Below, piece after piece: positions 1 through 64,000 of a DNA stretch of 64,000 bases (the stretch's first letter is position 1; every line of letters begins with the position of its first letter). Made by a program: the position numbers and the translations under genes. Source of the stretch: an uncultured Phycisphaerales bacterium (GTDB lineage Bacteria > Planctomycetota > Phycisphaerae > Phycisphaerales > UBA1924); contig CALMPG010000016.1 in NCBI GenBank assembly GCA_937871915.1, positions 1-64,000 on the forward strand. The letters are read 5' to 3'. The notes under the pieces were generated by a model, which did no database searches, was not told the DNA's origin, and saw nothing but the letters and a program-made list of their open reading frames with translations.

Positions 1-638
1 ACGCCTTCTGGCCGGTTGGGACCACCGGTACCTTTTGCGCCTCCTCGCCGTCACGGATGGATAATGCGATTGCCCTGTCGAAGACCCCGCGTTTTTTCGG
101 CGCAAACGATCTCCGGGCCCTGGACATACTCGGGTGGGGCCTCGATCCGGCTGCCAACGGAAACTACTCGTTTCCCTCGTACTCACTGAACAACTCTAGC
201 CCCTCCGCCGGGCAAGTGCTCGCAAGCGGTGCGAACGGAACACACCCAGTCTTTGCGTGGTCAGACACGGGAGTGCCCTATTCTTATTCCATCCATGTAT
301 TCCGCGGAACTGAGCCCGATCAGGACAATGGATTCTACGAGGTCGAGGAATTAGGCGGGACCTTATTCGTTTCTGATGTCTGGTTCCCGTACGGCATTTA
401 CTCGTTCTACGTCACTGCTGACTACGACGACGGGTATATGGTTTCGGACACCACAGTCTTCGTGGTGGCGTGTCCGGCGGACTTCAACCTCTCCGGCGGA
501 ATTGAGACTCAGGACATCTTCGATTTTCTAAACGCTTGGCTCGCCGGGGACCCGCGGGCTGACTTTAACCAAGTTGACGGGCTTACTACCCAGGACATAT
601 TCGATTACTTGAATGCATGGTTTGCCGGATGTCCATGA
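1..638 (+). CDS. Secreted dockerin-type protein, possible metalloprotease (C-terminal fragment)
   Basis: The frame is open from base 3, so the true start lies before the window; the ATG at 57 is internal. The visible N-terminal part reads F-F-G-A-N-D-L-R-A-L-D-I-L-G-W, a stretch typical of the end of secreted metalloprotease-like domains in bacteria with PEP-CTERM or dockerin tails. A beta-rich segment follows. The C-terminus has two copies of D-F-N-x-x-x-G-(I/L)-x-T-Q-D-I-F-D-(F/Y)-L-N-A-W preceded by C-P-A and ending in C-P, the planctomycete dockerin-like calcium-binding pair. It is probably exported and surface- or complex-bound. The catalytic part is not visible, so the protease call is an inference. 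Its stop overlaps the next start. Confidence 0.75.
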   Translation, partial: AFWPVGTTGTFCASSPSRMDNAIALSKTPRFFGANDLRALDILGWGLDPAANGNYSFPSYSLNNSSPSAGQVLASGANGTHPVFAWSDTGVPYSYSIHVFRGTEPDQDNGFYEVEELGGTLFVSDVWFPYGIYSFYVTADYDDGYMVSDTTVFVVACPADFNLSGGIETQDIFDFLNAWLAGDPRADFNQVDGLTTQDIFDYLNAWFAGCP

Positions 639-1522
639 CGGCAGGTTTCCGAGACGCGGAGTCCGCGGCGCGGAGTGTGAGCCCTTCGAGCGGATTCCGC
701 GCGTTCACTTTTGCCGAAGCCCTGATCAGCATCGCCGTTGTGGCCCTGCTCATCGCCATCTCACTCCCGTCGCTCTCGGAGTCGCGTCGGGCCGCCCGGA
801 CGGCAGTCTGCCTCATGAACCACCGGCAGATCGTCGCCGGATGGGCAGCCTATATCAACGACTACCACACCTTTCCCTTCGGTTGGGACGCGGCTGGCTA
901 CCGCACCCACGAGCGCTGGGGATGGGGTGGCGTCAACTGGTATCCATCGACGGGGATCGTTCCCGGTTTCAACGTCCTTGCGGATCGGCCGCTCAACCCC
1001 TATCTGGGCGATGGGCGCCGGATCGAGTATCGTCTCTCTGTGTTCCGATGTCCCTGCGATAATGGGACTCGCGAGTACGGGACGGACACCACTAGTTTGC
1101 CCGCGCTCGGTGCGACCAGCGTCTCCGGGGAGACTACAACTAACTTTGGCGTCGTGGGCACTAGTTACGAGTGCAACGAGTGGATGTATTGCAGGCCCGG
1201 CGTCCGCGACGGCTGGGGCCTGTTCCCAGCGCTCCCGAACCATCGCTCGAACCAGTCGCCCGATCATGTGGCGGTTTCGCCGTCCCGCTTTGTCGTGCTC
1301 GCCGATTCGGGTCCCGTCAATTGGATGCAGTCAACGATGGCGGAACGTCAGAACCACCTCGGCGGTAACTGGTGGCACGGAGCCGAGCGCGGGCCCATGG
1401 GCTTCCTCGACGGCTCTGCCCGATTGGAGAAATCCGGCAGGTTGGTCTGTGGGCAGTACTCCTTTCACATGATCCCATTTCCCAGTCCAAATGCCAGTTG
1501 GCGTCGTCCCGGCCAGCCCTAG
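635..1522 (+). CDS. Type II secretion/type IV pilin-like protein (DUF1559-like)
   Basis: A 295-residue protein with an N-terminal basic leader, then F-T-F-A-E-A-L-I-S-I-A-V-V-A-L-L-I-A-I, which fits a class III prepilin signal with Glu at position 5 and a hydrophobic helix, followed by S-R-R-A-A-R-T and C-L-x-N-x-R-Q-I as in planctomycete pseudopilins. The residue before the Phe is Ala rather than the usual Gly. The large C-terminal domain has Cys pairs and ends in a region rich in Gly, Trp and His resembling the DUF1559 head (N-x-x-W-x-H-G). The start is taken at 635 because ATG overlaps the upstream TGA as ATGA, implying translational coupling; ATG 617 and 629 are alternatives. Confidence 0.8.
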   Translation: MTAGFRDAESAARSVSPSSGFRAFTFAEALISIAVVALLIAISLPSLSESRRAARTAVCLMNHRQIVAGWAAYINDYHTFPFGWDAAGYRTHERWGWGGVNWYPSTGIVPGFNVLADRPLNPYLGDGRRIEYRLSVFRCPCDNGTREYGTDTTSLPALGATSVSGETTTNFGVVGTSYECNEWMYCRPGVRDGWGLFPALPNHRSNQSPDHVAVSPSRFVVLADSGPVNWMQSTMAERQNHLGGNWWHGAERGPMGFLDGSARLEKSGRLVCGQYSFHMIPFPSPNASWRRPGQP

Positions 1523-1580
1523 GACACTTCACGGTGAACGATTTGTTTCTTGGGTGTGTGGCCCCACGATGATCCGTGCC

Positions 1581-1611
1581 ACCACCTTCCGGCGATTCGC
1601 CGGAAGGTGGT
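1581..1611. repeat. Perfect inverted repeat (hairpin)
   Basis: ACCACCTTCCGGCGA pairs with its complement around a single central T, giving 15-bp arms. A second, weaker inverted repeat (GCGTCGG/CCGACGC) follows at about 1619-1638. No T-tract follows either, so they are not convincing intrinsic terminators, although they lie just after the pilin-like gene. Confidence 0.6.
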
Positions 1612-1653
1612 GCCGGGGGGCGTCGGCCATGTCCGACGCTCCGTGACCTCCGC

Positions 1654-1884
1654 CTGATGCGCTTCCATCGGGTGTTGATGGGCGTGCAACAGCCGCTGTT
1701 GCGCTCACACCGATCGCTGATGCGGCCCGCCCGACGGCTGGTGCGCTCACATGAGCCGCTAATGAGGCCCACACAACCCCAGATGAGCGCTCAGAAATGA
1801 TTTCTGAGCGCTCAACAATCGCTGATGCGCGCACAACAACGCTTGTTGCGCGCAGGGAGCGGGCTGGTGCGGGTCCGAAAACCG
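1654..1884. repeat. Array 1: eleven degenerate 21-bp tandem repeats
   Basis: Units begin at 1654 and then every 21 bases through 1864, each starting with a variant of CTGATGCGC. The plus-strand consensus is about CTGATGCGCTCACANCGGNCG. Because 21 is a multiple of 3, every frame gives a spurious heptad peptide. Neighbouring units form nested palindromes, for example 1784-1814 (TGAGCGCTCAGAAA, 3-nt centre, perfect complement) and 1685-1701 (GCAACAG CCG CTGTTGC). There is no gene-like coding signal: no ribosome-binding site and no conserved domain in any frame. The rest of the 694-bp gap between the pilin-like gene and the FN3 gene shows nothing else I can name. Confidence 0.8.
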
Positions 1885-2216
1885 TGGAATACCGCCCGAT
1901 GCGGGTGTGAAAATGCGCAAGACGTGCGGTGCTGAACGATTGTGCGGCCTGAGCGGACCCGCGTTGTGGGGATCACGCTGGGGAAAACAGGCCTGCGCGG
2001 CATTCTCGGAATATTCCGCACATTCCGCACACGCGGCTCAACCCGCGAACTCGGCACGACGATGACGGCCACCGAAAAGTCGGCTCGGGCTTCTGGTGTT
2101 GCGTGTTCGGGAGCGTTTCCCGGTGCGTCTTCGCTCATGTGTTCCTGGCGTTCGAGACGAACGCGCCGAGCCATCCTCTTGCTCCTCCATCGCGGAGGGG
2201 AAAGGTCCGGTGATGT

Positions 2217-2909
2217 ATGGGCACAGTCTTGCCCAGTGACAATCGTGAGATGGTGCTGTTCGGTTCCATGCACGTCGATCCGTGGACGACCAACAAGGTG
2301 GCCCTCTCCCTCAGCGATGCGCAGGTGCTGGCGATGAAGAACCTGTCGCTGACCGCGTCGGACGCCCTCGACGCCGCCGAGGTCGCGCGGCAGTCGGCCA
2401 AGGCCGCCACCGAGACGTACTACGCGGCCGTGCGGGCCCTGCGCACCAAGGCCGCCGAGTGCGTGCGCGTCATCCAGAACACCGCGAAGACCACCAACAA
2501 CCCCGCGCTCTACGGCCTGGCCCAGATCCCCGCCCCCGATCCGCGCTCCCACACCGGCACGCCCCCCGCGCGGCCGACCGATGTGCGCGCCGGGCTGAAC
2601 TCCGACGGCTCCATCACGCTCACGTGGAAGTGCGCCAACCCGCGCGGCGTGTCGCGCGTGATCTACTTCGTCAAGCGCAAGCTCAACGGCGAATCCGACT
2701 ACTCCCTCTTCGACACCGTGGGCGAGAAGTCCTGCACCGACGCGACGATCCCGCGCTCGACGGGCGGCGCCTCGTACATCATCACCGGCAAGGCCGGCTC
2801 CCTCAGCGGCCCCTCCAGCGAGCAGTTCACCGTCACCTTCGGCGTCGGGGGCGGCGGGGCGATCGTGATGACCACCAGCGCGGATGGGTCCATGAAACTG
2901 GCGGCGTGA
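2217..2909 (+). CDS. FN3-domain protein with helical N-terminus (paralogue A)
   Basis: A 230-residue protein. Residues 30-100 are Ala-rich and helical with K-T-T-N-N-P-A-L-Y-G-L. A Pro-rich linker leads to a fibronectin type III-like domain at about 120-210 (S-I-T-L-T-W-K-C-A-N-P, then K-R-K-L-N-G). The tail ends M-K-L-A-A. There is no signal peptide. A paralogue with the same architecture, linker and M-K-M-A-A tail is at 14753-15472. The start is supported by a leader shared with that paralogue: GGAAAGGT-C-x-GGTGA lies just before ATGGGCA in both. Such proteins are widespread in Phycisphaerae, but I know of no function. It lies 330 bp downstream of 21-bp array 1. Confidence 0.8.
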   Translation: MGTVLPSDNREMVLFGSMHVDPWTTNKVALSLSDAQVLAMKNLSLTASDALDAAEVARQSAKAATETYYAAVRALRTKAAECVRVIQNTAKTTNNPALYGLAQIPAPDPRSHTGTPPARPTDVRAGLNSDGSITLTWKCANPRGVSRVIYFVKRKLNGESDYSLFDTVGEKSCTDATIPRSTGGASYIITGKAGSLSGPSSEQFTVTFGVGGGGAIVMTTSADGSMKLAA

Positions 2910-2913
2910 AGAA

Positions 2914-3085
2914 GATTCACCACAGAGACACAGAGGCACAGAGAGAAGCAAGGCGGAGAGAGCGCGTGTGTTCAAATAAAGACAGCCCGGGCAAGCGCCC
3001 GGGCTGTTGTTCTTCCATCCCCACACCACCCCGCTCCCGCCTTCTCTTTCTTCTTCTCCGTGTCTCTGTGCCTCTGTGGTGAATC
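2914..3085. repeat. 172-bp inverted-repeat intergenic element (TTEAQRH type)
   Basis: The outer arms are imperfect complements of about 45 bp: GATTCACCACAGAGACACAG at 2914 against the complement of CTCTGTGCCTCTGTGGTGAA ending at 3083. This CACAGAGACACAGAG element is a dispersed intergenic repeat known from many environmental bacteria, where it yields spurious TTEAQRH peptides. The element sits between the FN3 gene and proS and encloses a terminator-like hairpin. No transposase is encoded. Confidence 0.75.
2982..3016 (+). terminator. Probable terminator after the FN3 gene
   Basis: ACAGCCCGGGC pairs perfectly with GCCCGGGCTGT (11 bp) around an AAGC loop at 2982-3007, and the downstream bases are T-rich (TGTTCTTCC). 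It lies inside the inverted-repeat element and before proS. Confidence 0.6.
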
Positions 3086-3131
3086 CGGATCGGCGGATGT
3101 GATCCACCCTGCGCGCTTACCATCCGCCCCC

Positions 3132-5027
3132 ATGTCCACCCCCACCCCCCCGACTCTTCCGCTTGCAGAGCATCGCGTATCTCGTCCCGGCCGCGGCGTC
3201 GTGCATCGCTGGCGCGAGACGCTTATTCCCACCGCCCGCGAAGCCCCGACCGACGCCGAGTCGCCGTCGCACATCCTCCTCAGCCGCGCCGGATACATCC
3301 GCAAACTCGGCTCGGGCATCTACGACTATCTCCCCCTCGCCCACCGCTCCCTCCAGAAGATCTCCCGCATCGTCCGCGACGAGATGGACGCGGCCGGCGC
3401 CAGCGAACTCACCCTCCCCGTCATGCTTCCCATCGAGCTCTACGCCGGCACCAAACGCGATGTGGACTACGGCGACCTCCTCTTCAAGGTCACCGACCGC
3501 AAGGGCGCCGTCAGCGCCCTCGGCCCCACCCACGAGGAGCCCATCACCGAACTCACCATGGCCGGCGTCACCTCCTACAAGCAACTCCCCCTCACCCTCT
3601 ACCAGGTCCAGACCAAGTTCCGCGATGAGGCCCGCCCGCGCTCCGGCATCCTGCGCGGCCGCGAGTTCATCATGAAGGACGCCTACTCCTTCCACCTCAA
3701 TGTCGACGGCGACGGCGGCCTCAATCAGATCTACGACGCGATGTACCGCGCCTACTCCAACATCTTCACCCGCTGCGGCCTCTCGTTCACCATCGTCGAG
3801 GCCGAGAGCGGCCCCATCGGCGGCTCCGCCTCCCACGAGTTCATGGTCAACGCCGAGAGCGGCGAGGACACCATCCTCAAGTGCCCCGCCTCCGGCTACG
3901 CCGCCAACGTCGAGAAGTGCGACATCGGCCCCCGTCCCGCCCCCTCCAAGGGCTACTTCGTCGGCGACCCCAGCGGCACGCTCGAAGAGGTCCACACCCC
4001 CGGCTGCCCGGGCATCGAGGATGTGGTGAAGTTCCTCAAGGTCAAGCCCCAGCACATGCTCAAGTGCGTCCTCTTCAAGGTCAACTCCACACCCGAAGAC
4101 CTTGCCAAGTTCGGTGAGGAATACATCCTCGCCGTCGTGCGCGGCGACCACGACGTCAACGAGGGCAAGGTCAAGGCCGCCGCCGAGGTCAAGTCCATCT
4201 CCCTCGCCGACCCCGCCGACGCCATCAAGAAGGGCTTCGCCATCGGCTTCGTCTCCCCCCGCGCCGCCGTAGGCAAGAAGGGCGTCCTCCTCCTCGTCGA
4301 TCGCGATGCCGCCATCTCCTTTGACGACGCGGCCGGCAAGGCGAAGTTCTGGGTCACCGGCGGCGACAAGAAGGACTACCACGTCAAGCACTTCAACTGG
4401 CAGCGAGATTTGGGCAAGGACCCGACCGCCAAGGACGACTACCTCCTCGTCACCGACGTCCGCAACGCCATCGCCGGCGACCCATCCCCCAAGGACCCCG
4501 CCGCCAAACTCGAAACCGGCCGCGGCATCGAGGTCGGCCACATCTTCAAGCTCGGTTCCAAGTACTCCGACGCCATGGGCTTCTCCGTCCTCGGCCCCGA
4601 CCAGCAGAAGCACTCGGTCATCATGGGCTGCTACGGCATCGGCGTCAGCCGCACCATGGCCGCCAGCGTCGAGCAGAACCACGACGCCGACGGCATCATC
4701 TGGCCCGCCGCCATCGCCCCCTACCACGCCCTCGTCGTCCTCATGAAGCACGACGACCCCAAGCACCTCGACGCGGCCAGGTCCGTCGCCGCCACCCTCG
4801 CCGCCGCCGGCTACGACGTCCTCATCGACGACCGCGACGAGCGCCCCGGCGTCAAGTTCAAGGACGCCGACCTCATCGGCCTCCCCCTCCGCATCACCAT
4901 CGGCGACAAGGCCCTCGAGCAAGGCGGCGTCGAGTTCAAGGCCCGCAACGACAAGGGGAAAGGGGAGGTCGTTCCCACGGCCTCGATCGTCGAGAAAGCC
5001 ACCGCCGTGCTCGGTCCCGCCGCGTAG
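3132..5027 (+). CDS. proS: Proline--tRNA ligase
   Basis: A 631-residue bacterial-type prolyl-tRNA synthetase, charging tRNA-Pro in the cytoplasm. Class II motifs are visible: motif 1 around G-x-Y-D-Y-L-P-L, motif 2 as G-P-T-H-E-E-P then F-R-D-E-A-R-P-R-S-G-I-L-R-G-R-E-F, and motif 3 near G-C-Y-G-I-G-V-S-R-T. The insertion (editing-type) domain lies between motifs 2 and 3 and the C-terminal anticodon-binding domain ends the protein (D-D-R-D-E-R-P-G-V-K-F). ATG 3132 is chosen because the upstream part of the frame runs through the inverted-repeat element; the first 25 or so residues are Pro-rich and not conserved. Confidence 0.95.
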   Translation: MSTPTPPTLPLAEHRVSRPGRGVVHRWRETLIPTAREAPTDAESPSHILLSRAGYIRKLGSGIYDYLPLAHRSLQKISRIVRDEMDAAGASELTLPVMLPIELYAGTKRDVDYGDLLFKVTDRKGAVSALGPTHEEPITELTMAGVTSYKQLPLTLYQVQTKFRDEARPRSGILRGREFIMKDAYSFHLNVDGDGGLNQIYDAMYRAYSNIFTRCGLSFTIVEAESGPIGGSASHEFMVNAESGEDTILKCPASGYAANVEKCDIGPRPAPSKGYFVGDPSGTLEEVHTPGCPGIEDVVKFLKVKPQHMLKCVLFKVNSTPEDLAKFGEEYILAVVRGDHDVNEGKVKAAAEVKSISLADPADAIKKGFAIGFVSPRAAVGKKGVLLLVDRDAAISFDDAAGKAKFWVTGGDKKDYHVKHFNWQRDLGKDPTAKDDYLLVTDVRNAIAGDPSPKDPAAKLETGRGIEVGHIFKLGSKYSDAMGFSVLGPDQQKHSVIMGCYGIGVSRTMAASVEQNHDADGIIWPAAIAPYHALVVLMKHDDPKHLDAARSVAATLAAAGYDVLIDDRDERPGVKFKDADLIGLPLRITIGDKALEQGGVEFKARNDKGKGEVVPTASIVEKATAVLGPAA

Positions 5028-5062
5028 GCGATTCTCTTCCCTTGGTATCAGAGGCATCGCGC

Positions 5063-5635
5063 ATGGCCCCCACATCCTCGCGACGTCTCTGGGCACGCAT
5101 CGAACGGGCGTGGACGTTCCTCTGCTGCTGGTTCGTCGCGCCCCTCTCCCTCGCGGTCCTCGTCGCCACCGTCGCTTCCATGTGGGAACAGGTCCGCCTC
5201 TTCATTCCCTACGGACCCAGCATCGGCTTCGACCAAACCACCCTCGTCATCGAGCGTGAGTTTCCCAACACCCTCGGCTACCGATACGTCGGCTCCGCCG
5301 GCGAACGGCCGATCTTCTTGTCGCAGTCCTTTGTCGTCGCCTGGAGCCCCCACCCCGACGCCGACTCACAACTCCGCCGGGACAAGAACCGCTGGTGGCT
5401 CCCCTCCTTCGGCACCCACCGATTCAACGCCGCCGCCGCGTGCTATTTCCTCCGCCTCCCCGCCCCGCTCCTCTGGGTCATCCTCACCCTGCCGAGCGTT
5501 CGCGCCTGGCACGCTCGCCTGCAGCGGCGCGGCAAGGACCGTTGCAAATCCTGTGGCTACCACCTCGCGGGTCTCTCGTCCACCAGTTCCTGCCCCGAGT
5601 GCGGTTCTCGCATCCCCGACGGCGCCGCCCACTAA
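5063..5635 (+). CDS. Membrane protein with C-terminal zinc ribbon
   Basis: A 190-residue protein with one hydrophobic helix near the N-terminus (F-L-C-C-W-F-V-A-P-L-S-L-A-V-L-V), a soluble domain, and a second hydrophobic segment at about residues 140-155. The C-terminus is a short zinc ribbon, C-K-S-C-G-Y-H-L-A-G then C-P-E-C-G. This layout is common in planctomycetes and has no known function. A related protein is at 52896-53348. It lies 35 bp after proS. ATG 5042 in the same frame is an alternative start. Confidence 0.7.
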   Translation: MAPTSSRRLWARIERAWTFLCCWFVAPLSLAVLVATVASMWEQVRLFIPYGPSIGFDQTTLVIEREFPNTLGYRYVGSAGERPIFLSQSFVVAWSPHPDADSQLRRDKNRWWLPSFGTHRFNAAAACYFLRLPAPLLWVILTLPSVRAWHARLQRRGKDRCKSCGYHLAGLSSTSSCPECGSRIPDGAAH

Positions 5636-5680
5636 ACCCACGCGAGGGCGCACGCCCCGGACGCGCTACCCCAACCCCCC

Positions 5681-6178
5681 ATGCCCCACACCAACACCAA
5701 AACCGCCCGCCGCCGCCTCGTCTCCTACGCCTCCCTCGCCGACCTCTCCAAAGACCTCGACAAAGTCGAGGCCGCCCACCGCGCCGGCACCCTCAAGCCC
5801 CTCGGCAACCACCAGCCCGGCCCGGTCCTCGGCCACATCGCCATCGCCATCCGGGGCTCGTTCGACTCTCTCGCCGCGCTCAACCGCGCCGCCCCCCTCT
5901 GGCTCCGCGTCATCGGCCCCTTCGTGAAGTCCCGCGTCCTCGCCTCCCCCCTCCGTCCCGGCGTCCGCATGAGCCCCGCCGCCGAGGCCGCCCTCTGGGA
6001 CCACACCCTCACCTTCGAGCGTGCCCTCGATCTTCTCCGCACCCAGGTCTCTCGACTCGGCGCCCCCGGCGCATCCCCGAGCGCAACCCACCCGATCTTC
6101 GGCAAACTCACCCCCGCCGAGTGGCAGACCTTCCACCTCCGCCACGCCGAACTCCACATGAGTTTCCTCCAGCCCTGA
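5681..6178 (+). CDS. DUF1569 (DinB-like fold) protein
   Basis: A 165-residue protein. Near the N-terminus S-Y-A-S-L-A-D-L-S-K-D-L-D, then G-N-H-Q-P-G-P-V-L-G-H-I-A-I-A-I, and the end T-P-A-E-W-Q-T-F-H-L-R-H-A-E-L-H-M-S-F-L match the DUF1569 family, a four-helix DinB-like bundle that often carries a three-His metal site. Candidate ligands are the His residues in G-H-I-A, L-R-H-A and E-L-H. Its biochemical role is not established. The gene ends 16 bp before gmhA. Confidence 0.75.
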   Translation: MPHTNTKTARRRLVSYASLADLSKDLDKVEAAHRAGTLKPLGNHQPGPVLGHIAIAIRGSFDSLAALNRAAPLWLRVIGPFVKSRVLASPLRPGVRMSPAAEAALWDHTLTFERALDLLRTQVSRLGAPGASPSATHPIFGKLTPAEWQTFHLRHAELHMSFLQP

Positions 6179-6194
6179 CCCGATAGGATTTCCC

Positions 6195-6794
6195 ATGAGC
6201 GGATGCCACGACAGTTCATGGGCCGAGGAAGCCCTCGCGCAAGCCCAGTCCGCCCTCGCCGCCCTCGCCGCCGACGGCGCCGCCGTCAAACGCATCCAGA
6301 TCGTCGCCCACACCCTCGCCGAGTGCTTCGAGTCCGGCGGCAAGGCCCTCATTTGCGGCAACGGCGGTTCCTCCGCCGACGCCATGCACTTCGCCGAAGA
6401 ACTCACCGGACGCTTCCGCAAGGAGCGCCCCGCCCTCCCAGCCCTCGCCTGCACCGACCCCGGCCACCTCACCTGCGCCGCCAACGACTACGGCTTCCAG
6501 AACGTCTTCTCCCGCTGGATCGAGGCCCACGGCCGGCGCGCCGACGTCGTCATCGTCCTCTCCACCAGCGGCAACAGCGACAACATCCTCCGCGCCGTCC
6601 GCGCCGCCCAGGAGCAGGGCTGCAAAACCGTCTCCCTCCTCGGCAAGGGCGGCGGAAAACTCGCCGGCCAGTGCGACTTCGAGTGGATCGTCCCCGGCGA
6701 CCACAGCGACCGCATCCAGGAGCTCCACATGCTCATCCTGCACGCCATCATCGAGGGGATCGAGCGGACCCTGTACCCCGACCTGTACGAGTAG
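6195..6794 (+). CDS. gmhA: Phosphoheptose isomerase (sedoheptulose 7-phosphate isomerase)
   Basis: A 199-residue SIS-domain protein, the usual length for GmhA. C-G-N-G-G-S-S-A-D-A-M-H-F-A-E-E-L binds the sugar phosphate, followed by T-G-R-F, V-L-S-T-S-G-N-S-D-N-I-L, and the C-terminal E-x-x-H-M-L-I-L-H metal and active-site region. It converts sedoheptulose 7-phosphate to heptose 7-phosphate for ADP-heptose synthesis and cell-surface glycans. No other heptose gene is adjacent. Its last 47 bp overlap, tail to tail, the convergent membrane protein gene. Confidence 0.9.
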   Translation: MSGCHDSSWAEEALAQAQSALAALAADGAAVKRIQIVAHTLAECFESGGKALICGNGGSSADAMHFAEELTGRFRKERPALPALACTDPGHLTCAANDYGFQNVFSRWIEAHGRRADVVIVLSTSGNSDNILRAVRAAQEQGCKTVSLLGKGGGKLAGQCDFEWIVPGDHSDRIQELHMLILHAIIEGIERTLYPDLYE

Positions 6795-8625
6795 CCCCTC
6801 CCCTCGGGTGGGCCCGGTCCGCCGGCATCGGATACACATCCAGCACCACCTCCGGCAGCGGCCTCGCCGGTCGGGCGATCGCGATCTGCCGCGGCACGAT
6901 CTCCACGGGCGCCGACCCCGGAACATGCAGCCGCACGCGCGTGAACACCCGCGTCACGCCCGCCTCCGGCGTCTCGAACAGCACCACCCGGTCCCACGCG
7001 ATCGACCGCCCCTGCGCCCCGCACGCCGGTAGAAGCTCGACGAGGTTCTCCGGCTTGGGCCGCGCCGACTTGGCCCGGATCAACCCCGCGTGCAGCGGGT
7101 CCACCGGAGAGAGCCACAGACTCTCCGCCACCCCCGGCCCCGTCTGAAACGTGTACACGCCCCGCGACCGCAGCGCGGCCTGCGCCCGCCACCCCGCGGC
7201 AAACTCCCAGTACCAGCACGGCTGGAAATACCCGTCGAACCGGCCCGACCCCGTCAACACCGACCGACTCTCTATGCGAACCGGGACCAGGAACGTCTCC
7301 GGCTCGATGGTCGAACCCACGGCCTCGACGATCGGCCGGATCTCGGCCCGATCCAGCGCGCACCGGCGCTGCAAGTTCGCCTCCCCCCCGATCCACACCA
7401 CCAGCGCAACGCCGACCACGCCCGCCACCGCCGCCCGAACCAGCATGCCGATGCCCCGCACCCGTCGCGACCCGCCTGTGCCCACCCCCGCTACGACCAG
7501 CCCCGCCGCCCCCGCCAGCGCCATCGCGCACCCGATCGAGGGCACGTAGTACAACCGCGAAGAGGTCACCGAATGCGCGGCCACGACCGGAATCCACGAG
7601 GCCACCATCCACGCCAGCCCCAGCACGACCAGCCACACGCACGCGCTCGTTCTGGGCCGGTCCGACCCCGCGACGCTCTCACGGCGACCACACACCCACG
7701 CCGCCGCCGCGATGCCCAGCACTGCCACGCCCGCCGCCGCCATCCCCGGATGGCCCTCGATCGCCCGCACACCCTCCGCAAAGGCGCCCCGCGCAAAGTC
7801 CCGCATCGCCATGTCGCCCGGGATCTTGTGCACCAGATCATCCAGTCGCTCGGCCAGCGGCGGGTGCGCCGCCCGCTTCACTCCCGGGGGCGGGCGCAGG
7901 CTCTGATGCCTGAAAAACCCCCACAAGTACACCCCAAGCCCGACGCCCACCGCCACCACCGGCATCGCCGATCGCCGCAGGCGCTCGATCCGCGTCGAGC
8001 CCCCGGCCAGTCCCACCACCATCACCGCCAGCGGAAGCGCGGCCAGCGCCCCCGGCGGCTGCTCGTTGAACGCCGCCGCACACCACGCCGCCCCGCCCAG
8101 CGCCCCAAGCACCGCCGCCCGGCGCACCCCGCCGACCGGCTCCCGGTTCGCAAGCCACCCCACATACGTGTGCCAGATCCCCATCACCAGCACCACCGAC
8201 ATGAGCGTGCAGATAATCGAACTCCACAGCACCGCCTCAAAGTGCACCGGATACACCATGAACAGCAGCGCGCACGGCCCCGCGATCGCCGCTGGAACGC
8301 GAAACTTCCTCAGCAGCCCATACAGCAAACCAACGACCGCCGCGTGCAGCCCCGCGCTGATCGCGTGCATCGCCCACGGATGATCCCACAGCGTCGTCAC
8401 GATCGGCGGCAACACCCGCCGCGTCATCGGCCGCCACAGGTGCCACGGCCGGTTCATCACCAGCGCGCCGATCTCCCCCGTCACCGGATCGCGCTGATTC
8501 AGAAAATAATCGTCGTTATACACCCCCGTGTCCCCGACGAAGAACGTCGCCACCACCAGCACCGCCAAAAACGCCGCCACCGGAACCACCCGCCGGAATC
8601 CGAAACTGGTTGCCGGGGTGTCCAT
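6748..8625 (-). CDS. Polytopic membrane protein, GT-C glycosyltransferase-like
   Basis: A 625-residue protein with about ten hydrophobic helices over its first 410 residues and a soluble C-terminal domain. The first extracytoplasmic loop carries Y-N-D-D-Y-F-L-N-Q-R-D. An acidic pair at this place is characteristic of GT-C polyprenyl-sugar glycosyltransferases. The same topology and loop (C-D-D-Y-S-I-N-M-R-D) recur in the protein at 38691-41150, so the two are probably paralogues. Substrate is unknown. The C-terminus is Arg/Gly-rich where it overlaps gmhA and may not be functional. The start is 20 bp from the upstream TPR gene, suggesting co-transcription. Confidence 0.65.
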   Translation of the reverse strand: MDTPATSFGFRRVVPVAAFLAVLVVATFFVGDTGVYNDDYFLNQRDPVTGEIGALVMNRPWHLWRPMTRRVLPPIVTTLWDHPWAMHAISAGLHAAVVGLLYGLLRKFRVPAAIAGPCALLFMVYPVHFEAVLWSSIICTLMSVVLVMGIWHTYVGWLANREPVGGVRRAAVLGALGGAAWCAAAFNEQPPGALAALPLAVMVVGLAGGSTRIERLRRSAMPVVAVGVGLGVYLWGFFRHQSLRPPPGVKRAAHPPLAERLDDLVHKIPGDMAMRDFARGAFAEGVRAIEGHPGMAAAGVAVLGIAAAAWVCGRRESVAGSDRPRTSACVWLVVLGLAWMVASWIPVVAAHSVTSSRLYYVPSIGCAMALAGAAGLVVAGVGTGGSRRVRGIGMLVRAAVAGVVGVALVVWIGGEANLQRRCALDRAEIRPIVEAVGSTIEPETFLVPVRIESRSVLTGSGRFDGYFQPCWYWEFAAGWRAQAALRSRGVYTFQTGPGVAESLWLSPVDPLHAGLIRAKSARPKPENLVELLPACGAQGRSIAWDRVVLFETPEAGVTRVFTRVRLHVPGSAPVEIVPRQIAIARPARPLPEVVLDVYPMPADRAHPRGGATRTGRGTGSARSPR

Positions 8626-8644
8626 AGGTGCCTGGAGTGCGATA

Positions 8645-10027
8645 TCACGCCGTCCGCCGCGGCCGCCCCGGCCACAGCAACCGCACCGGCCCCATCAGCC
8701 ACGTCGAAACCTCCGCCAGCGCGTGCAGCCGCAGTTTCAGCCGCAGCCGCCGCAGCGCCCCGTCGTCCGGGTCCACCAGCAGCGCCTGGTGCACCCAGTA
8801 CCGCGCCTTGGACCACTGCCCCTCGAGCATGCACGCCACCGCCATGTTGTGCAGCGCGGGCACGTACTTCGCATCGATCTTCAGCACCCGCCGGCACACA
8901 TCCATCCCCGCCTCCCGCTCGCCCAACTCAAAGAGCGACACGCTCAGCAAGTGCTGCGACGGCGCATCGTTCGGGTGCAGGTCCGCCAGCCGACCCAGCA
9001 CCCGCCGCGCCTCCCCCGTCATGCTCGCCGTCAGCAGCGTCCGCCCCAGGCTCTCCAGCGCATCGGCATCGAACGCCCCGGCGTTCTGGTTGAAGTCCTC
9101 CAGCTCCTGCATCAGCAGCTCTCGCGCCGCCTCCCCGTCCCCCTCGCCCCGCCGCTCCAAGAGCAGCCCCGCCAGCCGCCGGCGCGCCGGCGCATGCTTC
9201 TGATTCAGCCGCAGCACCACCGCAAACTGATCCCGCGCCGAGTCGATCAATCCCTGCCGCTCCGCCAGATCGGCGAGATAGAAGTGCGCATCCGGATTGT
9301 CCGTCTCCAGTTCAAGCACCCGCCGGAACTTCTCCCCCGCCTCCGGCAGCCGGTTCATCCGCACCAGCAGGCACCCGAGGTCCAGCAGCGTCGCGATGTC
9401 CCCCGGATCGTTGCGCAGCTCCCGCAGAAACAACTGCCGCGCCCGCTCCAGCCGCCCCGTCGCCGCGTACGCATCCGCCAGCCGCGCATGGATCCCCGGC
9501 AGCCCCGGGTCCAGCGTCGCCGCCTCCCGCAAGCACCACACCGCCTTCTCGTGCATCCCCCGCGCCAGCAGCGAATCCGCCAGAAACACGTACGCGTCCG
9601 GGTTCTTCGGGTCGCACTGCTGGGCCATGTAGAACATGACCTCAGCCTGCTCGTGGTCCCCCAGCCGCTGATACGCCTCCACCCGGTTCACAAACGACGC
9701 CGCGTTGTGCGCATCCAGCCGCTCGGCCCTCTCAAACCACCCGATCGCCTCCCGCGCCTGGTTCGTCCGCAGCAGGTTGATCCCCGCCATGATCGCGATC
9801 TGCGCATCATCCGGCTGCAGCGTGTGGCAATCCGCCAGCGCCCGCACCGCATCCTCATACCGCCCCGCCGCCTCCAGCGTCAGCGCCAGGTTGAAGTGCC
9901 ACTCCGCCCGCTCCGGATCGATCGCCAGCGCCTCCCGAAGCGCAGACTCCGCGTCCGCCCACCGCCCGGCCTCAAAGGCCTGGTGCGCCCGCTCCACGTG
10001 GCCCTCGGCATCGACCCAGTCGTTCAT
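8645..10027 (-). CDS. Tetratricopeptide repeat protein
   Basis: A 460-residue protein made almost wholly of TPR units with the usual spacing of about 34, for example A-E-W-H-F-N-L-A-L-T-L-E-A-A-G-R-Y and A-D-A-Y-A-A-T-G-R-L-E-R-A. There are at least ten units and no signal peptide, with a short hydrophobic stretch near the C-terminus (W-L-M-G-P-V-R-L-L-W). ATG 10027 (M-N-D-W-V-D-A-E) is preferred to the frame start at 10123, since the upstream residues are not TPR-like. TPR proteins are scaffolds. It sits between a membrane GT-C-like protein and a degenerate kinase, so a role in regulating surface biosynthesis is possible but unproven. Confidence 0.8.
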   Translation of the reverse strand: MNDWVDAEGHVERAHQAFEAGRWADAESALREALAIDPERAEWHFNLALTLEAAGRYEDAVRALADCHTLQPDDAQIAIMAGINLLRTNQAREAIGWFERAERLDAHNAASFVNRVEAYQRLGDHEQAEVMFYMAQQCDPKNPDAYVFLADSLLARGMHEKAVWCLREAATLDPGLPGIHARLADAYAATGRLERARQLFLRELRNDPGDIATLLDLGCLLVRMNRLPEAGEKFRRVLELETDNPDAHFYLADLAERQGLIDSARDQFAVVLRLNQKHAPARRRLAGLLLERRGEGDGEAARELLMQELEDFNQNAGAFDADALESLGRTLLTASMTGEARRVLGRLADLHPNDAPSQHLLSVSLFELGEREAGMDVCRRVLKIDAKYVPALHNMAVACMLEGQWSKARYWVHQALLVDPDDGALRRLRLKLRLHALAEVSTWLMGPVRLLWPGRPRRTA

Positions 10028-10119
10028 GCGCCGTCTTCCGTGACACGGACGATCCGCCGTCCATGTGTGATCCCATCCCAACCCGCGAATCCTAGCGGCC
10101 GCACCGCCGCCAGTATCCC

Positions 10120-11091
10120 TCACGAGCCGCGGGTGGTTTCCTGCCGCGCCTTCGCCGACCGATTCGTCGCCCGCGTGGCCCCGGACCGCAGATTCGTGGG
10201 GAGCGATCCCATCGCCGCCTCCGCCGTATCAAACCCCGCCGACGGGTCCAGCCCCCGATTCAGCCACGCATCCCACTTCGCATCCAGCCGACGCACCAGC
10301 CGCCCCGCAGGAATCAGCGGATGCTCCGCCCGAAGCCCCGTGATCAACTGATATCCGATTTCCACCACCGACCGGATCTCATCCCGCAGCGTCTCCATCG
10401 TCGGCCGCTGCCCGTTGTGCAGCGCCCGCGCCAGCCCATACAACTCCACAAGCAGCGACCCCCGCCGGTCCACCAGCACCTCATCCATCGAGATCGGCCC
10501 ATGGCACCCGACCGCCCGCGCCACCCCGCTCGTCGCGCCCGAAACCGCCGACACCCCATCAAACTGCTTCCCCGGCGGCGGCTGCAACGCCCCGCCCCCG
10601 TGCGCCAGCGCGATCACCTCGAACAACTGGTGCATCACCCGCTCCGCCTCCACCGGGCTCATCTGCCCGCCCTTCTCCCGCAAGAGCCGCGTCAGCGACC
10701 GAAGCCCATCCACATCCCCCGAAAACGGCGTGATCACCCACGCCTGCCCCGTGATGTCAAACGTGAACTGCTGGATCTTCAACGCATGCGGATGCTCCAG
10801 CAGCGCGGCCGACTCCACCGCCGCAATCAACCGCCCCTCCTCCGCCTTCCCACCCAGCGGCGCAAACCGATACGCCACATGGCTCGTCTGATGGTCCTCG
10901 TGCAGCGCCAGAAACCGGTCCGGCTGCGGCCGCGCCGAGAGCGACACCCGCCCCGCCCTCGCCGCCCGCTCCTCAAACGACATTGACGCACCACCCCCGC
11001 CGGCCCCGAACGCCACGGTGGGGCCAAGGTCGCGGGTAAGGATGTAGGGGCCGATGCGAGGCCGGTGTTGCAGGTCCACGATCACGAGCAA
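10120..11091 (-). CDS. Degenerate protein kinase-like protein (predicted pseudokinase)
   Basis: A 323-residue protein with the outline of a planctomycete Ser/Thr kinase: R-I-G-P-Y-I-L-T-R-D-L-G at the N-terminus, a hinge-like segment L-L-E-H-P-H-A-L-K-I-Q-Q-F then W-V-I-T-P-F, and a helical stretch ending I-A-L-A-H-G-G-G. Where H-R-D-x-K-x-x-x-N should be it reads H-G-P-I-S-M-D-E-V-L-V-D, and D-F-G is L-Y-G, so the catalytic Asp, Lys, Asn and the metal Asp are missing. It is probably a pseudokinase. The TTG start at 11091 is chosen because AAGGA lies 6 bases upstream; no ATG is suitable. The gene diverges from hppD. Confidence 0.6.
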   Translation of the reverse strand: MLVIVDLQHRPRIGPYILTRDLGPTVAFGAGGGGASMSFEERAARAGRVSLSARPQPDRFLALHEDHQTSHVAYRFAPLGGKAEEGRLIAAVESAALLEHPHALKIQQFTFDITGQAWVITPFSGDVDGLRSLTRLLREKGGQMSPVEAERVMHQLFEVIALAHGGGALQPPPGKQFDGVSAVSGATSGVARAVGCHGPISMDEVLVDRRGSLLVELYGLARALHNGQRPTMETLRDEIRSVVEIGYQLITGLRAEHPLIPAGRLVRRLDAKWDAWLNRGLDPSAGFDTAEAAMGSLPTNLRSGATRATNRSAKARQETTRGS

Positions 11092-11362
11092 GCGATCCTT
11101 TTTCCCACCCCCACCGATTCTTCACACTCCGCCCCTCCCGCCATTCCCTGAATCGGGCGGATGGGTCAGAGTTCCCCACATTGCCACCGCAGCGTTCAAT
11201 CGGGGAGGCGAGTGTAGGAACCACCCGAATCCCACACCACCACCCGGGGATTCACCCGGAACCCGCCCCGCGCGGCAGTGGAGAGGGGGCCGTGCACCAT
11301 CCTTTCCTAGAATGCCGCCCCGGGACACCCAACCGGGCCACCCCATTCGAGAGGAACGCGAC

Positions 11363-12613
11363 ATGGCCACCATCTCCTCCCAGTCCACCACCCACCCCGT
11401 CGCCGTCTCCCCCAAGCCCACCGACCCCCTCACCCTCATCGACGTCGACCACGTCCGCTTCTACTGCGGCAACGCCAAGCAGGCCGCCTACTTCTACTGC
11501 CACTGCTTCGGCTTCACCTGCGAGCAGGTCTCCGACCAGACCACCGGCTCCCGCGACGCGGCCCACTACTACCTCACCCAGGGCAACATCCGCTTCGTCC
11601 TCACCTCCGGCCTCACCAAAGACCACCCCGCCTCCCGCCACGTCGCCCTCTACGGCGACGGCGTCAAGGACGTCGCCTTCACCGTCCACGACGCCGCGGC
11701 CGCCTGGAAGCAGGCCGTCAAGAACGGCGGCACCTCCGCCCAGGACCCCACCGAGCACACCGACAAAGACGGCACGGTCATCACCGCCGCGATCAAGACC
11801 TACGGCGAGGTCATCCACACCTTCGTCCAGCGCCCTGGAGGGGGGGCCGATGGCAAGGGCCTCTACGCCCTCCCCAACATCAAGCAGGCCCACGGCACCG
11901 GCACCGGCCGCTTCATGCCCGGCTTCCAGCAAACCAAGCTCTTCAAGAACCTCAACGACCACAACGCCAAGCACCCCGCCGGCCTCAAGTACACCGACCA
12001 CCTCGTCGGCAACGTCGAGCTCGGCAAGATGAACCACTGGGTCAAGTTCTACGAGGATGTCCTCGGCTTCAAGATGTTCATGTCCTTCGACGACAAGGAC
12101 ATCGCCACCGACTACTCCGCCCTCATGTCCAAGGTCATGGCCTCCGGCCAGGGCCTCATCAAGATGCCCATCAACGAGCCCGCCCCCGGCAAGAAGAAGT
12201 CGCAGGTGCAGGAGTATCTCGACTGGCACAACAACACCCCCGGCGTCCAGCACCTCGCCCTCCGCACCGACGATGAACTCCACTCCATCGCCGCCCTCCG
12301 CTCCCGCGGCGTGGACTTCCTCTCCATCCCGGATTCCTACTACGAGCAATGCTGGAAGCGCATCGAGCCCATGCTCGCCGCCGCCGGAAAGTCCGTCAAG
12401 GAAGACCACCAGAAAGTCCGCGAACTCGGCATCCTCGTGGACGCCGACGATGAGGGCTACCTCCTCCAACTCTTCACCAAGCCCCTGCAGGACCGCCCCA
12501 CCCTCTTCTTCGAAATCATCTGCCGCCGCGGCTCCCAGGCCTTCGGCAAGGGCAACTTCAAGGCGCTGTTCGAGGCGCTGGAGTTGGAGCAGGAGAAGCG
12601 CGGGAATCTCTGA
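11363..12613 (+). CDS. hppD: 4-hydroxyphenylpyruvate dioxygenase
   Basis: A 416-residue protein with two vicinal-oxygen-chelate domains. It converts 4-hydroxyphenylpyruvate to homogentisate in tyrosine degradation, or as the first step towards tocopherol- or pyomelanin-type products. The three iron ligands are recognisable: His in L-K-Y-T-D-H-L-V-G-N, His in P-G-V-Q-H-L-A-L, and Glu in P-T-L-F-F-E-I-I-C-R. The C-terminal motif G-F-G-K-G-N-F appears as A-F-G-K-G-N-F-K-A-L-F-E. ATG 11363 has GAGGAA upstream. No homogentisate dioxygenase or other tyrosine-catabolism gene is adjacent. Confidence 0.92.
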   Translation: MATISSQSTTHPVAVSPKPTDPLTLIDVDHVRFYCGNAKQAAYFYCHCFGFTCEQVSDQTTGSRDAAHYYLTQGNIRFVLTSGLTKDHPASRHVALYGDGVKDVAFTVHDAAAAWKQAVKNGGTSAQDPTEHTDKDGTVITAAIKTYGEVIHTFVQRPGGGADGKGLYALPNIKQAHGTGTGRFMPGFQQTKLFKNLNDHNAKHPAGLKYTDHLVGNVELGKMNHWVKFYEDVLGFKMFMSFDDKDIATDYSALMSKVMASGQGLIKMPINEPAPGKKKSQVQEYLDWHNNTPGVQHLALRTDDELHSIAALRSRGVDFLSIPDSYYEQCWKRIEPMLAAAGKSVKEDHQKVRELGILVDADDEGYLLQLFTKPLQDRPTLFFEIICRRGSQAFGKGNFKALFEALELEQEKRGNL

Positions 12614-12624
12614 GTCCCGCTCCC

Positions 12625-12775
12625 CACGAGCCCCGAGCGTAAGCGAGCGGGTGCCTCGGTCTTCGCCCCAACGGGGCGACCGAATGTAGCCACGGGTGGA
12701 ACGACGGCGCTTCGCCGGAGTGGAACCCGTGGTACGGTGAACATTTGCCGTCTCGCCCCGAAGGGGCGAACGAAG
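12625..12775. repeat. Dispersed intergenic repeat (AYARGS type) with hairpins
   Basis: This stretch contains AGCCCCGAGCGTAAGCGAGC, whose complement is the CGCTTACGCTCGGGGCT word found scattered in planctomycete genomes, then CCCCAACGGGG, a pair of inverted CCACGGGT/ACCCGTGG words at about 12691-12731, and CGCCCCGAAGGGGCG. It is compound hairpin DNA with no coding signal, typical of REP-like intergenic repeats, and runs directly into 21-bp array 2. Confidence 0.6.
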
Positions 12776-12786
12776 CGTCCGGGGCG

Positions 12787-13038
12787 ATGCTCTTCCCGCC
12801 CCGCCGGATGCTCCATCGTCGCAGGACGATGCCCCATCCGGACCCGGCGATGGGGCATCGGGGCGAGGAGAAACTCCTTCGCGGCGGCACGATGCTCCGC
12901 AGGCTCGCAAAGATGCTCCATCGTCGCGGCAGGATGCTCCTCCGCGGCGGCAAGAAACCCCTCGGGCTCGGCAGGATGCTCCTCCGTGTCGGCGCGATGC
13001 TCCATCGTGCCGACAGGATGCTCCATCCCGGTGGCTCG
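12787..13038. repeat. Array 2: twelve 21-bp tandem repeats
   Basis: Twelve units begin at 12787 and every 21 bases through 13018, most starting ATGCTCC; three start AAAC or ATGG. The consensus is about ATGCTCCATCGTCGCGGCAGG. Read in any frame it gives heptads (plus: M-L-H-R-R-G-R; minus: G-A-S-C-R-x-D). No unit is interrupted and the phase is exact over 252 bp. The array shares the unit length and the ordered words ATG..CTC..CATCG..TCGC with array 1 at 1654-1884. I see no ribosome-binding site or domain, so I treat it as non-coding DNA. The remaining 13039-13282 shows nothing else. Confidence 0.85.
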
Positions 13039-13282
13039 AAACAGTTTCTGTGTGCGTCCGCGGAGCGATTACACCCCCTCCCGCGGCGTTTTCGCGCTGC
13101 TGGCGCCCACCCGCGGCCCCCGATCGCGGGACAGGGCGGCAGAGTTCAACTCCCGGGTTCACGCGGGCCGCGCGCGTCCGAGGGTCACGGCGCTGGGTCG
13201 AGGGTGGGGGGTTGGGGGGTGGGGGGGAGGAGAGTCTCCCCGGTGGGGCTACCCCGTATCGTTCCGCGACTGGAGGCCGGGC

Positions 13283-14437
13283 ATGAGCGGAGGCATGTTT
13301 CTAATGCGTGACGGCGGCGAACTTGTTGAGATGCGAGAGTCGCCGTACGACTCGGAGGACCAACTTCAGAAGTGGCTCGCCAGTCACCCCAATCTCCTCG
13401 CCGGGGATCAGGTCGATCCAGAGTTTCCGCGCCGCTGGCTTCTGGTACGTCGCGAGGCAGGCGTTCCGGGCGAGGAGGACGGCGGCAGCCGTTGGTCGCT
13501 GGACCACTTGTTCCTTGATCAGGATGCGATCCCGACGCTCATCGAGGTCAAGCGCCGTGCCGACACTCGAATTCGCCGTGAAGTCGTCGGACAGATGCTC
13601 GACTACGCCGCCAACGCGATGGTCTATTGGCCGGTGCAGACCATCAGGGCGATGTTCGAGGCGCGGTGCATCAAGGAGAGCATCGATCCCGCCGTGTGTC
13701 TGGCGTCGTTTCTCGGCGAGTCCGAGGACGCTTCACAGTTCTGGACCAAGGCGGATACGAACCTGCAGGCCGGTCGGGTGCGGCTCGTGTTTGTTGCCGA
13801 CGAGATACCGCGGGAGTTGCAACGGGTCATCGAGTTCCTGAACAACCAGATGCAGCATGCGGAGGTTCTGGGCGTGGAGGTGCGGCGATTCGAGGGGCCG
13901 CCCGGCACGGAGTTTCGCACGATCGTGCCCCGCGTGGTCGGCCAGACGGCGGAGGCTGAGCGAAGGAAGCGGCCGGGTGTGGTGAGGAATCCCGAGACTG
14001 TTTCCGCCGACGATCTTTTGAAACTTCTTGAGAACGCGGGTGGGCCGGCCCAGCGGGCCTTGGGCGAGCGGGTGTTGCAGTGGGCCGACCACCGCCGGCT
14101 GGAGCGTGGCGGCACCGCCGTCCAGATCATGTTCCGCGCCCGCGATGCCGCCGGGGAGATCTGCCGAGTCCTCGGCCTTCGCTACGAGCAGAAGGACTTG
14201 AAGCCGGCGCAGGGAATCCTGACGCTGCGGAAGGACATGCTCCAAAGGACGCAGGCGTTTGGTTCGGAGGATCGCTGGAAAGACCTGTTGAAACGACTAG
14301 GGGATGCCACTGGAGGGCATGTGCTGCGAACCGATGGGTGGTTTCCGTACATTCGCCTGGATCAAATCACGCCGGAGCAACTTGAGGCGGTCTTGATGGT
14401 TATGGATTGGGCTATCGAGGAAGTCCGGTCCCACTGA
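13283..14437 (+). CDS. PD-(D/E)XK nuclease-like protein
   Basis: A 384-residue protein. The N-terminal 120 residues have the PD-(D/E)XK fold signature seen in NucS/DUF91-like and related nucleases: Y-D-S-E-D-Q-L-Q-K-W-L, then S-L-D-H-L-F-L-D, then L-I-E-V-K-R-R-A-D-T, then R-R-E-V-V-G-Q-M-L-D-Y-A-A-N. Asp, Glu and Lys are the predicted metal-site residues and Gln the helix residue. The rest is unknown. ATG 13283 is chosen because GGAGG sits 8 bases upstream and it begins the conserved part; the open frame extends back through the repeat array and is not credible there. It may be a DNA-end or defence nuclease; substrate is unknown. Confidence 0.75.
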   Translation: MSGGMFLMRDGGELVEMRESPYDSEDQLQKWLASHPNLLAGDQVDPEFPRRWLLVRREAGVPGEEDGGSRWSLDHLFLDQDAIPTLIEVKRRADTRIRREVVGQMLDYAANAMVYWPVQTIRAMFEARCIKESIDPAVCLASFLGESEDASQFWTKADTNLQAGRVRLVFVADEIPRELQRVIEFLNNQMQHAEVLGVEVRRFEGPPGTEFRTIVPRVVGQTAEAERRKRPGVVRNPETVSADDLLKLLENAGGPAQRALGERVLQWADHRRLERGGTAVQIMFRARDAAGEICRVLGLRYEQKDLKPAQGILTLRKDMLQRTQAFGSEDRWKDLLKRLGDATGGHVLRTDGWFPYIRLDQITPEQLEAVLMVMDWAIEEVRSH

Positions 14438-14752
14438 GGGGTGCGAGTTTCATTGGGGGATGGTTGCAGGAAGGGGGCCGCCCCCGGGGGGGCCTGCACC
14501 GGCAGACCAACCAACCCCAAGATCAGGGCAGGGGCGCGAGTCGGCACGGTGCCCGGCAGTTGAGAAGCCCCGCCGTTTCCGGGTGCGACGTTCACCGGAG
14601 CGCCGCCGTGCGCTCGACACCGGCGTGGTGCGCCTTCCTGCGAATTCTCCGCCAACTCATAAAGTGCATCCGCATCGCCGCCGATTTCCTTCGCAGGTTG
14701 TATTTCTCACATGCGTGCCCCTCGCGGGCCGGAAAGGTTCAGGTGAAAGACT

Positions 14753-15472
14753 ATGGGCAACAACATGCCAACGAAGATCGGTGATCTCATCAACTGGTGC
14801 ACCGTCCACGTGGACCTGTGGTCCGTGAACGCCACCAGCGTGGGGCTGACCGCCGCGCAGGCCCTCCAGTTCAAGAACGCCGTCAACACCATGGTCTTGG
14901 CCAACTCGTCGGCCGAGGCCGCCCGCCAGGCCTCCAAGGACGCGACCATCACGCTCCAGACCAATGTTGATGTGGTCCGCACGCTCGGGGCGGCCTTCGT
15001 CGCTGTCATCAAGGGGTATGCCGAGACCACCAACAACAACAACGTCTACGCCCTCGGCGGCGTCTCGCCCAGCGACCCGCCCGGCGTCGTGCCCACGCCC
15101 GTGGCCCCCAACCAGTTCGGCGCGAGCATCAACCCCGACGGCTCGCTCACCGTCAAGTGGAAGGTCACCCAGCCTGCGGGGTGCACCAACGTGTCGTACT
15201 CCGTCTCGCGGCGGCTCAACGGGGGCACCGGCCCGTTCGTGCTGCTGGCCAACGAGGGGGGCCGCAACAAGTCGTTCGTCGATACCACGCTCCCCATCGG
15301 CGTGGACAAGGTCGAGTACATCGTCCAGCCCCGCCGCGGCGATGTCGCCGGCCCGCAGAGCACCGTGTTCATGGTGCAGTTCGGCTCGGTCGCGGGCGGC
15401 GGCGGCATGTCGATCACATCCACGGAGACGGGGCCGATCGACCTCGGGGCCAGCATGAAGATGGCCGCGTGA
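14753..15472 (+). CDS. FN3-domain protein with helical N-terminus (paralogue B)
   Basis: A 239-residue protein, paralogous to 2217-2909. It has a helical region (A-E-A-A-R-Q-A-S-K-D-A), E-T-T-N-N-N-N-V-Y-A-L-G-G, a Pro-rich linker and an FN3-like domain (S-L-T-V-K-W-K-V, S-R-R-L-N-G-G), ending M-K-M-A-A. There is no signal peptide. The leader GGAAAGGTTCAGGTGA before ATGGGCA matches that of paralogue A. An intrinsic terminator follows. The 315-bp gap upstream holds a GC-rich hairpin near 14475-14500 (GGGGGCC GCCCCC GGGGGGGCC) and otherwise nothing recognisable. Confidence 0.8.
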   Translation: MGNNMPTKIGDLINWCTVHVDLWSVNATSVGLTAAQALQFKNAVNTMVLANSSAEAARQASKDATITLQTNVDVVRTLGAAFVAVIKGYAETTNNNNVYALGGVSPSDPPGVVPTPVAPNQFGASINPDGSLTVKWKVTQPAGCTNVSYSVSRRLNGGTGPFVLLANEGGRNKSFVDTTLPIGVDKVEYIVQPRRGDVAGPQSTVFMVQFGSVAGGGGMSITSTETGPIDLGASMKMAA

Positions 15473-15515
15473 GGAAGAAGTGGCGAGGTGAGAGAGTGAC
15501 GAAGTGACAAAGACA

Positions 15516-15549
15516 GCGGCCCCGGGTCTGTTCGACCGGGGCCGCTTTT
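15516..15549 (+). terminator. Intrinsic terminator after FN3 paralogue B
   Basis: GCGGCCCCGG pairs with CCGGGGCCGC (10 bp) around a 10-nt loop and is followed by TTTT at 15546. It separates the FN3 gene from the convergent polA. Confidence 0.75.
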
Positions 15550-15577
15550 CGTTGGCGGGTGGTAGGAGCGGTAGGAG

Positions 15578-18500
15578 TTACTTCCCCTCATACCAGTTCC
15601 CCGCCCACCGCACATCCACCCTCAGCGGCACGCACAGCGAGATCCCCGGCGGATGCTCCATCATCTCCACCACCACCCGCGCGGCCTCCCCCGCCCCCGC
15701 CTCCGGACACTCGAACACCAACTCATCGTGGATCTGCAGCAGCATGCGAACTCCGCCAAGGTGCCGCGCGGCCACGTTCCCGGAGATTCTCCCGCCAGCG
15801 CCCTTGCCACCCCGACACCACGACACCTCGGCCCCTCTCCCGTGCAACTCCACCATCGCCACCTTGATCAGATCCGCCGCCGACCCCTGCACCACCGAGT
15901 TGATCGCCGTCCGCTCCGCAAACGCCCGCCGCGCCGGGATGGTTGATTCAATCTCCGGAATCGGCCGCCGCCGTCCCAGCATCGTCTGCACATACCCGAA
16001 CCGCTTGGCCTGCTCCACGCACTCCTGCAGAAACGTCGTGATCCCCGGAAACCGCTTCTTGTACCCCGTGATGATCTCGTCCGCCTGCGTGTTGGAAACC
16101 CCCAGCCGCCGCGCCAGTCCGAACGCCGTGATCCCGTACACGATCCCGAAGTTCACCATCTTCGCCCCGTTCCGCATCTCCCGCGTCACGCGCTCCAGCG
16201 GCACCCCGTTGATCTGCGCGGCCACCGCCGTGTGGATGTCCTGCCCCTCGTGGAACGCGGCGATCAGCGCGGGATCCCGCGACAGATGCGCCAGCAACCG
16301 CAACTCGATCTGCGAATAGTCCGCCGAGATCAGGACGTTCCCCTCCTCCGCAATGAACGCCTTCCGAATCTCCCGCCCCACATCCGTCCGGATCGGAATG
16401 TTCTGCAGGTTCGGATCCGACGAGGCCAGCCGCCCAGTCACGGCAACCGTCTGACTGAACGACGAGTGGATCCGCCCGCCGCCGAGCGAGCCCTCCGGAT
16501 AGATCTCCTCCGCCAGCGCCGACAGATACGTGTTCACCAGCTTCGACAACTCCCGGTGCTCGACGATCAACTTCGGGATCGGGTTGTTGATCTCCGGGTC
16601 CTCGGCCAGTTTCTCCAGCACCTCCGCATCCGTCGAGTGCCCCGTCTTGATCTTCTTGATCGATCGCAGCCCGAACCCCGCCCCGCCCTCGCCCTCCGTC
16701 GCCGTCGGCTTGTTGAACAGCACCGCCGCGAGTTGCTTGGGAGAGTCCGGGTTGAACGGCCGGTGCAGATGGTCCTCGGCATAGTCCACGATGGTCTTCC
16801 GCAACTCATCGATCCGCTTCTGCAGCCGCTGCCGCTGGCGATCCAGTTCCGCCTTGTCCACCCGGATGCCGTTCCATTCCAGTTCCGCCAGCACCTCCAC
16901 CAGCGGCATCTCCACCGTGGTGAACAACTCCCACAACTTCATGCTGTGCAGTTGCGGCAGCATCACCGCCCGCAGTTGCAGGGCCACATCCGCATCCTCC
17001 GCCGCGTACTGCGTCGCCTGCTCCAGCGGCACCGTGTCGAACGTCCGCTGGTCCTTCCCCGTGCCGATCAACTCCTTGATGGAGATGTTCGTCCGGTTCA
17101 GCAGCGCCAGGGCCAGCGAGTCCAGCCCGTGCGAAGAGCGATCGGCGTCGATCAGGAACGAGGCCACCATCGAGTCAAAGGCCGAGGCGGACGGCAAGGC
17201 GGAAGTGGGGGAGGTAGATTCAGCGAAGCACCCCGCCAGCCGGATCCCCGCCGTCCGCAGCACCAGCATGTCGAACTTCAGGTTGTGCCCGCACTTGAGG
17301 ATCGCCGGGTCCTCCAGCACCGGCCGAAGCGCGCCCACCACCGTCGCCTCGTCCATGTGCTCCTTCGGCGTCGGCGATCGCACCGGGATGTACACCCCCG
17401 TGCCGGTCCTGGTGGACAGGCACACACCGCACATCGGATCGCGCAGCGGGGCCAGCCCCATCGTCTCCGTGTCGATCGACACGCACTCGACCTCCCGCAT
17501 CTCCGCCACCAGCGCCTTCAGTTCCTTGGGCGTGGTGATGCACCGATACGCGCCCGACTGCGGCATGCGGACCGGCGCTGGTCCGCCAATGTCCGACGCG
17601 GACTGATCAAACAACCCACCAAACAGCCCGCCCCCGCCCTCCGCTACGGCCTTCGACTTGGTCGGCTTCGGCGCGGCCGCCTCCGGCCCCATCACCGCCG
17701 ACCGGCCAAGGTCCTGCCCGCTCTCCTGCTTCGGACCAATCGGCTCCCCCATCAGCGCCCGCACCTCATCCTGGTATCGATTGAACCCGAGCGTCTTGAG
17801 CACCGGGATCAACTTACCCAGCCTGAACTTCGTGGTATCCGCCGCGCCAAGGTCGAGCTCCGCGGGCGCATCGTGGCGCAGCGAGACCAGTTCGCGCGAC
17901 AGGGGCAGCCGCGGCGCGGCGGCCCGGATGTTCTCCAGACGCTTGCCCGCGATCTTCGACTTCTCCTTGGCCGCCTCCAGCAGCACCGCGTCGAGCGTGC
18001 CGTACTCGGCGATGAGTTGGGCCGCGGTCTTGGGGCCGACGCCCTCAACACCCGGCACGTTGTCCACGTTGTCGCCCATGATGGCGAGATAGTCGATGAC
18101 CTGCTCGGGCGTGAGGCCGGTCTGGGCCTTCCACACCTCGGCGGTGATCTCCTCGTCCTTGTGCACGTCGTAGAGCGAGACGTGGTCGTTCACGAGCAGT
18201 TGCTTGAGGTCCTTGTCCTTGCTGATGATGCGGATGCGCAGGTCGGGGTGCGCGGCCCGCAGGCGCGTCACCAGCGTCGCGATCACATCATCGGCCTCGA
18301 ACCCCTCGGCTCCGACTATCGGCACGCCGACGGCCCTGAGCGTCTCCAGGCACCGGTCCACCTGGATGCCCAGGTCCTCCGGGGGCGGCGGTCGGTGGGC
18401 CTTGTAGTCCGGGTACAACTGCGATCGGAACGTGCCGCGGTCGCCGGAGACATCCAGCGTGACGGCGACATACTCGGGCTTGCCGCCGAGTTTCCCCTCG

Positions 18501-18646
18501 CCGCGCAGGAGCTTGAGGAGCATGCCGATGAAGCCGAACGACATGTTCGTCGGCTCCTTGGTGACGGGCGAGGACATGGGCGTGCGGATGGCGTGGTAGG
18601 CGCGAAAGAACTGCGCGTAGCCGTCGATGAGGTAGATGGTGGGCAT
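15578..18646 (-). CDS. polA: DNA polymerase I
   Basis: A 1022-residue protein with all three PolA domains. The 5'-nuclease domain starts P-T-I-Y-L-I-D-G-Y-A-Q-F-F-R-A and has E-A-D-D-V-I-A-T-L and G-D-N-V-D-N-V-P-G-V. After a low-complexity linker of about 70 residues, the 3'-5' exonuclease is intact (S-I-D-T-E-T, N-L-K-F-D, Y-A-A-E-D-A-D). Polymerase motifs follow: A as S-A-D-Y-S-Q-I-E-L-R, B as R-N-G-A-K-M-V-N-F-G-I-V-Y-G, C as Q-I-H-D-E-L-V-F-E. About 22 extra residues sit just before motif C. ATG 18646 begins the conserved domain. It is the last gene of the mre run, so it may be co-transcribed. Confidence 0.95.
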   Translation of the reverse strand: MPTIYLIDGYAQFFRAYHAIRTPMSSPVTKEPTNMSFGFIGMLLKLLRGEGKLGGKPEYVAVTLDVSGDRGTFRSQLYPDYKAHRPPPPEDLGIQVDRCLETLRAVGVPIVGAEGFEADDVIATLVTRLRAAHPDLRIRIISKDKDLKQLLVNDHVSLYDVHKDEEITAEVWKAQTGLTPEQVIDYLAIMGDNVDNVPGVEGVGPKTAAQLIAEYGTLDAVLLEAAKEKSKIAGKRLENIRAAAPRLPLSRELVSLRHDAPAELDLGAADTTKFRLGKLIPVLKTLGFNRYQDEVRALMGEPIGPKQESGQDLGRSAVMGPEAAAPKPTKSKAVAEGGGGLFGGLFDQSASDIGGPAPVRMPQSGAYRCITTPKELKALVAEMREVECVSIDTETMGLAPLRDPMCGVCLSTRTGTGVYIPVRSPTPKEHMDEATVVGALRPVLEDPAILKCGHNLKFDMLVLRTAGIRLAGCFAESTSPTSALPSASAFDSMVASFLIDADRSSHGLDSLALALLNRTNISIKELIGTGKDQRTFDTVPLEQATQYAAEDADVALQLRAVMLPQLHSMKLWELFTTVEMPLVEVLAELEWNGIRVDKAELDRQRQRLQKRIDELRKTIVDYAEDHLHRPFNPDSPKQLAAVLFNKPTATEGEGGAGFGLRSIKKIKTGHSTDAEVLEKLAEDPEINNPIPKLIVEHRELSKLVNTYLSALAEEIYPEGSLGGGRIHSSFSQTVAVTGRLASSDPNLQNIPIRTDVGREIRKAFIAEEGNVLISADYSQIELRLLAHLSRDPALIAAFHEGQDIHTAVAAQINGVPLERVTREMRNGAKMVNFGIVYGITAFGLARRLGVSNTQADEIITGYKKRFPGITTFLQECVEQAKRFGYVQTMLGRRRPIPEIESTIPARRAFAERTAINSVVQGSAADLIKVAMVELHGRGAEVSWCRGGKGAGGRISGNVAARHLGGVRMLLQIHDELVFECPEAGAGEAARVVVEMMEHPPGISLCVPLRVDVRWAGNWYEGK

Positions 18647-18689
18647 CGGCAAATCGCAATTCGCAAACGGAGGACGCGTGAGGCGGATG

Positions 18690-18893
18690 CTACTCGGTCG
18701 GAGGTATCGGCGGTGGCGGGCGGTTGATGACGCGGTTGAGCACAAACAGCAGGCCAATTGCGGCGAGGCCGACGATCGCCGGAATGATCCAGTTGCCCGT
18801 CGCGATCATCGCAACTGGGGACATCAGGAAGCAGAAGCCCAGCACCGCGTAGGAGGTTTGCCAGAGCCAGGTTCGCTTGGTGTCGGGGTTCAT
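18690..18893 (-). CDS. Small two-helix membrane protein
   Basis: A 67-residue protein with two hydrophobic helices (Y-A-V-L-G-F-C-F-L-M-S-P-V-A and W-I-I-P-A-I-V-G-L-A-A-I-G-L-L-F-V-L) and a Pro-rich tail, P-P-P-P-I-P-P-T-E. It lies 9 bp after the GlmU-like gene and 43 bp before polA on the same strand, so it is probably in the operon. I do not recognise a family. Its charge pattern and position support a real gene. Confidence 0.6.
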   Translation of the reverse strand: MNPDTKRTWLWQTSYAVLGFCFLMSPVAMIATGNWIIPAIVGLAAIGLLFVLNRVINRPPPPIPPTE

Positions 18894-18902
18894 GTTCGAG
18901 GT

Positions 18903-20159
18903 TCAGGCGAGCGAACGGAGTCGTGCGAGGTATGCCTCGCTCGGCACGATCTTCCGGCGCGCCATCGCGGCCTTGGCGACGTCGATGAACTTTTCGATCG
19001 CAAACGTCTTGGTTCCCGAATCGGTGATCCACGACAGCGGCGGCACGGTTCCGGTCAGCGGACCGCTGGCGGCGAACATTGTTCCCGTGCCGACGACGAC
19101 GCCGGTCATGATCCGGGTGCAGATGGCGGTCTTGACATGATCGCCGATGGTGGCGCCGAGGAACTGCTGGCCTGTGCGCTCGTTGGAGAGCGCGGCGAGT
19201 TTCTGGTCATCCGCAGACCCGCCACGGAGTATCGGGGTACCCGGCTGACCCGATCCGCCACGGAGTGTCGGGGTACCCAAGGGGCGGGCGATGACCTCAC
19301 CATAGGTATTGAGCAGGTTGGAGTTGGTGGTGCCCGCGCCGAGGTTGGCCCACTCGCCGATCCACGAGTCGCCGAGGTGGCCGTCGTGGGCCTTGTTGGC
19401 GAAGCCCTGGAAGATTGTCCCGCCGATCTCGCCGGCGACCTTGCACCAAGGGCCGATGGTGGTGTTGGCCTTGATGAGCGTGCGTTCGAGCACGGTCGAG
19501 TTGGGCCCGATGTACGCGGGGCCGACAAGGATTGCGCCGGGGCGGATGGTCGCGTGCTCGTCGATCAGGATGGCGCCGGTTTCGGTGTCGAAGATCGCCG
19601 ATGGGTGAACACGGGCCGACGGGGCCACGTGCAGGTTCGACTGCGAGGACGGATACCGGCGCGCCGCGGCCAGCACCGCGAGGTCGTGGGCGATGCAGGC
19701 GTCGCGGAAGGCCCGGATGTCCCACGGGCGCGCGATCAGGGTGTGGCCGGGATGCTTGGTCATGGTCAGCCCGGCCGGGTCGGATCGCACCACGGCCGCG
19801 GCGTGCCTGAGGCTGGCGTTGGCCGCGATGATGTGGCCGGATCGCTCCTCCACGAGGGCTTGACCCCGGGCCAGCGCGAGCGCGGCCGCCGGGAGGAGGG
19901 GGCAGCGCCCGTTGACCAGCAGGAGCGGATCGTCTGAGCGGAGGTCGCCCAGCGGTGGAACGCCGATGCGCTCGCCAACCAACGGTTGAAGGGATGGCGG
20001 GCAGGCCCACGCCGCGATGCGCGCCCCGGCGGTGTGTCCAAGTCGCTCGATTGCGGTGAGCGCGCCGGTGCGGACCTCGAAACTCGCGCGCAGGTCGGTG
20101 AGCGGGGAGAGAAGCCCGAGTCCATCGTCGAAGAGCACAATCGGGGGCGGCGTCGGCAT
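18903..20159 (-). CDS. GlmU-like putative sugar-nucleotidyltransferase/left-handed beta-helix protein
   Basis: A 418-residue protein. The start P-P-P-I-V-L-F-D-D and a tract with R-A-S-F-E-V-R-T-G fit the degenerate nucleotidyltransferase half of the GlmU-like family common in planctomycetes and Bacteroidetes. The C-terminal half is a hexapeptide-repeat beta-helix (G-P-A-Y-I-G-P-N-S-T-V, G-D-S-W-I-G-E-W-A-N-L-G-A-G-T-T-N-S-N-L). A nucleotide-sugar or acyl/acetyl transfer role is likely. A two-copy 36-bp in-frame repeat interrupts the loop after N-T-Y-G-E-V (see 19216-19285). Placement between mreD and polA suggests an envelope-synthesis role. Confidence 0.75.
   Translation of the reverse strand: MPTPPPIVLFDDGLGLLSPLTDLRASFEVRTGALTAIERLGHTAGARIAAWACPPSLQPLVGERIGVPPLGDLRSDDPLLLVNGRCPLLPAAALALARGQALVEERSGHIIAANASLRHAAAVVRSDPAGLTMTKHPGHTLIARPWDIRAFRDACIAHDLAVLAAARRYPSSQSNLHVAPSARVHPSAIFDTETGAILIDEHATIRPGAILVGPAYIGPNSTVLERTLIKANTTIGPWCKVAGEIGGTIFQGFANKAHDGHLGDSWIGEWANLGAGTTNSNLLNTYGEVIARPLGTPTLRGGSGQPGTPILRGGSADDQKLAALSNERTGQQFLGATIGDHVKTAICTRIMTGVVVGTGTMFAASGPLTGTVPPLSWITDSGTKTFAIEKFIDVAKAAMARRKIVPSEAYLARLRSLA
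19216..19285. repeat. Two-copy in-frame repeat inside the GlmU-like gene
   Basis: GCCACGGAGTATCGGGGTAC at 19221 recurs at 19257 as GCCACGGAGTGTCGGGGTAC; the 22-bp cores differ at one base and are 36 bp apart. On the coding strand this gives two tandem G-T-P-(T/I)-L-R-G-G-S peptides in a beta-helix loop. The word resembles dispersed GGTACCCCGATACTCCG repeats that I associate with bacterial intergenic DNA. Confidence 0.65.
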
Positions 20160-20190
20160 TGCGGGCAAGTGTATCAAACACGACTGGCGG

Positions 20191-20766
20191 TCACGGGCGT
20201 GCGCCGTGGGGCCGTCGGCCGGTGCCATCCTGGAAGCCGAACCAGGGCATCAGCGGGAAGAGAATCAGGGCGAGGGCGAGAGCGGGCAGGCCGGTGTAGA
20301 GGGATCCGAGGATGCGGTCCCAGAGTTCGGACATCAGGGCGTGGCGCGGCAGGTCGGCCCACGAGCCCCACCAGATCGCCCGGCGCGCGGCGAAAATGAA
20401 CGTCACGACGACCGAGCAGACGAGTTCCCCGCCGATCGACAGAACCCCGAGCGTGAGGGGGTTGCGGCGCATCACCATCGGGCGGGAGGTGTGGACGAAG
20501 TACGCCGCGGCCGCGTAGCCGAGGGCATAGGGGCCGACGACGACAAGCGCATCGGTGCCGCGCAGGGTGGACAGGTCGATAGACATGCCGATGAGGATCG
20601 CGGCCCAGGTCGCGGCCCGCTGGTTGGCGAAGAGGGCGATGAAGACGGCCAGAGGCATGATGATGGACGGGGCCGGGCCGCTGTGGCCGAGGCGCAGGGC
20701 CTCGCCCACCGTTGGCTGGAGCGCCAGAAGGAGGTAGCCGAGGATGAGGGGCAGCGGCCATTTCAT
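20191..20766 (-). CDS. mreD: Rod shape-determining protein MreD
   Basis: A 191-residue, highly hydrophobic protein with about five to six membrane helices, following mreC with an ATGA overlap. Length, position and helices (L-I-L-G-Y-L-L-L-A-L-Q-P; G-M-S-I-D-L; V-V-V-G-P-Y-A-L-G-Y) fit MreD, the inner-membrane partner of MreC in the elongasome. Sequence conservation in MreD is low, so the call leans on context. It has a polar C-terminal tail. Confidence 0.8.
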   Translation of the reverse strand: MKWPLPLILGYLLLALQPTVGEALRLGHSGPAPSIIMPLAVFIALFANQRAATWAAILIGMSIDLSTLRGTDALVVVGPYALGYAAAAYFVHTSRPMVMRRNPLTLGVLSIGGELVCSVVVTFIFAARRAIWWGSWADLPRHALMSELWDRILGSLYTGLPALALALILFPLMPWFGFQDGTGRRPHGARP

Positions 20767-21731
20767 GGCTTGCGCTTCTCCTTGGGGGCGGCGGGCGTAT
20801 CAGCGCCCGGGAGCGGCGGGCCGGACTTGATGAGCACCGGGGTGGATTCGGGCACGCGGATCATGACCTCGCCGATGTGCGAGAGGTCCTGCTCGGGGCG
20901 GATGGTGACGATGAGCCGGCCGTAGGAGCCCGGCTCGACGCGCTCCACGCGCCCGATCTCGAGCATCTGGGCGCTGGCGGGCCACATGCCGTCGCTGAGG
21001 CGGACGAGCATGCCGGGAAGGATCTCCGGGCGCTCGGCACCCGCGCTGGCGGTCGAGGCGGTCGGGAGGGGTGTCTCGGCGGCGGAGTCAACGTCGTAGA
21101 CCTTGCCGATGAGCCTGCCGTCGGAGATGGAGTCGAGTTGCCAGAGGGGCCCGCGGCGCTGCTCGTCGAGCATGATGACGCCGGAGAACTTCTGGTTGCG
21201 GAACATCTTGGGGAACGAGGGCTCGGTGATGGGGACGATGGCGCAGGTGCGCTCATCGGCGCGGAGGACGCGTCCGACGAGGTAGACGCCGCGCACGACG
21301 ACCACGGCGTTGGCCTCGACACCCTCACGCCTACCGGCCCGGACGGTGACGAGTCCGCCGGAGAGGTCGGAGCCGAAGCCGATGACGGGGGCGGCGATCT
21401 GTCGGACGACGAGTTCGGGGTTGAGGTCCACGCCGCGGGAGAGGTCCTTGACCAGGGCGCGGAGTTCGGCCGCTTCCTGCCGGGCCTGGTTGAGTTCCCA
21501 GAGGCGCTTGTTCCACTCGTCGGGGGTGACGGCGAAGGCGTCGCTCTGCGGTGGCTTGCCGGAGCCCTGCAGCCAGACCGTGAGTTTGCGGACGGGTTCC
21601 TGGATGGGGGCGAGCAGGAAGGTGAGCGGGTCGTGGAGGACGGTCAGGCCGCGCAGGGCGGGGCGGGGGAGGAGCGCGAGCAACCCGATGGCGATGAGGG
21701 CGAGTGGGATGCTGGTGCGGGAGGGGGACAT
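20763..21731 (-). CDS. mreC: Rod shape-determining protein MreC
   Basis: A 322-residue protein with an N-terminal membrane anchor (I-P-L-A-L-I-A-I-G-L-L-A-L-L-P), a coiled-coil stretch (E-L-N-Q-A-R-Q-E-A-A-E-L-R-A-L-V) and a periplasmic beta-barrel domain (A-A-P-V-I-G-F-G-S-D, V-V-V-R-G-V-Y-L-V-G-R-V, L-V-R-L-S-D-G-M-W-P). It scaffolds the cell-elongation complex with MreB and MreD. ATG 21731 is taken instead of the upstream frame start at 21755 because it begins the charged residues before the anchor. Its stop overlaps mreD by 4 bp. Confidence 0.88.
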   Translation of the reverse strand: MSPSRTSIPLALIAIGLLALLPRPALRGLTVLHDPLTFLLAPIQEPVRKLTVWLQGSGKPPQSDAFAVTPDEWNKRLWELNQARQEAAELRALVKDLSRGVDLNPELVVRQIAAPVIGFGSDLSGGLVTVRAGRREGVEANAVVVVRGVYLVGRVLRADERTCAIVPITEPSFPKMFRNQKFSGVIMLDEQRRGPLWQLDSISDGRLIGKVYDVDSAAETPLPTASTASAGAERPEILPGMLVRLSDGMWPASAQMLEIGRVERVEPGSYGRLIVTIRPEQDLSHIGEVMIRVPESTPVLIKSGPPLPGADTPAAPKEKRKP

Positions 21732-21826
21732 GGGAGACAAAGTGGCAAGGGGCAAACAGCAAATGGCAAATCAGAGGGGCAGTTGGTGCCGGCTGGTCTG
21801 CGATTTGCGGTGGGGGCGCTGCACGC

Positions 21827-22873
21827 TTACGAGTCCAGGTCGTTCTCGAGCGTGATCTTCCATTCCTCGAGGTGCTCGAGGTAGATGGCCGTGCCGCGGG
21901 CGACGCAGGTGAGCGGGTCCTCGGCGAGTTTGACGGGGAGGCCGGTGGCGTTGGAGACGATCATGCCCAGGCCGCGCAGGAGCGAGCCGCCGCCGGCCAT
22001 CATGACGCCGTTCTCGACGAGGTCGGCGGCGAGCTCGGGCTCGGCCTTTTCCAGCGTGCGGGTGACGGCCTCGGTGATCGCGAGCACGGGTTCCTGCAGG
22101 GCCTCGCGGATTTCTTCGCTGGTGACGACGGTCTTGCGCGGCAGGCCGCTGATCATGTCGCGCCCGCGGACCTCCATGGTCTTCTCCTCGCCCAGGGGCG
22201 AGGCGGAGCCGATGTCGATCTTGATTCGCTCGGCGGTCTGCTCGCCGATCATGAGGTTGTAGGTCTTCTTCATGTGGTTGATGATCGCCTCGTCCATGTC
22301 GTCGCCCGCGACACGGACGGACTCGCAGACGGCGATATCACCCAGGGACATGATGGCGACCTCGGTGGTGCCGCCGCCGATGTCCACGATCATGCTGGCG
22401 GTCGGCTCGGCGAAGGGGAGGCCGGCGCCGATGGCCGCGGCGATGGGCTCTTCGATCAGGTAGGTTCGGCGGGCGCCGGCCCGCTCGGCGGAGTCGAACA
22501 CGGCGCGTTTTTCGACGGCGGTGATGCCCGAGGGGATGGCGATGACGACGCGCGGGCGGATCAGACGGTTCTTGCCCGTGACCTTGGTGATGAAGTACTT
22601 GAGCATCTGCTCGGTGATCTCGAAGTCGGAGATCACGCCGTCCTTGAGGGGACGGATGGCGGTGATGGTGCCCGGGGTCTTGCCGAGCATTTCCTTGGCC
22701 ATCCAGCCGACGGCCTCGCCGTTGCGGACGACGCGGTTGGTGCCCTTCCAGACGGCTACCACGCTCGGCTCGTTGAGAACGATCCCCTGCCCGCGAACGG
22801 CAACGAGGGTGTTGCACGTGCCCAGGTCGATGCCCATGTCGATGGAAAAGAGGCCGAAGAGGCGGTCGAGCAC
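21827..22873 (-). CDS. mreB: Rod shape-determining protein MreB
   Basis: A 348-residue actin-like protein. Phosphate-1 is D-M-G-I-D-L-G-T-C-N-T, phosphate-2 is M-I-V-D-I-G-G-G-T-T-E-V-A, and the adenosine motif is M-M-A-G-G-G-S-L-L-R-G-L. I-A-I-P-S-G-I-T and E-E-P-I-A-A-A-I-G-A are also typical. It forms filaments that guide cell-wall or envelope growth. It heads the run mreB-mreC-mreD; the 95-bp gap to mreC has no strong terminator. A 198-bp gap upstream, before trpD's end, is the likely promoter region. Confidence 0.95.
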   Translation of the reverse strand: MLDRLFGLFSIDMGIDLGTCNTLVAVRGQGIVLNEPSVVAVWKGTNRVVRNGEAVGWMAKEMLGKTPGTITAIRPLKDGVISDFEITEQMLKYFITKVTGKNRLIRPRVVIAIPSGITAVEKRAVFDSAERAGARRTYLIEEPIAAAIGAGLPFAEPTASMIVDIGGGTTEVAIMSLGDIAVCESVRVAGDDMDEAIINHMKKTYNLMIGEQTAERIKIDIGSASPLGEEKTMEVRGRDMISGLPRKTVVTSEEIREALQEPVLAITEAVTRTLEKAEPELAADLVENGVMMAGGGSLLRGLGMIVSNATGLPVKLAEDPLTCVARGTAIYLEHLEEWKITLENDLDS

Positions 22874-23071
22874 GGTGGGTGGGGTTCCTTGTCGGGTCGG
22901 AAAGCGCGGTCGGCGGGGCGTGTGATTGAGGGCAAATCGGGCGAGCGAGAATAGGGCGAGGATGCCCCGTCAAGGGGGTGGCGGGCGCAGTCCCGCGCAA
23001 ATATCGGCGTGTCGGGTCGTTTGGCATCCGAAACTGCGCGTCGGATTTGCGCATCCGACAGAAACCGCTCG

Positions 23072-24118
23072 CTAGGCCTTGGCGGCGATGATCCATCGGT
23101 CCAAAGTCTGCCGGGCGCGGCCGGAAGCGAGGGCTTCGCGGGCTTGGGAGACTCCCTCGGCCATGTCGGTTGCGACGCCGCTGACGAGCAGCGATGCGGC
23201 CGCGTTGAGCACGACGATGTCGGTTGTCGGCCCGGGGTGGCCGTTGAGGACTTCGCGGGCGACTCGGGTGGCGGATTCGAGGGTGTCGGCCTGGAGTGTG
23301 GCGATGGTCGCGGGTGCGAAACCGAGGGTTTTCGCGTCGATCTCTCGGGGCTCCACCCGGGCGCCCCCGACGTGGAACGTGAGGTTCGGGGCGGTGGTGG
23401 TGAGTTCGTCGAGACCGTCGCGGCTGGTGACGACCATGGCGTGTTCGGCCCCGAGGCGGGCGAGGGCGGCGGCGAGCAGGGCGGCGTTGTGCTCGCTGTA
23501 GGTGCCAATGAGTTGGCGGGTGGCCCCGGCGGGGTTGCAGAGGGGGCCGAGGAGGTTGAAGATTGTGGGGGTGCCGAGGGCCTTGCGGGCGGCCGCGGCG
23601 TGGCGGGCCCCGGGGTGGTGGTCGGGGGCGAAGGAGAAGCAGATGCCGACTTCCCGGAGGCACCGGCCTTGAGTCTCCGGCGAGGCGTGGATGTTCAGGC
23701 CGAGGGTTTCGAGGAGTTCGGCCGAGCCGCGGCCGGTGCGGCTGCGGTTGCCGTGTTTGGCCACGAGGACGCGCCCATTGGCGGCGGAGGCGGTGACGAT
23801 GGCGCCGATGGTGGAGACGTTGAAGAGTTTGGGCGCTCCGCCGGTGCCGCAGGTGTCGAGGATGGGGAGGGGGGCGGCGTTGGCGGCAAGGCCGAGTGGG
23901 ACGGGCGTGGCATGGCGGCGCATGGCTCGGGCCGCGCCGACGAGTTCATCGATGGTGGGGCCTCGGTGGGCGAGGGACCTGAGCAGGTTGAAGACCTGCG
24001 GGTCGGGGACGAGGCCGGAGAAGACCGCGTCGAAGAGAGCGAACGCGAGGGGCTCGCTCAACGTACCACCGGCTTGGACGCGGTCGAGTTCGGCCGGGAT
24101 GGAGGCTGGGGTCGTCAA
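23072..24118 (-). CDS. trpD: Anthranilate phosphoribosyltransferase
   Basis: A 348-residue protein, the usual TrpD length. It transfers phosphoribose from PRPP to anthranilate in tryptophan synthesis. The helical N-terminus has G-T-L-S-E-P-L-A. The PRPP site reads D-T-C-G-T-G-G-A-P-K-L-F-N-V-S-T, then K-H-G-N-R-S-R-T-G-R-G-S-A-E-L-L-E, and later L-G-P-L-C-N-P. No in-frame ATG exists near the N-terminus, so TTG 24118 is the best start, though its ribosome-binding site is weak. The gene stands alone and diverges from the large protein starting 64 bp away. Confidence 0.88.
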   Translation of the reverse strand: MTTPASIPAELDRVQAGGTLSEPLAFALFDAVFSGLVPDPQVFNLLRSLAHRGPTIDELVGAARAMRRHATPVPLGLAANAAPLPILDTCGTGGAPKLFNVSTIGAIVTASAANGRVLVAKHGNRSRTGRGSAELLETLGLNIHASPETQGRCLREVGICFSFAPDHHPGARHAAAARKALGTPTIFNLLGPLCNPAGATRQLIGTYSEHNAALLAAALARLGAEHAMVVTSRDGLDELTTTAPNLTFHVGGARVEPREIDAKTLGFAPATIATLQADTLESATRVAREVLNGHPGPTTDIVVLNAAASLLVSGVATDMAEGVSQAREALASGRARQTLDRWIIAAKA

Positions 24119-24181
24119 GGGTGGTGGATCGGCGAATCGGGCGGGGCGGCCCGTACAATACCGGGAACGGAAAGGGGGCCC

Positions 24182-26896
24182 ATGGACGGCGCGATCGGCC
24201 ACAACACGCATCGACTCGTGCGGACCGCACGTCGGCGGTTGCTCATGGCCGCGCTGGTGGAGGCGGCGGGGCGCGGATTGGCGTGGGGGGCTGGGGCGGC
24301 GCTGGCGGGGGTGCTGGTTTCGCGTTTGGTCACGGTGCCGGCACCGATGGCGGTGCTGATCGGCGGGCCCTTGCTGGTCGGCACGGCCGCCGGCGTTGTG
24401 AACGGGCTTCGCCGGCAGCGGACCGCGCTTGGGGCGGCGTCGGTTGTTGATCAACGGCTCGGGTTGAAGGACCGCATCTCGACGGCCACCGCGCTGGGGT
24501 CGCTCGCGAGACGGGATGGTGGATTCGCCGGATTGGCCCTTGAGGAGGCCGAGACGGCGAGCCTCGGCGTGGATGTTCGGCGGGCAGCGCCGATCAGGTT
24601 TGGGAGGGCGTGGTGGGTGTGGCCCGTCGCGGCGGGTGCGACCGTTGCGATCGGTCTGTTCGTGCCGGAGTATGACCTGCTGGGTCGAGCGAGCGCGGCG
24701 GAGAGGGCCGCCGAGGCCGCTCGGGAGCGGGTGCGGGCACAACTTGCGGATGCCGGCACGAGGACCGCGTCGCCAGCCGAGCCGGAGATGAGGCAGGGCG
24801 AGCCGGGGGTTGCGGCGGAGTCTCAGCGCGTGCTGGAAGAGATCCGCAAGGAACTCGATTCCGGCGCCTCAACGCCGCAGGGCGCGGCGGAGCGGGCAGC
24901 GCGAGAACTCGACACGCTGGCGAAGGACCGCGAGCAGGCCGCGGCGGCGGTTGAGCGACGGCGGGATGCGGTTGCGGAGGCGATGGGGGATGTACGGAAG
25001 GCCGAGGCGGATGGGACGAGCGCCGACAGGAGCGAGATTGCGCGTGCGCTGCGGAGCGGGGACTTTGCGGAGGCGTCGCGGGCGGCGAAGGACCTGCTGA
25101 ATACGGACAAGGGCTTGAACGCGAAGGATCGCGAGCGGGCGGCCCAGGAGTTGGCGCGGCTGGCCGAGCAACTTCGGGCCGCGGCGAGGGCGTCGGAGGA
25201 TGCCAGGAATGCGAGGGAGCGGACCGATTCGGGTGCGCGTGAGTCCAGATCGGGGGAGCCGACGCGGACCGAGACGATGGACTCGGAGGGGGCGCGGCGG
25301 CCCAACGCGGTGCCGGCGCAGACGCAACCCGCCGAGGACCTCGCCAAATCGCTGGAGCGAGCGGCGGAGGCGATACGCGATGACACGCCGAACCAGCCGA
25401 GCGTCAGACCCGAGAGTTCGGAGCGACGCGAGCAACGGCGGCCGACCTCGCCGACCTCGGATCGGCCAAAGATCCCGGATCGGAATGAGAAGCCGGCTGG
25501 TTCCGAGGCCCCGCCGGGCGAGAACAAACCTCGCGAGCCGGGTGATCGGGCGTCGAACTCCGACTCGGCGGGGGAGCCTTCCGATCCGGATCGTCCGGCA
25601 CCGACGCAGCAGGAGAAGGGCGATCAGGCCAAGGAGGGCGAATCCCGCGAGGGTCGGCAGCCCGGAGCGGGGCAGCGAGCCGAGCCGTCTGAAAGCACGG
25701 AGCCGAAGGCCGGCGAGGCGACCCGTGGCGAGCAAACTCCGAAGGATCAGGGCGACAAACAGCAAGCCCCCACGACCGATCCGAAAGCGGAATCGAAGAA
25801 CCAAAGCCCGAAGTCCGCCGAGCGCAAACCCTCCGAGTCTGGGCCGAAGCAGAGCGAGGGTGAGAAGATCGGTGAGCGCGACAATCCCGGGGAGACTGGC
25901 TCGTCGGGAGCGCCTCGGAAGGACGGTGAACTCCGGGGGCATGGGCCGAGCGAGTCGCCCGCGGGGTCGCCGCGGACGGGTTCCAAGCCCGATCCTTCGA
26001 GGACGGGCGAGGCGGTCCGGCGGGACAGTTTGGAGAGATCGAGGCCGAGTTCCGATGGGCAGGAAGAGGGCCCGCGCTCGAAGCCCGCGCCGGGCGATTC
26101 CCCGGCCGGCGAATCCGGTGCGTCCAGGCCGGAGGGCTTGGAGCGCGAGTCGGGAACCACGCCCGGCGAGCCCAGGCCGGATGCACGCGAGCAGCATCGG
26201 CCGGGCGAGGGTGGAAATCGGCCCGACGCTTCGGCGCCAAGGGGCCTGCCCGAATCGCTTCCCGAGCCGTCGCGCGAGGACATCACGCGGCTGGCGGATG
26301 AGCTCCAGAAACTCGCGGACGCGCCGAAGAACGCGGCGGCTCGCCGACAGGAGGCCCAGCGGTATCGCAGGCAGGCCGAGGACCTGCTCAGGAGCGCTTC
26401 GCCGGAGCAGCGGGAAACGCTCGAGCGGTGGGGTCGCGACCTTGCCGAGGAGATGCGGAATCGCGGCCAGGATGCGCGCGACAACCTCAAGGACGCGGGG
26501 CATGGCCCGGGTGGGCGGGCGGGCGATCCGCTCGGCCGCAGCACCGACGGCCCCGCGGCCGATCGCACCGACGTGGTCGATGCCCGCTCCCGGCCGTCGC
26601 CCAACGCCAAGCCGCGTGAGCGGGTGATCGCCGAGTGGTATTCCGATCGGCCTGCCGACGGGGCTTCGACCGACCCGCTTCCCGCGCTCTCGCCCGAGGG
26701 GCAGAGCCTGGCGCGGGAAGCGGTCCGCGAGGGCGAGCGGGCTCTGGATTCCCAGATCGTTCCGAGCCGATTCGACCGTTTGTTGCAGCGGTATTTCCAG
26801 CGGTTGCCGCAGCGGGCGGGCGCGCCGTCGGGGGGCGAGACCGAGGCCAAGCCGGCCGAGCCCGCCGCCGATGCCCCGGGCAAGGGCTCGCCATGA
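24182..26896 (+). CDS. Large membrane-anchored, mostly disordered protein
   Basis: A 904-residue protein. Residues 15-60 and 140-160 hold hydrophobic helices, the first pair near the N-terminus (A-L-A-G-V-L-V-S-R-L-V-T-V). About 185-320 is helical coiled coil rich in Ala, Glu and Arg. About 340-700 is very low complexity, rich in Pro, Ser, Glu, Gly, Arg and Lys, so probably disordered. A helical C-terminal part resumes near R-E-D-I-T-R-L-A-D-E-L-Q-K-L. The N-terminal part resembles DUF4175-type membrane proteins that accompany vWA proteins; that match is tentative. Its stop overlaps the vWA gene start (ATGA), so the two are coupled. Confidence 0.7.
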   Translation: MDGAIGHNTHRLVRTARRRLLMAALVEAAGRGLAWGAGAALAGVLVSRLVTVPAPMAVLIGGPLLVGTAAGVVNGLRRQRTALGAASVVDQRLGLKDRISTATALGSLARRDGGFAGLALEEAETASLGVDVRRAAPIRFGRAWWVWPVAAGATVAIGLFVPEYDLLGRASAAERAAEAARERVRAQLADAGTRTASPAEPEMRQGEPGVAAESQRVLEEIRKELDSGASTPQGAAERAARELDTLAKDREQAAAAVERRRDAVAEAMGDVRKAEADGTSADRSEIARALRSGDFAEASRAAKDLLNTDKGLNAKDRERAAQELARLAEQLRAAARASEDARNARERTDSGARESRSGEPTRTETMDSEGARRPNAVPAQTQPAEDLAKSLERAAEAIRDDTPNQPSVRPESSERREQRRPTSPTSDRPKIPDRNEKPAGSEAPPGENKPREPGDRASNSDSAGEPSDPDRPAPTQQEKGDQAKEGESREGRQPGAGQRAEPSESTEPKAGEATRGEQTPKDQGDKQQAPTTDPKAESKNQSPKSAERKPSESGPKQSEGEKIGERDNPGETGSSGAPRKDGELRGHGPSESPAGSPRTGSKPDPSRTGEAVRRDSLERSRPSSDGQEEGPRSKPAPGDSPAGESGASRPEGLERESGTTPGEPRPDAREQHRPGEGGNRPDASAPRGLPESLPEPSREDITRLADELQKLADAPKNAAARRQEAQRYRRQAEDLLRSASPEQRETLERWGRDLAEEMRNRGQDARDNLKDAGHGPGGRAGDPLGRSTDGPAADRTDVVDARSRPSPNAKPRERVIAEWYSDRPADGASTDPLPALSPEGQSLAREAVREGERALDSQIVPSRFDRLLQRYFQRLPQRAGAPSGGETEAKPAEPAADAPGKGSP

Positions 26897-29800
26897 GCCT
26901 GCGATTCGATGAGCCCTGGTTCTTCGTGGGGATGCTGATCTGCGTGCCGATGGCGTGGGCCGCGCTTCGGTGCTTTGTGGGGATGAGCGCGGTCCGGCGG
27001 TGGTCGGCGATCGTGCTGCGGTGTGCCCTGGTGGCGGTGGTGCTGGCGATGCTGGCGGGGGCGTCGATGGTGCGGCGGACGGATCGCGTGGCGGTGATCG
27101 CGTGCATCGATCGGTCGGGATCGGTGGAGTCGTTCTATCGCCCGCCGGCGATGGCCGATGGTGCGCCGGCGACGTATGCGGAGGCGGTCCGCGCGTTGCT
27201 GCGAGCGTCCTCGACCTCGCGCCGGCCGGACGATCTGGCGGGGGTGGTGCTTTTCGGCGCGACGCCGGCGGCCGCGGGAATGGCGGAGATCGGGCCGTTC
27301 CGAGTTCCCGAGGAGTGGACCGGGGCCCCGCTGGCGACCGACATCGAGCAGGCCCTGCGTCTGGCGGGGGCGATGGTGCCGCCGAACGCGGCGGGGCGGA
27401 TCGTGCTGTTCTCGGACGGTGTGCAGACTTCGGGCGATGCGGTGGCCGCGGCGCGGCGGCTCGCGAGCGGTGGTGGGCGGCGGTCGATTCCTGTCGACGT
27501 CGTTCCGCTGGCGTATTCCGTTGACCACGAGGTGGTCCTCGAATCGCTCGACGCGCCGCCGACGGCGCAGGCGGGCGCGACGATTCCGGTCCGCGTGGTG
27601 CTGCGCTCGACCGGCGCGGCATCGGGCACGCTTCGGCTCTTCCGCGAGGGCGTGCCGATCGACATCGGCAAGGGGGCGGTCGCGGGAGACTCCGGTCTGC
27701 ACCTGGATCTGCCCGGCGGGCGGCACATCGAGGTGCTCAGGGTGCCGCTGCCGGACGGTCGCATCCACCGTTTCGAGGCGGTGTGGACGCCCGACGGCGG
27801 CGCCGCCGGTACGGATACGGTGGCGAGCAACAATCGGGCCGAGGCCGTGACGGTCTCTCCCGGGCGGGGGGCGATCCTGATCGTTGACGGGGTGAGTGGG
27901 GGCGAGTCGAGCGGGCCGGGCGCGGCGCTGGGGCGCACGCTTGGCGCGGCGGGATTGCAGGTCGAGACCATCGGTCCCGAGGCGATGCGGGCGGACCTGC
28001 TGTGGCTGCAACAGTTCGATGCGGTCGTGCTGCAGAGCGTGGCGGCGGAGGCGATCCCGCGGGAGTCGCACGGGGTGCTGGTGAACGCGGTGAATCAACT
28101 CGGCCTGGGCCTGGTGATGATCGGCGGGCCCGACTCGTTCGGGGCGGGGGGATGGAAGGGGACGGAGATTGAGCCAATCCTGCCCGTGAAGCTCGACCTG
28201 CCGGAGAAGCTCGTCACGCCGGCGGCGGCGGTGATTCTTGTCATCGACAACTCGGGCTCGATGAACCGCCGGGTGCTGGGTTCGACGCGTTCGCAGCAGG
28301 ACATCGCCGATGAGGGCGCGGCGTTGGCCATCGAGAGCATGGACAAGACGGATCTGGTCGGTGTCATCACCTTCAACAGCGCGTACAGCGTCGAGGTGGC
28401 GCTCGGGCCGAACAAGGATCCCGGGGCGACGGCGCGGCTGGTTCGCAGGATCGGCGCCGACGGGGGCACGTTCATGCCCCCCGCGCTGGCCGAGGCCCAT
28501 CGGCAGATGCGGGGCGTGAAGGCGGACGTCAAGCACGTCATCGTGCTCTCCGACGGGGTTTCCATGGGCAAGGATCGGCTCCCCGGGATCGTCGAAGAGA
28601 TGGCCGAGGACGGCATCCGCGTGTCCACGATCGCCATCGGCAACGAGGCCGACACGGAGATGATGGCGGACATGGCCGGGCGCGGGAGGGGGCAGTTCTA
28701 TCGGGTGATCGATCCGAACGTGCTGCCGCGCGTGCTGGTGAAGGCGGTGCGGATCGTGCGATCGCCGCTGGTGCGGGAGCGGACGTTCACGCCGGTGGCG
28801 CTGCCGACGGGCTCGCCGGTTCTCGACGGTGTCGGGGCGGCGATGGGGGGCTCGCTGGCGCCGCTGCGCGGGCTGGTGCTGACGCAGGCTCGCGCCGACG
28901 CGAGCGTCGTGGATGTGCTGGCAACGCCGCGGATCGAGGGCCGGGATGGGTCGGGCGGGGGCGAGCCGGTGCTGGCGTACTGGAATGTTGGGCTGGGGCG
29001 GGTTGCGGCGTTCACGTCGGACGCGCAGGCGCGGTGGGCCGCGCCGTGGTTGGAAGCCCAATCCGGCGCGGGCTACAGCCGCTTCTGGGCCCAGTTGCTG
29101 CGGGCGATCGCGCGTCCGCCGTCGTCGGCGCGGACGCAGGAACTCACGGCGTCGTTCGAGGGAGATCGCCTCACGATTCGGTTGCGGGCGTCCACGGACG
29201 CGGGCGCGGCTCTCGACGGCCTTGCCGTTCCGGGGACGGTGTACGGCCCCGACGGCGCCCGGTTGCGGACTCGTCTGTCGCAGGTCGGACCCGGGGAGTA
29301 CGGGGCGGTGGTGGATGTTCGGGATGTGGGTGAGCGGCCGGCCGGGTCGTATGTGGTGGTGCTCGAACCTCGCGGCGACGGGAGCGCGGGGGTCGGGGCG
29401 TTGCCGCCGGTCGTCGGCGGGGTCTCGCGGCCGAGTTTCGGAGCGGCGGAGTTTCAGTCGCTGCGATCCGACGAGGCGACCATGCGGGCGATCGCACGGG
29501 CGGGCGGTGGCGAAGTTCATGCGCTTTCGCCTTCGACGCCGCCGGCGGCGATGCCCGACCTGTACTCGCGCCGGGGGCTGCGGCCGGCGGAGGCGAGCAT
29601 GCCTCTGTGGCCGGTGCTTGCCGTTGCGGCCGTGGTCATCATGCTGCTCGATACCGCGACGCGCCGGGTCGCGTGGGATCGGCTCATCAGCCGGGAGATG
29701 GGCGCGGAGGTTTCGCGCGAGGTGGTGGCCGGGATGCGGGATAGGTCGGCCCAGGCGGCGGCGGCTGTAGGGCGTCTCCGCGGGTCGGCGGTTGGGGAGG

Positions 29801-30054
29801 TGGGCGGTACGGGGGCTGCATCGGCCTCGCTGGGGGACGAGGATGCCCGGGTGATTCGAGAGCGGGAGGCATTGCGCCGGCGAGAGGCTCGGGCTTCATC
29901 CCTGCGGGCCGGACGGGCGGGCATCGCGGACTCGACGGAGGAGTCGTTGAATCCGCACGGTGGATCGGCAGCCGGAGACTCCCCGGGGAGCGAGCTGGGG
30001 CTTCGCGCGGCCAAGGAACGCGCCCGGCGGCGAATGGACGACGGGGGACATTGA
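26893..30054 (+). CDS. Membrane protein with two vWA domains and a glutamine-amidotransferase-like region
   Basis: A 1053-residue protein. Two N-terminal membrane helices (F-V-G-M-L-I-C-V-P-M-A-W and A-L-V-A-V-V-L-A-M-L) precede a vWA domain with MIDAS D-R-S-G-S, then a GATase1-like stretch (I-L-I-V-D-G-V, G-L-V-M-I-G-G-P-D-S-F-G-A-G-G-W), then a second vWA with D-N-S-G-S-M and V-I-V-L-S-D-G-V-S. One more helix (W-P-V-L-A-V-A-A-V-V-I-M-L-L) and a charged tail end it. This matches bacterial BatA/glutamine-amidotransferase vWA proteins. It may bind ligands metal-dependently at the envelope; no MoxR ATPase or DUF58 gene is present in the window next to it. Confidence 0.82.
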   Translation: MSLRFDEPWFFVGMLICVPMAWAALRCFVGMSAVRRWSAIVLRCALVAVVLAMLAGASMVRRTDRVAVIACIDRSGSVESFYRPPAMADGAPATYAEAVRALLRASSTSRRPDDLAGVVLFGATPAAAGMAEIGPFRVPEEWTGAPLATDIEQALRLAGAMVPPNAAGRIVLFSDGVQTSGDAVAAARRLASGGGRRSIPVDVVPLAYSVDHEVVLESLDAPPTAQAGATIPVRVVLRSTGAASGTLRLFREGVPIDIGKGAVAGDSGLHLDLPGGRHIEVLRVPLPDGRIHRFEAVWTPDGGAAGTDTVASNNRAEAVTVSPGRGAILIVDGVSGGESSGPGAALGRTLGAAGLQVETIGPEAMRADLLWLQQFDAVVLQSVAAEAIPRESHGVLVNAVNQLGLGLVMIGGPDSFGAGGWKGTEIEPILPVKLDLPEKLVTPAAAVILVIDNSGSMNRRVLGSTRSQQDIADEGAALAIESMDKTDLVGVITFNSAYSVEVALGPNKDPGATARLVRRIGADGGTFMPPALAEAHRQMRGVKADVKHVIVLSDGVSMGKDRLPGIVEEMAEDGIRVSTIAIGNEADTEMMADMAGRGRGQFYRVIDPNVLPRVLVKAVRIVRSPLVRERTFTPVALPTGSPVLDGVGAAMGGSLAPLRGLVLTQARADASVVDVLATPRIEGRDGSGGGEPVLAYWNVGLGRVAAFTSDAQARWAAPWLEAQSGAGYSRFWAQLLRAIARPPSSARTQELTASFEGDRLTIRLRASTDAGAALDGLAVPGTVYGPDGARLRTRLSQVGPGEYGAVVDVRDVGERPAGSYVVVLEPRGDGSAGVGALPPVVGGVSRPSFGAAEFQSLRSDEATMRAIARAGGGEVHALSPSTPPAAMPDLYSRRGLRPAEASMPLWPVLAVAAVVIMLLDTATRRVAWDRLISREMGAEVSREVVAGMRDRSAQAAAAVGRLRGSAVGEVGGTGAASASLGDEDARVIREREALRRREARASSLRAGRAGIADSTEESLNPHGGSAAGDSPGSELGLRAAKERARRRMDDGGH

Positions 30055-30204
30055 GCGGAACCCGGCCCGTCCGAGGCCGTTGCGACTGGGGTTTTCGTGC
30101 AACCGAAGCCGATAGCGGCCATACACTCCGATCAGAGACCGACCATCCCGCGGAGGATTCCGCGCATCAAACGCCCTGACGACCCAATGAAGGAGCACCC
30201 AACT

Positions 30205-31377
30205 ATGAACCGCCTCGCCCCGATTACCGTTGCCGCGCTGCTTGCCTGCTGCGGCTTTGCGTTTGCACAGGCGCCCACGGGCGATCAGACCCCGCCCGAC
30301 GGCGCGCCCAAGGGCGCGCCGAGGGCCAAGGCCAAGCAGGCCGACGTGAAGCGTCTGATCGTCGGCGATGCTGCGCCCGAGTTGCAGATCGAGAAGTGGG
30401 TCAAGGGGGAGCCGGTGACGGGGTTTGAGAAGGGGAAGGTGTACGTGGTGGAGTTCTGGGCCACGTGGTGCGCTCCGTGCAAGGCGTCGATGCCGCACCT
30501 GACCGAGCTCCAGCAGCAGTACAAGGACAAGGGGCTCACGATCATCGGTGTCGCCTCGCCCGGGTGGCGCAACACGCAGACCGAGGTCGAGGACTTCGTC
30601 AAGGACGGCACGATCCCGATGGGGTACACCGTGGCCTGGGACAAGGCCGTGGCGACCGATGAGAAGGACAAGAACGACAAGCCCGTGATGCTTGGCGCCA
30701 CGGACAGCGCGTACATGAAAGCGGCCCGCCAGAGCGGCATCCCCCGCTCGTTCGTCGTCGATGGCAAGGGGAACCTGGCGTGGGTGGGCCATCCGATGGA
30801 GCTCGACTACGTTCTGGACGACATCGTCGCGGGCACGTGGGACTACAAGGAAAGCCCGGCCAAGATCCAGCAGATGAAGAACGAGGCGTCGAGGCTGCTC
30901 GATGACGCCGAGACGGATCCGAAGGGCGCGCTCGCGGCGATGACCGAGTTCGAGGCCAAGTACCCGAAGATGGCGCCGCGGCTGGCGACGACCAAGTACG
31001 AGTTGCAGCTTTCGCAGGGCATGTACGCCGAGGCGTACAAGACGGGCGCGACCGTGGTGGACCAGGCCGTCGCTCACAAGGACGCTCTGTCGCTCAACCG
31101 GCTGGCGTGGGGCATCGTTGACCCCGAGGGATCGGTCAAGGACAAGCAGGGCGGGCTGGACCTTGCCATGCGGGCGGCGACCAAGGCCGTGGAGATCACC
31201 AAGGAGAAGGACGCGGCCATCCTTGACACCCTGGCCCGCTGTTATTGGCTCAAGGGGAACAAGGTGAAGGCGATCGACCTTCAGAAGCGGGCGATCTCCA
31301 ACCTGACCAAGGACGAGGAGGAGATGCGCGGGCAGCTCCAGGACACCCTCAAGGAGTACGAGGGCGGGTCGAACTGA
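30205..31377 (+). CDS. TlpA-like thioredoxin-fold protein with helical C-terminus
   Basis: A 390-residue exported protein. The signal peptide is M-N-R-L-A-P-I-T-V-A-A-L-L-A-C-C-G-F-A-F-A, with cleavage after A-F-A. The thioredoxin domain spans about 45-205, with active site W-C-A-P-C-K and cis-Pro region G-I-P-R-S-F-V-V-D. The C-terminal 150 residues are helical and TPR-like (L-D-T-L-A-R-C-Y-W-L-K-G-N-K). It is likely a periplasmic thiol-disulfide reductase. ATG 30205 is chosen over 30187 because AAGGAG at 30189-30194 lies at proper spacing. An intrinsic terminator follows. Confidence 0.88.
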   Translation: MNRLAPITVAALLACCGFAFAQAPTGDQTPPDGAPKGAPRAKAKQADVKRLIVGDAAPELQIEKWVKGEPVTGFEKGKVYVVEFWATWCAPCKASMPHLTELQQQYKDKGLTIIGVASPGWRNTQTEVEDFVKDGTIPMGYTVAWDKAVATDEKDKNDKPVMLGATDSAYMKAARQSGIPRSFVVDGKGNLAWVGHPMELDYVLDDIVAGTWDYKESPAKIQQMKNEASRLLDDAETDPKGALAAMTEFEAKYPKMAPRLATTKYELQLSQGMYAEAYKTGATVVDQAVAHKDALSLNRLAWGIVDPEGSVKDKQGGLDLAMRAATKAVEITKEKDAAILDTLARCYWLKGNKVKAIDLQKRAISNLTKDEEEMRGQLQDTLKEYEGGSN

Positions 31378-31400
31378 GAGCGGTGGAAACAGGCATCCGA

Positions 31401-31425
31401 GGGGTCCCGCGGGGGGCCCCTTTTT
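31401..31425 (+). terminator. Intrinsic terminator after the TlpA-like gene
   Basis: GGGGTCCC pairs with GGGGCCCC (8 bp, one G-T pair) around GCGG and is followed directly by TTTTT. Confidence 0.8.
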
Positions 31426-31472
31426 CGTGGCCCGGGCGTGGTGGTGGGGCAGGGAAGGGCGCTCGCCCCATG

Positions 31473-31496
31473 AAAAAAGGCCGCGAGAGCGGCCTT
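31473..31496 (-). terminator. Intrinsic terminator after tRNA-Val
   Basis: On the minus strand AAGGCCGC pairs with GCGGCCTT around a TCTC loop and is followed by six T residues. It lies 11 bp beyond the 3' end of the tRNA. Confidence 0.85.
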
Positions 31497-31506
31497 CGGG
31501 GGGTAG

Positions 31507-31580
31507 TGGGCGCGACAGGGCTCGAACCTGTGACCTCGGCTATGTGACAGCCGCGCTCTAGCCAACTGAGCTACGCGCCC
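31507..31580 (-). tRNA. tRNA-Val (CAC)
   Basis: A cloverleaf of 74 nt on the minus strand. The acceptor stem is GGGCGCG/CGCGCCC with A73, the D arm has GCTC...GAGC, the anticodon stem is CGGCT/AGCCG with loop GTCACAT (anticodon CAC), and the T arm is ACAGG-TTCGAGC-CCTGT. A73 and the GGGCGCG start are typical of tRNA-Val. G at position 32 is unusual, so the identity is likely rather than certain. CCA is not encoded (the next bases read CTA). Confidence 0.88.
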
Positions 31581-31678
31581 GATGGAGGAGAGGATAGCCC
31601 GCGAGTTTTGGGTCGTCATCTGGCGGAGGCGTGTTCGGGGGCTCCTCGGAGAGATCGGCCTACCTTGTGTGCCGTGGA

Positions 31679-32824
31679 ATGCGGCGCAAGATGAATACAT
31701 CCAACCACACAAGTGACATTCGGTCCGGTCGGCGTGTTGCGGCGGCCTGCGCCGTGCAGGCGCTGCTGGTTCTTGGGGGGTGTTCGGGCGGGGGCACGCC
31801 GCACATGCGGCTGGGGTCGATTCCGTTTCCGGGTCCGTTCACGCTCTACGCCGTCGCGGATCCGAACGATCTGGGGCAGCACTCGTACGAGGGGGCGGAG
31901 CGCACCAGCCGAGGGATCCTGTACACGGCCCGGGCGGGGTTTCTGGACCTTTCGCACGTGCGGGAGTCGATGGACATCACCCGGTATGCGCACGACCAGA
32001 TCGTGGCGGCCATGGGCGGCGCGGGGAATGGGGCGTGCGTGGTGTTCTACATCGACTGGAGCGACTGCGAGTACAGCGTGCTGTTCCATCCTCCGGAGTG
32101 GTGGGAAGGGCTGGACGCGGACGAGCGGGCGGCGATCGTGGCCGAGGCGGCGATACGCCAGGCCCAGCGGCTGGCGATCGTCATCGGCACGTGGCACGAG
32201 ATCGCGACGTGGTGGGGGCAGGAGACGATCCCGCCGTTCTCGGAGCAGAACTCGGCGTTCACCTGGGACGACACGACCTCGCACGTCGTCGCGGCGAATA
32301 TCGCGGGCGACGCGCTCCGCGACGCTCCGACGCCCTGGAACGAGGCGGCCACGCGCCGGCTCTCCGAGAAGCTCGGCGAGCTTGGCGTGGTGGGCGTCGA
32401 TTGTGAGGCGAAGGCGGTGGAGGCGGTGCACGGCCGGTGGTGGTGGTCCGGGGTCGCCATTCGGCGTGACCTTGAGACGGGGCTGGCCACCGACTGGAAG
32501 ACCCCGTGGCTCGTGCGCGGTCTGGACTGCTGCCCGGAGGAGACGCCGCGACCGATCGCGCTGCCGAGCCTGGCGGATGTTCGGGGGCGGGATCTTCGCG
32601 GAGCGTTCGAGTTGAGAATCCAGCCGGAGAACTGGATGGTGAGGCGGGCGCTCGGGTGCGAGGAGTGTCCGTCGGTGCTGGCGTCGGAGAACGATATTCT
32701 CGCCGCCATCGAGCGATTGCGAATCGCGATGTACGCGGAGCTTGGGCCCGATGCGGACAACCCGGATGCACCGGCGAGGCACGGCGAGGGGGCGGAGACG
32801 AGCGCAACGGCCCGGTCGCGATAG
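31679..32824 (+). CDS. DUF4056-like lipoprotein
   Basis: A 381-residue protein with an N-terminal lipoprotein signal ending L-L-V-L-G-G-C, so it is probably attached to a membrane. The body has P-N-D-L-G-Q-H-S-Y, R-G-I-L-Y-T-A-R-A-G-F-L-D, H-D-Q-I and G-T-W-H-E-I-A-T-W-W-G, which I match to DUF4056 putative lipoproteins. The His-Glu in G-T-W-H-E-I might be catalytic or metal-binding; that is inference. ATG 31679 is preferred to the GTG at 31631, because it begins the basic leader before the lipobox; the Shine-Dalgarno signal is weak. The last 45 residues are low complexity. Confidence 0.65.
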   Translation: MRRKMNTSNHTSDIRSGRRVAAACAVQALLVLGGCSGGGTPHMRLGSIPFPGPFTLYAVADPNDLGQHSYEGAERTSRGILYTARAGFLDLSHVRESMDITRYAHDQIVAAMGGAGNGACVVFYIDWSDCEYSVLFHPPEWWEGLDADERAAIVAEAAIRQAQRLAIVIGTWHEIATWWGQETIPPFSEQNSAFTWDDTTSHVVAANIAGDALRDAPTPWNEAATRRLSEKLGELGVVGVDCEAKAVEAVHGRWWWSGVAIRRDLETGLATDWKTPWLVRGLDCCPEETPRPIALPSLADVRGRDLRGAFELRIQPENWMVRRALGCEECPSVLASENDILAAIERLRIAMYAELGPDADNPDAPARHGEGAETSATARSR

Positions 32825-32842
32825 TCATGCGGCGAAGAAGAA

Positions 32843-32876
32843 CGGGCCGGGGGGATCGAGGGATCCGCCCCGGCCT
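32843..32876. terminator. Possible bidirectional terminator between convergent genes
   Basis: GGCCGGGG...CCCCGGCC with an inner GATC/GATC stem forms a long, slightly bulged hairpin between the DUF4056-like gene and the VIT/vWA gene. There is no clear T-tract. Confidence 0.45.
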
Positions 32877-32900
32877 CGTGTCTGTGGACACCGATGTGCG

Positions 32901-35345
32901 TCAGGGTGCGGTAGGCTCGACGGCGGCGGCCTCTTCGGGCGCGGTGATGAGCACGCGCTTGCCATCCACCAGCAGCATGACTTCGCCGCGCATCGCCAGG
33001 AGCGCGGAGCGGCTGCCGCCCTCGCCGCCGCCCTCGTCGGCGAGCCGGCAGGCGAGGGCGAAGTGCTCGGGTGAGCCGAACGTGATGGTCTGGTCGGGCT
33101 TGGCGGTCTCGCCGTCGGTCTGCCTGAGGATTCGGGCGTCCATCCAGCGGTTGCCGCGGCAGAAGAGGGTCTGGTCGGCGACCTGCTGCACGCTGTTGAC
33201 GCGGCGGAGTTGCATGTCGGCGCTCCAGTAGGAGTTGGTGGAGTTGGCGCAGACCTGGGCCTTGGACTCCTTGAGGTTCATGGACTGGTTGACCGAGTCC
33301 ATGCCGCCCCGGTCGCCCTTCACTGCCCGACGGTCGAGGACTCGGGCCGCGGCGGCGGGCGCTGCGTCCATCGGGACGGCCGCCGACGCGGGCGCGCCGA
33401 TCTCGGTGGCGAGGAACGAGGTGTACTCGGTCAGGATGCCCCAGCGGGTGGAGAGTTCGACGATTTCCTTGACGAGTTCGGGCGGGGGCTCGTGCTGGCC
33501 GGCGGAGGAGGCCGCGTTCTGGCGGATCTGGTCGATGAGGTACGCGATGCGGCGGGATGCCCACAGGCGGGGCACGAAGCCGTTGCGGGTGCTCGATGCG
33601 GCTGGATCGAAGTCCACGTCGAAGGAGCGTTTGGCACCGCGATAGTCGCCCTCGATGCGGAGGCGCATCTTGTCGGCGCCGGTGTAGCGGCCGAGCACGA
33701 CGACCTGATCGCCCTCGAACAGATCGGGGAGCGCCGGGGGCATGACCTCGCGGAGGGCCCGGGTGCTGGCCGGGCCGTCGCCGGCCGCGCCGAGGAAGGC
33801 CGTGAGCGTCGGCTCGTTCATGACGGGTCCCTGGAGGCGCTTGAAGACGCGGGAGACGGCGATCTCGACGTTCTCCTTGGGGAGCACGTTGATGCTGGCG
33901 CCGCGGTTGGCCTCGGCGAGGTGGTCGAGCAGCGGGGCGTTGACGTCGAAGCCGACACCGAAGGTGAACATGCGCCGTTTGTGGGTGTTGGCCCGGGCGG
34001 CGGCCTCGCGGATCTGGGCCTCGCTGGTGACGCCGACGGTCGGGAGGCCGTCGGTGAGGAAGAGCACCATCGGGAGCATGGGGCCGTGCTCGCCGGCGAT
34101 CACCTCGGGGCGCACTGCTTCGATGAGCGCGTCGTGGATGTTTGTTCCGCCGTCGGCCTTGAGGTCGTTGATGTACTTCTTCGCGTCGGCGAGGGACTTG
34201 GCGTCCTTGATGACGGGCTTGGCGCTGAACCGTTCGACGGTGCTGGAGTAGTCGATGATGTTGAACGCCTCGCCGTCGCGCAGGCCCTCGACGACCTGGA
34301 GCGCGGCGGCGCGGACCTGCTCGATCTTCTCGCCGCGCATCGAGCCGGAGCGGTCGATGACGAGCACGACCTCGCGGCTCTGGGGCTGGGCCACGCCCTC
34401 GGCCTCGGCGCGGGCGGGGGCCGGGGCGACGCCGCCGAGGAGGAGGAAGTATCCGCCGCCGCTCGGGTCCTGCGGGTCCGGGTAGGCGAGGACCGAGGTG
34501 GCGATGCCGTCACCGGCCTTTTCGAGAAGCGTGGAGATGCGGAATGCGCCGGGCTGCTCGGCGGCTGCGACGGGGACCTCGAAGTTGAGTTCCTTGTCGT
34601 TCACGCGGGTGGTGCGGATCTCGTGGCTGGGGGAGTAGAGCGTGGCGATGGGGCGCTGCGACCTGATGTGGCCGCTGATGGTCCACTTGGTGCCGGTAGA
34701 CTCGAGGGAGGCGGTGCGGGGGAGCACGAAATCCAGACGCTCGCCGTCGCGGGGGAGGACCTGCTCGTAGATGAGGCTCACGGTCTGGGTCTTGCCCGGG
34801 GGGACGGGGAAGACGCTCGACTTGACGAGGTTGTAGCCGACGAACTCGAGCAGGGCGGGGTCCTGGGCCCGGCGGACGATGGCCTCGTAGATGCGGCGGG
34901 CCTCTTCGCGCGGGAGGATCTTCGCCGTCGGCTCCAGGCCGCCGCCGTCGAAGCCGAAGGATCGGATGGTCGCGCCGGCGGGGACGGGCACCATCAACTG
35001 GGCCTCCTGCTGGACGGTGCCGGGGTTGCGGAGGGTCATCCGCATGGTCGTGCTGCCGATGCCGTCAACGATGTCGATGTCACCGGCGATGGCTTCGATG
35101 GCGATGGGGGAGGAGACGGGCCGGGGCGGCCGCCGATCGGGCGTGGGGGGCGTCCAGGTGATGGCATGGCCGTGGGCTGCCTGGGGCACGATGATGTTGG
35201 TCACGCGGACGTCGATCACATCGGACGCCGGTCCGCCGGAGACCGAGACCGATGTTTGCGCGAAACCCGCAACCCCGATCGCGAGGGTTGAAAGGGCACA
35301 CAGGCCCGCGACCGCCGCGCTTGTCAATCGTTCGAGATGCCGCAT
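32901..35345 (-). CDS. VIT and von Willebrand factor A domain protein, exported
   Basis: An 814-residue protein. A signal peptide (L-T-S-A-A-V-A-G-L-C-A-L-S-T-L-A-I-G) is followed by a VIT domain near 85-215 (P-V-P-A-G-A-T-I-R-S-F, Y-E-A-I-V-R-R-A-Q-D-P-A-L-L-E) and a vWA domain near 320-500 with MIDAS D-R-S-G-S-M-R-G-E-K and L-F-L-T-D-G-L-P-T. The C-terminal part includes S-T-R-W-G-I-L-T-E-Y-T-S-F-L, as in inter-alpha-trypsin-inhibitor-like heavy chains. ATG 35345 is supported by AAGGAG 9 bases upstream. It probably acts in the periplasm or at the surface; its partner is unknown. Confidence 0.88.
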   Translation of the reverse strand: MRHLERLTSAAVAGLCALSTLAIGVAGFAQTSVSVSGGPASDVIDVRVTNIIVPQAAHGHAITWTPPTPDRRPPRPVSSPIAIEAIAGDIDIVDGIGSTTMRMTLRNPGTVQQEAQLMVPVPAGATIRSFGFDGGGLEPTAKILPREEARRIYEAIVRRAQDPALLEFVGYNLVKSSVFPVPPGKTQTVSLIYEQVLPRDGERLDFVLPRTASLESTGTKWTISGHIRSQRPIATLYSPSHEIRTTRVNDKELNFEVPVAAAEQPGAFRISTLLEKAGDGIATSVLAYPDPQDPSGGGYFLLLGGVAPAPARAEAEGVAQPQSREVVLVIDRSGSMRGEKIEQVRAAALQVVEGLRDGEAFNIIDYSSTVERFSAKPVIKDAKSLADAKKYINDLKADGGTNIHDALIEAVRPEVIAGEHGPMLPMVLFLTDGLPTVGVTSEAQIREAAARANTHKRRMFTFGVGFDVNAPLLDHLAEANRGASINVLPKENVEIAVSRVFKRLQGPVMNEPTLTAFLGAAGDGPASTRALREVMPPALPDLFEGDQVVVLGRYTGADKMRLRIEGDYRGAKRSFDVDFDPAASSTRNGFVPRLWASRRIAYLIDQIRQNAASSAGQHEPPPELVKEIVELSTRWGILTEYTSFLATEIGAPASAAVPMDAAPAAAARVLDRRAVKGDRGGMDSVNQSMNLKESKAQVCANSTNSYWSADMQLRRVNSVQQVADQTLFCRGNRWMDARILRQTDGETAKPDQTITFGSPEHFALACRLADEGGGEGGSRSALLAMRGEVMLLVDGKRVLITAPEEAAAVEPTAP

Positions 35346-35500
35346 GGGATGTCTCCTTGCCGAGCCGTTGGGCCGACGCATCGAATGCGCCCGCGCCCCG
35401 AGACCCCTGGTGCCGATGGCCGTCCAAGGCCGCGTGTCCACGGAAACTGAGGGGTTCTGAGGCAGAATACCGGCTTGGGGTCTGGGAGTTTCGGGGGGCC

Positions 35501-36421
35501 CTAGTTTGCCCGCCGATATTCCATGGCCTTTCGTCGCTGCTCGGGCGTCAGGAGGGCCATGATTTGGTCCCAGTTCGCTCGGCGCTCTTCGGGGGAGCGT
35601 GCGGCGGCACCCGAGGTCGCGGGCGACTTGCCGTCGGTGGTTTCGGCTCTGGATCGCACGATCGCCCGGATCTGCCCTTCCTGCTCGGGCGTGGCGTCTA
35701 CGGCCTTCAGGAGGGCGTCCGTGTGCTCGCGGCGCTCGACGACGATGGCGTTGAGGGCACGGGCCGTCTCGCGCAGCAGCAGGTTCATTTCCACGCGTGC
35801 AGAAATCCGTGCTGTCGCTGCGGATGTCGGTCCGGCGTCCGGCATTTCGGTTGCATCGCCGCGCCGACCCCTGGTGCGACCGCTCTCAGAGCCGGCCCTG
35901 CGCCGGGGTCCGCCCGGCTCTTCGGAGGCCGAGATTCTCTTGTACTCCCCGACGACCGTGTGAAACGCGGCCCGCTTGCCTTCGGGAAGGGCCGCCGCGA
36001 CCTGGTCTTGCAACGGATTCTCCAGCAGCGGCGCGGCGAACGCCTGCATTTCGCGCATGAGGGGCCGGAGTTCTTCGGGCTTGGCTCCGCCCTGGCGGCC
36101 CTGCTGGAGTTGCAGGAACAGGGCCTGGTGATTCTGGAGTAGCGTCGTGACTGCCGCGTATCGATCCGACAACACTTGTTCGGGGGCCTTGCGTTCGCCC
36201 GCGCTGAGTCCGAGGAGGTCGAGCGCGGCCTGTTCGGGGCGGGTGTCCAATCGCTCGACGTTGCCGCTGATGTCGCGTTTCGTGAGGGATATGGACTTCG
36301 GGGATTCCTGGATGCTCGGGCCGCGCAGGGCGTCGGCGTCGCTGGGCTGGGCGAGCGCCGGGCCGGAGAAGAGGGTTCCCGTGATGGCGGAGACGAGAAT
36401 GGCTGACGGAAGACCGGGCAT
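35501..36421 (-). CDS. Exported helical hypothetical protein
   Basis: A 306-residue protein with a signal peptide (I-L-V-S-A-I-T-G-T-L-F-S-G-P-A-L-A, cleavage after A-L-A). The rest is helical and rich in Arg, Glu, Gln and Ala, with a low-complexity central region (about 170-200) and an end reading L-L-T-P-E-Q-R-R-K-A-M-E-Y. The repeated T-P-E-Q motif recalls Spy/CpxP-type periplasmic proteins, but I cannot show that relationship. The gene is 155 bp from the VIT/vWA start and diverges from the cyclophilin gene. Confidence 0.6.
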   Translation of the reverse strand: MPGLPSAILVSAITGTLFSGPALAQPSDADALRGPSIQESPKSISLTKRDISGNVERLDTRPEQAALDLLGLSAGERKAPEQVLSDRYAAVTTLLQNHQALFLQLQQGRQGGAKPEELRPLMREMQAFAAPLLENPLQDQVAAALPEGKRAAFHTVVGEYKRISASEEPGGPRRRAGSESGRTRGRRGDATEMPDAGPTSAATARISARVEMNLLLRETARALNAIVVERREHTDALLKAVDATPEQEGQIRAIVRSRAETTDGKSPATSGAAARSPEERRANWDQIMALLTPEQRRKAMEYRRAN

Positions 36422-36618
36422 GAACGCGCTCCTGACCCGCCGCCCCGCTCCCCGGGGGTATGCCGCCTAACGCCGGGTGGGGTGAGATGTTGCCGGGGCG
36501 CGGCCGCCGGAGCCTGTCGCCCGGTTTGTCCAAGCCCCCCGCCCCCCACCCCCCCCGAATCCGCTATCATGCGGCAGGTTCGGTATTCTGTCGCGTTGAA
36601 GCCGGGAGAAATGCACCA

Positions 36619-37389
36619 ATGACGCGTTCAATCAAGTTTCTGTTTGCGGCCCTGATTGCCGGAATGTTCCTCGGAGCGCCGGTCCAAGCCCAGGACAAGG
36701 CACCCAAGGCCGCCGACCCGCCGAAGGCCGTCGAGCCGGAGCACAAGAACGGCCAGCCCAAGGCGGACGGACCGAAGGCGGAGAAGAAGGAGGAGAAGGC
36801 CGCCTCCGAGGGCGACGGATCGGAGTACGAGTACGCGAAGATCGCCACTTCCAAGGGCGACATCTACGTGCGGCTCAACAAGACGAAGGCGCCGATTTCC
36901 ACCAAGAACTTCCTCGAATACGCGGACAAGAAGTTCTACGACAACACGATCTTCCACCGGGTTGTGAAGGAGTTTGTGGTGCAGGGGGGCGGATTCACGA
37001 CCGAGTTGAAGGAAAAAGAGACTTCCGCACCGATCAAGAACGAGTGGAAGAACGGGCTGAAGAACAAGAAGGGAACGATCGCCATGGCCCGGGTGGCCGC
37101 GGCGGATTCGGCCACCAGCCAGTTCTACATCAACGTGCAGGACAATGAGGCGCTCGACTATCCGCGGGAGGCGGGGGACAACGCGGCGTACGCGGTGTTC
37201 GGCAATGTCGTGGCCGGGATGAAGGTGGTGGACCAGATCCGCCAGGTTCGGACGACGACGAAGAATGGATCGCGCCCGGACGGCAAGCCGATTCCGCTGC
37301 ACGATTGTCCGGCCGAGAACGTGGTCATCAAGTCGATCGCACGCGTGAGCAAGGACGAGGCGGAAAAGGCCGCCGAGAGCGACAAGTAG
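36619..37389 (+). CDS. Exported cyclophilin-type peptidyl-prolyl isomerase
   Basis: A 256-residue protein. A signal peptide (F-L-F-A-A-L-I-A-G-M-F-L-G-A-P-V-Q-A) precedes a charged Lys/Pro/Glu spacer of about 50 residues. The cyclophilin domain follows: T-S-K-G-D-I-Y-V-R-L, A-P-I-S-T-K-N-F-L-E-Y, T-I-F-H-R-V-V-K-E-F-V-V-Q-G-G-G-F (the catalytic Arg in F-H-R), and A-M-A-R-V...S-A-T-S-Q-F-Y-I-N-V. It should speed prolyl isomerisation of exported proteins. ATG 36619 has GGGAGAA upstream; the 197-bp gap before it is shared with the divergent gene. Confidence 0.9.
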   Translation: MTRSIKFLFAALIAGMFLGAPVQAQDKAPKAADPPKAVEPEHKNGQPKADGPKAEKKEEKAASEGDGSEYEYAKIATSKGDIYVRLNKTKAPISTKNFLEYADKKFYDNTIFHRVVKEFVVQGGGFTTELKEKETSAPIKNEWKNGLKNKKGTIAMARVAAADSATSQFYINVQDNEALDYPREAGDNAAYAVFGNVVAGMKVVDQIRQVRTTTKNGSRPDGKPIPLHDCPAENVVIKSIARVSKDEAEKAAESDK

Positions 37390-37418
37390 ACGGGTCGCGC
37401 GGCGCGGACGATGCTCTT

Positions 37419-38630
37419 TCAGTGCGTCCAGGGGAGGAAGGGCATCACCATGCTGATGAAGATCAGGATGATGATGATCCACTCGAGCAGCTCCATTCGG
37501 CGCGAGGCGCGGCGGTCCTGCAGCTTCGTGTAGATGCTGTCGAGCGTGGTGAGTTTGCGCTCGATGCTCGAGTCTCGCTCGGGGAGGTGGAAGCGGCGGG
37601 CGGTGGGCCGATAGACGCGGGCGAGGTACTGGTCTCCGACGAGTTTGATGGCGTTGTTGACGGCCTCGTAGATGAGGGCGGAGTCCATCTGCAGGCGGGC
37701 GATGCGGTTGAGCCCGCCGACGCCCGAGGGGAGTCCCTTGGGGCGGCGACCGACCATGAACCGGTACGACTCGTCGAGGATCTGGTCGAGACGATCGTCG
37801 AGGACGCGCATTTCGAGGAGTTCGACGTTGGCGTACTCGAGCACCGAGCGGATGTCATCGCCGCCGCGTCCCGCGCCGGGGGCGCCGGGGAGGGCGTCGC
37901 CCGGGTCAACGATGATCGCCGAGTTCCAGTCGATGAGGGAGACGTCGTGCTGGCCGTAGGAGATCTTTGCCCCGAGGGCGTCGGCGATCTCCTCGGCGGA
38001 GAGTCGCTTGCGCTCGGATCGCAGGATTCCGGCGATGAGCGCGTCGGTGTCGGGGTGCTTGGCCGCGACGACCCGGGCCAGGCGGGCGTCGCCGCACTGG
38101 AAGACGACGTAGCACTCGACGGGCTCGGCGAGGTGCGGGCGTGAGATTGCCTCGCGGACGGCCGGGGTGATGTTGTCGAGCACGGTCCGGGCCGCGTCGA
38201 TGACGGGCCCGTGCTCGTAGAGCGCATCGGCAAGATCGAGGAGATCGCCAAGGGTGCCCTCGAAGGCGATCTGCTGGGTGATCGAGACGGCGCCGAAGTC
38301 GAAGAGGATGGCGTCGAAGCCGGGATCGGTGGACCACTCGGCGCCGGCGGTGGACACCCGCACGGACTCGGCGGGGCCGGAGACTCGCACAGGGAGCGGC
38401 CGATAGTCGAGGTATGCCGGGGTTCGCTTGCCAGGGCCGAGGCCCAGGCGCTGGGCCGCCCCCTCGGCCGCGACGAGCGAGGCGGCCTGGTCGAGGTCGA
38501 TGGACTGTCCGACGTCGAAGGCGACCATGACGTGCACGGTCGAGCGGACCCGCAGCGCGTCCGGCTCGGGTGCGTCCGGCGGGGTGATCGTGGCGGGGCC
38601 GGGTGGTCGAGATGGATCGGGGGCGGCCAT
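37419..38630 (-). CDS. RMD1/YagE family (DUF155) protein
   Basis: A 403-residue protein. It has a long soluble domain (A-I-L-F-D-F-G-A-V, then C-Y-V-V-F-Q-C-G), a helical part with V-L-D-D-R-L-D-Q-I-L-D-E-S-Y-R-F, and a C-terminal membrane helix R-M-E-L-L-E-W-I-I-I-I-L-I-F-I-S-M-V. The closing L-E-W-I-I-I-I-L motif after a helical coiled coil is the RMD1/DUF155 signature, as in mitochondrial Rmd1 and YagE-like proteins. Its function in bacteria is unknown. It diverges from the GT-C-like gene, 60 bp apart. The match rests on the C-terminal motif. Confidence 0.65.
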   Translation of the reverse strand: MAAPDPSRPPGPATITPPDAPEPDALRVRSTVHVMVAFDVGQSIDLDQAASLVAAEGAAQRLGLGPGKRTPAYLDYRPLPVRVSGPAESVRVSTAGAEWSTDPGFDAILFDFGAVSITQQIAFEGTLGDLLDLADALYEHGPVIDAARTVLDNITPAVREAISRPHLAEPVECYVVFQCGDARLARVVAAKHPDTDALIAGILRSERKRLSAEEIADALGAKISYGQHDVSLIDWNSAIIVDPGDALPGAPGAGRGGDDIRSVLEYANVELLEMRVLDDRLDQILDESYRFMVGRRPKGLPSGVGGLNRIARLQMDSALIYEAVNNAIKLVGDQYLARVYRPTARRFHLPERDSSIERKLTTLDSIYTKLQDRRASRRMELLEWIIIILIFISMVMPFLPWTH

Positions 38631-38690
38631 GGCCAAGCCTACGAGGTCGGGCGGGGTCTGGTAGCATTGCGGCCGCGTTCCCAAGGCCCC

Positions 38691-41150
38691 ATGAGCGAGC
38701 ATCCCACCATCCCACCGCCGCAGTCGGAGTCGCAGAGCAGGATGTCCGTGCGCGGTCGGCTGGTTGCGGCGTGGCTGTTTCCGGTGCTCGCGTGGGCCGC
38801 GGCGACGCTGTACTTCGGCGGCGCGCTGGGCAAGAACTGCGACGACTATTCGATCAACATGCGGGACGTGGTGACGGACGCGCTGCCGACGCCGTTCGAT
38901 CCGTGGATCCACTTCCCGTATTTTCTCAGGCCGCTGCACACGCTGATTCTTTTCGGCGGGATGACGCTCTGGCCGGAGGCCGATCGGGGGATGCACATCG
39001 CCGTGGCCCTGTGCCACGCGCTGGCGTGTCTGGGGATCTGGCGGCTGATGCGGGAGTTCACCCAGACCCGGCTGGCCCCGGCCGCGGCGGTGCTGGTGTT
39101 CATGGTGCTTCCCTGGCACGGCGAGGTGGCGTTCTGGTATTCGACGATCTCGACGTCGATCGGGTTGGCGGTGTTCTGCGGCGTCGCGCTGCTGGTGATC
39201 GGGTTCTGCCGATCGGATCGGATTGGTTGGAGAGGGCTGGGAACGCTGGGCGCGATCTTTGTGCTTGCGCTGCTCGTGCCGTGTTTCTATGAGCAGTCGA
39301 TCACACCGGCGGCCGCGCTGCCGCTGATCGGGTTTGCGGGCGCGCCGGCCGGGTGGCCGTGGGTGCGTCGAGGCGTTCGGGCGATCGTGGCCACGAGCGC
39401 GGCGGGGCTGGGGGCCGTGCTGTACGTGGGGTTGCTGGTGGCCACGGCTCCCAAGGTCGCTCGCGGGGGGGCGATGTCGTTCGTCACGCGGGAGCGGATG
39501 CCCGAGAAACTCGACGAGGTCATCCGGGGGGTGAAGTACAACCTGATCGGGGAGCGGGCCCATGACATGATGCTCGGGAGCGTCACGCTCGGACGGCAGG
39601 TGGTGGCGACGCCGAAGGGGCTGGTGATCGGGAGCGTGCTGCTGGCGGCGGCGACGCTGTGGGGGGTGTGGGCGGTGCGTCGGGGTGGGGTCCGCGTCGT
39701 GAGCGGGGGGACCGGCACGGGCGGGCCGACGAGGTCTTCGTGGCTGGGCGCGTGGCTGGTTCCGATCGGGCTGATCGTGTTCGTGTTCGGCTTCGTGCCG
39801 ATCTTCGTCATCAACTCGCAGATCGTCGAGCTGCGCAACCTGTATGTGCCGCTCTTCGGGGTGGCGATGGTGCTGGCGGGGGTGCTCGATCTGGCGGTTG
39901 GGAGCGTGGAAGCGCCGTGCGGCTCGTCCGGCGCTCGCGCGGCGATTGGAATGGCGACGCGTGCGGGCGTGGCGCTGCTGGCCATCGCGTCGGTTGGGTT
40001 CGGCGGGACCGGCCTCATCGGGTATCAGAAGTTGTGCCGGAACCGCTCCGAGCGTGATCTTCGTGAGATGGCCCAACTTCGGGCGTACGTGCCGGATCCC
40101 CCTCCGGGCACGGTGTTCGCACCGTTCCGCACCCGATCCAAGGGCGCGGAGACGAACTACCGCCTGTTCGACCGCACGCGGCCGGGGGTGTTCGAGACGG
40201 CGTGGTCGGCCCCCGCGCTGCTCCTGCGCGCGTATCGGCGCAACGACATCGGCGTGACGTCCTCGAACCCCTGGGCCCCGCTGCCTCTGGACAAGCCGGG
40301 TGCGGACGGCGTGCGCTGGCGCGGCGGGTTCGGGTTTTCGCTGCCGCAGGACCCCGACGGCGGGGTTCGCATTCCGTGGAACTCGATGGTCCCGTTCGTG
40401 ACCGACGCCCGCCCGGACGCCCGCGTGCGGCTCATCTCCGAGATTGTCATCGAGACGCCGGATCATCGCGATCTTGAGATCCGGCCGCCGCTCGTGCGGC
40501 AGGCGATGGCCGCGCATCCGGGGATGCCGACGGCGACCTACTCCATGCGCATGGGCGAGCCGGAGGATCGGCTGGACCTGATTCCGATTTCGTTCTGGGA
40601 CTACGCGGATGGGTCGCCGGTTCCCTTCAAGCCCATGTGGATCTGGGCGAGTGGGGGAGAGGGCGGAGGGCCGGCGAAGCAGCGGCGGTGCGCGTGGTTG
40701 GCCGCGTACTACCAGAAGTTCGCGAGCATGTCGATCTCGATGCCACCTCTGGATCGGCCGGAGCGGCTGCTGATCCGGGCGACGATGGCGGAGTTCGACC
40801 TCGACGCGGCACGAAACGAGTTTGCGTACGTGGAGGAACTCGTGGTGACGATGGCGGACGCGCCGGAGAAGGAGTTGGGCGTGCTCCGGCTGGACCCGCG
40901 GGAGATGAAGCGGAAGCGGCGGTGGGTGCCGCTGGTGGTGACGCTTCCGCCGCGCCCGCCGCCCGCGGGCGACCGGATCGTGGTGACGATCCGGCACGCC
41001 AAGGACGGGGTTGTGAGGCTGGCGTTGGGGGATACAACGCCCGTGCCGGTAGAAGCGGTGCGGAAGGCGGCGATTCTGCCTGTGTGGGTGACGCCGGGGT
41101 ATGAGGAGGCGATTCCTCTGGATGGCAGCGGGGAAACCGGTGGGAAGTGA
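38691..41150 (+). CDS. Polytopic membrane protein, GT-C glycosyltransferase-like
   Basis: An 819-residue protein with about ten hydrophobic helices to about residue 445, then a soluble C-terminal domain with Arg and Asp residues. The loop after the first helix carries C-D-D-Y-S-I-N-M-R-D; an acidic pair at that place is typical of GT-C enzymes. The same organisation occurs in the protein at 6748-8625. The next genes are a GtrB-like glycosyltransferase (GTGA overlap) and a methyltransferase, so the three may modify a lipid-linked glycan. The substrate is not predictable. The initiation signal at 38691 is weak, but no better candidate precedes the first helix. Confidence 0.7.
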   Translation: MSEHPTIPPPQSESQSRMSVRGRLVAAWLFPVLAWAAATLYFGGALGKNCDDYSINMRDVVTDALPTPFDPWIHFPYFLRPLHTLILFGGMTLWPEADRGMHIAVALCHALACLGIWRLMREFTQTRLAPAAAVLVFMVLPWHGEVAFWYSTISTSIGLAVFCGVALLVIGFCRSDRIGWRGLGTLGAIFVLALLVPCFYEQSITPAAALPLIGFAGAPAGWPWVRRGVRAIVATSAAGLGAVLYVGLLVATAPKVARGGAMSFVTRERMPEKLDEVIRGVKYNLIGERAHDMMLGSVTLGRQVVATPKGLVIGSVLLAAATLWGVWAVRRGGVRVVSGGTGTGGPTRSSWLGAWLVPIGLIVFVFGFVPIFVINSQIVELRNLYVPLFGVAMVLAGVLDLAVGSVEAPCGSSGARAAIGMATRAGVALLAIASVGFGGTGLIGYQKLCRNRSERDLREMAQLRAYVPDPPPGTVFAPFRTRSKGAETNYRLFDRTRPGVFETAWSAPALLLRAYRRNDIGVTSSNPWAPLPLDKPGADGVRWRGGFGFSLPQDPDGGVRIPWNSMVPFVTDARPDARVRLISEIVIETPDHRDLEIRPPLVRQAMAAHPGMPTATYSMRMGEPEDRLDLIPISFWDYADGSPVPFKPMWIWASGGEGGGPAKQRRCAWLAAYYQKFASMSISMPPLDRPERLLIRATMAEFDLDAARNEFAYVEELVVTMADAPEKELGVLRLDPREMKRKRRWVPLVVTLPPRPPPAGDRIVVTIRHAKDGVVRLALGDTTPVPVEAVRKAAILPVWVTPGYEEAIPLDGSGETGGK

Positions 41151-42259
41151 ACTATGATCGCCGCTCGAGGGCGGGGGGGAGGAGGGGGCTGTCGGAGCGC
41201 GCGTTGAAACTGTCCGTCATCATCCCGGCGTACAACGAGGAGAAGAACCTCCGGGTGCTGCACGAGCGGATGACGGCGGTGCTGGAGAAGTGTGCGCCGG
41301 CGGTGGGCGAGTTTGAGCTGATCTTCGTCAACGACGGGTCGAGGGATGGGACGCTGGAGGGGTTGCGGCGGCTGGCGGAGGTTGATCCGCGGGTGAAGTT
41401 CCTGTCCTTCAGCCGCAACTTCGGGCATGAGACGGCGGTGGCGGCGGGTTTGGACCGGGCGGATGGGGATGCGGCCGTGCTCATCGATGCGGACTTGCAG
41501 GACCCGCCGGAACTGATCGAGCGGATGGTGGAGCGGTGGAGGGCGGGCGTGCAGGTGGTGTACGCGCAGCGGCGAAAGCGCAGCGGCGATCCGGTGCTCA
41601 AGAAGATCGCGATCTACTTTTTCTACCGGGTGCTGGGACGGATCAGCGAGGTGGAGATTCCGCTCGACACGGGGAACTTCAGGCTGATGGACCGGCGCGT
41701 GGTGGAGGTGGTGCGGGCGTGCCGCGAGAACCCGAGGTTCGTGCGCGGCCTTGTTCCGTGGGCGGGCTTCACCCAGGAGCCGCTGCTGTTCGACCGAGAT
41801 GCCCGCCACGCGGGGAAGACCGGGTATGGGTTCTTCAAGCTCGCGAAACTCGCGCTCGACGGGACGTGCTCGTTCAGCCAGGCTCCGCTGCGGGTGGCGT
41901 CGTACATCGGGGCGGCGGTGATCGCGCTGTCGATACTGGCGACGAGTTGGGTGGTGATCGACCACTTTCTGCGTCCGGGTGTTCCGCAGGGCTTCGCGTT
42001 CTTGGCGTGCGCGGTGTTTTTCATGGGGGGCATCCAGCTCTTCATGCTCGGCGCGCTGGCCCACTACGTCGGATACATCTTCTCGAATGTGCAGAACCGG
42101 CCCATGTACGTGATCGCCGATGAGGGCGGGTTTGCGAGCAGGGGACCGGTGGTGGGCCCATCCACGTTCGCCGCGCGGCACAACGGCCATCCGGGGCATA
42201 CGCCGGAGGTCGTCGTCCGTCCGGTCACCATCGGGGCCGGGAGCTCGCCCCGTGGATGA
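41147..42259 (+). CDS. Family 2 glycosyltransferase (GtrB/DPM1-like)
   Basis: A 370-residue protein. It begins L-S-V-I-I-P-A-Y-N-E-E-K-N-L and has F-V-N-D-G-S-R-D-G-T, then V-L-I-D-A-D-L-Q-D-P-P-E-L-I, matching polyprenyl-phosphate glycosyltransferases of the GtrB/DPM1 type, and two C-terminal helices (V-A-S-Y-I-G-A-A-V-I-A-L-S-I-L-A; A-V-F-F-M-G-G-I-Q-L-F-M-L-G). It would load a sugar on undecaprenyl or a similar lipid, which a GT-C enzyme could use as donor. GTG 41147 overlaps the upstream stop (GTGA), so translation is probably coupled. Confidence 0.85.
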   Translation: MNYDRRSRAGGRRGLSERALKLSVIIPAYNEEKNLRVLHERMTAVLEKCAPAVGEFELIFVNDGSRDGTLEGLRRLAEVDPRVKFLSFSRNFGHETAVAAGLDRADGDAAVLIDADLQDPPELIERMVERWRAGVQVVYAQRRKRSGDPVLKKIAIYFFYRVLGRISEVEIPLDTGNFRLMDRRVVEVVRACRENPRFVRGLVPWAGFTQEPLLFDRDARHAGKTGYGFFKLAKLALDGTCSFSQAPLRVASYIGAAVIALSILATSWVVIDHFLRPGVPQGFAFLACAVFFMGGIQLFMLGALAHYVGYIFSNVQNRPMYVIADEGGFASRGPVVGPSTFAARHNGHPGHTPEVVVRPVTIGAGSSPRG

Positions 42260-43064
42260 CGCCCTGTACCGCCTCCACGCCGAGCGTGAGGAGACGTACT
42301 GGTGGTGGGTGGGGAAGAACCGCATCATCATGGCGCTGATCGAGGAGTTCTGGGTGCGGCGTGCGCCTGGTGAGAGTGGGAGAGGCGGGGCCAAGCCGCG
42401 GGCTCTGGATATTGGGTGCGGGGCGGGCGGCATGCTGGCGAAGCTCTGCTCTCCGCCGCTCGGGTTTGACGCCGTCGGGATCGACATGTCGCCGATCGCC
42501 CGCGAGTACTGCGCGAAGCGCGGCCTTCGGGCCCTCGACGGCTCCCTGCCCGACGGCCTGCCGTTCACCGAGCCCGAGTCGCTCGATGTGATCGTCATGT
42601 CGGAGGTGATCGAGCATGTGAAGGAAGATCGCGCCTCGGTCGCGGTGGCGGCGAGGCTGCTGCGCCCCGGCGGGGTGCTCGTGTGCACGGTGCCCGCCCA
42701 CATGTGGCTCTGGTCGGCGCACGACGACTTCAACTTCCACCAGCGCCGGTACACCAGAGCGGCGTTCGCGGGGTTGTTCCGCGGGCTCGACACGCCGCTG
42801 GAGGAGCGCCTGCTCGGGTACTACCAGGCCGCGTCGTTTCCGCTGGTCGTCGCCGGCCGGTGGGCGAGCACACTCCGGGCGAGGCTCTCCCGCAGGCCGC
42901 CGGCGGAGCCGGTCGTCAGACCGCTGCCGGCGATCATCAACTGGCCGCTCACCAAGGGATTCGAGATGGAGAAGAGCTGGCTGCGGCGCGGGATCGCCTC
43001 GCCGTGGGGGACGAGCGTCATCAGCGTGCATACTCGCACGGACCCTGCCTTTTCGGGGGCATGA
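42252..43064 (+). CDS. SAM-dependent methyltransferase (class I)
   Basis: A 270-residue protein. The SAM motif is A-L-D-I-G-C-G-A-G-G-M-L, followed by V-G-I-D-M-S-P-I-A, then V-I-V-M-S-E-V-I-E-H-V and L-L-R-P-G-G-V-L-V-C-T-V, as in methyltransferase type 11 proteins of lipid or sugar modification. An N-terminal A-E-R-E-E-T-Y-W-W-W-V-G-K-N-R is shared with methyltransferases near glycosyltransferases. The GTG start at 42252 overlaps the glycosyltransferase gene by 8 bp, so it is coupled. Together the three genes 38691-43064 look like a surface glycan or lipid module. Confidence 0.85.
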   Translation: MDDALYRLHAEREETYWWWVGKNRIIMALIEEFWVRRAPGESGRGGAKPRALDIGCGAGGMLAKLCSPPLGFDAVGIDMSPIAREYCAKRGLRALDGSLPDGLPFTEPESLDVIVMSEVIEHVKEDRASVAVAARLLRPGGVLVCTVPAHMWLWSAHDDFNFHQRRYTRAAFAGLFRGLDTPLEERLLGYYQAASFPLVVAGRWASTLRARLSRRPPAEPVVRPLPAIINWPLTKGFEMEKSWLRRGIASPWGTSVISVHTRTDPAFSGA

Positions 43065-43078
43065 CTTGAAGGCCGGGC

Positions 43079-43258
43079 CTACTTGCCGCGTCCGATCAGG
43101 ATGTAGAGGATCAGGCCGATCAGCGGCAGCAGCAGGACCACGAGGATCCACAGCAGTTTCTCACCGACGGACTTCCCACTCTTGAGGATGTCCACGATCG
43201 CCCAGATCCAGACGATGAGGTGGAGAAGGCCGAGGAGCGGATAGGAGTAGTTTGGCAT
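43079..43258 (-). CDS. PLDc_N-type small membrane protein
   Basis: A 59-residue protein. It starts M-P-N-Y-S-Y-P-L-L-G-L-L-H-L-I, then W-I-W-A-I-V-D-I-L, K-S-G-K-S, and ends L-L-P-L-I-G-L-I-L-Y-I-L-I-G-R-G-K. The W-I-x-A-I-V-D and L-L-x-P-x-I-G-L-I-L-Y-x-L-I-G-R pattern matches the phospholipase-D N-terminal (PLDc_N) two-helix family. It is a free-standing small protein in many bacteria, without enzyme activity known. It lies convergent to the methyltransferase and 47 bp before the acs stop. Confidence 0.75.
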   Translation of the reverse strand: MPNYSYPLLGLLHLIVWIWAIVDILKSGKSVGEKLLWILVVLLLPLIGLILYILIGRGK

Positions 43259-43305
43259 GTGGTGATCCTCGCGGCAGCCCGGAATCCGTCCGGCGGTCGA
43301 GCAGT

Positions 43306-45453
43306 CTATTCCTCATTGTCCCGGAGCTTTGCCACCACGGAGAAATCTTCGAGCGTGGTGGTGTCCTGGGTGATCTTCTCGACCCCCGCGGCCACATCGC
43401 GCAGGAGCCTGCGCATGATCTTCCCGCTGCGGGTCTTGGGGAGGGCGTCGGTGAAGCGGATGTGGTCGGGCTTGGCGAGGGCGCCGACTTCCTTGGCGAC
43501 GTGGGCGGTGAGTTCTTTCTTCAGGCTGTCGTCGGGCGAACGACCGTTTGCCTTGAGCCAGTGCGACTTGAGCGAGACGAAGGCGCAGATGGCGTTGCCC
43601 TTGATGTCGTGCGGGACGCCGACGACGGCCGCTTCGGCCACGGCGGGGTGGGAGACGAGCGCGGATTCCACCTCCATCGTGCCCAGCAGATGGCCGGAGA
43701 CCTTGATGACGTCGTCGATGCGGCCCTGGATCCAGAAGTAGCCGTCGTCGTCGCGCCGGGCCCCGTCGGCGGAGAAGTAGTAGGGCTTGCCGGTCCTGGG
43801 GTCTTTCACGCGGGCGAAGTAGTTGGAGATGAAGCGCTCGCGGTTTCCGTACACGCCGCGCAACATGCCGGGCCAGGGGGAGCGGATGACGAAGAGGCCG
43901 CCCTGGTTGGCCTTGAGTTCTTCGCCCCGCTCGTTGACGATGGTCGCATCGATACCGAACATCGGGAGCGTGCACGAGCCCGGCTTGGTGGGAATCGCCC
44001 CCGGCAGGGGCGTGCAGATGTGGCCGCCGGTTTCGGTCTGCCAGTAGGTGTCCACGATGGGGCACTTCTCGCGCCCGATGTGGGTGTGGTACCAGATCCA
44101 GGCCTCGGGGTTGATCGGCTCGCCGACGGAGCCGAGGAGTTTGAGGGAAGAGAGGTCGTGCTTGGCGGGGAGATCGTCGCCCCATTTCATGAAGGTGCGG
44201 ATGGCGGTGGGGGCGGTGTAGAACTGGGTCACCTTGTGGCGGGCGATGATGTCCCAGAAGCGGTCGCCGTGGCCGGGGCGTTCGGCGAGCGCCGGGAAGT
44301 TCGGCGCGCCCTCGTACATGAGCGTGGGGACCCGATTGGTGAGCAGGCCGTAGAGCACGTACGAGTGGCCGGTGACCCACCCGATGTCGGCCGAGCACCA
44401 GAACAACTGGCCCGAGTCGGGGATCAGGTTGAACGCGACCCGCGCGGTGGTGTTCACGAAGGCGAGGTAGCCGCCGGTGGTGTGGACAATGCCCTTGGGC
44501 TTGCCCGTCGAGCCGGAGGTGTAGAGCAGGAACAGCATGTCCTCGGAGTCCATGCTCTCGCACGGAAGCGCGTCCGAGGCGGGATCGACGGTCTCGCTCC
44601 ACCAGTGCCACGTGGTGCCCGGGTCGAACCCCGGGCGCGGCTGGCCGGAGGCGAAGCGGGCGATGGGCGGGATGTGCTCGGTGCGCTCGATGCAGAGCAC
44701 GTGGTCAACGATGTGTCCGCCGGCGGCCAGGATGTGAACGGCCTCGTCCACGTTCTTGAGCAGCGGAACCACGTCGCCGCGCCGGTAGCCGCCGTCGGCG
44801 GTGATGATGACTCTGGAGTTGGCGTCGCCGGCCCGCTCGCTGATGGCGTTGGGGGCGAAGCCGCCGAAGATGACGCTGTGGGCCGCGCCGATGCGGGCGC
44901 AGGCGAGCATGGCGATGGCGAGTTCGGGGACCATGGGCATGTAGATGGTGACGACGTCGCCCTTGTTCACGCCCATCGACTTGAGGGCCGAGGCGCACCG
45001 GCTGGTGGCGACCTGCAACTGGCGGTAGGTGATGCGGCGGATCTCCGGGAGCGCGACGTGCTTGGCGCCCGGGATCCGGTGCGGGGTGGTCGGGGCGACG
45101 GGCTCGCCCTCCCAGACAATGGCGATCTGGTCGCCGTGTCCGGCCTCGACGTGGCGATCGACGCAGTTGTGGCAGGCGTTGAGGCGGCCGCCGACGAACC
45201 ACCTGGCGTCGGGGGCCTCCCAGTGGCAAACGCTGCTCCACGGCTGGAACCACGCCAGGCGCGCACCCTCCTCGGCCCAGAAACTTCCCGGGGCGTTGGG
45301 GTCGCCGAGGGAGCGGGCGTACAGGCGCTTGTAGTCCTCCATCGAGGCGACGTGCCACTTTGGAAAGCCGAGGTCCGCCGCGGGGCGCGGCGGAAAGGTG
45401 CGGTGTTCCTGGAGCGTCGAGTCGATGGCGCGGGCGTCGTGTTCGGTGCTCAT
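43306..45453 (-). CDS. acs: Acetyl-CoA synthetase (AMP-forming)
   Basis: A 715-residue protein, slightly longer than most Acs. It activates acetate to acetyl-CoA with ATP and CoA. Motifs: the P-loop-like Y-T-S-G-S-T-G-K-P-K-G, W-C-S-A-D-I-G-W-V-T-G-H, D-T-Y-W-Q-T-E-T-G-G-H, and the C-terminal D-D-V-I-K-V-S-G-H and R-S-G-K-I-M-R-R, whose Lys is the usual acetylation site for control of activity. ATG 45453 begins M-S-T-E-H-D. It is separated from ahcY by a terminator, so it is probably transcribed alone. Confidence 0.95.
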   Translation of the reverse strand: MSTEHDARAIDSTLQEHRTFPPRPAADLGFPKWHVASMEDYKRLYARSLGDPNAPGSFWAEEGARLAWFQPWSSVCHWEAPDARWFVGGRLNACHNCVDRHVEAGHGDQIAIVWEGEPVAPTTPHRIPGAKHVALPEIRRITYRQLQVATSRCASALKSMGVNKGDVVTIYMPMVPELAIAMLACARIGAAHSVIFGGFAPNAISERAGDANSRVIITADGGYRRGDVVPLLKNVDEAVHILAAGGHIVDHVLCIERTEHIPPIARFASGQPRPGFDPGTTWHWWSETVDPASDALPCESMDSEDMLFLLYTSGSTGKPKGIVHTTGGYLAFVNTTARVAFNLIPDSGQLFWCSADIGWVTGHSYVLYGLLTNRVPTLMYEGAPNFPALAERPGHGDRFWDIIARHKVTQFYTAPTAIRTFMKWGDDLPAKHDLSSLKLLGSVGEPINPEAWIWYHTHIGREKCPIVDTYWQTETGGHICTPLPGAIPTKPGSCTLPMFGIDATIVNERGEELKANQGGLFVIRSPWPGMLRGVYGNRERFISNYFARVKDPRTGKPYYFSADGARRDDDGYFWIQGRIDDVIKVSGHLLGTMEVESALVSHPAVAEAAVVGVPHDIKGNAICAFVSLKSHWLKANGRSPDDSLKKELTAHVAKEVGALAKPDHIRFTDALPKTRSGKIMRRLLRDVAAGVEKITQDTTTLEDFSVVAKLRDNEE

Positions 45454-45502
45454 GGAAACAGCATAAGCGATTTGAGCGGCGGGGGCGGCCTGTGTTCACA
45501 AC

Positions 45503-45531
45503 GAAAACCCCCGAGGGTCGGCCTCGGGGGT
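45503..45531 (-). terminator. Intrinsic terminator after ahcY
   Basis: On the minus strand ACCCCCGAGG pairs with CCTCGGGGGT (10 bp) around a 5-nt loop and is followed by TTTT then CGTT. It isolates ahcY from acs. Confidence 0.8.
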
Positions 45532-45561
45532 GATCGAGATTCGGGATGGAGCGGGCGAGAA

Positions 45562-47133
45562 TCAGTAGCGGTAGTGGTCGCTCTTGTACGGGCCGTCCGG
45601 GCTGACGCCGATGTAGTCGGCCTGCTCCTTGGAGAGGCGGGTGAGTTTCACGCCGATCTTCTGGAGGTGGAGCCGGGCGACTTCCTCGTCGAGCTTCTTG
45701 GGGAGGACGTAGACCTTGCCGGACTCGTACTTGAAACCGCTGAGGGTGGGCTTGTTGTTGGCGTTGAACCAGAGGTCGAGCTGGGCGATGGTCTGGTTGG
45801 TGAAGGAGGAGGACATCACGAACGAGGGGTGGCCGGTGGCGCAGCCGAGGTTCATGAGGCGGCCCTCGGCGAGGACGAGGATGCTCTTGGCACCCTTCTT
45901 TGCGCCGAATGCGAACTCGTCGTACTGGGCCTTGATGTTGATCCGCTTGACCTCGCCCTTGTCCACGGCCTTGTAGAGCGCGGCCATGTCGATCTCGTTG
46001 TCGAAGTGGCCGATGTTGGCGACGATGGCCTTGTCCTTCATCCGCTTCATGTGGTCGAGCGTGATGACGTTCTTGTTGCCGGTGGCGGAGACGAAGATGT
46101 CGGCGTCGTCGATCACGTCATCGAGCGTCGTGACCTGGTAGCCCTCCATCGCGGCCTGAAGGGCGTTGATGGGGTCGATCTCGGTGACGATGACGCGGCA
46201 GCCCTGGCCGCGGAGGGCCTGGGCGCATCCCTTGCCCACGTCGCCGTAGCCGAGGACGACCGCCGTCTTGGCCGAGAGCATCACGTCGGTGGCGCGGTTG
46301 AGGCCGTCCACCAGAGAGTGGCGGCAGCCGTAGAGGTTGTCGAACTTGCTCTTGGTGGCGCTGTCGTTGACGTTGATGGCGGCGAAGGCGAGTGTGCCCT
46401 TCTTCTGCATCTCGTAGAGGCGGTGGACGCCGGTGGTGGTCTCCTCGGAGACGCCCTTGATTTCCTTCACCATCCTGGTGAAGTACCCGGGGCGGTCCTG
46501 CAGCGAGTTGCGCAGGACTCCGAGGATCACGCCCCACTCCTCGGCGTCGTTCCTGGCGTCGAAGGCGGGAACCTTGCCGGCCTTCTCGAACTCCGCGCCC
46601 TTGTGGACCAGGAGCGTGGCGTCGCCACCGTCGTCGAGGAGCAGGTTGGGGCCGCGCCCCTTGGAGAACTTGAAGATCTGGTCGGTGCACCACCAATACT
46701 CCTCGAGCGTCTCGCCCTTCCAGGCGAAGACGGGGACGCCTGCGGGGCGCTCGGTGGTGCCGGCGGGGCCGACGACGACGGCGGCGGCGGCGTGGTCCTG
46801 GGTGGAGAAGATGTTGCACGAGGCCCAGCGGACCTCGGCGCCGAGGTCGACGAGCGTCTCGATGAGCACCGCGGTCTGCACGGTCATGTGCAGCGAGCCG
46901 GCGATGCGGGCGCCGGCGAGGGGCTTCTTGCCCTTGTAGCGCTCGCGCAGGGCCATGAGGCCGGGCATCTCGTGCTCGGCGAGGCGGATCTCCTTGCGGC
47001 CGAGCTCGGCCTCGGCGAGGCTGCGGACCTTGAAGTCGATGGAGCCGATGACGTCGGGCGTCGGGCTGTGCGGGCCGGTGGTGTTGGCCTTGGGGGACTT
47101 GGTCTTGGGTGCGGGCTTGGTCATCGTGGTCAA
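45562..47133 (-). CDS. ahcY: Adenosylhomocysteinase
   Basis: A protein of about 520 residues. It hydrolyses S-adenosylhomocysteine to adenosine and homocysteine, so it clears the inhibitor of methyltransferases. Recognisable parts are [27 protein letters not shown], the NAD site [13 protein letters not shown], and the C-terminal tail ending S-D-H-Y-R-Y, with Lys-Tyr type residues that reach the neighbouring subunit. TTG 47133 has GGAG 7 bases upstream; ATG 47124 is the alternative. It lies 63 bp after the ArsR-type regulator and is likely co-transcribed. Confidence 0.95.
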
Positions 47134-47196
47134 GGGCGTTCTCCGAGTGAAAAGTGTTCGTGAGGGTCTGGTTCATCGGCCGGTGCGGGCCGCGGA

Positions 47197-48195
47197 TCAT
47201 CGGTGGTGGGGGGGTTGGGTGCTCGGAATGGGGACGTGCGCGGCGCACGCGAACAGGCCGGGCCCCTTGGCGTTGGGGTCGGAGAGCAGCGCGGCGTATC
47301 GGGCCTTCTCGAATCCGGCCGCTGTCATGAGCCCGGTCATGGTCTGGTCCGAGAAGCCGAGCCAGCGATGGCCCATGGTGTGGCGGTAGGTAGCGCGATC
47401 GTGCGCGACCATGTCCACGACGAGGATCATGCCGCCGGGCCGGACGATCCGGCGCATTTCCGCGAGGGCCACGGCGGGTTTCTCGACGTGGTGGAGCACG
47501 AGCAGGCAGACGGCCGCGTCGGCGCAGGCGTTCTTGAGGGGAAGGTGGGAGAGCTCACCCTCGACAAACTCGATGTTCTTCAAGCCCTCGAGGCGTCGCT
47601 TGGCGGCGGCGAGCATCGGCCCGGACTGATCCACCGCGAGGACCCTCTTCACCAGCGGGGCGAGCAGTTCGGCGGCGTTGCCGGTGCCGCAACCGAGGTC
47701 GGCGACGACCCAGTCGCGCGGGAGCAGGTGCAGCAGCCCCAGGGGCGTGAACCGCGCGCCGAACAACTCGGTGCGGACATCGTCCCACTGGCCGGCCACG
47801 CGCCCGAAGTACCCCAAAGAGTCCTCCCGACGCTCCGCCAAGACCGATTCCAGACGGCGGTGGTCCTCTTCGGTCTCCATGCCCGCCCTGCGGCCCTCGG
47901 GTGATCGGATGAGGTCGCGAACGGCCACCCACACGCCGCGGCTGGGGGCCGAGAGGTCGTCGAGCATGACGCGGTAGAGCGTCGCCGTGCCCTCCGTGCG
48001 TTTGATGACCCACCCTCCGTCGGCGAGGACCTTGAGGTGCCGGGAGACGGTGGACTGGGGCAACTGGACCACCTTGGCGACCTCGCCGACGGCGAGTTCC
48101 TCGCGCTCGAGGATTCTCAGGATCCGCAGGCGAACCAGGTCGCTCAGGGCGGCGAGGCGTTCGGTGATCGGGTTGGTGCTTGTTCGCCGTTTCAT
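47197..48195 (-). CDS. ArsR-family regulator fused to a SAM methyltransferase domain (SahR-like)
   Basis: A 332-residue protein. The N-terminal 85 residues are an ArsR winged helix (L-A-A-L-S-D-L-V-R-L-R-I-L-R-I-L, then V-A-K-V-V-Q-L-P-Q-S-T-V-S-R-H-L-K-V-L). The C-terminal half is a class I methyltransferase fold (V-V-A-D-L-G-C-G-T-G-N-A-A-E-L-L; V-L-A-V-D-Q-S-G-P-M-L; R-P-G-G-M-I-L-V-V-D-M). ArsR proteins of this architecture adjoining ahcY are known as SahR-like and answer to S-adenosylhomocysteine in some Proteobacteria; here that is inference from neighbours. No typical ArsR metal-site Cys pair is seen. ATG 48195 lies inside a perfect palindrome (see 48191-48212), suggesting autoregulation. 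Confidence 0.85.
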   Translation of the reverse strand: MKRRTSTNPITERLAALSDLVRLRILRILEREELAVGEVAKVVQLPQSTVSRHLKVLADGGWVIKRTEGTATLYRVMLDDLSAPSRGVWVAVRDLIRSPEGRRAGMETEEDHRRLESVLAERREDSLGYFGRVAGQWDDVRTELFGARFTPLGLLHLLPRDWVVADLGCGTGNAAELLAPLVKRVLAVDQSGPMLAAAKRRLEGLKNIEFVEGELSHLPLKNACADAAVCLLVLHHVEKPAVALAEMRRIVRPGGMILVVDMVAHDRATYRHTMGHRWLGFSDQTMTGLMTAAGFEKARYAALLSDPNAKGPGLFACAAHVPIPSTQPPHHR

Positions 48196-48212
48196 CCGTT
48201 TATCCGGATGAA
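48191..48212. promoter_or_regulatory. Candidate operator palindrome over the regulator start codon
   Basis: TTCATCCG, 6 bases, CGGATGAA: an 8-bp perfect inverted repeat. The minus-strand start codon (48193-48195) is inside the left arm. It is the right size and place for a dimeric winged-helix repressor controlling its own gene and, by read-through, ahcY. Confidence 0.5.
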
Positions 48213-48299
48213 CTGTAGAACATTGGGCGATGCCGTCAAGTGAGTTCAATACCTGCGAAAAGTCCGTGAATGGAGCGCAACGGCATGTCCAGACGGAGC

Positions 48300-49040
48300 T
48301 TACTTGCCGTCGCGGGTTTCAACGCCGGTCATGGAAGAGTCAATGTGCTCGTCGCCGCCTGTCGTTTGCGCCATCCGTCGCTCCTCAGGCATTACCCCGA
48401 AGGTCGGTCCTGGGATCTCGCCCATTTCCTTCGCCACGGCGACAACCTCGCCGTTGAGCGGATCGCAGAAATAGGCCATGGCGATGCGCTGGCGGGCGCG
48501 GGCTCGATCGCCGACCTTGGCGTAGAGGCGGGCCAGGCCGAGTTGGGGAATGGCCGACATGCCGCCATCCACGCGGGCGGCGGTCAGCCACGCACGCTGG
48601 GCCTCGTCCTGATCGCCGAGGCGCTCGGCGTACTTGGCCAGGAGGGCCCAGTCCTGCATGCGGCCGCGGTCGATCGTGCGCTCGCGGAGGGCGCGGTTGA
48701 GATCGTCGTACTTCTTGTCGGCGTAGAGACCCTCGCACATGGATGCGAAGATCTCGTCGTCTTCGAGGCGGAGCGTGTGGGCGAGCTTGAGCTGCTCGGC
48801 GCCGAGGCCGGTTTCGCCGAGCTTGACGTATGTGTTTCCGAGCATGTGGTGCACGTGGGCGTTGCCCGGGTTTCGATCGATGTACTCCTTGTAGTCCTCG
48901 AGCGCGGCCGGATACTGCCCGTAGAAGTAGTGCTGGTCGCCGGCATCTCGCAGAGCCACGAGCGATCGAGAGGCGCACCCGCCCGTCGCCAAGACAAGAG
49001 CCGCCACACCGAGCGAGCACGCGATCCGAGAGACGTTCAT
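48300..49040 (-). CDS. TPR lipoprotein
   Basis: A 246-residue protein with a lipoprotein signal (L-G-V-A-A-L-V-L-A-T-G-G-C-A-S), TPR-like units (Y-P-A-A-L-E-D-Y-K-E-Y-I; G-N-T-Y-V-K-L-G-E-T; A-R-L-Y-A-K-V-G-D-R-A-R-A) and a charged tail. It should sit on the membrane as a scaffold. ATG 49040 is preferred to the frame start at 49205 because it precedes the hydrophobic signal and has AAGGAA upstream. It diverges from the LigD phosphoesterase-like gene. Confidence 0.8.
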   Translation of the reverse strand: MNVSRIACSLGVAALVLATGGCASRSLVALRDAGDQHYFYGQYPAALEDYKEYIDRNPGNAHVHHMLGNTYVKLGETGLGAEQLKLAHTLRLEDDEIFASMCEGLYADKKYDDLNRALRERTIDRGRMQDWALLAKYAERLGDQDEAQRAWLTAARVDGGMSAIPQLGLARLYAKVGDRARARQRIAMAYFCDPLNGEVVAVAKEMGEIPGPTFGVMPEERRMAQTTGGDEHIDSSMTGVETRDGK

Positions 49041-49161
49041 CGTGGGTTCCTTCCGTGGAAAGGCGGCGGGCACTCTCGCCGCCGCGATGGGCCAAGTGTA
49101 CCGCGGAGCCGGGTCCCGATGGGCCCGGGGCCGACGGAATCGGGCATCGCTAGCATCCGGC

Positions 49162-49551
49162 ATGGTTCCCTGGGTGATCCTGTTGCACGAAGCCTCCGAT
49201 GGCACCAGCCACTACGACTGGTTGATCCAGTCCAGCCCTGTCGACAGACAGGCTTCCCTGATCTCGTTCCGGGTCTCCGCTCGGCCCGACGATCCCGCGG
49301 CGGTCGCGTTTGAGGCGGAACGGATGTCCGATCATCGGGCCGCGTATCTGTCGTTTGAGGGTGAGGTGCGCGGCGGACGGGGGCGGGTCCGGCGGGTGGG
49401 AGAGGGGCTGGCCCGGATTGAGGCCGACAATGGAGTGTTTGTCGTAACTCTTGATAGCGAACGCACTTGGATCGGTGAACGGGCGGGTTTCGAGAGCTCG
49501 CTCTACGCGTTTCGCTTGCAAAGGCCGGTTGGATTGGGGCATACTGGGTGA
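49162..49551 (+). CDS. LigD 3'-phosphoesterase-like protein
   Basis: A 129-residue protein. V-P-W-V-I-L-L-H-E, then S-H-Y-D-W-L-I-Q, then D-H-R-A-A-Y-L-S-F-E-G and G-G-R-G-R-V-R-R-V correspond to the DNA polymerase LigD N-terminal phosphoesterase domain, which removes 3'-phosphates or ribonucleotides at DNA ends. Stand-alone versions occur in planctomycetes. The first His matches the catalytic His and H-Y-D the second metal site. Activity is untested and the domain match is from sequence pattern alone. The last bases overlap the next gene (GTGA). Confidence 0.65.
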   Translation: MVPWVILLHEASDGTSHYDWLIQSSPVDRQASLISFRVSARPDDPAAVAFEAERMSDHRAAYLSFEGEVRGGRGRVRRVGEGLARIEADNGVFVVTLDSERTWIGERAGFESSLYAFRLQRPVGLGHTG

Positions 49552-49985
49552 TGCCGTGGACCCATGGGGCGGACCGCGGCGCGAAACCGTTTCGGAAGGA
49601 ACTGCCGGGGATGGGAACGCAACCGGAGGCCGACATGCACAGCCACAGGACTGGACCGCTGCTCGAATCCTCATTCCCGAACTCCGGCGGCGGGGGCGAA
49701 GGGCCGGCCGAGGTGAAGCCCAAGATTCACCACACGACGGCGACGTCGATCACGAACTTGAAGAAGGAGTGGAAGCGCAAGCCCAACGTGGATGGCACCG
49801 GCGCCACACATGTGAAGAGTTTCCACTGCCGCCTCAACGCGGAGGCGATGGAAATCCTGGATCAGCAGATCAACCAATGGCTCGAGGAGCATCCCGAGAT
49901 TGAGGTCAAGATGGTCACCAACACGGTGGGGGAGTGGCAGGGGAAGATCAAGGAGCCGGCGCTGATCATCCAGGTGTGGATCTGA
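49551..49985 (+). CDS. Conserved hypothetical protein
   Basis: A protein of 144 residues or fewer. The C-terminal 85 residues are well-formed: H-V-K-S-F-H-C-R-L-N-A-E-A-M-E-I-L-D-Q-Q-I-N-Q-W-L, then E-V-K-M-V-T-N-T-V-G-E-W, then E-P-A-L-I-I-Q-V-W-I. I recall similar small proteins in planctomycetes, of unknown function. The first 60 residues are low complexity. ATG 49551 overlaps the stop of the previous gene; GTG 49548 and ATG 49611 (GGAAGGA 10 bases upstream) are alternatives. Confidence 0.65.
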   Translation: MPWTHGADRGAKPFRKELPGMGTQPEADMHSHRTGPLLESSFPNSGGGGEGPAEVKPKIHHTTATSITNLKKEWKRKPNVDGTGATHVKSFHCRLNAEAMEILDQQINQWLEEHPEIEVKMVTNTVGEWQGKIKEPALIIQVWI

Positions 49986-50012
49986 GGCCGCGGCGAGATC
50001 CGGGGCGCCCGG

Positions 50013-50909
50013 TCACGGTGCGGCGTGCCCGGACGTCCCGGGCACGGCGGCCAGGAGCGTTCGCGTGTACTCCTCGCGCGGCGTGCGGATGACGGCTTCG
50101 ACCGGCCCCGTTTCCACGATCCTTCCCGCCCGCATCACGGCGACCCGGTCGCACGTGTGGCCCACCACGCCCATGTCGTGGCTGATGAACAGCAGCGAGA
50201 GGCCGAGGTCGCGCTGCAGGTCCTTGATGAGGTTGAGGATCTGGGCCTGGATGGAGACGTCGAGAGCGCTGGTTGGCTCGTCGCACACGATGAGATCGGG
50301 GCGGGTCGCGAGGGCGCGGGCGATGACGATGCGCTGGCGCTGGCCGCCGCTGAACTCGTGCGGGAATCGTCGGAGCGTGCGGGCGGAAGGGTCGGGGAGT
50401 CCGCAGCGTGCGAGGAGTTCACTCGCCTGAGCGTGGCCCTGCTCGCGGGACCTGGCGAGGCGGTGGACACGGAGCGGCTCGGCCACGATGTCGCCGATGC
50501 GCATGCGAGGGTTGAGCGCGCCGGCCGGGTCCTGGAAGACGATCTGCATGCGGCGGCGCATGGCCCGCAGATTGGACCCGCCGAGCCCGAGCAGATCCAC
50601 CCCGTCGAACAGCGCCGAGCCGGCGGTCGAGGGGATGAGCCGGAGGAGCGCGCGGCCGACGGTGGTCTTTCCGCACCCGCTCTCGCCCACGAGCCCGAGT
50701 GTTTCGGCGCGGGCGACGTGGAAGGAGACACCGTCCACGGCCTTCGTGACGCCGGAGATTCTGCGGAGCAACCCGGACCGAACCGGGAACTCGACGCGCA
50801 GCCCGGCGACCTCGAGGAGTGTGGCCGGCGCGGCCCGTGTCGCGCCGCTGGTCGTCGGCGAGGGGAGCGGCGAGGGCGGATTGGAAGCAGGGGCGGCCAC
50901 GGTGCCCAA
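50013..50909 (-). CDS. Oligopeptide/dipeptide ABC transporter ATP-binding protein
   Basis: A 298-residue ABC ATPase of the OppF/DppF type. Walker A is G-E-S-G-C-G-K-T-T-V-G, the Q-loop I-V-F-Q-D-P-A-G-A-L-N-P, the signature F-S-G-G-Q-R-Q-R, Walker B L-I-V-C-D-E-P-T-S-A-L-D and H-switch F-I-S-H-D. It would energise import of peptides or nickel-like solutes; no permease or binding protein is next to it in the window, so its partners lie elsewhere. TTG 50909 is the chosen start because GAGG lies 5-6 bases before it; GTG 50900 is possible. The open frame extends upstream into the tRNA-Phe region. Confidence 0.85.
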   Translation of the reverse strand: MGTVAAPASNPPSPLPSPTTSGATRAAPATLLEVAGLRVEFPVRSGLLRRISGVTKAVDGVSFHVARAETLGLVGESGCGKTTVGRALLRLIPSTAGSALFDGVDLLGLGGSNLRAMRRRMQIVFQDPAGALNPRMRIGDIVAEPLRVHRLARSREQGHAQASELLARCGLPDPSARTLRRFPHEFSGGQRQRIVIARALATRPDLIVCDEPTSALDVSIQAQILNLIKDLQRDLGLSLLFISHDMGVVGHTCDRVAVMRAGRIVETGPVEAVIRTPREEYTRTLLAAVPGTSGHAAP

Positions 50910-50966
50910 GGGTACCTCGGAAGGCTTGACCCAAACGCCATGAGACCTACCCTTGCTCTCGCATTC

Positions 50967-51039
50967 GGGTAGGTAGCTCAGTTGGTAGAGCACCGCATTG
51001 AAAATGCGGGGGTCCCCGGTTCAAGTCCGGGCCTGCCCA
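50967..51039 (+). tRNA. tRNA-Phe (GAA)
   Basis: A cloverleaf of 73 nt. The acceptor stem is GGGTAGG/CCTGCCC with A73 (one G-T pair), the D arm GCTC...GAGC, the anticodon stem CCGCA/TGCGG with loop TTGAAAA (anticodon GAA), and the T arm CCCGG-TTCAAGT-CCGGG. CCA is not encoded. The integrase gene runs back into its 3' end, so this tRNA is the integration site of the element downstream. Confidence 0.95.
51013..51039. other. attL-like site at the tRNA-Phe 3' end
   Basis: The integrase frame ends with a TGA at 51021-51023, inside the T arm of tRNA-Phe, after reading T-N-G-Q-A-R-T through the tRNA 3' end. Overlap of an integrase end with a tRNA 3' end is the usual mark of tRNA-targeted integration. 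Confidence 0.6.
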
Positions 51040-52307
51040 TTGGTCGCGTTTGTAGCCTCTTCGCATTCGCTCGCGTCGGCTTGCGAAACCCCTGAAAAAC
51101 AAGGCTCTTGCTCGCCTTCGGGCGAATCCGTGCGATCCGGTGCGGGCGGATGCTGCGCCGCCGATCGCGCCGTTTGCGCGCCGCTTTTCGCGCCGCTTTT
51201 CCCGTCCCCCGTCGCGCGCGTCCAATCGGCGTCGGTCACTTGCAGGTAGTGACCCGCCGCGATCGCCTTCGTGTTCCCGATCCACGCGCAGACGGTGTGC
51301 AGCGGGAACGTCGCCGCCAGTTCGGTTTGCCGGCTCGCCCGCAGGTTGTGCCACGTTCGATCCCACGCCGCCAGCCCCGCCCGCTTGATGATCCGCCGGA
51401 AGTGCGGGTTCAGGTTCGCGCCCTCCCGGTAGCGTCCGACCACCTACACCGATCCTTCGGGGGCCGCGTCGAATACCGCTTGCAGGTGTTCGCGGATTTC
51501 GGGGAACAGCGGGATGATCCGCTCGCCGCGCCCTTCGTGGTGTTCGGTCTTGGCGGATCGGATCGACAGCCGGTTGTGTTCCCAATCCACGTCCGACCAC
51601 CGCAGGGCCAGGGCTTCGCTCGGAACCCGCAACCCGCCGAACCGCGACAGGGCGATCAACAGCCGCCATTCGGCGTCGGGGGCCGCGTCGATCACCTTGG
51701 CGATCGTCGCCCGGTCGATGAATACCGAACGCGCCGTGTTCGTTTGCGATCCCGCTTTCACCGACGCGAAGGGGTTGCGGGCCACCAGCCCGCGCCGCAT
51801 CCCCCAGCGGAACATTTGCCGGGCGTACAGCACCGTTCGGCTAATCGTCGCGGGGGCGTACCCGTCCGTTTTCAGTTGCGCCCGCCATGCGTCGGCGTCG
51901 GCATCCGCGATCGTCGCCACGTCCCGCGACTCCGTGAAGAAACCCACCAGCGCCGCTTCGGCTTGCTTCATCCGCACCCGCGTCGCGGGCTTCACAGCCA
52001 CGCCGGCAAAGAACGCGGCCAGCATCCCGGCCAGCGTCACCGTCTGCGCTTCTACTCGGGGTTGGGCCAGTCCGACCCGCACCAGGCGAGCGTGCATCTT
52101 GGGGGACAGGTCATTCAGCCACGCGCAGAGTTCCGCATCGAGGGGGTGATTGAGTTCCGAGTTTGACAGCAGGGATTCGACGCGCAGCCGGAAGGATTCC
52201 GCCGCCTTCCGGCTCGCCTTGCCCAGCCGGATCGCCTTGGGATCGCCTTCCCCGTTCGTGAAGCACACCCGCTTGTATCCGTTCGGATCGTGCGCGATAT
52301 TCGCCAT
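51021..52307 (-). pseudogene. Tyrosine recombinase (integrase) with an in-frame amber codon
   Basis: A 428-codon reading frame is interrupted once by TAG at 51444-51446. The N-terminal part has the core-binding helices and the first catalytic Arg in F-G-G-L-R-V-P-S-E-A-L. After the stop come the remaining catalytic residues: H-N-L-R (H-x-x-R), G-N-T-K then A-G-H-Y-L-Q-V (His, Tyr nucleophile). The residues around the stop read G-S-V-stop-V-V-G-R-Y-R-E-G, and related planctomycete integrases usually have Tyr there, so a single base change fits. Without read-through or suppression the product would lack its active site. The 3' end lies in tRNA-Phe. Confidence 0.85.
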
Positions 52308-52310
52308 GCG

Positions 52311-52526
52311 TCACCGTCCCTTCGTGGTCTTGCCCTTGGGTTCGATCGTGATTCGCAACCCCAGGTAGTCCGCCAGCCGTTCGATCGTGTCCGTTGTCAT
52401 CCCGCGTTCACCGCTCAGCAGCCGCGACAGTTGACTACGGGCCACTCCCGCGCCCTTGGCGATCGCGTAGGGCGTTTGATCGCTCGCCTTCACCGCCGCC
52501 GCTATGGCCTTCGTCAGTTGCCCCAT
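52311..52526 (-). CDS. XRE-family (Cro/CI-type) HTH regulator
   Basis: A 71-residue protein. T-P-Y-A-I-A-K-G-A-G-V-A-R-S-Q-L-S-R-L-L is a helix-turn-helix with a typical recognition helix, followed by T-D-T-I-E-R-L-A-D-Y-L-G-L. It probably regulates the element. Three ATGs are possible (52583, 52544, 52526); 52526 gives the standard short HTH protein. It overlaps the end of the TubC-N-like gene and lies 4 bp upstream of the integrase frame. Confidence 0.8.
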   Translation of the reverse strand: MGQLTKAIAAAVKASDQTPYAIAKGAGVARSQLSRLLSGERGMTTDTIERLADYLGLRITIEPKGKTTKGR

Positions 52527-52866
52527 ACCCAGAGTGTACCCCATGCGTTGCCGCGTGGCAACCATTCCCAATCGACTCCCCAACCGCCACCAGCCACGCC
52601 GCCGATCCGGGGTGGGTGGGCATCCCCAGCCCGTCCGCGATCCCCAGCCGTTCGGCCAGTACGTCGCCGGCGTCGCCGTGGGGATCGGGGGCGTATCCGT
52701 TGGCCAGCAGCCGCAGCACCGCCGCCCGGTGCCCCAGCAGCCCCGCCGCGATCGTCGGGGGCAACGTCGCGGGCCGGTGCCGCAGCCGCGCGGGATCGGT
52801 CGGATGCGGGGCCAGTTCGATCCCTGCCCGTCCGAGTGTCACCAGCAGATCGGATAGACGCTTCAT
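52435..52866 (-). CDS. TubC-N-docking-domain-like element protein
   Basis: A 143-residue protein. The first 55 residues (L-S-D-L-L-V-T-L-G-R-A-G-I-E-L, then L-R-H-R-P, L-L-G-H-R-A-A-V-L-R-L-L) follow the alpha-beta TubC N-terminal pattern that in mobile elements often heads primase-like proteins. A-D-G-L-G-M-P-T-H-P-G follows. The last 30 residues overlap the HTH gene in another frame and look degenerate. Role unknown; it is probably a small replication-associated protein. Confidence 0.5.
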   Translation of the reverse strand: MKRLSDLLVTLGRAGIELAPHPTDPARLRHRPATLPPTIAAGLLGHRAAVLRLLANGYAPDPHGDAGDVLAERLGIADGLGMPTHPGSAAWLVAVGESIGNGCHAATHGVHSGYGATDEGHSGGGEGERSNALRDRQGRGSGP

Positions 52867-52895
52867 TGACGCACCCCTGCCGATACACTCGGGCC

Positions 52896-53348
52896 ATGGG
52901 TTCGCACCCGAGGATCAGAAAAACAGTGAAATGGGGCGGCGCAGTGGCGTCGGTCCTGGTATTCGCGATTTGGATTGCGAGCGGATGGTGGGGCGTGGCA
53001 TGGACCGACTCGAAGGGGCACCAGACGAGTATCGTCTGGGGGCAGCTTGTCCTTCCCAACAGTGCGCCCGCTGCTTGGCCGGCATCCCCGGCTAGCTGGA
53101 CGATGTGGTCTCATGGGTGGCGGCTTGTATGGGGGTTCGATATGTATACGACCTCGACGCGGCTGGACGCCTTTCCCTTGTGGCTGGTTGTGCTTCTTTT
53201 CCTCACGCCGGCATTCGTGGCATGGCGGCTCGATGTGGAGGCGACGCGCTGGCCTCCAATGGATCGATGCCCCCATTGCGGCTACGACCGGAAAGGCAAC
53301 GTGGCGGGGGCAGTGTGCCCGGAATGCGGGAAATCGCTGTTCGGGTAG
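52896..53348 (+). CDS. Membrane protein with C-terminal zinc ribbon
   Basis: A 150-residue protein on the strand opposite the element's main genes. A hydrophobic helix near residues 14-30 (G-A-V-A-S-V-L-V-F-A-I-W-I-A-S-G), a second at about 94-109 (L-W-L-V-V-L-L-F-L-T-P-A-F-V-A), then C-P-H-C-G-Y-D-R-K and C-P-E-C-G-K-S. It has the architecture of the protein at 5063-5635. Such proteins are common in planctomycete chromosomes, so it may be host-derived cargo. It diverges from the TubC-N-like gene. Confidence 0.7.
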   Translation: MGSHPRIRKTVKWGGAVASVLVFAIWIASGWWGVAWTDSKGHQTSIVWGQLVLPNSAPAAWPASPASWTMWSHGWRLVWGFDMYTTSTRLDAFPLWLVVLLFLTPAFVAWRLDVEATRWPPMDRCPHCGYDRKGNVAGAVCPECGKSLFG

Positions 53349-53368
53349 AAGGCGGTGGCGTGATCGCT

Positions 53369-55048
53369 TCACAGTTCCCCCCAGCCGTCGCGGGCGTCCC
53401 TTTGTGCGCCACCGTCGCCATTGTGCGCCAACCCCTCGGGCTTGGCGTCCTTTGGCGGGGTTGGCGCACTATGGGGCATGTACCACATCCACCGGCCAGC
53501 CGATCCGTACCCCTCCCGCGTCGCCTTGACGCCCAGATCGGCCTTCGCCCGGTCCAACGTCCGGGGCTTGATCCCGTCCGCGCCGGCCCGTTCCTTCACG
53601 TCCGCCGCCGGTTGCGGGCCGGGGCTTAGCACATCCCGCAACCACTCCCGGGCCTCGTCGCGTGTACCGTCGCCGCCGCGCCCGGCCATCGCCGCCAACA
53701 CACCGTCGGCGTTCAGGTCCACCGGGCCGGATTCCCACGTCAACCGCGCTGGGTCGCCGTCGATCCGAAACGCCAGCCCCGCCGGCTTGCGGGCAATGTT
53801 CACCTTCCCCGGCAACAGCAGCCGCCGGTCCTCATCCTCGGGATCGCGCATCAGGTGAAGCACCGCCCGGGCCAATCCCGTGAACGCCCGCGACCCCAGG
53901 ATCAGGTCGTCGGCATGACCGGCGTTGCTCTTGTTGTGGTGCGCCACCACCAGCACCGCGATCCCATACCGCTCGGCCAGCATGGCGATCGGGGCCAGCA
54001 CCGCCCGCACTTCGTTGTCCCGGTGGGCGTCTACCTTGCCGCCCAAGAAACTCCCGATCGGGTCGATGATGCACAGTCGGGGCGTTTGCAGCCCCTTCAA
54101 TGCGGTTTCCAGCGCGGCCATATCCGCCAGCGTGAACATGGTCTGCCCGGTCTTGCCATTGAGCGCCACCCGATGCACCGCTCGGAGCAGGTGAACCCGC
54201 TCCACGTCCGCGCCGTGGGCGTCTAGGCGCGGCCGCAGCGTGGTTTCGGGATCATCCTCCCCGGACACCAGCAGCACGTCCCCGGCCTCGCAGGGCGTCC
54301 CGTCGGGCCATGCTCGCCCCGTAGACACCCGCGCCGCCCAATCCGCCGTGGCGAAACTCTTGCCGTCGCCGGGCCGACCGGCCAACACCGTGACGCACCG
54401 CCGGGGAATGCGCCCCCGCCACAACCAATCGACCGGCTTGGCCTCCACGTCGGCCATCCGCACCACGATCGGCGCGCCGTCTGTCAGGTCCGCCACCGGC
54501 GCGAACCGCTCGGCCTTCGCCACCAGTTCCCCGAACGCCCGGGCATCCGCGCCCGCGATCACCGCCGCCCGGGCATCCTTTGCCCCGTCGGGTGGTTCGA
54601 TGGTCCGCACCGACGCACACACCGACACCAGCGCGGCCGCAATCTTGGCCGCGCCACGCCGCCCGGCGTCGTCGGCATCCGCGACGATCACCACATGCCG
54701 CCCGGCCAGCAGCCCCGCCAGCAGTTCGCCGCAGTACCCCGCCATCGGCACGCCCACCGCGTCCAGACTCAGCGCCAGCAGCGCGGCAGTATCGCTCGCC
54801 CCTTCGCACAGGTACACCGGCGCGGCCTCTGTAGTGCCGGCGTAGGGGGCCAGCGGCCAAGGGAGGATCAGCCCGCGCTTCCCGCCCTTGGCGAAGTCCT
54901 TACCGCCATCGGCGTCCCGGTACGCTGTGCCGATCACCGCGCCCGTGGCATCGCGTTCAACGATTGCCCAGCGGTCGCCATCGGCCCGCGCGATCATCGC
55001 CCACGCCCAATCGGGCACGCCCGCAGGTGGTTGTAGGTGTTGGCTCAT
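53369..55048 (-). CDS. TOPRIM/AAA (RepA-like) primase-helicase protein
   Basis: A 559-residue protein. The N-terminal part has a TOPRIM-like domain (V-Y-L-C-E-G-A-S-D-T-A-A-L, V-V-I-V-A-D-A-D-D-A-G-R-R-G). The second part is an AAA_25/RepA-like ATPase: Walker A L-A-G-R-P-G-D-G-K-S-F-A-T-A, Walker B L-C-I-I-D-P-I-G-S-F-L-G, then H-H-N-K-S. A helical C-terminal region follows. It would prime or unwind the element's DNA. ATG 55048 overlaps the upstream stop as ATGA, so translation is coupled to the winged-helix gene. Confidence 0.82.
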   Translation of the reverse strand: MSQHLQPPAGVPDWAWAMIARADGDRWAIVERDATGAVIGTAYRDADGGKDFAKGGKRGLILPWPLAPYAGTTEAAPVYLCEGASDTAALLALSLDAVGVPMAGYCGELLAGLLAGRHVVIVADADDAGRRGAAKIAAALVSVCASVRTIEPPDGAKDARAAVIAGADARAFGELVAKAERFAPVADLTDGAPIVVRMADVEAKPVDWLWRGRIPRRCVTVLAGRPGDGKSFATADWAARVSTGRAWPDGTPCEAGDVLLVSGEDDPETTLRPRLDAHGADVERVHLLRAVHRVALNGKTGQTMFTLADMAALETALKGLQTPRLCIIDPIGSFLGGKVDAHRDNEVRAVLAPIAMLAERYGIAVLVVAHHNKSNAGHADDLILGSRAFTGLARAVLHLMRDPEDEDRRLLLPGKVNIARKPAGLAFRIDGDPARLTWESGPVDLNADGVLAAMAGRGGDGTRDEAREWLRDVLSPGPQPAADVKERAGADGIKPRTLDRAKADLGVKATREGYGSAGRWMWYMPHSAPTPPKDAKPEGLAHNGDGGAQRDARDGWGEL

Positions 55049-55500
55049 GCCCCACCCCCATCGCGTCGGGCGTCGTCCGTTGATTTCACCGTTGATTTCG
55101 GCGCGTGGTTGGGCGTCACCCACACCGCCGCCGGGCGTCCGCGTGGTGTTGGGCGTCGGCGTCCGCTATCGACGATCAGCCCCAGGGCGCGGAGTTCGCC
55201 GCGTCGCGGGGAGACCGATTGAGCGCGGATGCCCGTGGCGGTTTCAATGTCGGCGTCGGTCGCGCCGCACGCGGCCGCCTTCACGATCACCGCCAGCACG
55301 TCGGCCCGTTGCTTGGCCGCGTGGCCGGCGATCCGATCCGCCGCGACGCCGGATGTACCCGCCGGGGCGTTGTGGCGCGCCGGGGGTGTCAGAGGCAACC
55401 GGGCCAACGTAGAATCGGGTGAGTAGTTCGGATCGTTGACGCCAGCCCCGTTGTCCTGCCCAGGTCGCGGGGCCGCGTCGTCGAAGAGGGGCATGGTCAT
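55045..55500 (-). CDS. Winged-helix-like element protein
   Basis: A 151-residue protein. The first 50 residues are low complexity. Residues 60-130 contain a helix-turn-helix-like region: A-A-C-G-A-T-D-A-D-I-E-T-A-T-G-I, then R-R-G-E-L-R-A-L-G-L-I-V-D-S-G-R-R-R. This fits a DNA-binding winged helix resembling those in phage and plasmid replication regions. It is coupled on both sides: ATGA with the AlpA-like gene and ATGA with the primase-like gene. Confidence 0.65.
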   Translation of the reverse strand: MTMPLFDDAAPRPGQDNGAGVNDPNYSPDSTLARLPLTPPARHNAPAGTSGVAADRIAGHAAKQRADVLAVIVKAAACGATDADIETATGIRAQSVSPRRGELRALGLIVDSGRRRPTPRGRPAAVWVTPNHAPKSTVKSTDDARRDGGGA

Positions 55501-55715
55501 TGGTCCCCTCCCTTCGCCGCTTGCTCGGTCAACCACGCTTGCAGCAGGTGATAGGGGTACAGCACACAGCAGCCGACGCGAACGCAGGGGATCGGGCCGC
55601 GTGGGTGGGTGAGTTCCCACAACTTGCGTTGACCGATGCCCAGCGCCTTCGCCGCGTCTTTGGGGCGAAGGGACAGCGGGGGCGTCGGCGTCCGGGTGTT
55701 CGTATTACTTGCCAC
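55497..55715 (-). CDS. AlpA/excisionase-like DNA-binding protein
   Basis: A 72-residue protein: L-S-L-R-P-K-D-A-A-K-A-L-G-I-G-Q-R-K-L-W-E-L-T, then P-C-V-R-V-G-C-C-V-L-Y-P-Y-H-L-L. This is the MerR-like helix-turn-helix with a wing of the AlpA/Xis (HTH_17) class, used for excision or regulation of integrative elements. It starts at GTG 55715, 11 bp inside the next upstream gene's end, and overlaps the winged-helix gene downstream by ATGA. Confidence 0.75.
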   Translation of the reverse strand: MASNTNTRTPTPPLSLRPKDAAKALGIGQRKLWELTHPRGPIPCVRVGCCVLYPYHLLQAWLTEQAAKGGDQ

Positions 55716-55923
55716 GCGCCACCCCCTTCGGTTGCGTGGGCGATTCGCGTAGCCGATCGAACACCATCCGCTCCACTACTTCGGGATCGAACAGCAGCGC
55801 ACTACCCGCGCGAAGGTGCGGGATGCGTCCCGCTTCGGCTTCGGCCCGCAGCCACGTCGCCGGAACGCGCAACCGGCGGGCCATCGCTCCCAGGTACAAC
55901 GGTTTCTTGTTTTCTTCAATCAT
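55705..55923 (-). CDS. Small MerR-like/HTH_17 DNA-binding protein
   Basis: A 72-residue protein: L-Y-L-G-A-M-A-R-R-L-R-V-P-A-T-W-L-R-A-E, then I-P-H-L-R-A-G-S-A-L-L-F-D-P-E-V-V-E-R. It has the same HTH_17 shape as the AlpA-like protein next to it (12% or so alike by eye, not aligned). Two adjacent excisionase-class proteins are common in satellites. ATG 55923 is the natural start; TTG 55929 is possible. Confidence 0.7.
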   Translation of the reverse strand: MIEENKKPLYLGAMARRLRVPATWLRAEAEAGRIPHLRAGSALLFDPEVVERMVFDRLRESPTQPKGVARGK

Positions 55924-55984
55924 GCCCAAACGAAAGCGCGCGGACGTTTCATCCGTGGGTATTCTGCGCGGCAGTAGTGGGGCA

Positions 55985-56950
55985 TTAGCGGGGCGTTGGC
56001 GCGGTCGTTCGCTTCAGTGCTTCCGCGCCAGCCGGGAGGATCGCCACGCCCTGTCGGCCATCCTTCGGATAGTCCACCAGCGCGGGCGTTCGATCGGCCA
56101 ACTTGCGCAGCCGCTTTGCCACCGCCTTCCGGTCTTGTGGTCCCTTCGCTGGCAGCACGTCAGACACCTTGCGCCGCAAACTCGGGTTTCGATTGAGAAA
56201 CGCCAGTAGGGCCGCGTCGTATTCGTCGATCGCCTCAGCACCAGCGGGAAGGGCCGGGGGCTTCGGATCATCGCCGTCACCCCTTGCAGCCCCATTCGCT
56301 CGCGGAACGACTCGGGCCTCCGTGTACGATTCGTTCCGGACGCCGCACAACTGCCGCTCCCGCGCGTTCATCCAACTTTCGGCCCACTCGATCGCGCCGG
56401 TTCGCTTGTGTCGATCGAAGGGGATGCCAGTATCGGCGAATCCGTCTAGCAGGTCGTGAAGTTGAATCCACCCCGCTTCACCGCACGCCGTCAGAATCAC
56501 TTTCGACCAGTTATCCGGCTCATCATCCCATGCCCCGCCCGGATCGCCTTCGCGGGCTTCGCTCAACGTCGCCACGATGTAATCGACTTTGCCAAGGTGC
56601 GGGCGCAGTCCCGCCGCGTGCGCCTCTGTGCGAATATCGATCAACAGGGATTGCCACTCTGCCGGTGTGAACGTCCCGCCATCCATCAGCCGCCGCCGAA
56701 ACGCCGCCAAGTGTCGCCACAGCGGATCACTCGTCGCGCGAATGTCGGTAGTAACGTGAAAGTCGGGCCGCTCGATTGTGCCTTGAATCGTGACCGGCGA
56801 ATGTCTCGCCTTCATGCGCTCCACGATCGCCGTCCGTTGCTCGGGGGAGTACGGGCCGGTGACTTTGTATTCGGGGCTTGGCTTCGCGTGGGGCTTGCGG
56901 GCTTTGGATGTAGTGCGCTTGCGCGATTTCTTCGCGGGCTTCCGTGCCAT
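55985..56950 (-). CDS. Hypothetical element protein
   Basis: A 321-residue protein. The first 30 residues are Lys/Arg-rich (K-K-S-R-K-R-T-T-S-K-A-R-K), followed by a mixed domain (F-H-V-T-T-D-I-R, F-T-P-A-E-W-Q-S-L, H-D-L-L-D-G-F) and a C-terminal winged-helix-like region (L-L-A-F-L-N-R-N-P-S-L-R-R-K-V-S-D-V-L and A-V-A-K-R-L-R-K-L). The ends suggest nucleic-acid binding. No family is recognised. It is 61 bp upstream of the HTH_17 gene. Confidence 0.6.
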   Translation of the reverse strand: MARKPAKKSRKRTTSKARKPHAKPSPEYKVTGPYSPEQRTAIVERMKARHSPVTIQGTIERPDFHVTTDIRATSDPLWRHLAAFRRRLMDGGTFTPAEWQSLLIDIRTEAHAAGLRPHLGKVDYIVATLSEAREGDPGGAWDDEPDNWSKVILTACGEAGWIQLHDLLDGFADTGIPFDRHKRTGAIEWAESWMNARERQLCGVRNESYTEARVVPRANGAARGDGDDPKPPALPAGAEAIDEYDAALLAFLNRNPSLRRKVSDVLPAKGPQDRKAVAKRLRKLADRTPALVDYPKDGRQGVAILPAGAEALKRTTAPTPR

Positions 56951-57062
56951 TGGTTCACTCGCCTTTCTCGGGCCGGTCGGGCGGGGTCTTGGGGCGAGTG
57001 AGCGCCAAGACCCCAGCCCGATCCGTTCATCGGGGGATCAATCCCGATGCCCGTTTCCGTGA

Positions 57063-57698
57063 TTATTCGCCGTCCGCGTATGCGATGCCCGCACACTTCC
57101 GACACCGGACGCCAGCCCGCACGGGGTACAGGTGCGCCCGCCGACACTTGCAGCGGGGACACACCAGCCACAACTTCACCCGCCGGAACCGATCGGGCAT
57201 CGCCACCACTTCCACCGCGTCCGTTCGCTCCCAGCCCTCGCCCTTCGCGTCGATCGTCAGCCCCGCCACCGCCAGCGGGTTCCCGCCCTCGCCCTCCCAG
57301 CGGGCTTGTATCGCCGCCGCGTCGATCCTGTTGGGGAAGTCCGACACCCGCAACCGTTCGCGCGGCCGCCCCGTGGTCTGGCCGGTCGGTTCGCCCGCGA
57401 GCGTGTACCGGAACGCCCGCAGGTCGTCCCGATCCATCGCCAGCAGGGATCGCGCCCACCCGATCGCCGCCCGCGCGTGTTGGGTGGGCGATGCAAACCC
57501 CGCCGCCTCATGCTCATCGAACGCGCGGCCGACACGCTCCGCCAGCGTGCGCCGGTCGGGGTCGGGCAGATCATCCAGCCACCCGCGCCGGATCGCCGTC
57601 ACCAGCAGCCGACAGTCCCCGCGAAAGTGCCGCGCCTCCGCGAACAGGGTGTCAAACTTCGGGCTCACTAGTGCTTCATGGTCCGCCGCGTCGGTCAT
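57063..57698 (-). CDS. Hypothetical element protein with C-terminal zinc ribbon
   Basis: A 211-residue protein. The N-terminal 120 residues are helical (F-D-T-L-F-A-E-A-R-H-F-R-G-D-C-R-L-L-V). The end has C-P-R-C-K-C-R-R-A-H and C-R-K-C-A-G-I, a four-Cys zinc knuckle. It is probably nucleic-acid binding. ATG 57698 is preferred; the frame start at 57797 is opposite the small membrane gene. No family is recognised. Confidence 0.6.
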   Translation of the reverse strand: MTDAADHEALVSPKFDTLFAEARHFRGDCRLLVTAIRRGWLDDLPDPDRRTLAERVGRAFDEHEAAGFASPTQHARAAIGWARSLLAMDRDDLRAFRYTLAGEPTGQTTGRPRERLRVSDFPNRIDAAAIQARWEGEGGNPLAVAGLTIDAKGEGWERTDAVEVVAMPDRFRRVKLWLVCPRCKCRRAHLYPVRAGVRCRKCAGIAYADGE

Positions 57699-57753
57699 TG
57701 GATTCGCTCCACTGGGGCTTGCGTCGCAACGGGTGTCGCGGTAAGGTGTGTTG

Positions 57754-57957
57754 ATGCCGACTCCCAATCGTCGCCCCAAGAATCCGCTTCGCATCATGGC
57801 GTGGATCGCGCTGGTTTGGGGCGTTTGTATGCCAGTCTCTGACGTGGTCTACAGGCTCTTGGGGTATGGCGAGGGCTATTCCTCCACGCGAGTAACGCAA
57901 ACACTGATCATCTTGAGCGTGGGGCTCATCGGGCTCATGTTGACCAGCCGGAAGTAA
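57754..57957 (+). CDS. Small two-helix membrane protein
   Basis: A 67-residue protein: a basic start (M-P-T-P-N-R-R-P-K-N-P-L), then a helix (I-M-A-W-I-A-L-V-W-G-V-C-M) and a second (L-I-I-L-S-V-G-L-I-G-L-M-L). It stands opposite the element's main strand, like the zinc-ribbon gene at 52896. Possible membrane cargo of the element. No family is recognised. Confidence 0.45.
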   Translation: MPTPNRRPKNPLRIMAWIALVWGVCMPVSDVVYRLLGYGEGYSSTRVTQTLIILSVGLIGLMLTSRK

Positions 57958-58031
57958 CCGGCTCGGCTCGGCGAAACACCGGGCCATGCGGCATGGTCCA
58001 TAGACTTGTGTGGGTGTTTGGGGTCGGGGAT

Positions 58032-58235
58032 TCAGGAAACCACCGCCGGGGGGTTTGGGGGTCCATCGACAGACTTGGCCGGGATCAGGGGAGGGATCGC
58101 CGTGCGCCGCCGCTCCGCCTCCGCCAGCCGCGCCGCCCGGTACCCCGCCCGTTGAACGTGGCGGGGCTTGCGGGCCAGCAGCCGGGCCACCCGCGCCAGC
58201 ACTTCGGGCGGGATGATCCAAGGGGGCCGGTTCAC
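58032..58235 (-). CDS. Small helical element protein
   Basis: A 67-residue protein: P-P-W-I-I-P-P-E-V-L-A-R-V-A-R-L-L-A-R, then R-R-T-A-I-P-P-L-I-P-A-K. Similar short proteins occur in planctomycete integrated elements; their role is unknown. GTG 58235 overlaps the stop of the upstream gene as GTGA. The region 57958-58031 is the gap to the next small gene. Confidence 0.5.
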   Translation of the reverse strand: MNRPPWIIPPEVLARVARLLARKPRHVQRAGYRAARLAEAERRRTAIPPLIPAKSVDGPPNPPAVVS

Positions 58236-58462
58236 TTGCCGGCTCCCGCCGCCTTCACCAGCGCCAGCACGCCCGCCCGGATCGCCGGGGGCAGGTCGGG
58301 CCACGCCGCGACCACCGCCGCCAACTCGGGATCGGTGGGCTTCGCCGGGGGCGTCGGGGGGCCAAAACCACCCCCTTTGTTGCCGGATTTGCTGCCGCCC
58401 GATTCAGAAACCCCCGCGTTTCCCGAAGGAAACCGCAAGTGTTCGAGTCCTTCGGGGGGCAC
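58232..58462 (-). CDS. Small element protein at the right end
   Basis: A 76-residue protein that probably leads the main minus-strand series. The C-terminal 35 residues, D-P-E-L-A-A-V-V-A-A-W-P-D-L-P-P-A-I-R-A, then G-V-L-A-L-V-K-A-A, form a repeatable motif in planctomycete integrated elements, often near integrase. The first 20 residues (P-P-E-G-L-E-H) come from a sequence resembling a tRNA 3' end and may not be translated. GTGA overlap with the next gene. Confidence 0.5.
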   Translation of the reverse strand: MPPEGLEHLRFPSGNAGVSESGGSKSGNKGGGFGPPTPPAKPTDPELAAVVAAWPDLPPAIRAGVLALVKAAGAGK

Positions 58463-58464
58463 TT
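58436..58464. other. tRNA-like sequence near the element's right end
   Basis: GTTCGAGTCC at 58441-58450 resembles the T arm of tRNA-Phe (GTTCAAGTCC), and A73 would fall the same distance downstream. The following bases (TTCGGGGGGCA) do not match the tRNA-Phe acceptor CCTGCCCA, so no exact att repeat is visible. Weak support for the right end. Confidence 0.3.
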
Positions 58465-58474
58465 TTTCGACGAG

Positions 58475-58499
58475 AGCCCCGGCGTGCCGGGGCTTTTTT
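58475..58499 (+). terminator. Intrinsic terminator near the element's right edge
   Basis: AGCCCCGGC pairs with GCCGGGGCT over a 2-nt turn, and TTTTTT follows. Nothing plus-strand lies just upstream except the element's right end; it may be the terminator of tRNA-Phe displaced by the insertion. Confidence 0.7.
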
Positions 58500-59080
58500 C
58501 AATTGGCCTCCTGGACGTAGGGCGCCTTCAGGAGGGCGAGCACCTGGGTGTGGAGCGTTTGGGCGCGTTTGGAGAGTTGGCCCAGAGCGAGCCTGCGGTT
58601 GTCGCGGGGGTCGTGGTCGGCGAGGGACGCGGCGAGGTGGGTGATGTAGTTCAGGGCCTCGTGCTGGGTGAGGAGGAGGCGGAACTCGAGGTCTTTTCCG
58701 CCGTGGAAGAGGATCTGGTTGGAGGTGGCGCCGGCGATGGCGCGGCGGGTGGCGGCCTCGACTTCGGGCAGACCTTGGTGGTCGAGCGCGATCGCGGGCT
58801 CTTCGCGGGCGAGAGTCTCGAGCGTGGACTTGGCGTCGCGGGAGAACTGGCCGATCGACTTGATGAGGCGCGCGACGGGTGGGGCGGGGCTCTTGAGGAT
58901 GAGCACCTTGTCGATGTCGCACTCTTCGGAGATCGTGGAGTAGAGCAGGGCGTAGCCGTGGTTGCGCGCGGTGGTCTGGGCGTCGGCGGCCGGTCCGGGG
59001 GTGGAGTGGGCCGCGCTCCGACAGGCCGCGAGGAAGAGGGCGGGGGCGAGGGTGAGGACGATGAGGGCGCGGTGGAGCAT
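58499..59080 (-). CDS. Lipoprotein of unknown function
   Basis: A 193-residue protein with a lipoprotein signal (L-I-V-L-T-L-A-P-A-L-F-L-A-A-C-R-S). The body is helical and has A-L-L-Y-S-T-I-S-E-E-C-D-I-D-K and L-E-F-R-L-L-L-T-Q-H-E-A-L-N-Y. No family is recognised. It lies outside the element's right terminator, so it is probably chromosomal. The promoter side (59081-59250) contains the poly-G tracts. Confidence 0.65.
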   Translation of the reverse strand: MLHRALIVLTLAPALFLAACRSAAHSTPGPAADAQTTARNHGYALLYSTISEECDIDKVLILKSPAPPVARLIKSIGQFSRDAKSTLETLAREEPAIALDHQGLPEVEAATRRAIAGATSNQILFHGGKDLEFRLLLTQHEALNYITHLAASLADHDPRDNRRLALGQLSKRAQTLHTQVLALLKAPYVQEAN

Positions 59081-59198
59081 GCTGCGGGAGGCTACGCCGC
59101 GCGAGGTCGGCGCCCTCGGCGCGGCCGATGAGGTTGGGGCGGGGAGGGCGGCCGCGGGCGAGTGCTTGACGGACCTGTGGCGATTGGGCTGGTGCGGC

Positions 59199-59234
59199 GG
59201 GGGGGGGGGGGGGCGGGGGCGGGGGGGGGGGGGG
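59199..59234. repeat. Poly-G tract (G15, C, G5, C, G14)
   Basis: An almost pure G stretch of 36 bases upstream of the lipoprotein start. It can form G-quadruplex structures and is prone to length change; it may also be a sequencing or assembly problem. Confidence 0.9.
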
Positions 59235-59303
59235 ACTATGGGCGCGGGGGGTTGTGGCGGGGGTCCTCCCCCGCCCGGGAGCCCCGCGGGACAGCCCTAC
59301 CCT

Positions 59304-59360
59304 GGCCTTTGAGCAGGCCAAGAGAGTGGCACTTTGCTGTGCGACCGAAGGTACGCCCAA
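59304..59360. repeat. Direct repeat, left flank of the restriction-modification pair
   Basis: GGCCTTTGAGCAGGCCAAGA, then GAGTGGCAC: about 26 of 29 bases match the copy at 61775-61832. The first 16 bases also form a GGCCT/AGGCC inverted pair. The remaining 59081-59411 interval shows poly-G and this repeat only. Confidence 0.65.
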
Positions 59361-59411
59361 CTTCTCACGGATCGTCGCGTCCTACCCCAATGCAACCCGC
59401 CTTCGTGAGGG

Positions 59412-60467
59412 TCACACGCCGGGGAGCACATCCCCGGCATCGTCAGGCACTTCGTCCCCATCCTCCGCAAGCCCGTCGGGTTGGCGCTGAATCACGAGCC
59501 GCTCTCCGCCCACGGAGACGATGATCGTCCCGTCTTTCATGGCGAGAGAGAGTTCCGGGAGCGCGTCTGATGCCTCCGCGAGCAGGGCTTCAATCGGACC
59601 ACGGACATACGTTTCAAGGAACCGGGCCATCGTCGGCCCCGCGAGTCCGTCGAGGTGTTCCCAAGCCTTCGCACCCGTGTATGCTTCTCCATCCTCCGCG
59701 AGAAACACCTTCGTCAACTCGGCGAGTTTGGGGTTCGGCGTCGGGTCCAGTACCACGAGAACGGGTACGAACCCGGAAAGCCGACACTCACGCGGAAACT
59801 GGAGTTCCTCGCCCCATCGACCCTGCCCCGACGCGGCAATCGTCACGCGCATTTTGAACTCGTACGCCCGGCGCTCGCGGATGCAATCGACTTGACGGCC
59901 CTTGTTCCCGTCGCCTTCGCGCTTGATCGGGCTTTGCTTCGCGCTGATCGGCGCGCCGCCAATCGCGTAGGCGATGATCGGCTCGAAGAGGTAGCCCGTC
60001 TCTTGCGCGGCTCGGTTGTCAATGTCATACAGCCACTTCCGCCAGAAGAGGAGCGCGCCCAGTGCTCGCGGCGTGAGAGAACCGAACTGGAGGAGTCCGC
60101 GCGGTCCCACTTGGTCGATCGTGGGGATCGGTTGTGAACGGAGGATACGCTGATACTTCAAACGGCGCTTGTGGAGGTTTGCAAGGCAAGCGAAGTAGGT
60201 ATCCGCGTTGCGGTCAAGGTTGAAGAGACGTTCCGCGAGGGGCTCAAACCTCACGCCCGAGAGCGTAAGGCGCTCAATGTCGGCGGTGGAGAAGAAACCG
60301 GGGACGGGGTGCGGGACTTCGGGGAACTCTGCGCCCAAGTCCAGATCGGAGACGATGACCGCCACCAGATACGCGCACACCTCATCGGAGAGAACATGGC
60401 CCTCTGCGCCGGACCCGAGTACGCGTGCCTTCTCAATCAAGGATCGTTGCGATTGACTCAGCTCCAT
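59412..60467 (-). CDS. Type II restriction endonuclease (ApaLI-like)
   Basis: A 351-residue protein. The region Y-L-F-E-P-I-I-A-Y-A-I-G-G and K-R-R-L-K-Y-Q-R-I-L matches what I recall of ApaLI-family enzymes. G-R-Q-V-D-C then A-Y-E-F-K-M-R-V-T fits a PD-(D/E)XK site, followed by S-G-Q-G-R-W-G-E-E-L. ApaLI cleaves GTGCAC; whether this one does is inference. GTGCAC is common in the window, so protection must rest on methylation. ATG 60467 overlaps the methyltransferase end by 10 bp, coupling the pair. Confidence 0.75.
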   Translation of the reverse strand: MELSQSQRSLIEKARVLGSGAEGHVLSDEVCAYLVAVIVSDLDLGAEFPEVPHPVPGFFSTADIERLTLSGVRFEPLAERLFNLDRNADTYFACLANLHKRRLKYQRILRSQPIPTIDQVGPRGLLQFGSLTPRALGALLFWRKWLYDIDNRAAQETGYLFEPIIAYAIGGAPISAKQSPIKREGDGNKGRQVDCIRERRAYEFKMRVTIAASGQGRWGEELQFPRECRLSGFVPVLVVLDPTPNPKLAELTKVFLAEDGEAYTGAKAWEHLDGLAGPTMARFLETYVRGPIEALLAEASDALPELSLAMKDGTIIVSVGGERLVIQRQPDGLAEDGDEVPDDAGDVLPGV

Positions 60468-61675
60468 AGCGCGCCCTCCTCCAGAGGAAGACCGTTGACC
60501 GCGAACCGCCGTTCCACGAGTTCGCATACCTCTTGGAGGATTGGACTCTTGCCTTCGGAGACGGTGGGAACGAAACTCAATAGACGACCTTCGGCGTGTG
60601 GTGGAATGCTCGCGGCTCGCATCGCCTGAATCAAGTGCTCTCCGATTGCTTTCCCGAGTCGCGGCGGAACACTGTTCCCGATGAGTTGAATACGGTCAGC
60701 CTGTCCGCCGGTGAACGTGAAGGTGTCCGGGTACGTCTGAATCCGCGCGGCTTCGCGCACGGTAAGCGGGCGATTCTCCGTAGGGTGGAGGAAGTCCCGA
60801 AGCGAACCTCCGGTGATCGCCTTTGACGGTTCCGACCCGATGAGGCGGCGCACCCCTGCCGGAGCCCCGCCGCGCTTGTCGCATGGCATCCCGTCCATCA
60901 CGCGGCGGAATGCACGTCGGCGGTAACTCTCGTGCCAAAGGCGCTCGGGCAAATCGCGCATCGACTGGCCCTCTCCAAGCAACTTCGCTCGCTCCAACTC
61001 CTCGCCTTCAAGGGGTCGGGCGTAGTGGTCTAGAGGATCGCCCGGAGGTTCCGTCGCGGCTCGCGGGAGCCCCGCAATCGCATCGGCGAGCGTGAGGGCG
61101 GGCGGGCGGCGGGTGGCTGTAAGGTGGGCTCCCGGCGCGCCGAACGCCCGATGAGTGGGCTCCGGGAAGCCGGGATTCCAACCGAGCCCGCCGATTGCGA
61201 GCACTCGCTTCCGATGCTGGGGTACTCCGAAGTTCGCGGCGTTCACCTTGCGGAGGTGTATTTGGTAGCCCGCTTCCACAAGCGGTTCGAGCAAGTCGAG
61301 AACGAAACGCCCGCGCCCGGAAGTGAGGAATCCTTCGACGTTCTCAAAGATGAACGCGCGGGGGCGGTGGCGGGCGATGAGGTTCGAGTAGACCCGCACG
61401 AGGGAGTTCCGTTCGTCGTCAGCCTCTCGCCTCCCGGCGGAGGAGAAGCCTTGGCATGGCGGGCCACCCGCTATCACATCGGTATCCGGGAAAACGGTGG
61501 AATCGTCGATGGACTCGGAGGAGACGTGATCGCCCAGGTTGACCCGGTAAGTGTCGACTGCCGGAGCCCAACAGTCGACAGCGCGAATGGGCTCGAATCC
61601 CGCCTCGCGCAGCCCGAGCGAGAGCCCTCCAGCGCCACAGAACAAGTCGGTAACTGTCACCGTCCGTGCAATCAC
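60458..61675 (-). CDS. DNA (cytosine-5-)-methyltransferase
   Basis: A 405-residue protein. Motif I is D-L-F-C-G-A-G-G-L-S-L-G, IV is G-G-P-P-C-Q-G-F-S (catalytic Cys), VI is F-E-N-V-E-G-F, VIII is Q-H-R-K-R-V-L and X is Q-L-I-G-N-S-V-P-P. It methylates C in the site cut by the overlapping endonuclease gene downstream. GTG 61675 is the natural start; no clear Shine-Dalgarno motif. Gene order (methyltransferase first) lets protection precede cutting. No controller gene is seen. Confidence 0.93.
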   Translation of the reverse strand: MIARTVTVTDLFCGAGGLSLGLREAGFEPIRAVDCWAPAVDTYRVNLGDHVSSESIDDSTVFPDTDVIAGGPPCQGFSSAGRREADDERNSLVRVYSNLIARHRPRAFIFENVEGFLTSGRGRFVLDLLEPLVEAGYQIHLRKVNAANFGVPQHRKRVLAIGGLGWNPGFPEPTHRAFGAPGAHLTATRRPPALTLADAIAGLPRAATEPPGDPLDHYARPLEGEELERAKLLGEGQSMRDLPERLWHESYRRRAFRRVMDGMPCDKRGGAPAGVRRLIGSEPSKAITGGSLRDFLHPTENRPLTVREAARIQTYPDTFTFTGGQADRIQLIGNSVPPRLGKAIGEHLIQAMRAASIPPHAEGRLLSFVPTVSEGKSPILQEVCELVERRFAVNGLPLEEGALWS

Positions 61676-61774
61676 GGAGACAGGGTATCCGAATCTCTGT
61701 CCGTTTGCCTACGGGCTACTCCACCTCACAGCAGGTAGCCCTATGTTGGGGCGAGATGCGCCGCGCCACTCCCT

Positions 61775-61832
61775 TGGCCTCCGAGCAGGCCAAGACAGTG
61801 GCACGCTTTGTTGCGCCCGAGAGGAAGGGGCA
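61775..61832. repeat. Direct repeat, right flank of the restriction-modification pair
   Basis: GGCCTCCGAGCAGGCCAAGA then CAGTGGCAC, matching the left copy at 59304-59360 in direct orientation. The two copies bracket 2.4 kb holding only the endonuclease and methyltransferase. Confidence 0.65.
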
Positions 61833-61839
61833 CCCCGCC

Positions 61840-62388
61840 TCACTGGGCGACGTGGATGCCCTCGGCGCGGACGATGAGGTTGCCTTCGGCAGCGTCGGCG
61901 ATGGTGCCGGTGATGGTGACGATGGCGAGGGGCTTGAGGCCGTGGCCGCCGCTGAGGCCGGACTTGATGGGGCGGCCGTCTTGGGCGGTGACCTGGATGG
62001 TGGCGGTGTGGGCGGCGAGTTCGTCGGCGGGCTCGCAGCAGTAGTCCCAGGGGGTCTTGCAGTGGTCCTTCTCGCCCATCTGGCCGCAGTGGGGGACGTG
62101 CAGGTCAACGATGGTGAAGAGGGCGCGGCCTTCGATGAAGGGGTCTTCGCTGCCGCCGATGCGGCCGGTGAGGGTGATTTTTTCGCCGACCTTGGGCGCG
62201 GCTTTGGCGTCCTTGACGGACTTGGGCTCGGCGGGGGCGGTGGCGAGGAAGAGGGAGTCGGGGAATGCGGAGGCGGCCTTGGCCGGAGCGGGAGTGGGCG
62301 TGGCGGTGGACTGGGCGGGCTTTTGCTCGCAGCCGAGGGCGAGGAGGGTGGAGGTGAGGGCGGTGAGGATGAGGGTGGTGCGATTCAT
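61840..62388 (-). CDS. Lipoprotein with OB-fold-like domain
   Basis: A 182-residue protein with a lipoprotein signal (L-T-A-L-T-S-T-L-L-A-L-G-C-E). After a Pro/Ala spacer, K-I-T-L-T-G-R-I-G-G and V-T-I-T-G-T-I-A look like an OB-fold, with an insertion H-C-G-Q-M-G-E-K-D-H-C-K-T-P-W-D-Y-C-C-E rich in Cys and His that could bind metal. Unknown function. It is 12 bp after the first permease gene, so it is likely in the same operon as the ABC exporter. Confidence 0.65.
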   Translation of the reverse strand: MNRTTLILTALTSTLLALGCEQKPAQSTATPTPAPAKAASAFPDSLFLATAPAEPKSVKDAKAAPKVGEKITLTGRIGGSEDPFIEGRALFTIVDLHVPHCGQMGEKDHCKTPWDYCCEPADELAAHTATIQVTAQDGRPIKSGLSGGHGLKPLAIVTITGTIADAAEGNLIVRAEGIHVAQ

Positions 62389-62400
62389 GGTGGGTTCCTT

Positions 62401-63567
62401 TCAGACGGATTTGAGTGACTCGGTGATGGGAAGACGAAGACAACGGATGGCGGGGGGGAGCGCGCCGACGAGGCCGAGGAGGAGGCCAGCGCCGAGGCCG
62501 AGGAGGAGGATGGAGGAGTCGATGCGGAGGCCGAATGCGCCCATGGAGAACTGCACGGCCAGACCGTCGAGGAAGAGGAGGGCGAGGGCGGCGGCCAGGA
62601 GCGACCCGGCGGCGGTGGCGAGGCAGGACTCCTGCATCATGCTGACGACGATGGCGCCGCGGCGGTAGCCGAGGCACTGGAGCATACCGAGCTCGCGGGT
62701 GCGTGAGGCGAAGGCGGCGTACATGATGTTCAGGCCGCCGAAGACGCCGCCGAGGGCGATGAGGCCGGCGGTGACCCAGGCGACGGCGCGGACGGGGCCG
62801 AAGAAGGCGGCGAGCTTGGAGTAGTAGGCGGATTCGGAGAGGGCGGCGATCTCGAGGTCGAGGCGCTGGCGGCAGAAGGTCTGGGCGTCGGCGAGTTCGG
62901 CGTCCTGCAGGGTGGCGACGGCGCAGGAGTCGGTGGTGCGCTTGGTGGCTTCCTTGAGGTCGGTGAGGGGCATCCAGAGTTCGGAGTCCATGACGGAGTT
63001 CGGCGCGGCGAGTCGGCCGGAGATGGTCCAGGCGCGGCCCTCGATCTGGAGGGTGTTGCCGACGGCGAGGGCGGCGGGGGGGACGCCGATGCGGGTGTGG
63101 GCGAGGCGGCCGGCGAGGATCTCGTCGTGGCCGGGGCGGGGGAAGCGGCCCTCGATGATCTGGGCCTGGGTGTGGACGAGGAGGGCGGTGGGGGTGACGC
63201 CGCGCACGAGGGTGAGGCGGTTGGGGGGGTCGGGGGGGTGGGGGGGGGCGGGGGGCTGGGCGTGGGCTTCGGGGGGGGCGAAAGGGGAGGCGGGGGGGGG
63301 GGGCGGGCCGGGGGCGGAGGCGGCCAGGAGGGAGGCGACGGAGGCGGGGATCTCGCTGCGCTCGAGGCTCTCTTCGCTGCCGATGCCGACGATCATGATG
63401 TTGTGGGGGTCGGCGGAGGAGTGGAGGCTGGAGGTCATGCCGCGCACGAAGCCGCCGGCGGCGAGAACGAGGAGGACGACCATGGCGCTGCCGAGGACGG
63501 AGAGGAGCAGGCGCAGCGGAGAGCGTCCGAGGTTTCGTGAGGCGTAGATGGAGGGGAGGAGTCTCAT
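62401..63567 (-). CDS. FtsX/MacB-type ABC transporter permease
   Basis: A 388-residue protein. N-terminal helix (L-L-L-S-V-L-G-S-A-M-V-V-L-L-V-L-A-A-G-G), a periplasmic domain of about 230 residues, and three C-terminal helices (V-T-A-G-L-I-A-L-G-G-V-F-G-G-L; A-A-A-L-A-L-L-F-L-D-G-L; L-G-L-G-A-G-L-L-L-G-L-V-G-A-L). R-T-R-E-L-G-M-L-Q-C-L-G-Y is the FtsX-family signature. It should form the MacB-like exporter with the next permease and an ATPase outside the window. A Pro-rich stretch of 30 residues is encoded by poly-C/G tracts (63225-63310). Confidence 0.88.
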   Translation of the reverse strand: MRLLPSIYASRNLGRSPLRLLLSVLGSAMVVLLVLAAGGFVRGMTSSLHSSADPHNIMIVGIGSEESLERSEIPASVASLLAASAPGPPPPPASPFAPPEAHAQPPAPPHPPDPPNRLTLVRGVTPTALLVHTQAQIIEGRFPRPGHDEILAGRLAHTRIGVPPAALAVGNTLQIEGRAWTISGRLAAPNSVMDSELWMPLTDLKEATKRTTDSCAVATLQDAELADAQTFCRQRLDLEIAALSESAYYSKLAAFFGPVRAVAWVTAGLIALGGVFGGLNIMYAAFASRTRELGMLQCLGYRRGAIVVSMMQESCLATAAGSLLAAALALLFLDGLAVQFSMGAFGLRIDSSILLLGLGAGLLLGLVGALPPAIRCLRLPITESLKSV

Positions 63568-63576
63568 GAGTGGTGA

Positions 63577-64000
63577 TCAGACGGCGCGGAAGGAGGCGGC
63601 GATTTCGCGGCGGGAGGCCTGGAAGGCGGGGACGAGGCCGGCGATGATGCCGACGGCGGCGGCGACGGCGAGGCCGAGGGCGATGACGGCGGGATCGGCG
63701 GTGACGTTGAGGTTGGTGCCCTCGACGGAGAGGCTGAAGCGGCCGAAGTGGAGGAGGGCGAAGGCGGCGGCGACGCCGAGGAGGCCCCCGGCGAGGCAGA
63801 GGGCGAGGCCCTCGGTGATGATGAGGCGGGCGATGAGACCGGAGCGGAAGCCGAGGGTCTGGAGGACGGCGTGCTCCTTGATGCGGTCCTGCACGGAGAG
63901 GACGATGGCGTTGCCGACGAGGGCGAGGACGGCCAGGAGTGCGGCCCAGCCGAGGTAGCGGGTGAAGCCGACGATGAGGACCAGGTCGGCGGCGGCGCGG
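63577..64000 (-). CDS. FtsX/MacB-type ABC transporter permease (partial, 5' end missing)
   Basis: The C-terminal part of a second permease; the frame remains open to the window edge. A helix (Y-L-G-W-A-A-L-L-A-V-L-A-L-V-G-N-A-I-V) precedes V-Q-D-R-I-K-E-H-A-V-L-Q-T-L-G-F, and two helices and S-R-R-E-I-A-A-S-F-R-A-V end it. The GTG at 63894 is internal, not a start. It ends 9 bp before the other permease gene, so the two are co-transcribed. Confidence 0.8.
   Translation of the reverse strand, partial: RAAADLVLIVGFTRYLGWAALLAVLALVGNAIVLSVQDRIKEHAVLQTLGFRSGLIARLIITEGLALCLAGGLLGVAAAFALLHFGRFSLSVEGTNLNVTADPAVIALGLAVAAAVGIIAGLVPAFQASRREIAASFRAV

Follow-up and report, generated by a model that had tools for sequence, protein, structure and literature searches.

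Array 2, a tandem repeat within a 64,000-nucleotide stretch of an uncultured Phycisphaerales genome (hereafter the window), is one among dozens of arrays of equal unit length and different spelling, most of which lie about 300 bp before members of a single gene family. The arrays have a fixed period and a tendency towards dyad symmetry, they keep a fixed side and distance relative to the gene, they are co-distributed with the gene family, and they turn over rapidly. Our preferred reading, which we put forward tentatively, is that array 2 and the gene downstream of it are the two parts of a dispersed locus, in which the array may serve as a double-stranded DNA platform for a protein that affects the downstream gene. 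Genome-wide counts come from sampled contigs totalling about 1 Mb, out of a genome of 4.24 Mb in 208 contigs; the relatives named below are Phycisphaerales MAGs.

Structure and surroundings of array 2

The initial annotation had described twelve uninterrupted 21-bp units, and this description was borne out: the array measures exactly 252 bp, contains no indel (Table 1) and is the top lag-21 stretch of the whole window, with a lag-21 identity of 0.61 compared to 0.32 after shuffling (2000 codon-block shuffles, sd 0.031, maximum 0.42). The first column of the unit is always A and the last always G; most units retain ATGCTCC, while AAAC occurs in two. The C30 and C103b arrays of the same genome end in a similar way to array 2, with GGAAGAGTTTC and GAAATCGTTTC, respectively.

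Table 1. Features of the window discussed in the text
Feature	Position	Strand	Description
Array 1	1663..1893	+	About eleven 21-bp units, dyad-symmetric (p 0.002), sequence unrelated to array 2
Paralog, array 1 locus	2217..2909	+	230 aa, ~320 bp downstream of array 1, C-terminus MKLAA
HPPD-like gene (glyoxalase superfamily)	11363..12613	+	Upstream neighbour of array 2
Array 2	12787..13038	+	Twelve 21-bp units, consensus ATGCTCCATCGnnGCGGCAnG, core GATG-CTC-CATC / GAAA-CTC-CTTC
Terminal palindrome GAAACAGTTTC	13039..13049	.	Ends array 2; readable as a partial thirteenth unit
Array 2 3' flank	13039..13141	+	78% identical, ungapped, to the flank of the C30 array
Nuclease-like gene	13283..14437	+	Between array 2 and the paralog; start uncertain (13283, 13308 or 13331)
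Paralog, array 2 locus	14753..15472	+	239 aa, helical N-half, FnIII-like C-half, C-terminus MKMAA

Synteny with the relatives breaks right after the HPPD-like gene, and no orthologous array was found downstream of HPPD in these genomes. Just 5' of array 2, positions 12640-12785 hold a hairpin-rich repeat (ACGGGGCG...CCACGGGTGGAAC...CGAAGGGGCGA), within which a sub-threshold match to the Rfam family Acido-Lenti-1 falls on the minus strand (12664-12699). Elsewhere in the window, a G-rich tract with 36 nearly pure G occupies positions 59186-59234.

The annotation had also placed array 2 ahead of a PD-(D/E)XK gene. The arrangement is as described, with 244 bp separating the array from the ATG at 13283. 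This gene gave no match in Pfam; it matches the PADLOC phage-defence candidate PDC-S11 over residues 12-190 (E 1.1e-10) and, judged by that profile, is a candidate phage-defence gene. The spacing (245 bp in the annotation) is, however, probably incidental, since foreign genes also lie in four other array-gene gaps. Indeed, all five long gaps hold one: the PDC-S11 match at array 2, a Y1 transposase (C103), a kelch gene (C18), a SIR2-like gene (G012:C15) and an ORF (C116). The partner of array 2 is thus probably not the nuclease-like gene but the paralog that follows it. Note that in both C207 and C22 a DNA methyltransferase gene precedes the array.

Arrays 1 and 2 share unit length but not sequence

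A common origin of arrays 1 and 2 had been proposed on the basis of their equal unit length and of ordered words present in both, with an alignment no better than shuffled controls named as the refuting outcome. The words are visible by eye but not significant. Circular, both-strand gapped alignment of the consensus units gave a score of 14 compared to 17 for shuffled units (p 0.956), and the entire arrays reached a local score of 8 compared to 11.2 for column-permuted controls (p 0.997). The argument therefore fails by its own standard, and a single sequence origin was rejected, the arrays aligning worse than the controls (p 0.96-0.997). The equal unit length is meaningful, as it reflects a genome-wide 21-bp class, but it does not denote sequence kinship. 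The arrays that are in fact related to array 2 in sequence, all from the same genome, are C30:665-892 (local score 67 compared to a null of 10.7), C103b and C116. Arrays 1 and 2 each lie upstream of paralogs from the same gene family, and these two paralogs are 39% identical.

The arrays accompany one multicopy gene family

The ORFs that follow array 1, array 2 and the C51, C142 and C73 arrays are all paralogs of this family, which numbers 22 copies in this genome, 25 in G012 and 40 in G025. Its members, of about 230 aa, comprise a helical N-half, a Gly linker and an FnIII-like C-half (supported by a structure model, pLDDT 68), and end in Ala-Ala, usually as K-x-A-A. The array-linked paralogs matched no family in Pfam or NCBIfam, no Rep or other DNA-binding family was recognised in their product, and with a stricter cut-off the 246 genomes sampled from the phylum yielded no member beyond this GTDB family. 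The C-terminal Ala-Ala, nearly invariant across paralogs (it ends at 15472 and 2909 in the window), is reminiscent of ssrA-type degrons.

Across this genome and its GTDB family, non-coding arrays are dominated by a period of 21 or 42 bp; the contigs sampled from this genome hold about a dozen arrays, nearly all mutually unrelated in sequence. An array lies upstream of 27 of the 31 paralogs in a first set (G000, G012, G021), of 24 of the 44 in a second, where a downstream array was seen only once, and of 19 of the 24 in a third. Sets 1 and 2 overlap by four loci; with the overlap removed, about 67 of 95 paralogs have an upstream array, as compared to a control rate of 2.5% of 1.5-kb stretches. 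The distance is about 200-500 bp: uninterrupted gaps in set 1 range from 23 to 511 bp, and 17 of the 22 measure 181-419 bp. At the genome level, G013 and G017, which belong to the same GTDB family and have no copy of the gene, yielded no array in 400 kb, whereas the gene-bearing G000, G012 and G025 yielded 18 array calls in 1.19 Mb (two of the three calls in G012 resemble coding sequence). In G026, paralogs are present and none of the four checked has an array. Solo arrays with no adjacent paralog also occur (C30, C103b and C51b), and C51b has its array and spacer sequence in common with the C44 locus.

Chief among the rival explanations is a neutral satellite process that proceeds in steps of 21 bp. 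A fixed-step copying error (slippage or template switching, with quasi-palindrome correction giving rise to dyads) would act in tolerant intergenic DNA, and whole-locus duplication would account for the association with the gene. The rapid turnover of the arrays fits this scheme, as no similarity was found between the arrays of proteins that are 50-55% identical; the solo copies, the modest covariation described below and the in-frame valS array, whose place is taken by another array in the G012 ortholog, fit it as well. Array and protein divergence were not significantly correlated in G000 (Mantel 0.11, p 0.11), and the correlation was negative in G012 and G021. By contrast, dissimilar arrays recur on the same side of, and at the same distance from, the same gene family in many genera, and sister genomes that lack the gene lack the arrays. 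Since array sequence is replaced while placement is kept, co-duplication alone should not preserve such placement. We regard a purely neutral origin as possible but doubtful.

The arrays probably act as DNA rather than as RNA or coding sequence

The units are more dyad-symmetric than expected from base composition (combined z about 11 over 15 arrays, column permutation), most strongly in C97, C103b, C142a and array 1, and only weakly in array 2 taken by itself (p 0.094). When right arms were swapped between units, pairing dropped at the base-centred dyad (z 3.2) and was unaffected at the alternative one (z 0), which indicates that the arms co-vary unit by unit; the value of 3.2 is somewhat inflated because the choice of dyad phase relied on the same data.

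Alternatively, transcription of the array could yield a leader or a separate RNA made of tandem hairpins. Indeed, the arrays fold better than dinucleotide shuffles (median z -3.4 and -4.0 for the two strands; -5.7 sense and -2.9 antisense for array 2), and the 52-nt satellites of B. coagulans are transcribed (PMC8625621). However, DNA dyads of any kind fold on both strands, and sense and antisense folding did not differ over 33 arrays (p 0.61); G-T mismatches were not in excess but below expectation (209 compared to 225), and the Rfam search of the array returned sub-threshold matches only, with no family near threshold. Neither strand-specific pairing nor G-U compensation, which would point to a structured RNA, was thus found. 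The lack of a G-T excess, together with the equal folding of both strands, favours a constraint at the DNA level, and we hold the RNA explanation to be unlikely.

Since 21 bp equal seven codons, the arrays might instead encode heptapeptide repeats. The C97 array (G000) is an in-frame insertion in valS (L058:14239-18285), the valS ortholog of G012 (L244) carries at that site another in-frame 21-bp array of different sequence, and array 2 has open frames. The heptapeptides of the two genera are unrelated (SKGLETL-type and EAPARFV-type), so that at this site position and period persist while the sequence gets replaced. The array inside valS is an exception in a mostly non-coding class: all sense frames are closed in 3 of 33 arrays, none stays open through to the gene start in 12 of 22, and the mismatches between the flanks of array 2 and C30 (about 100 bp) show no codon-position pattern and no third-position bias. 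Coding on the valS model is accordingly most improbable as a general explanation. Another repeat, 30-36 bp long (GGGTACCCCGACACTCCGTGGCGGG), is dispersed over L034:6108, L040:2172, L058:17596, L079:11010 and L080:6323, and it too occurs in frame inside valS.

Array 2, C30 and C103b each follow a gene and share its direction, as would a terminator or an mRNA 3'-end element of that gene. However, array 2 contains no terminator-like site (a GC stem followed by a T run), and it is the downstream gene that is constant across loci, the upstream genes differing in kind and strand. We give this reading very little weight.

A proposed protein platform upstream of the paralogs

We return to the platform reading, in which the locus would consist of an array of 21-bp dyads, a spacer of about 200-500 bp and a gene of the multicopy family. 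The array would act as double-stranded DNA and not as an array of RNA hairpins; a dimeric protein would bind it once per two helical turns and then spread along it, and the bound protein would set the state of the downstream gene, in terms of its expression or of chromosome structure. At the array 2 locus, the PDC-S11-like nuclease gene would have entered the gap later. Several observations speak against this reading. The motif common to the arrays is weak (score 76 compared to a null of 55.5, sd 2.6) and partly due to related arrays, which makes a single sequence-specific binding protein doubtful; the dyad symmetry of array 2 is of p 0.094, arrays were found at 0/4 paralogs in G026, and some arrays are paralog-free (C30, C103b, C51b and that in valS).

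A broader possibility, which we consider rather doubtful, is that array and gene form a previously undescribed dispersed element. Each paralog would then be served in cis by its own fast-evolving dyad array, the gene would be the first genetic partner for constant-length satellites, and the loci would receive incoming defence genes and other mobile genes.

Comparison with known systems

Plasmid iterons are sites of about 20 bp, in helical phase and of locus-specific sequence, which lie a few hundred bp in front of a gene. The arrays resemble them in all these respects, but the paralog product belongs to no recognised Rep or DNA-binding family, and dozens of copies are dispersed in a bacterial chromosome. 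The regularity of the arrays recalls CRISPR; however, the whole 21-bp unit repeats and spacers are absent, the units of array 2 being contiguous. As extragenic palindromes, with a Y1 transposase in one gap (C103), they also recall REP/BIME elements and their RAYT transposases (PMC3733652), from which they differ by their head-to-tail 21-bp organization, their variable sequence, the occurrence of a transposase at one locus only and the lack of a constant tag tetranucleotide of the GTAG/CGTC type in the consensus units of 33 arrays.

The closest known counterparts are bacterial tandem repeats of constant size (20-21 or 52 nt) and variable sequence, whose function is enigmatic; Subirana and Messeguer remarked on the correspondence to two helical turns and proposed a polymerising protein on DNA or a small RNA (PMC8161180; see also PMC6749651 and PMC8625621). 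Like the 20-21 nt satellites, the arrays have a fixed unit of 20-21 nt (40-42 nt when doubled), form many families of unrelated sequence per genome and are mostly non-coding; they are also restricted to a group, being present in G000, G012 and G025 and absent from the 400 kb of G013 and G017. They are therefore a Planctomycetota case of this known class. What sets them apart is a dyad symmetry borne out by tests, a constant place upstream of a single gene family and a distribution shared with that family. The gene link, the fixed gap and the dyad units appear to be additions to the class, and the gene link and the dyads appear to be new; a term search of Subirana and Messeguer's Bacillus paper found no mention of planctomycetes, palindromes or upstream genes. 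Constant-length satellites without sequence conservation have until now been reported as an enigma without a genetic partner, and a lineage in which they are fixed before one gene family, and absent from the sampled sisters that lack it, makes satellite function experimentally testable.
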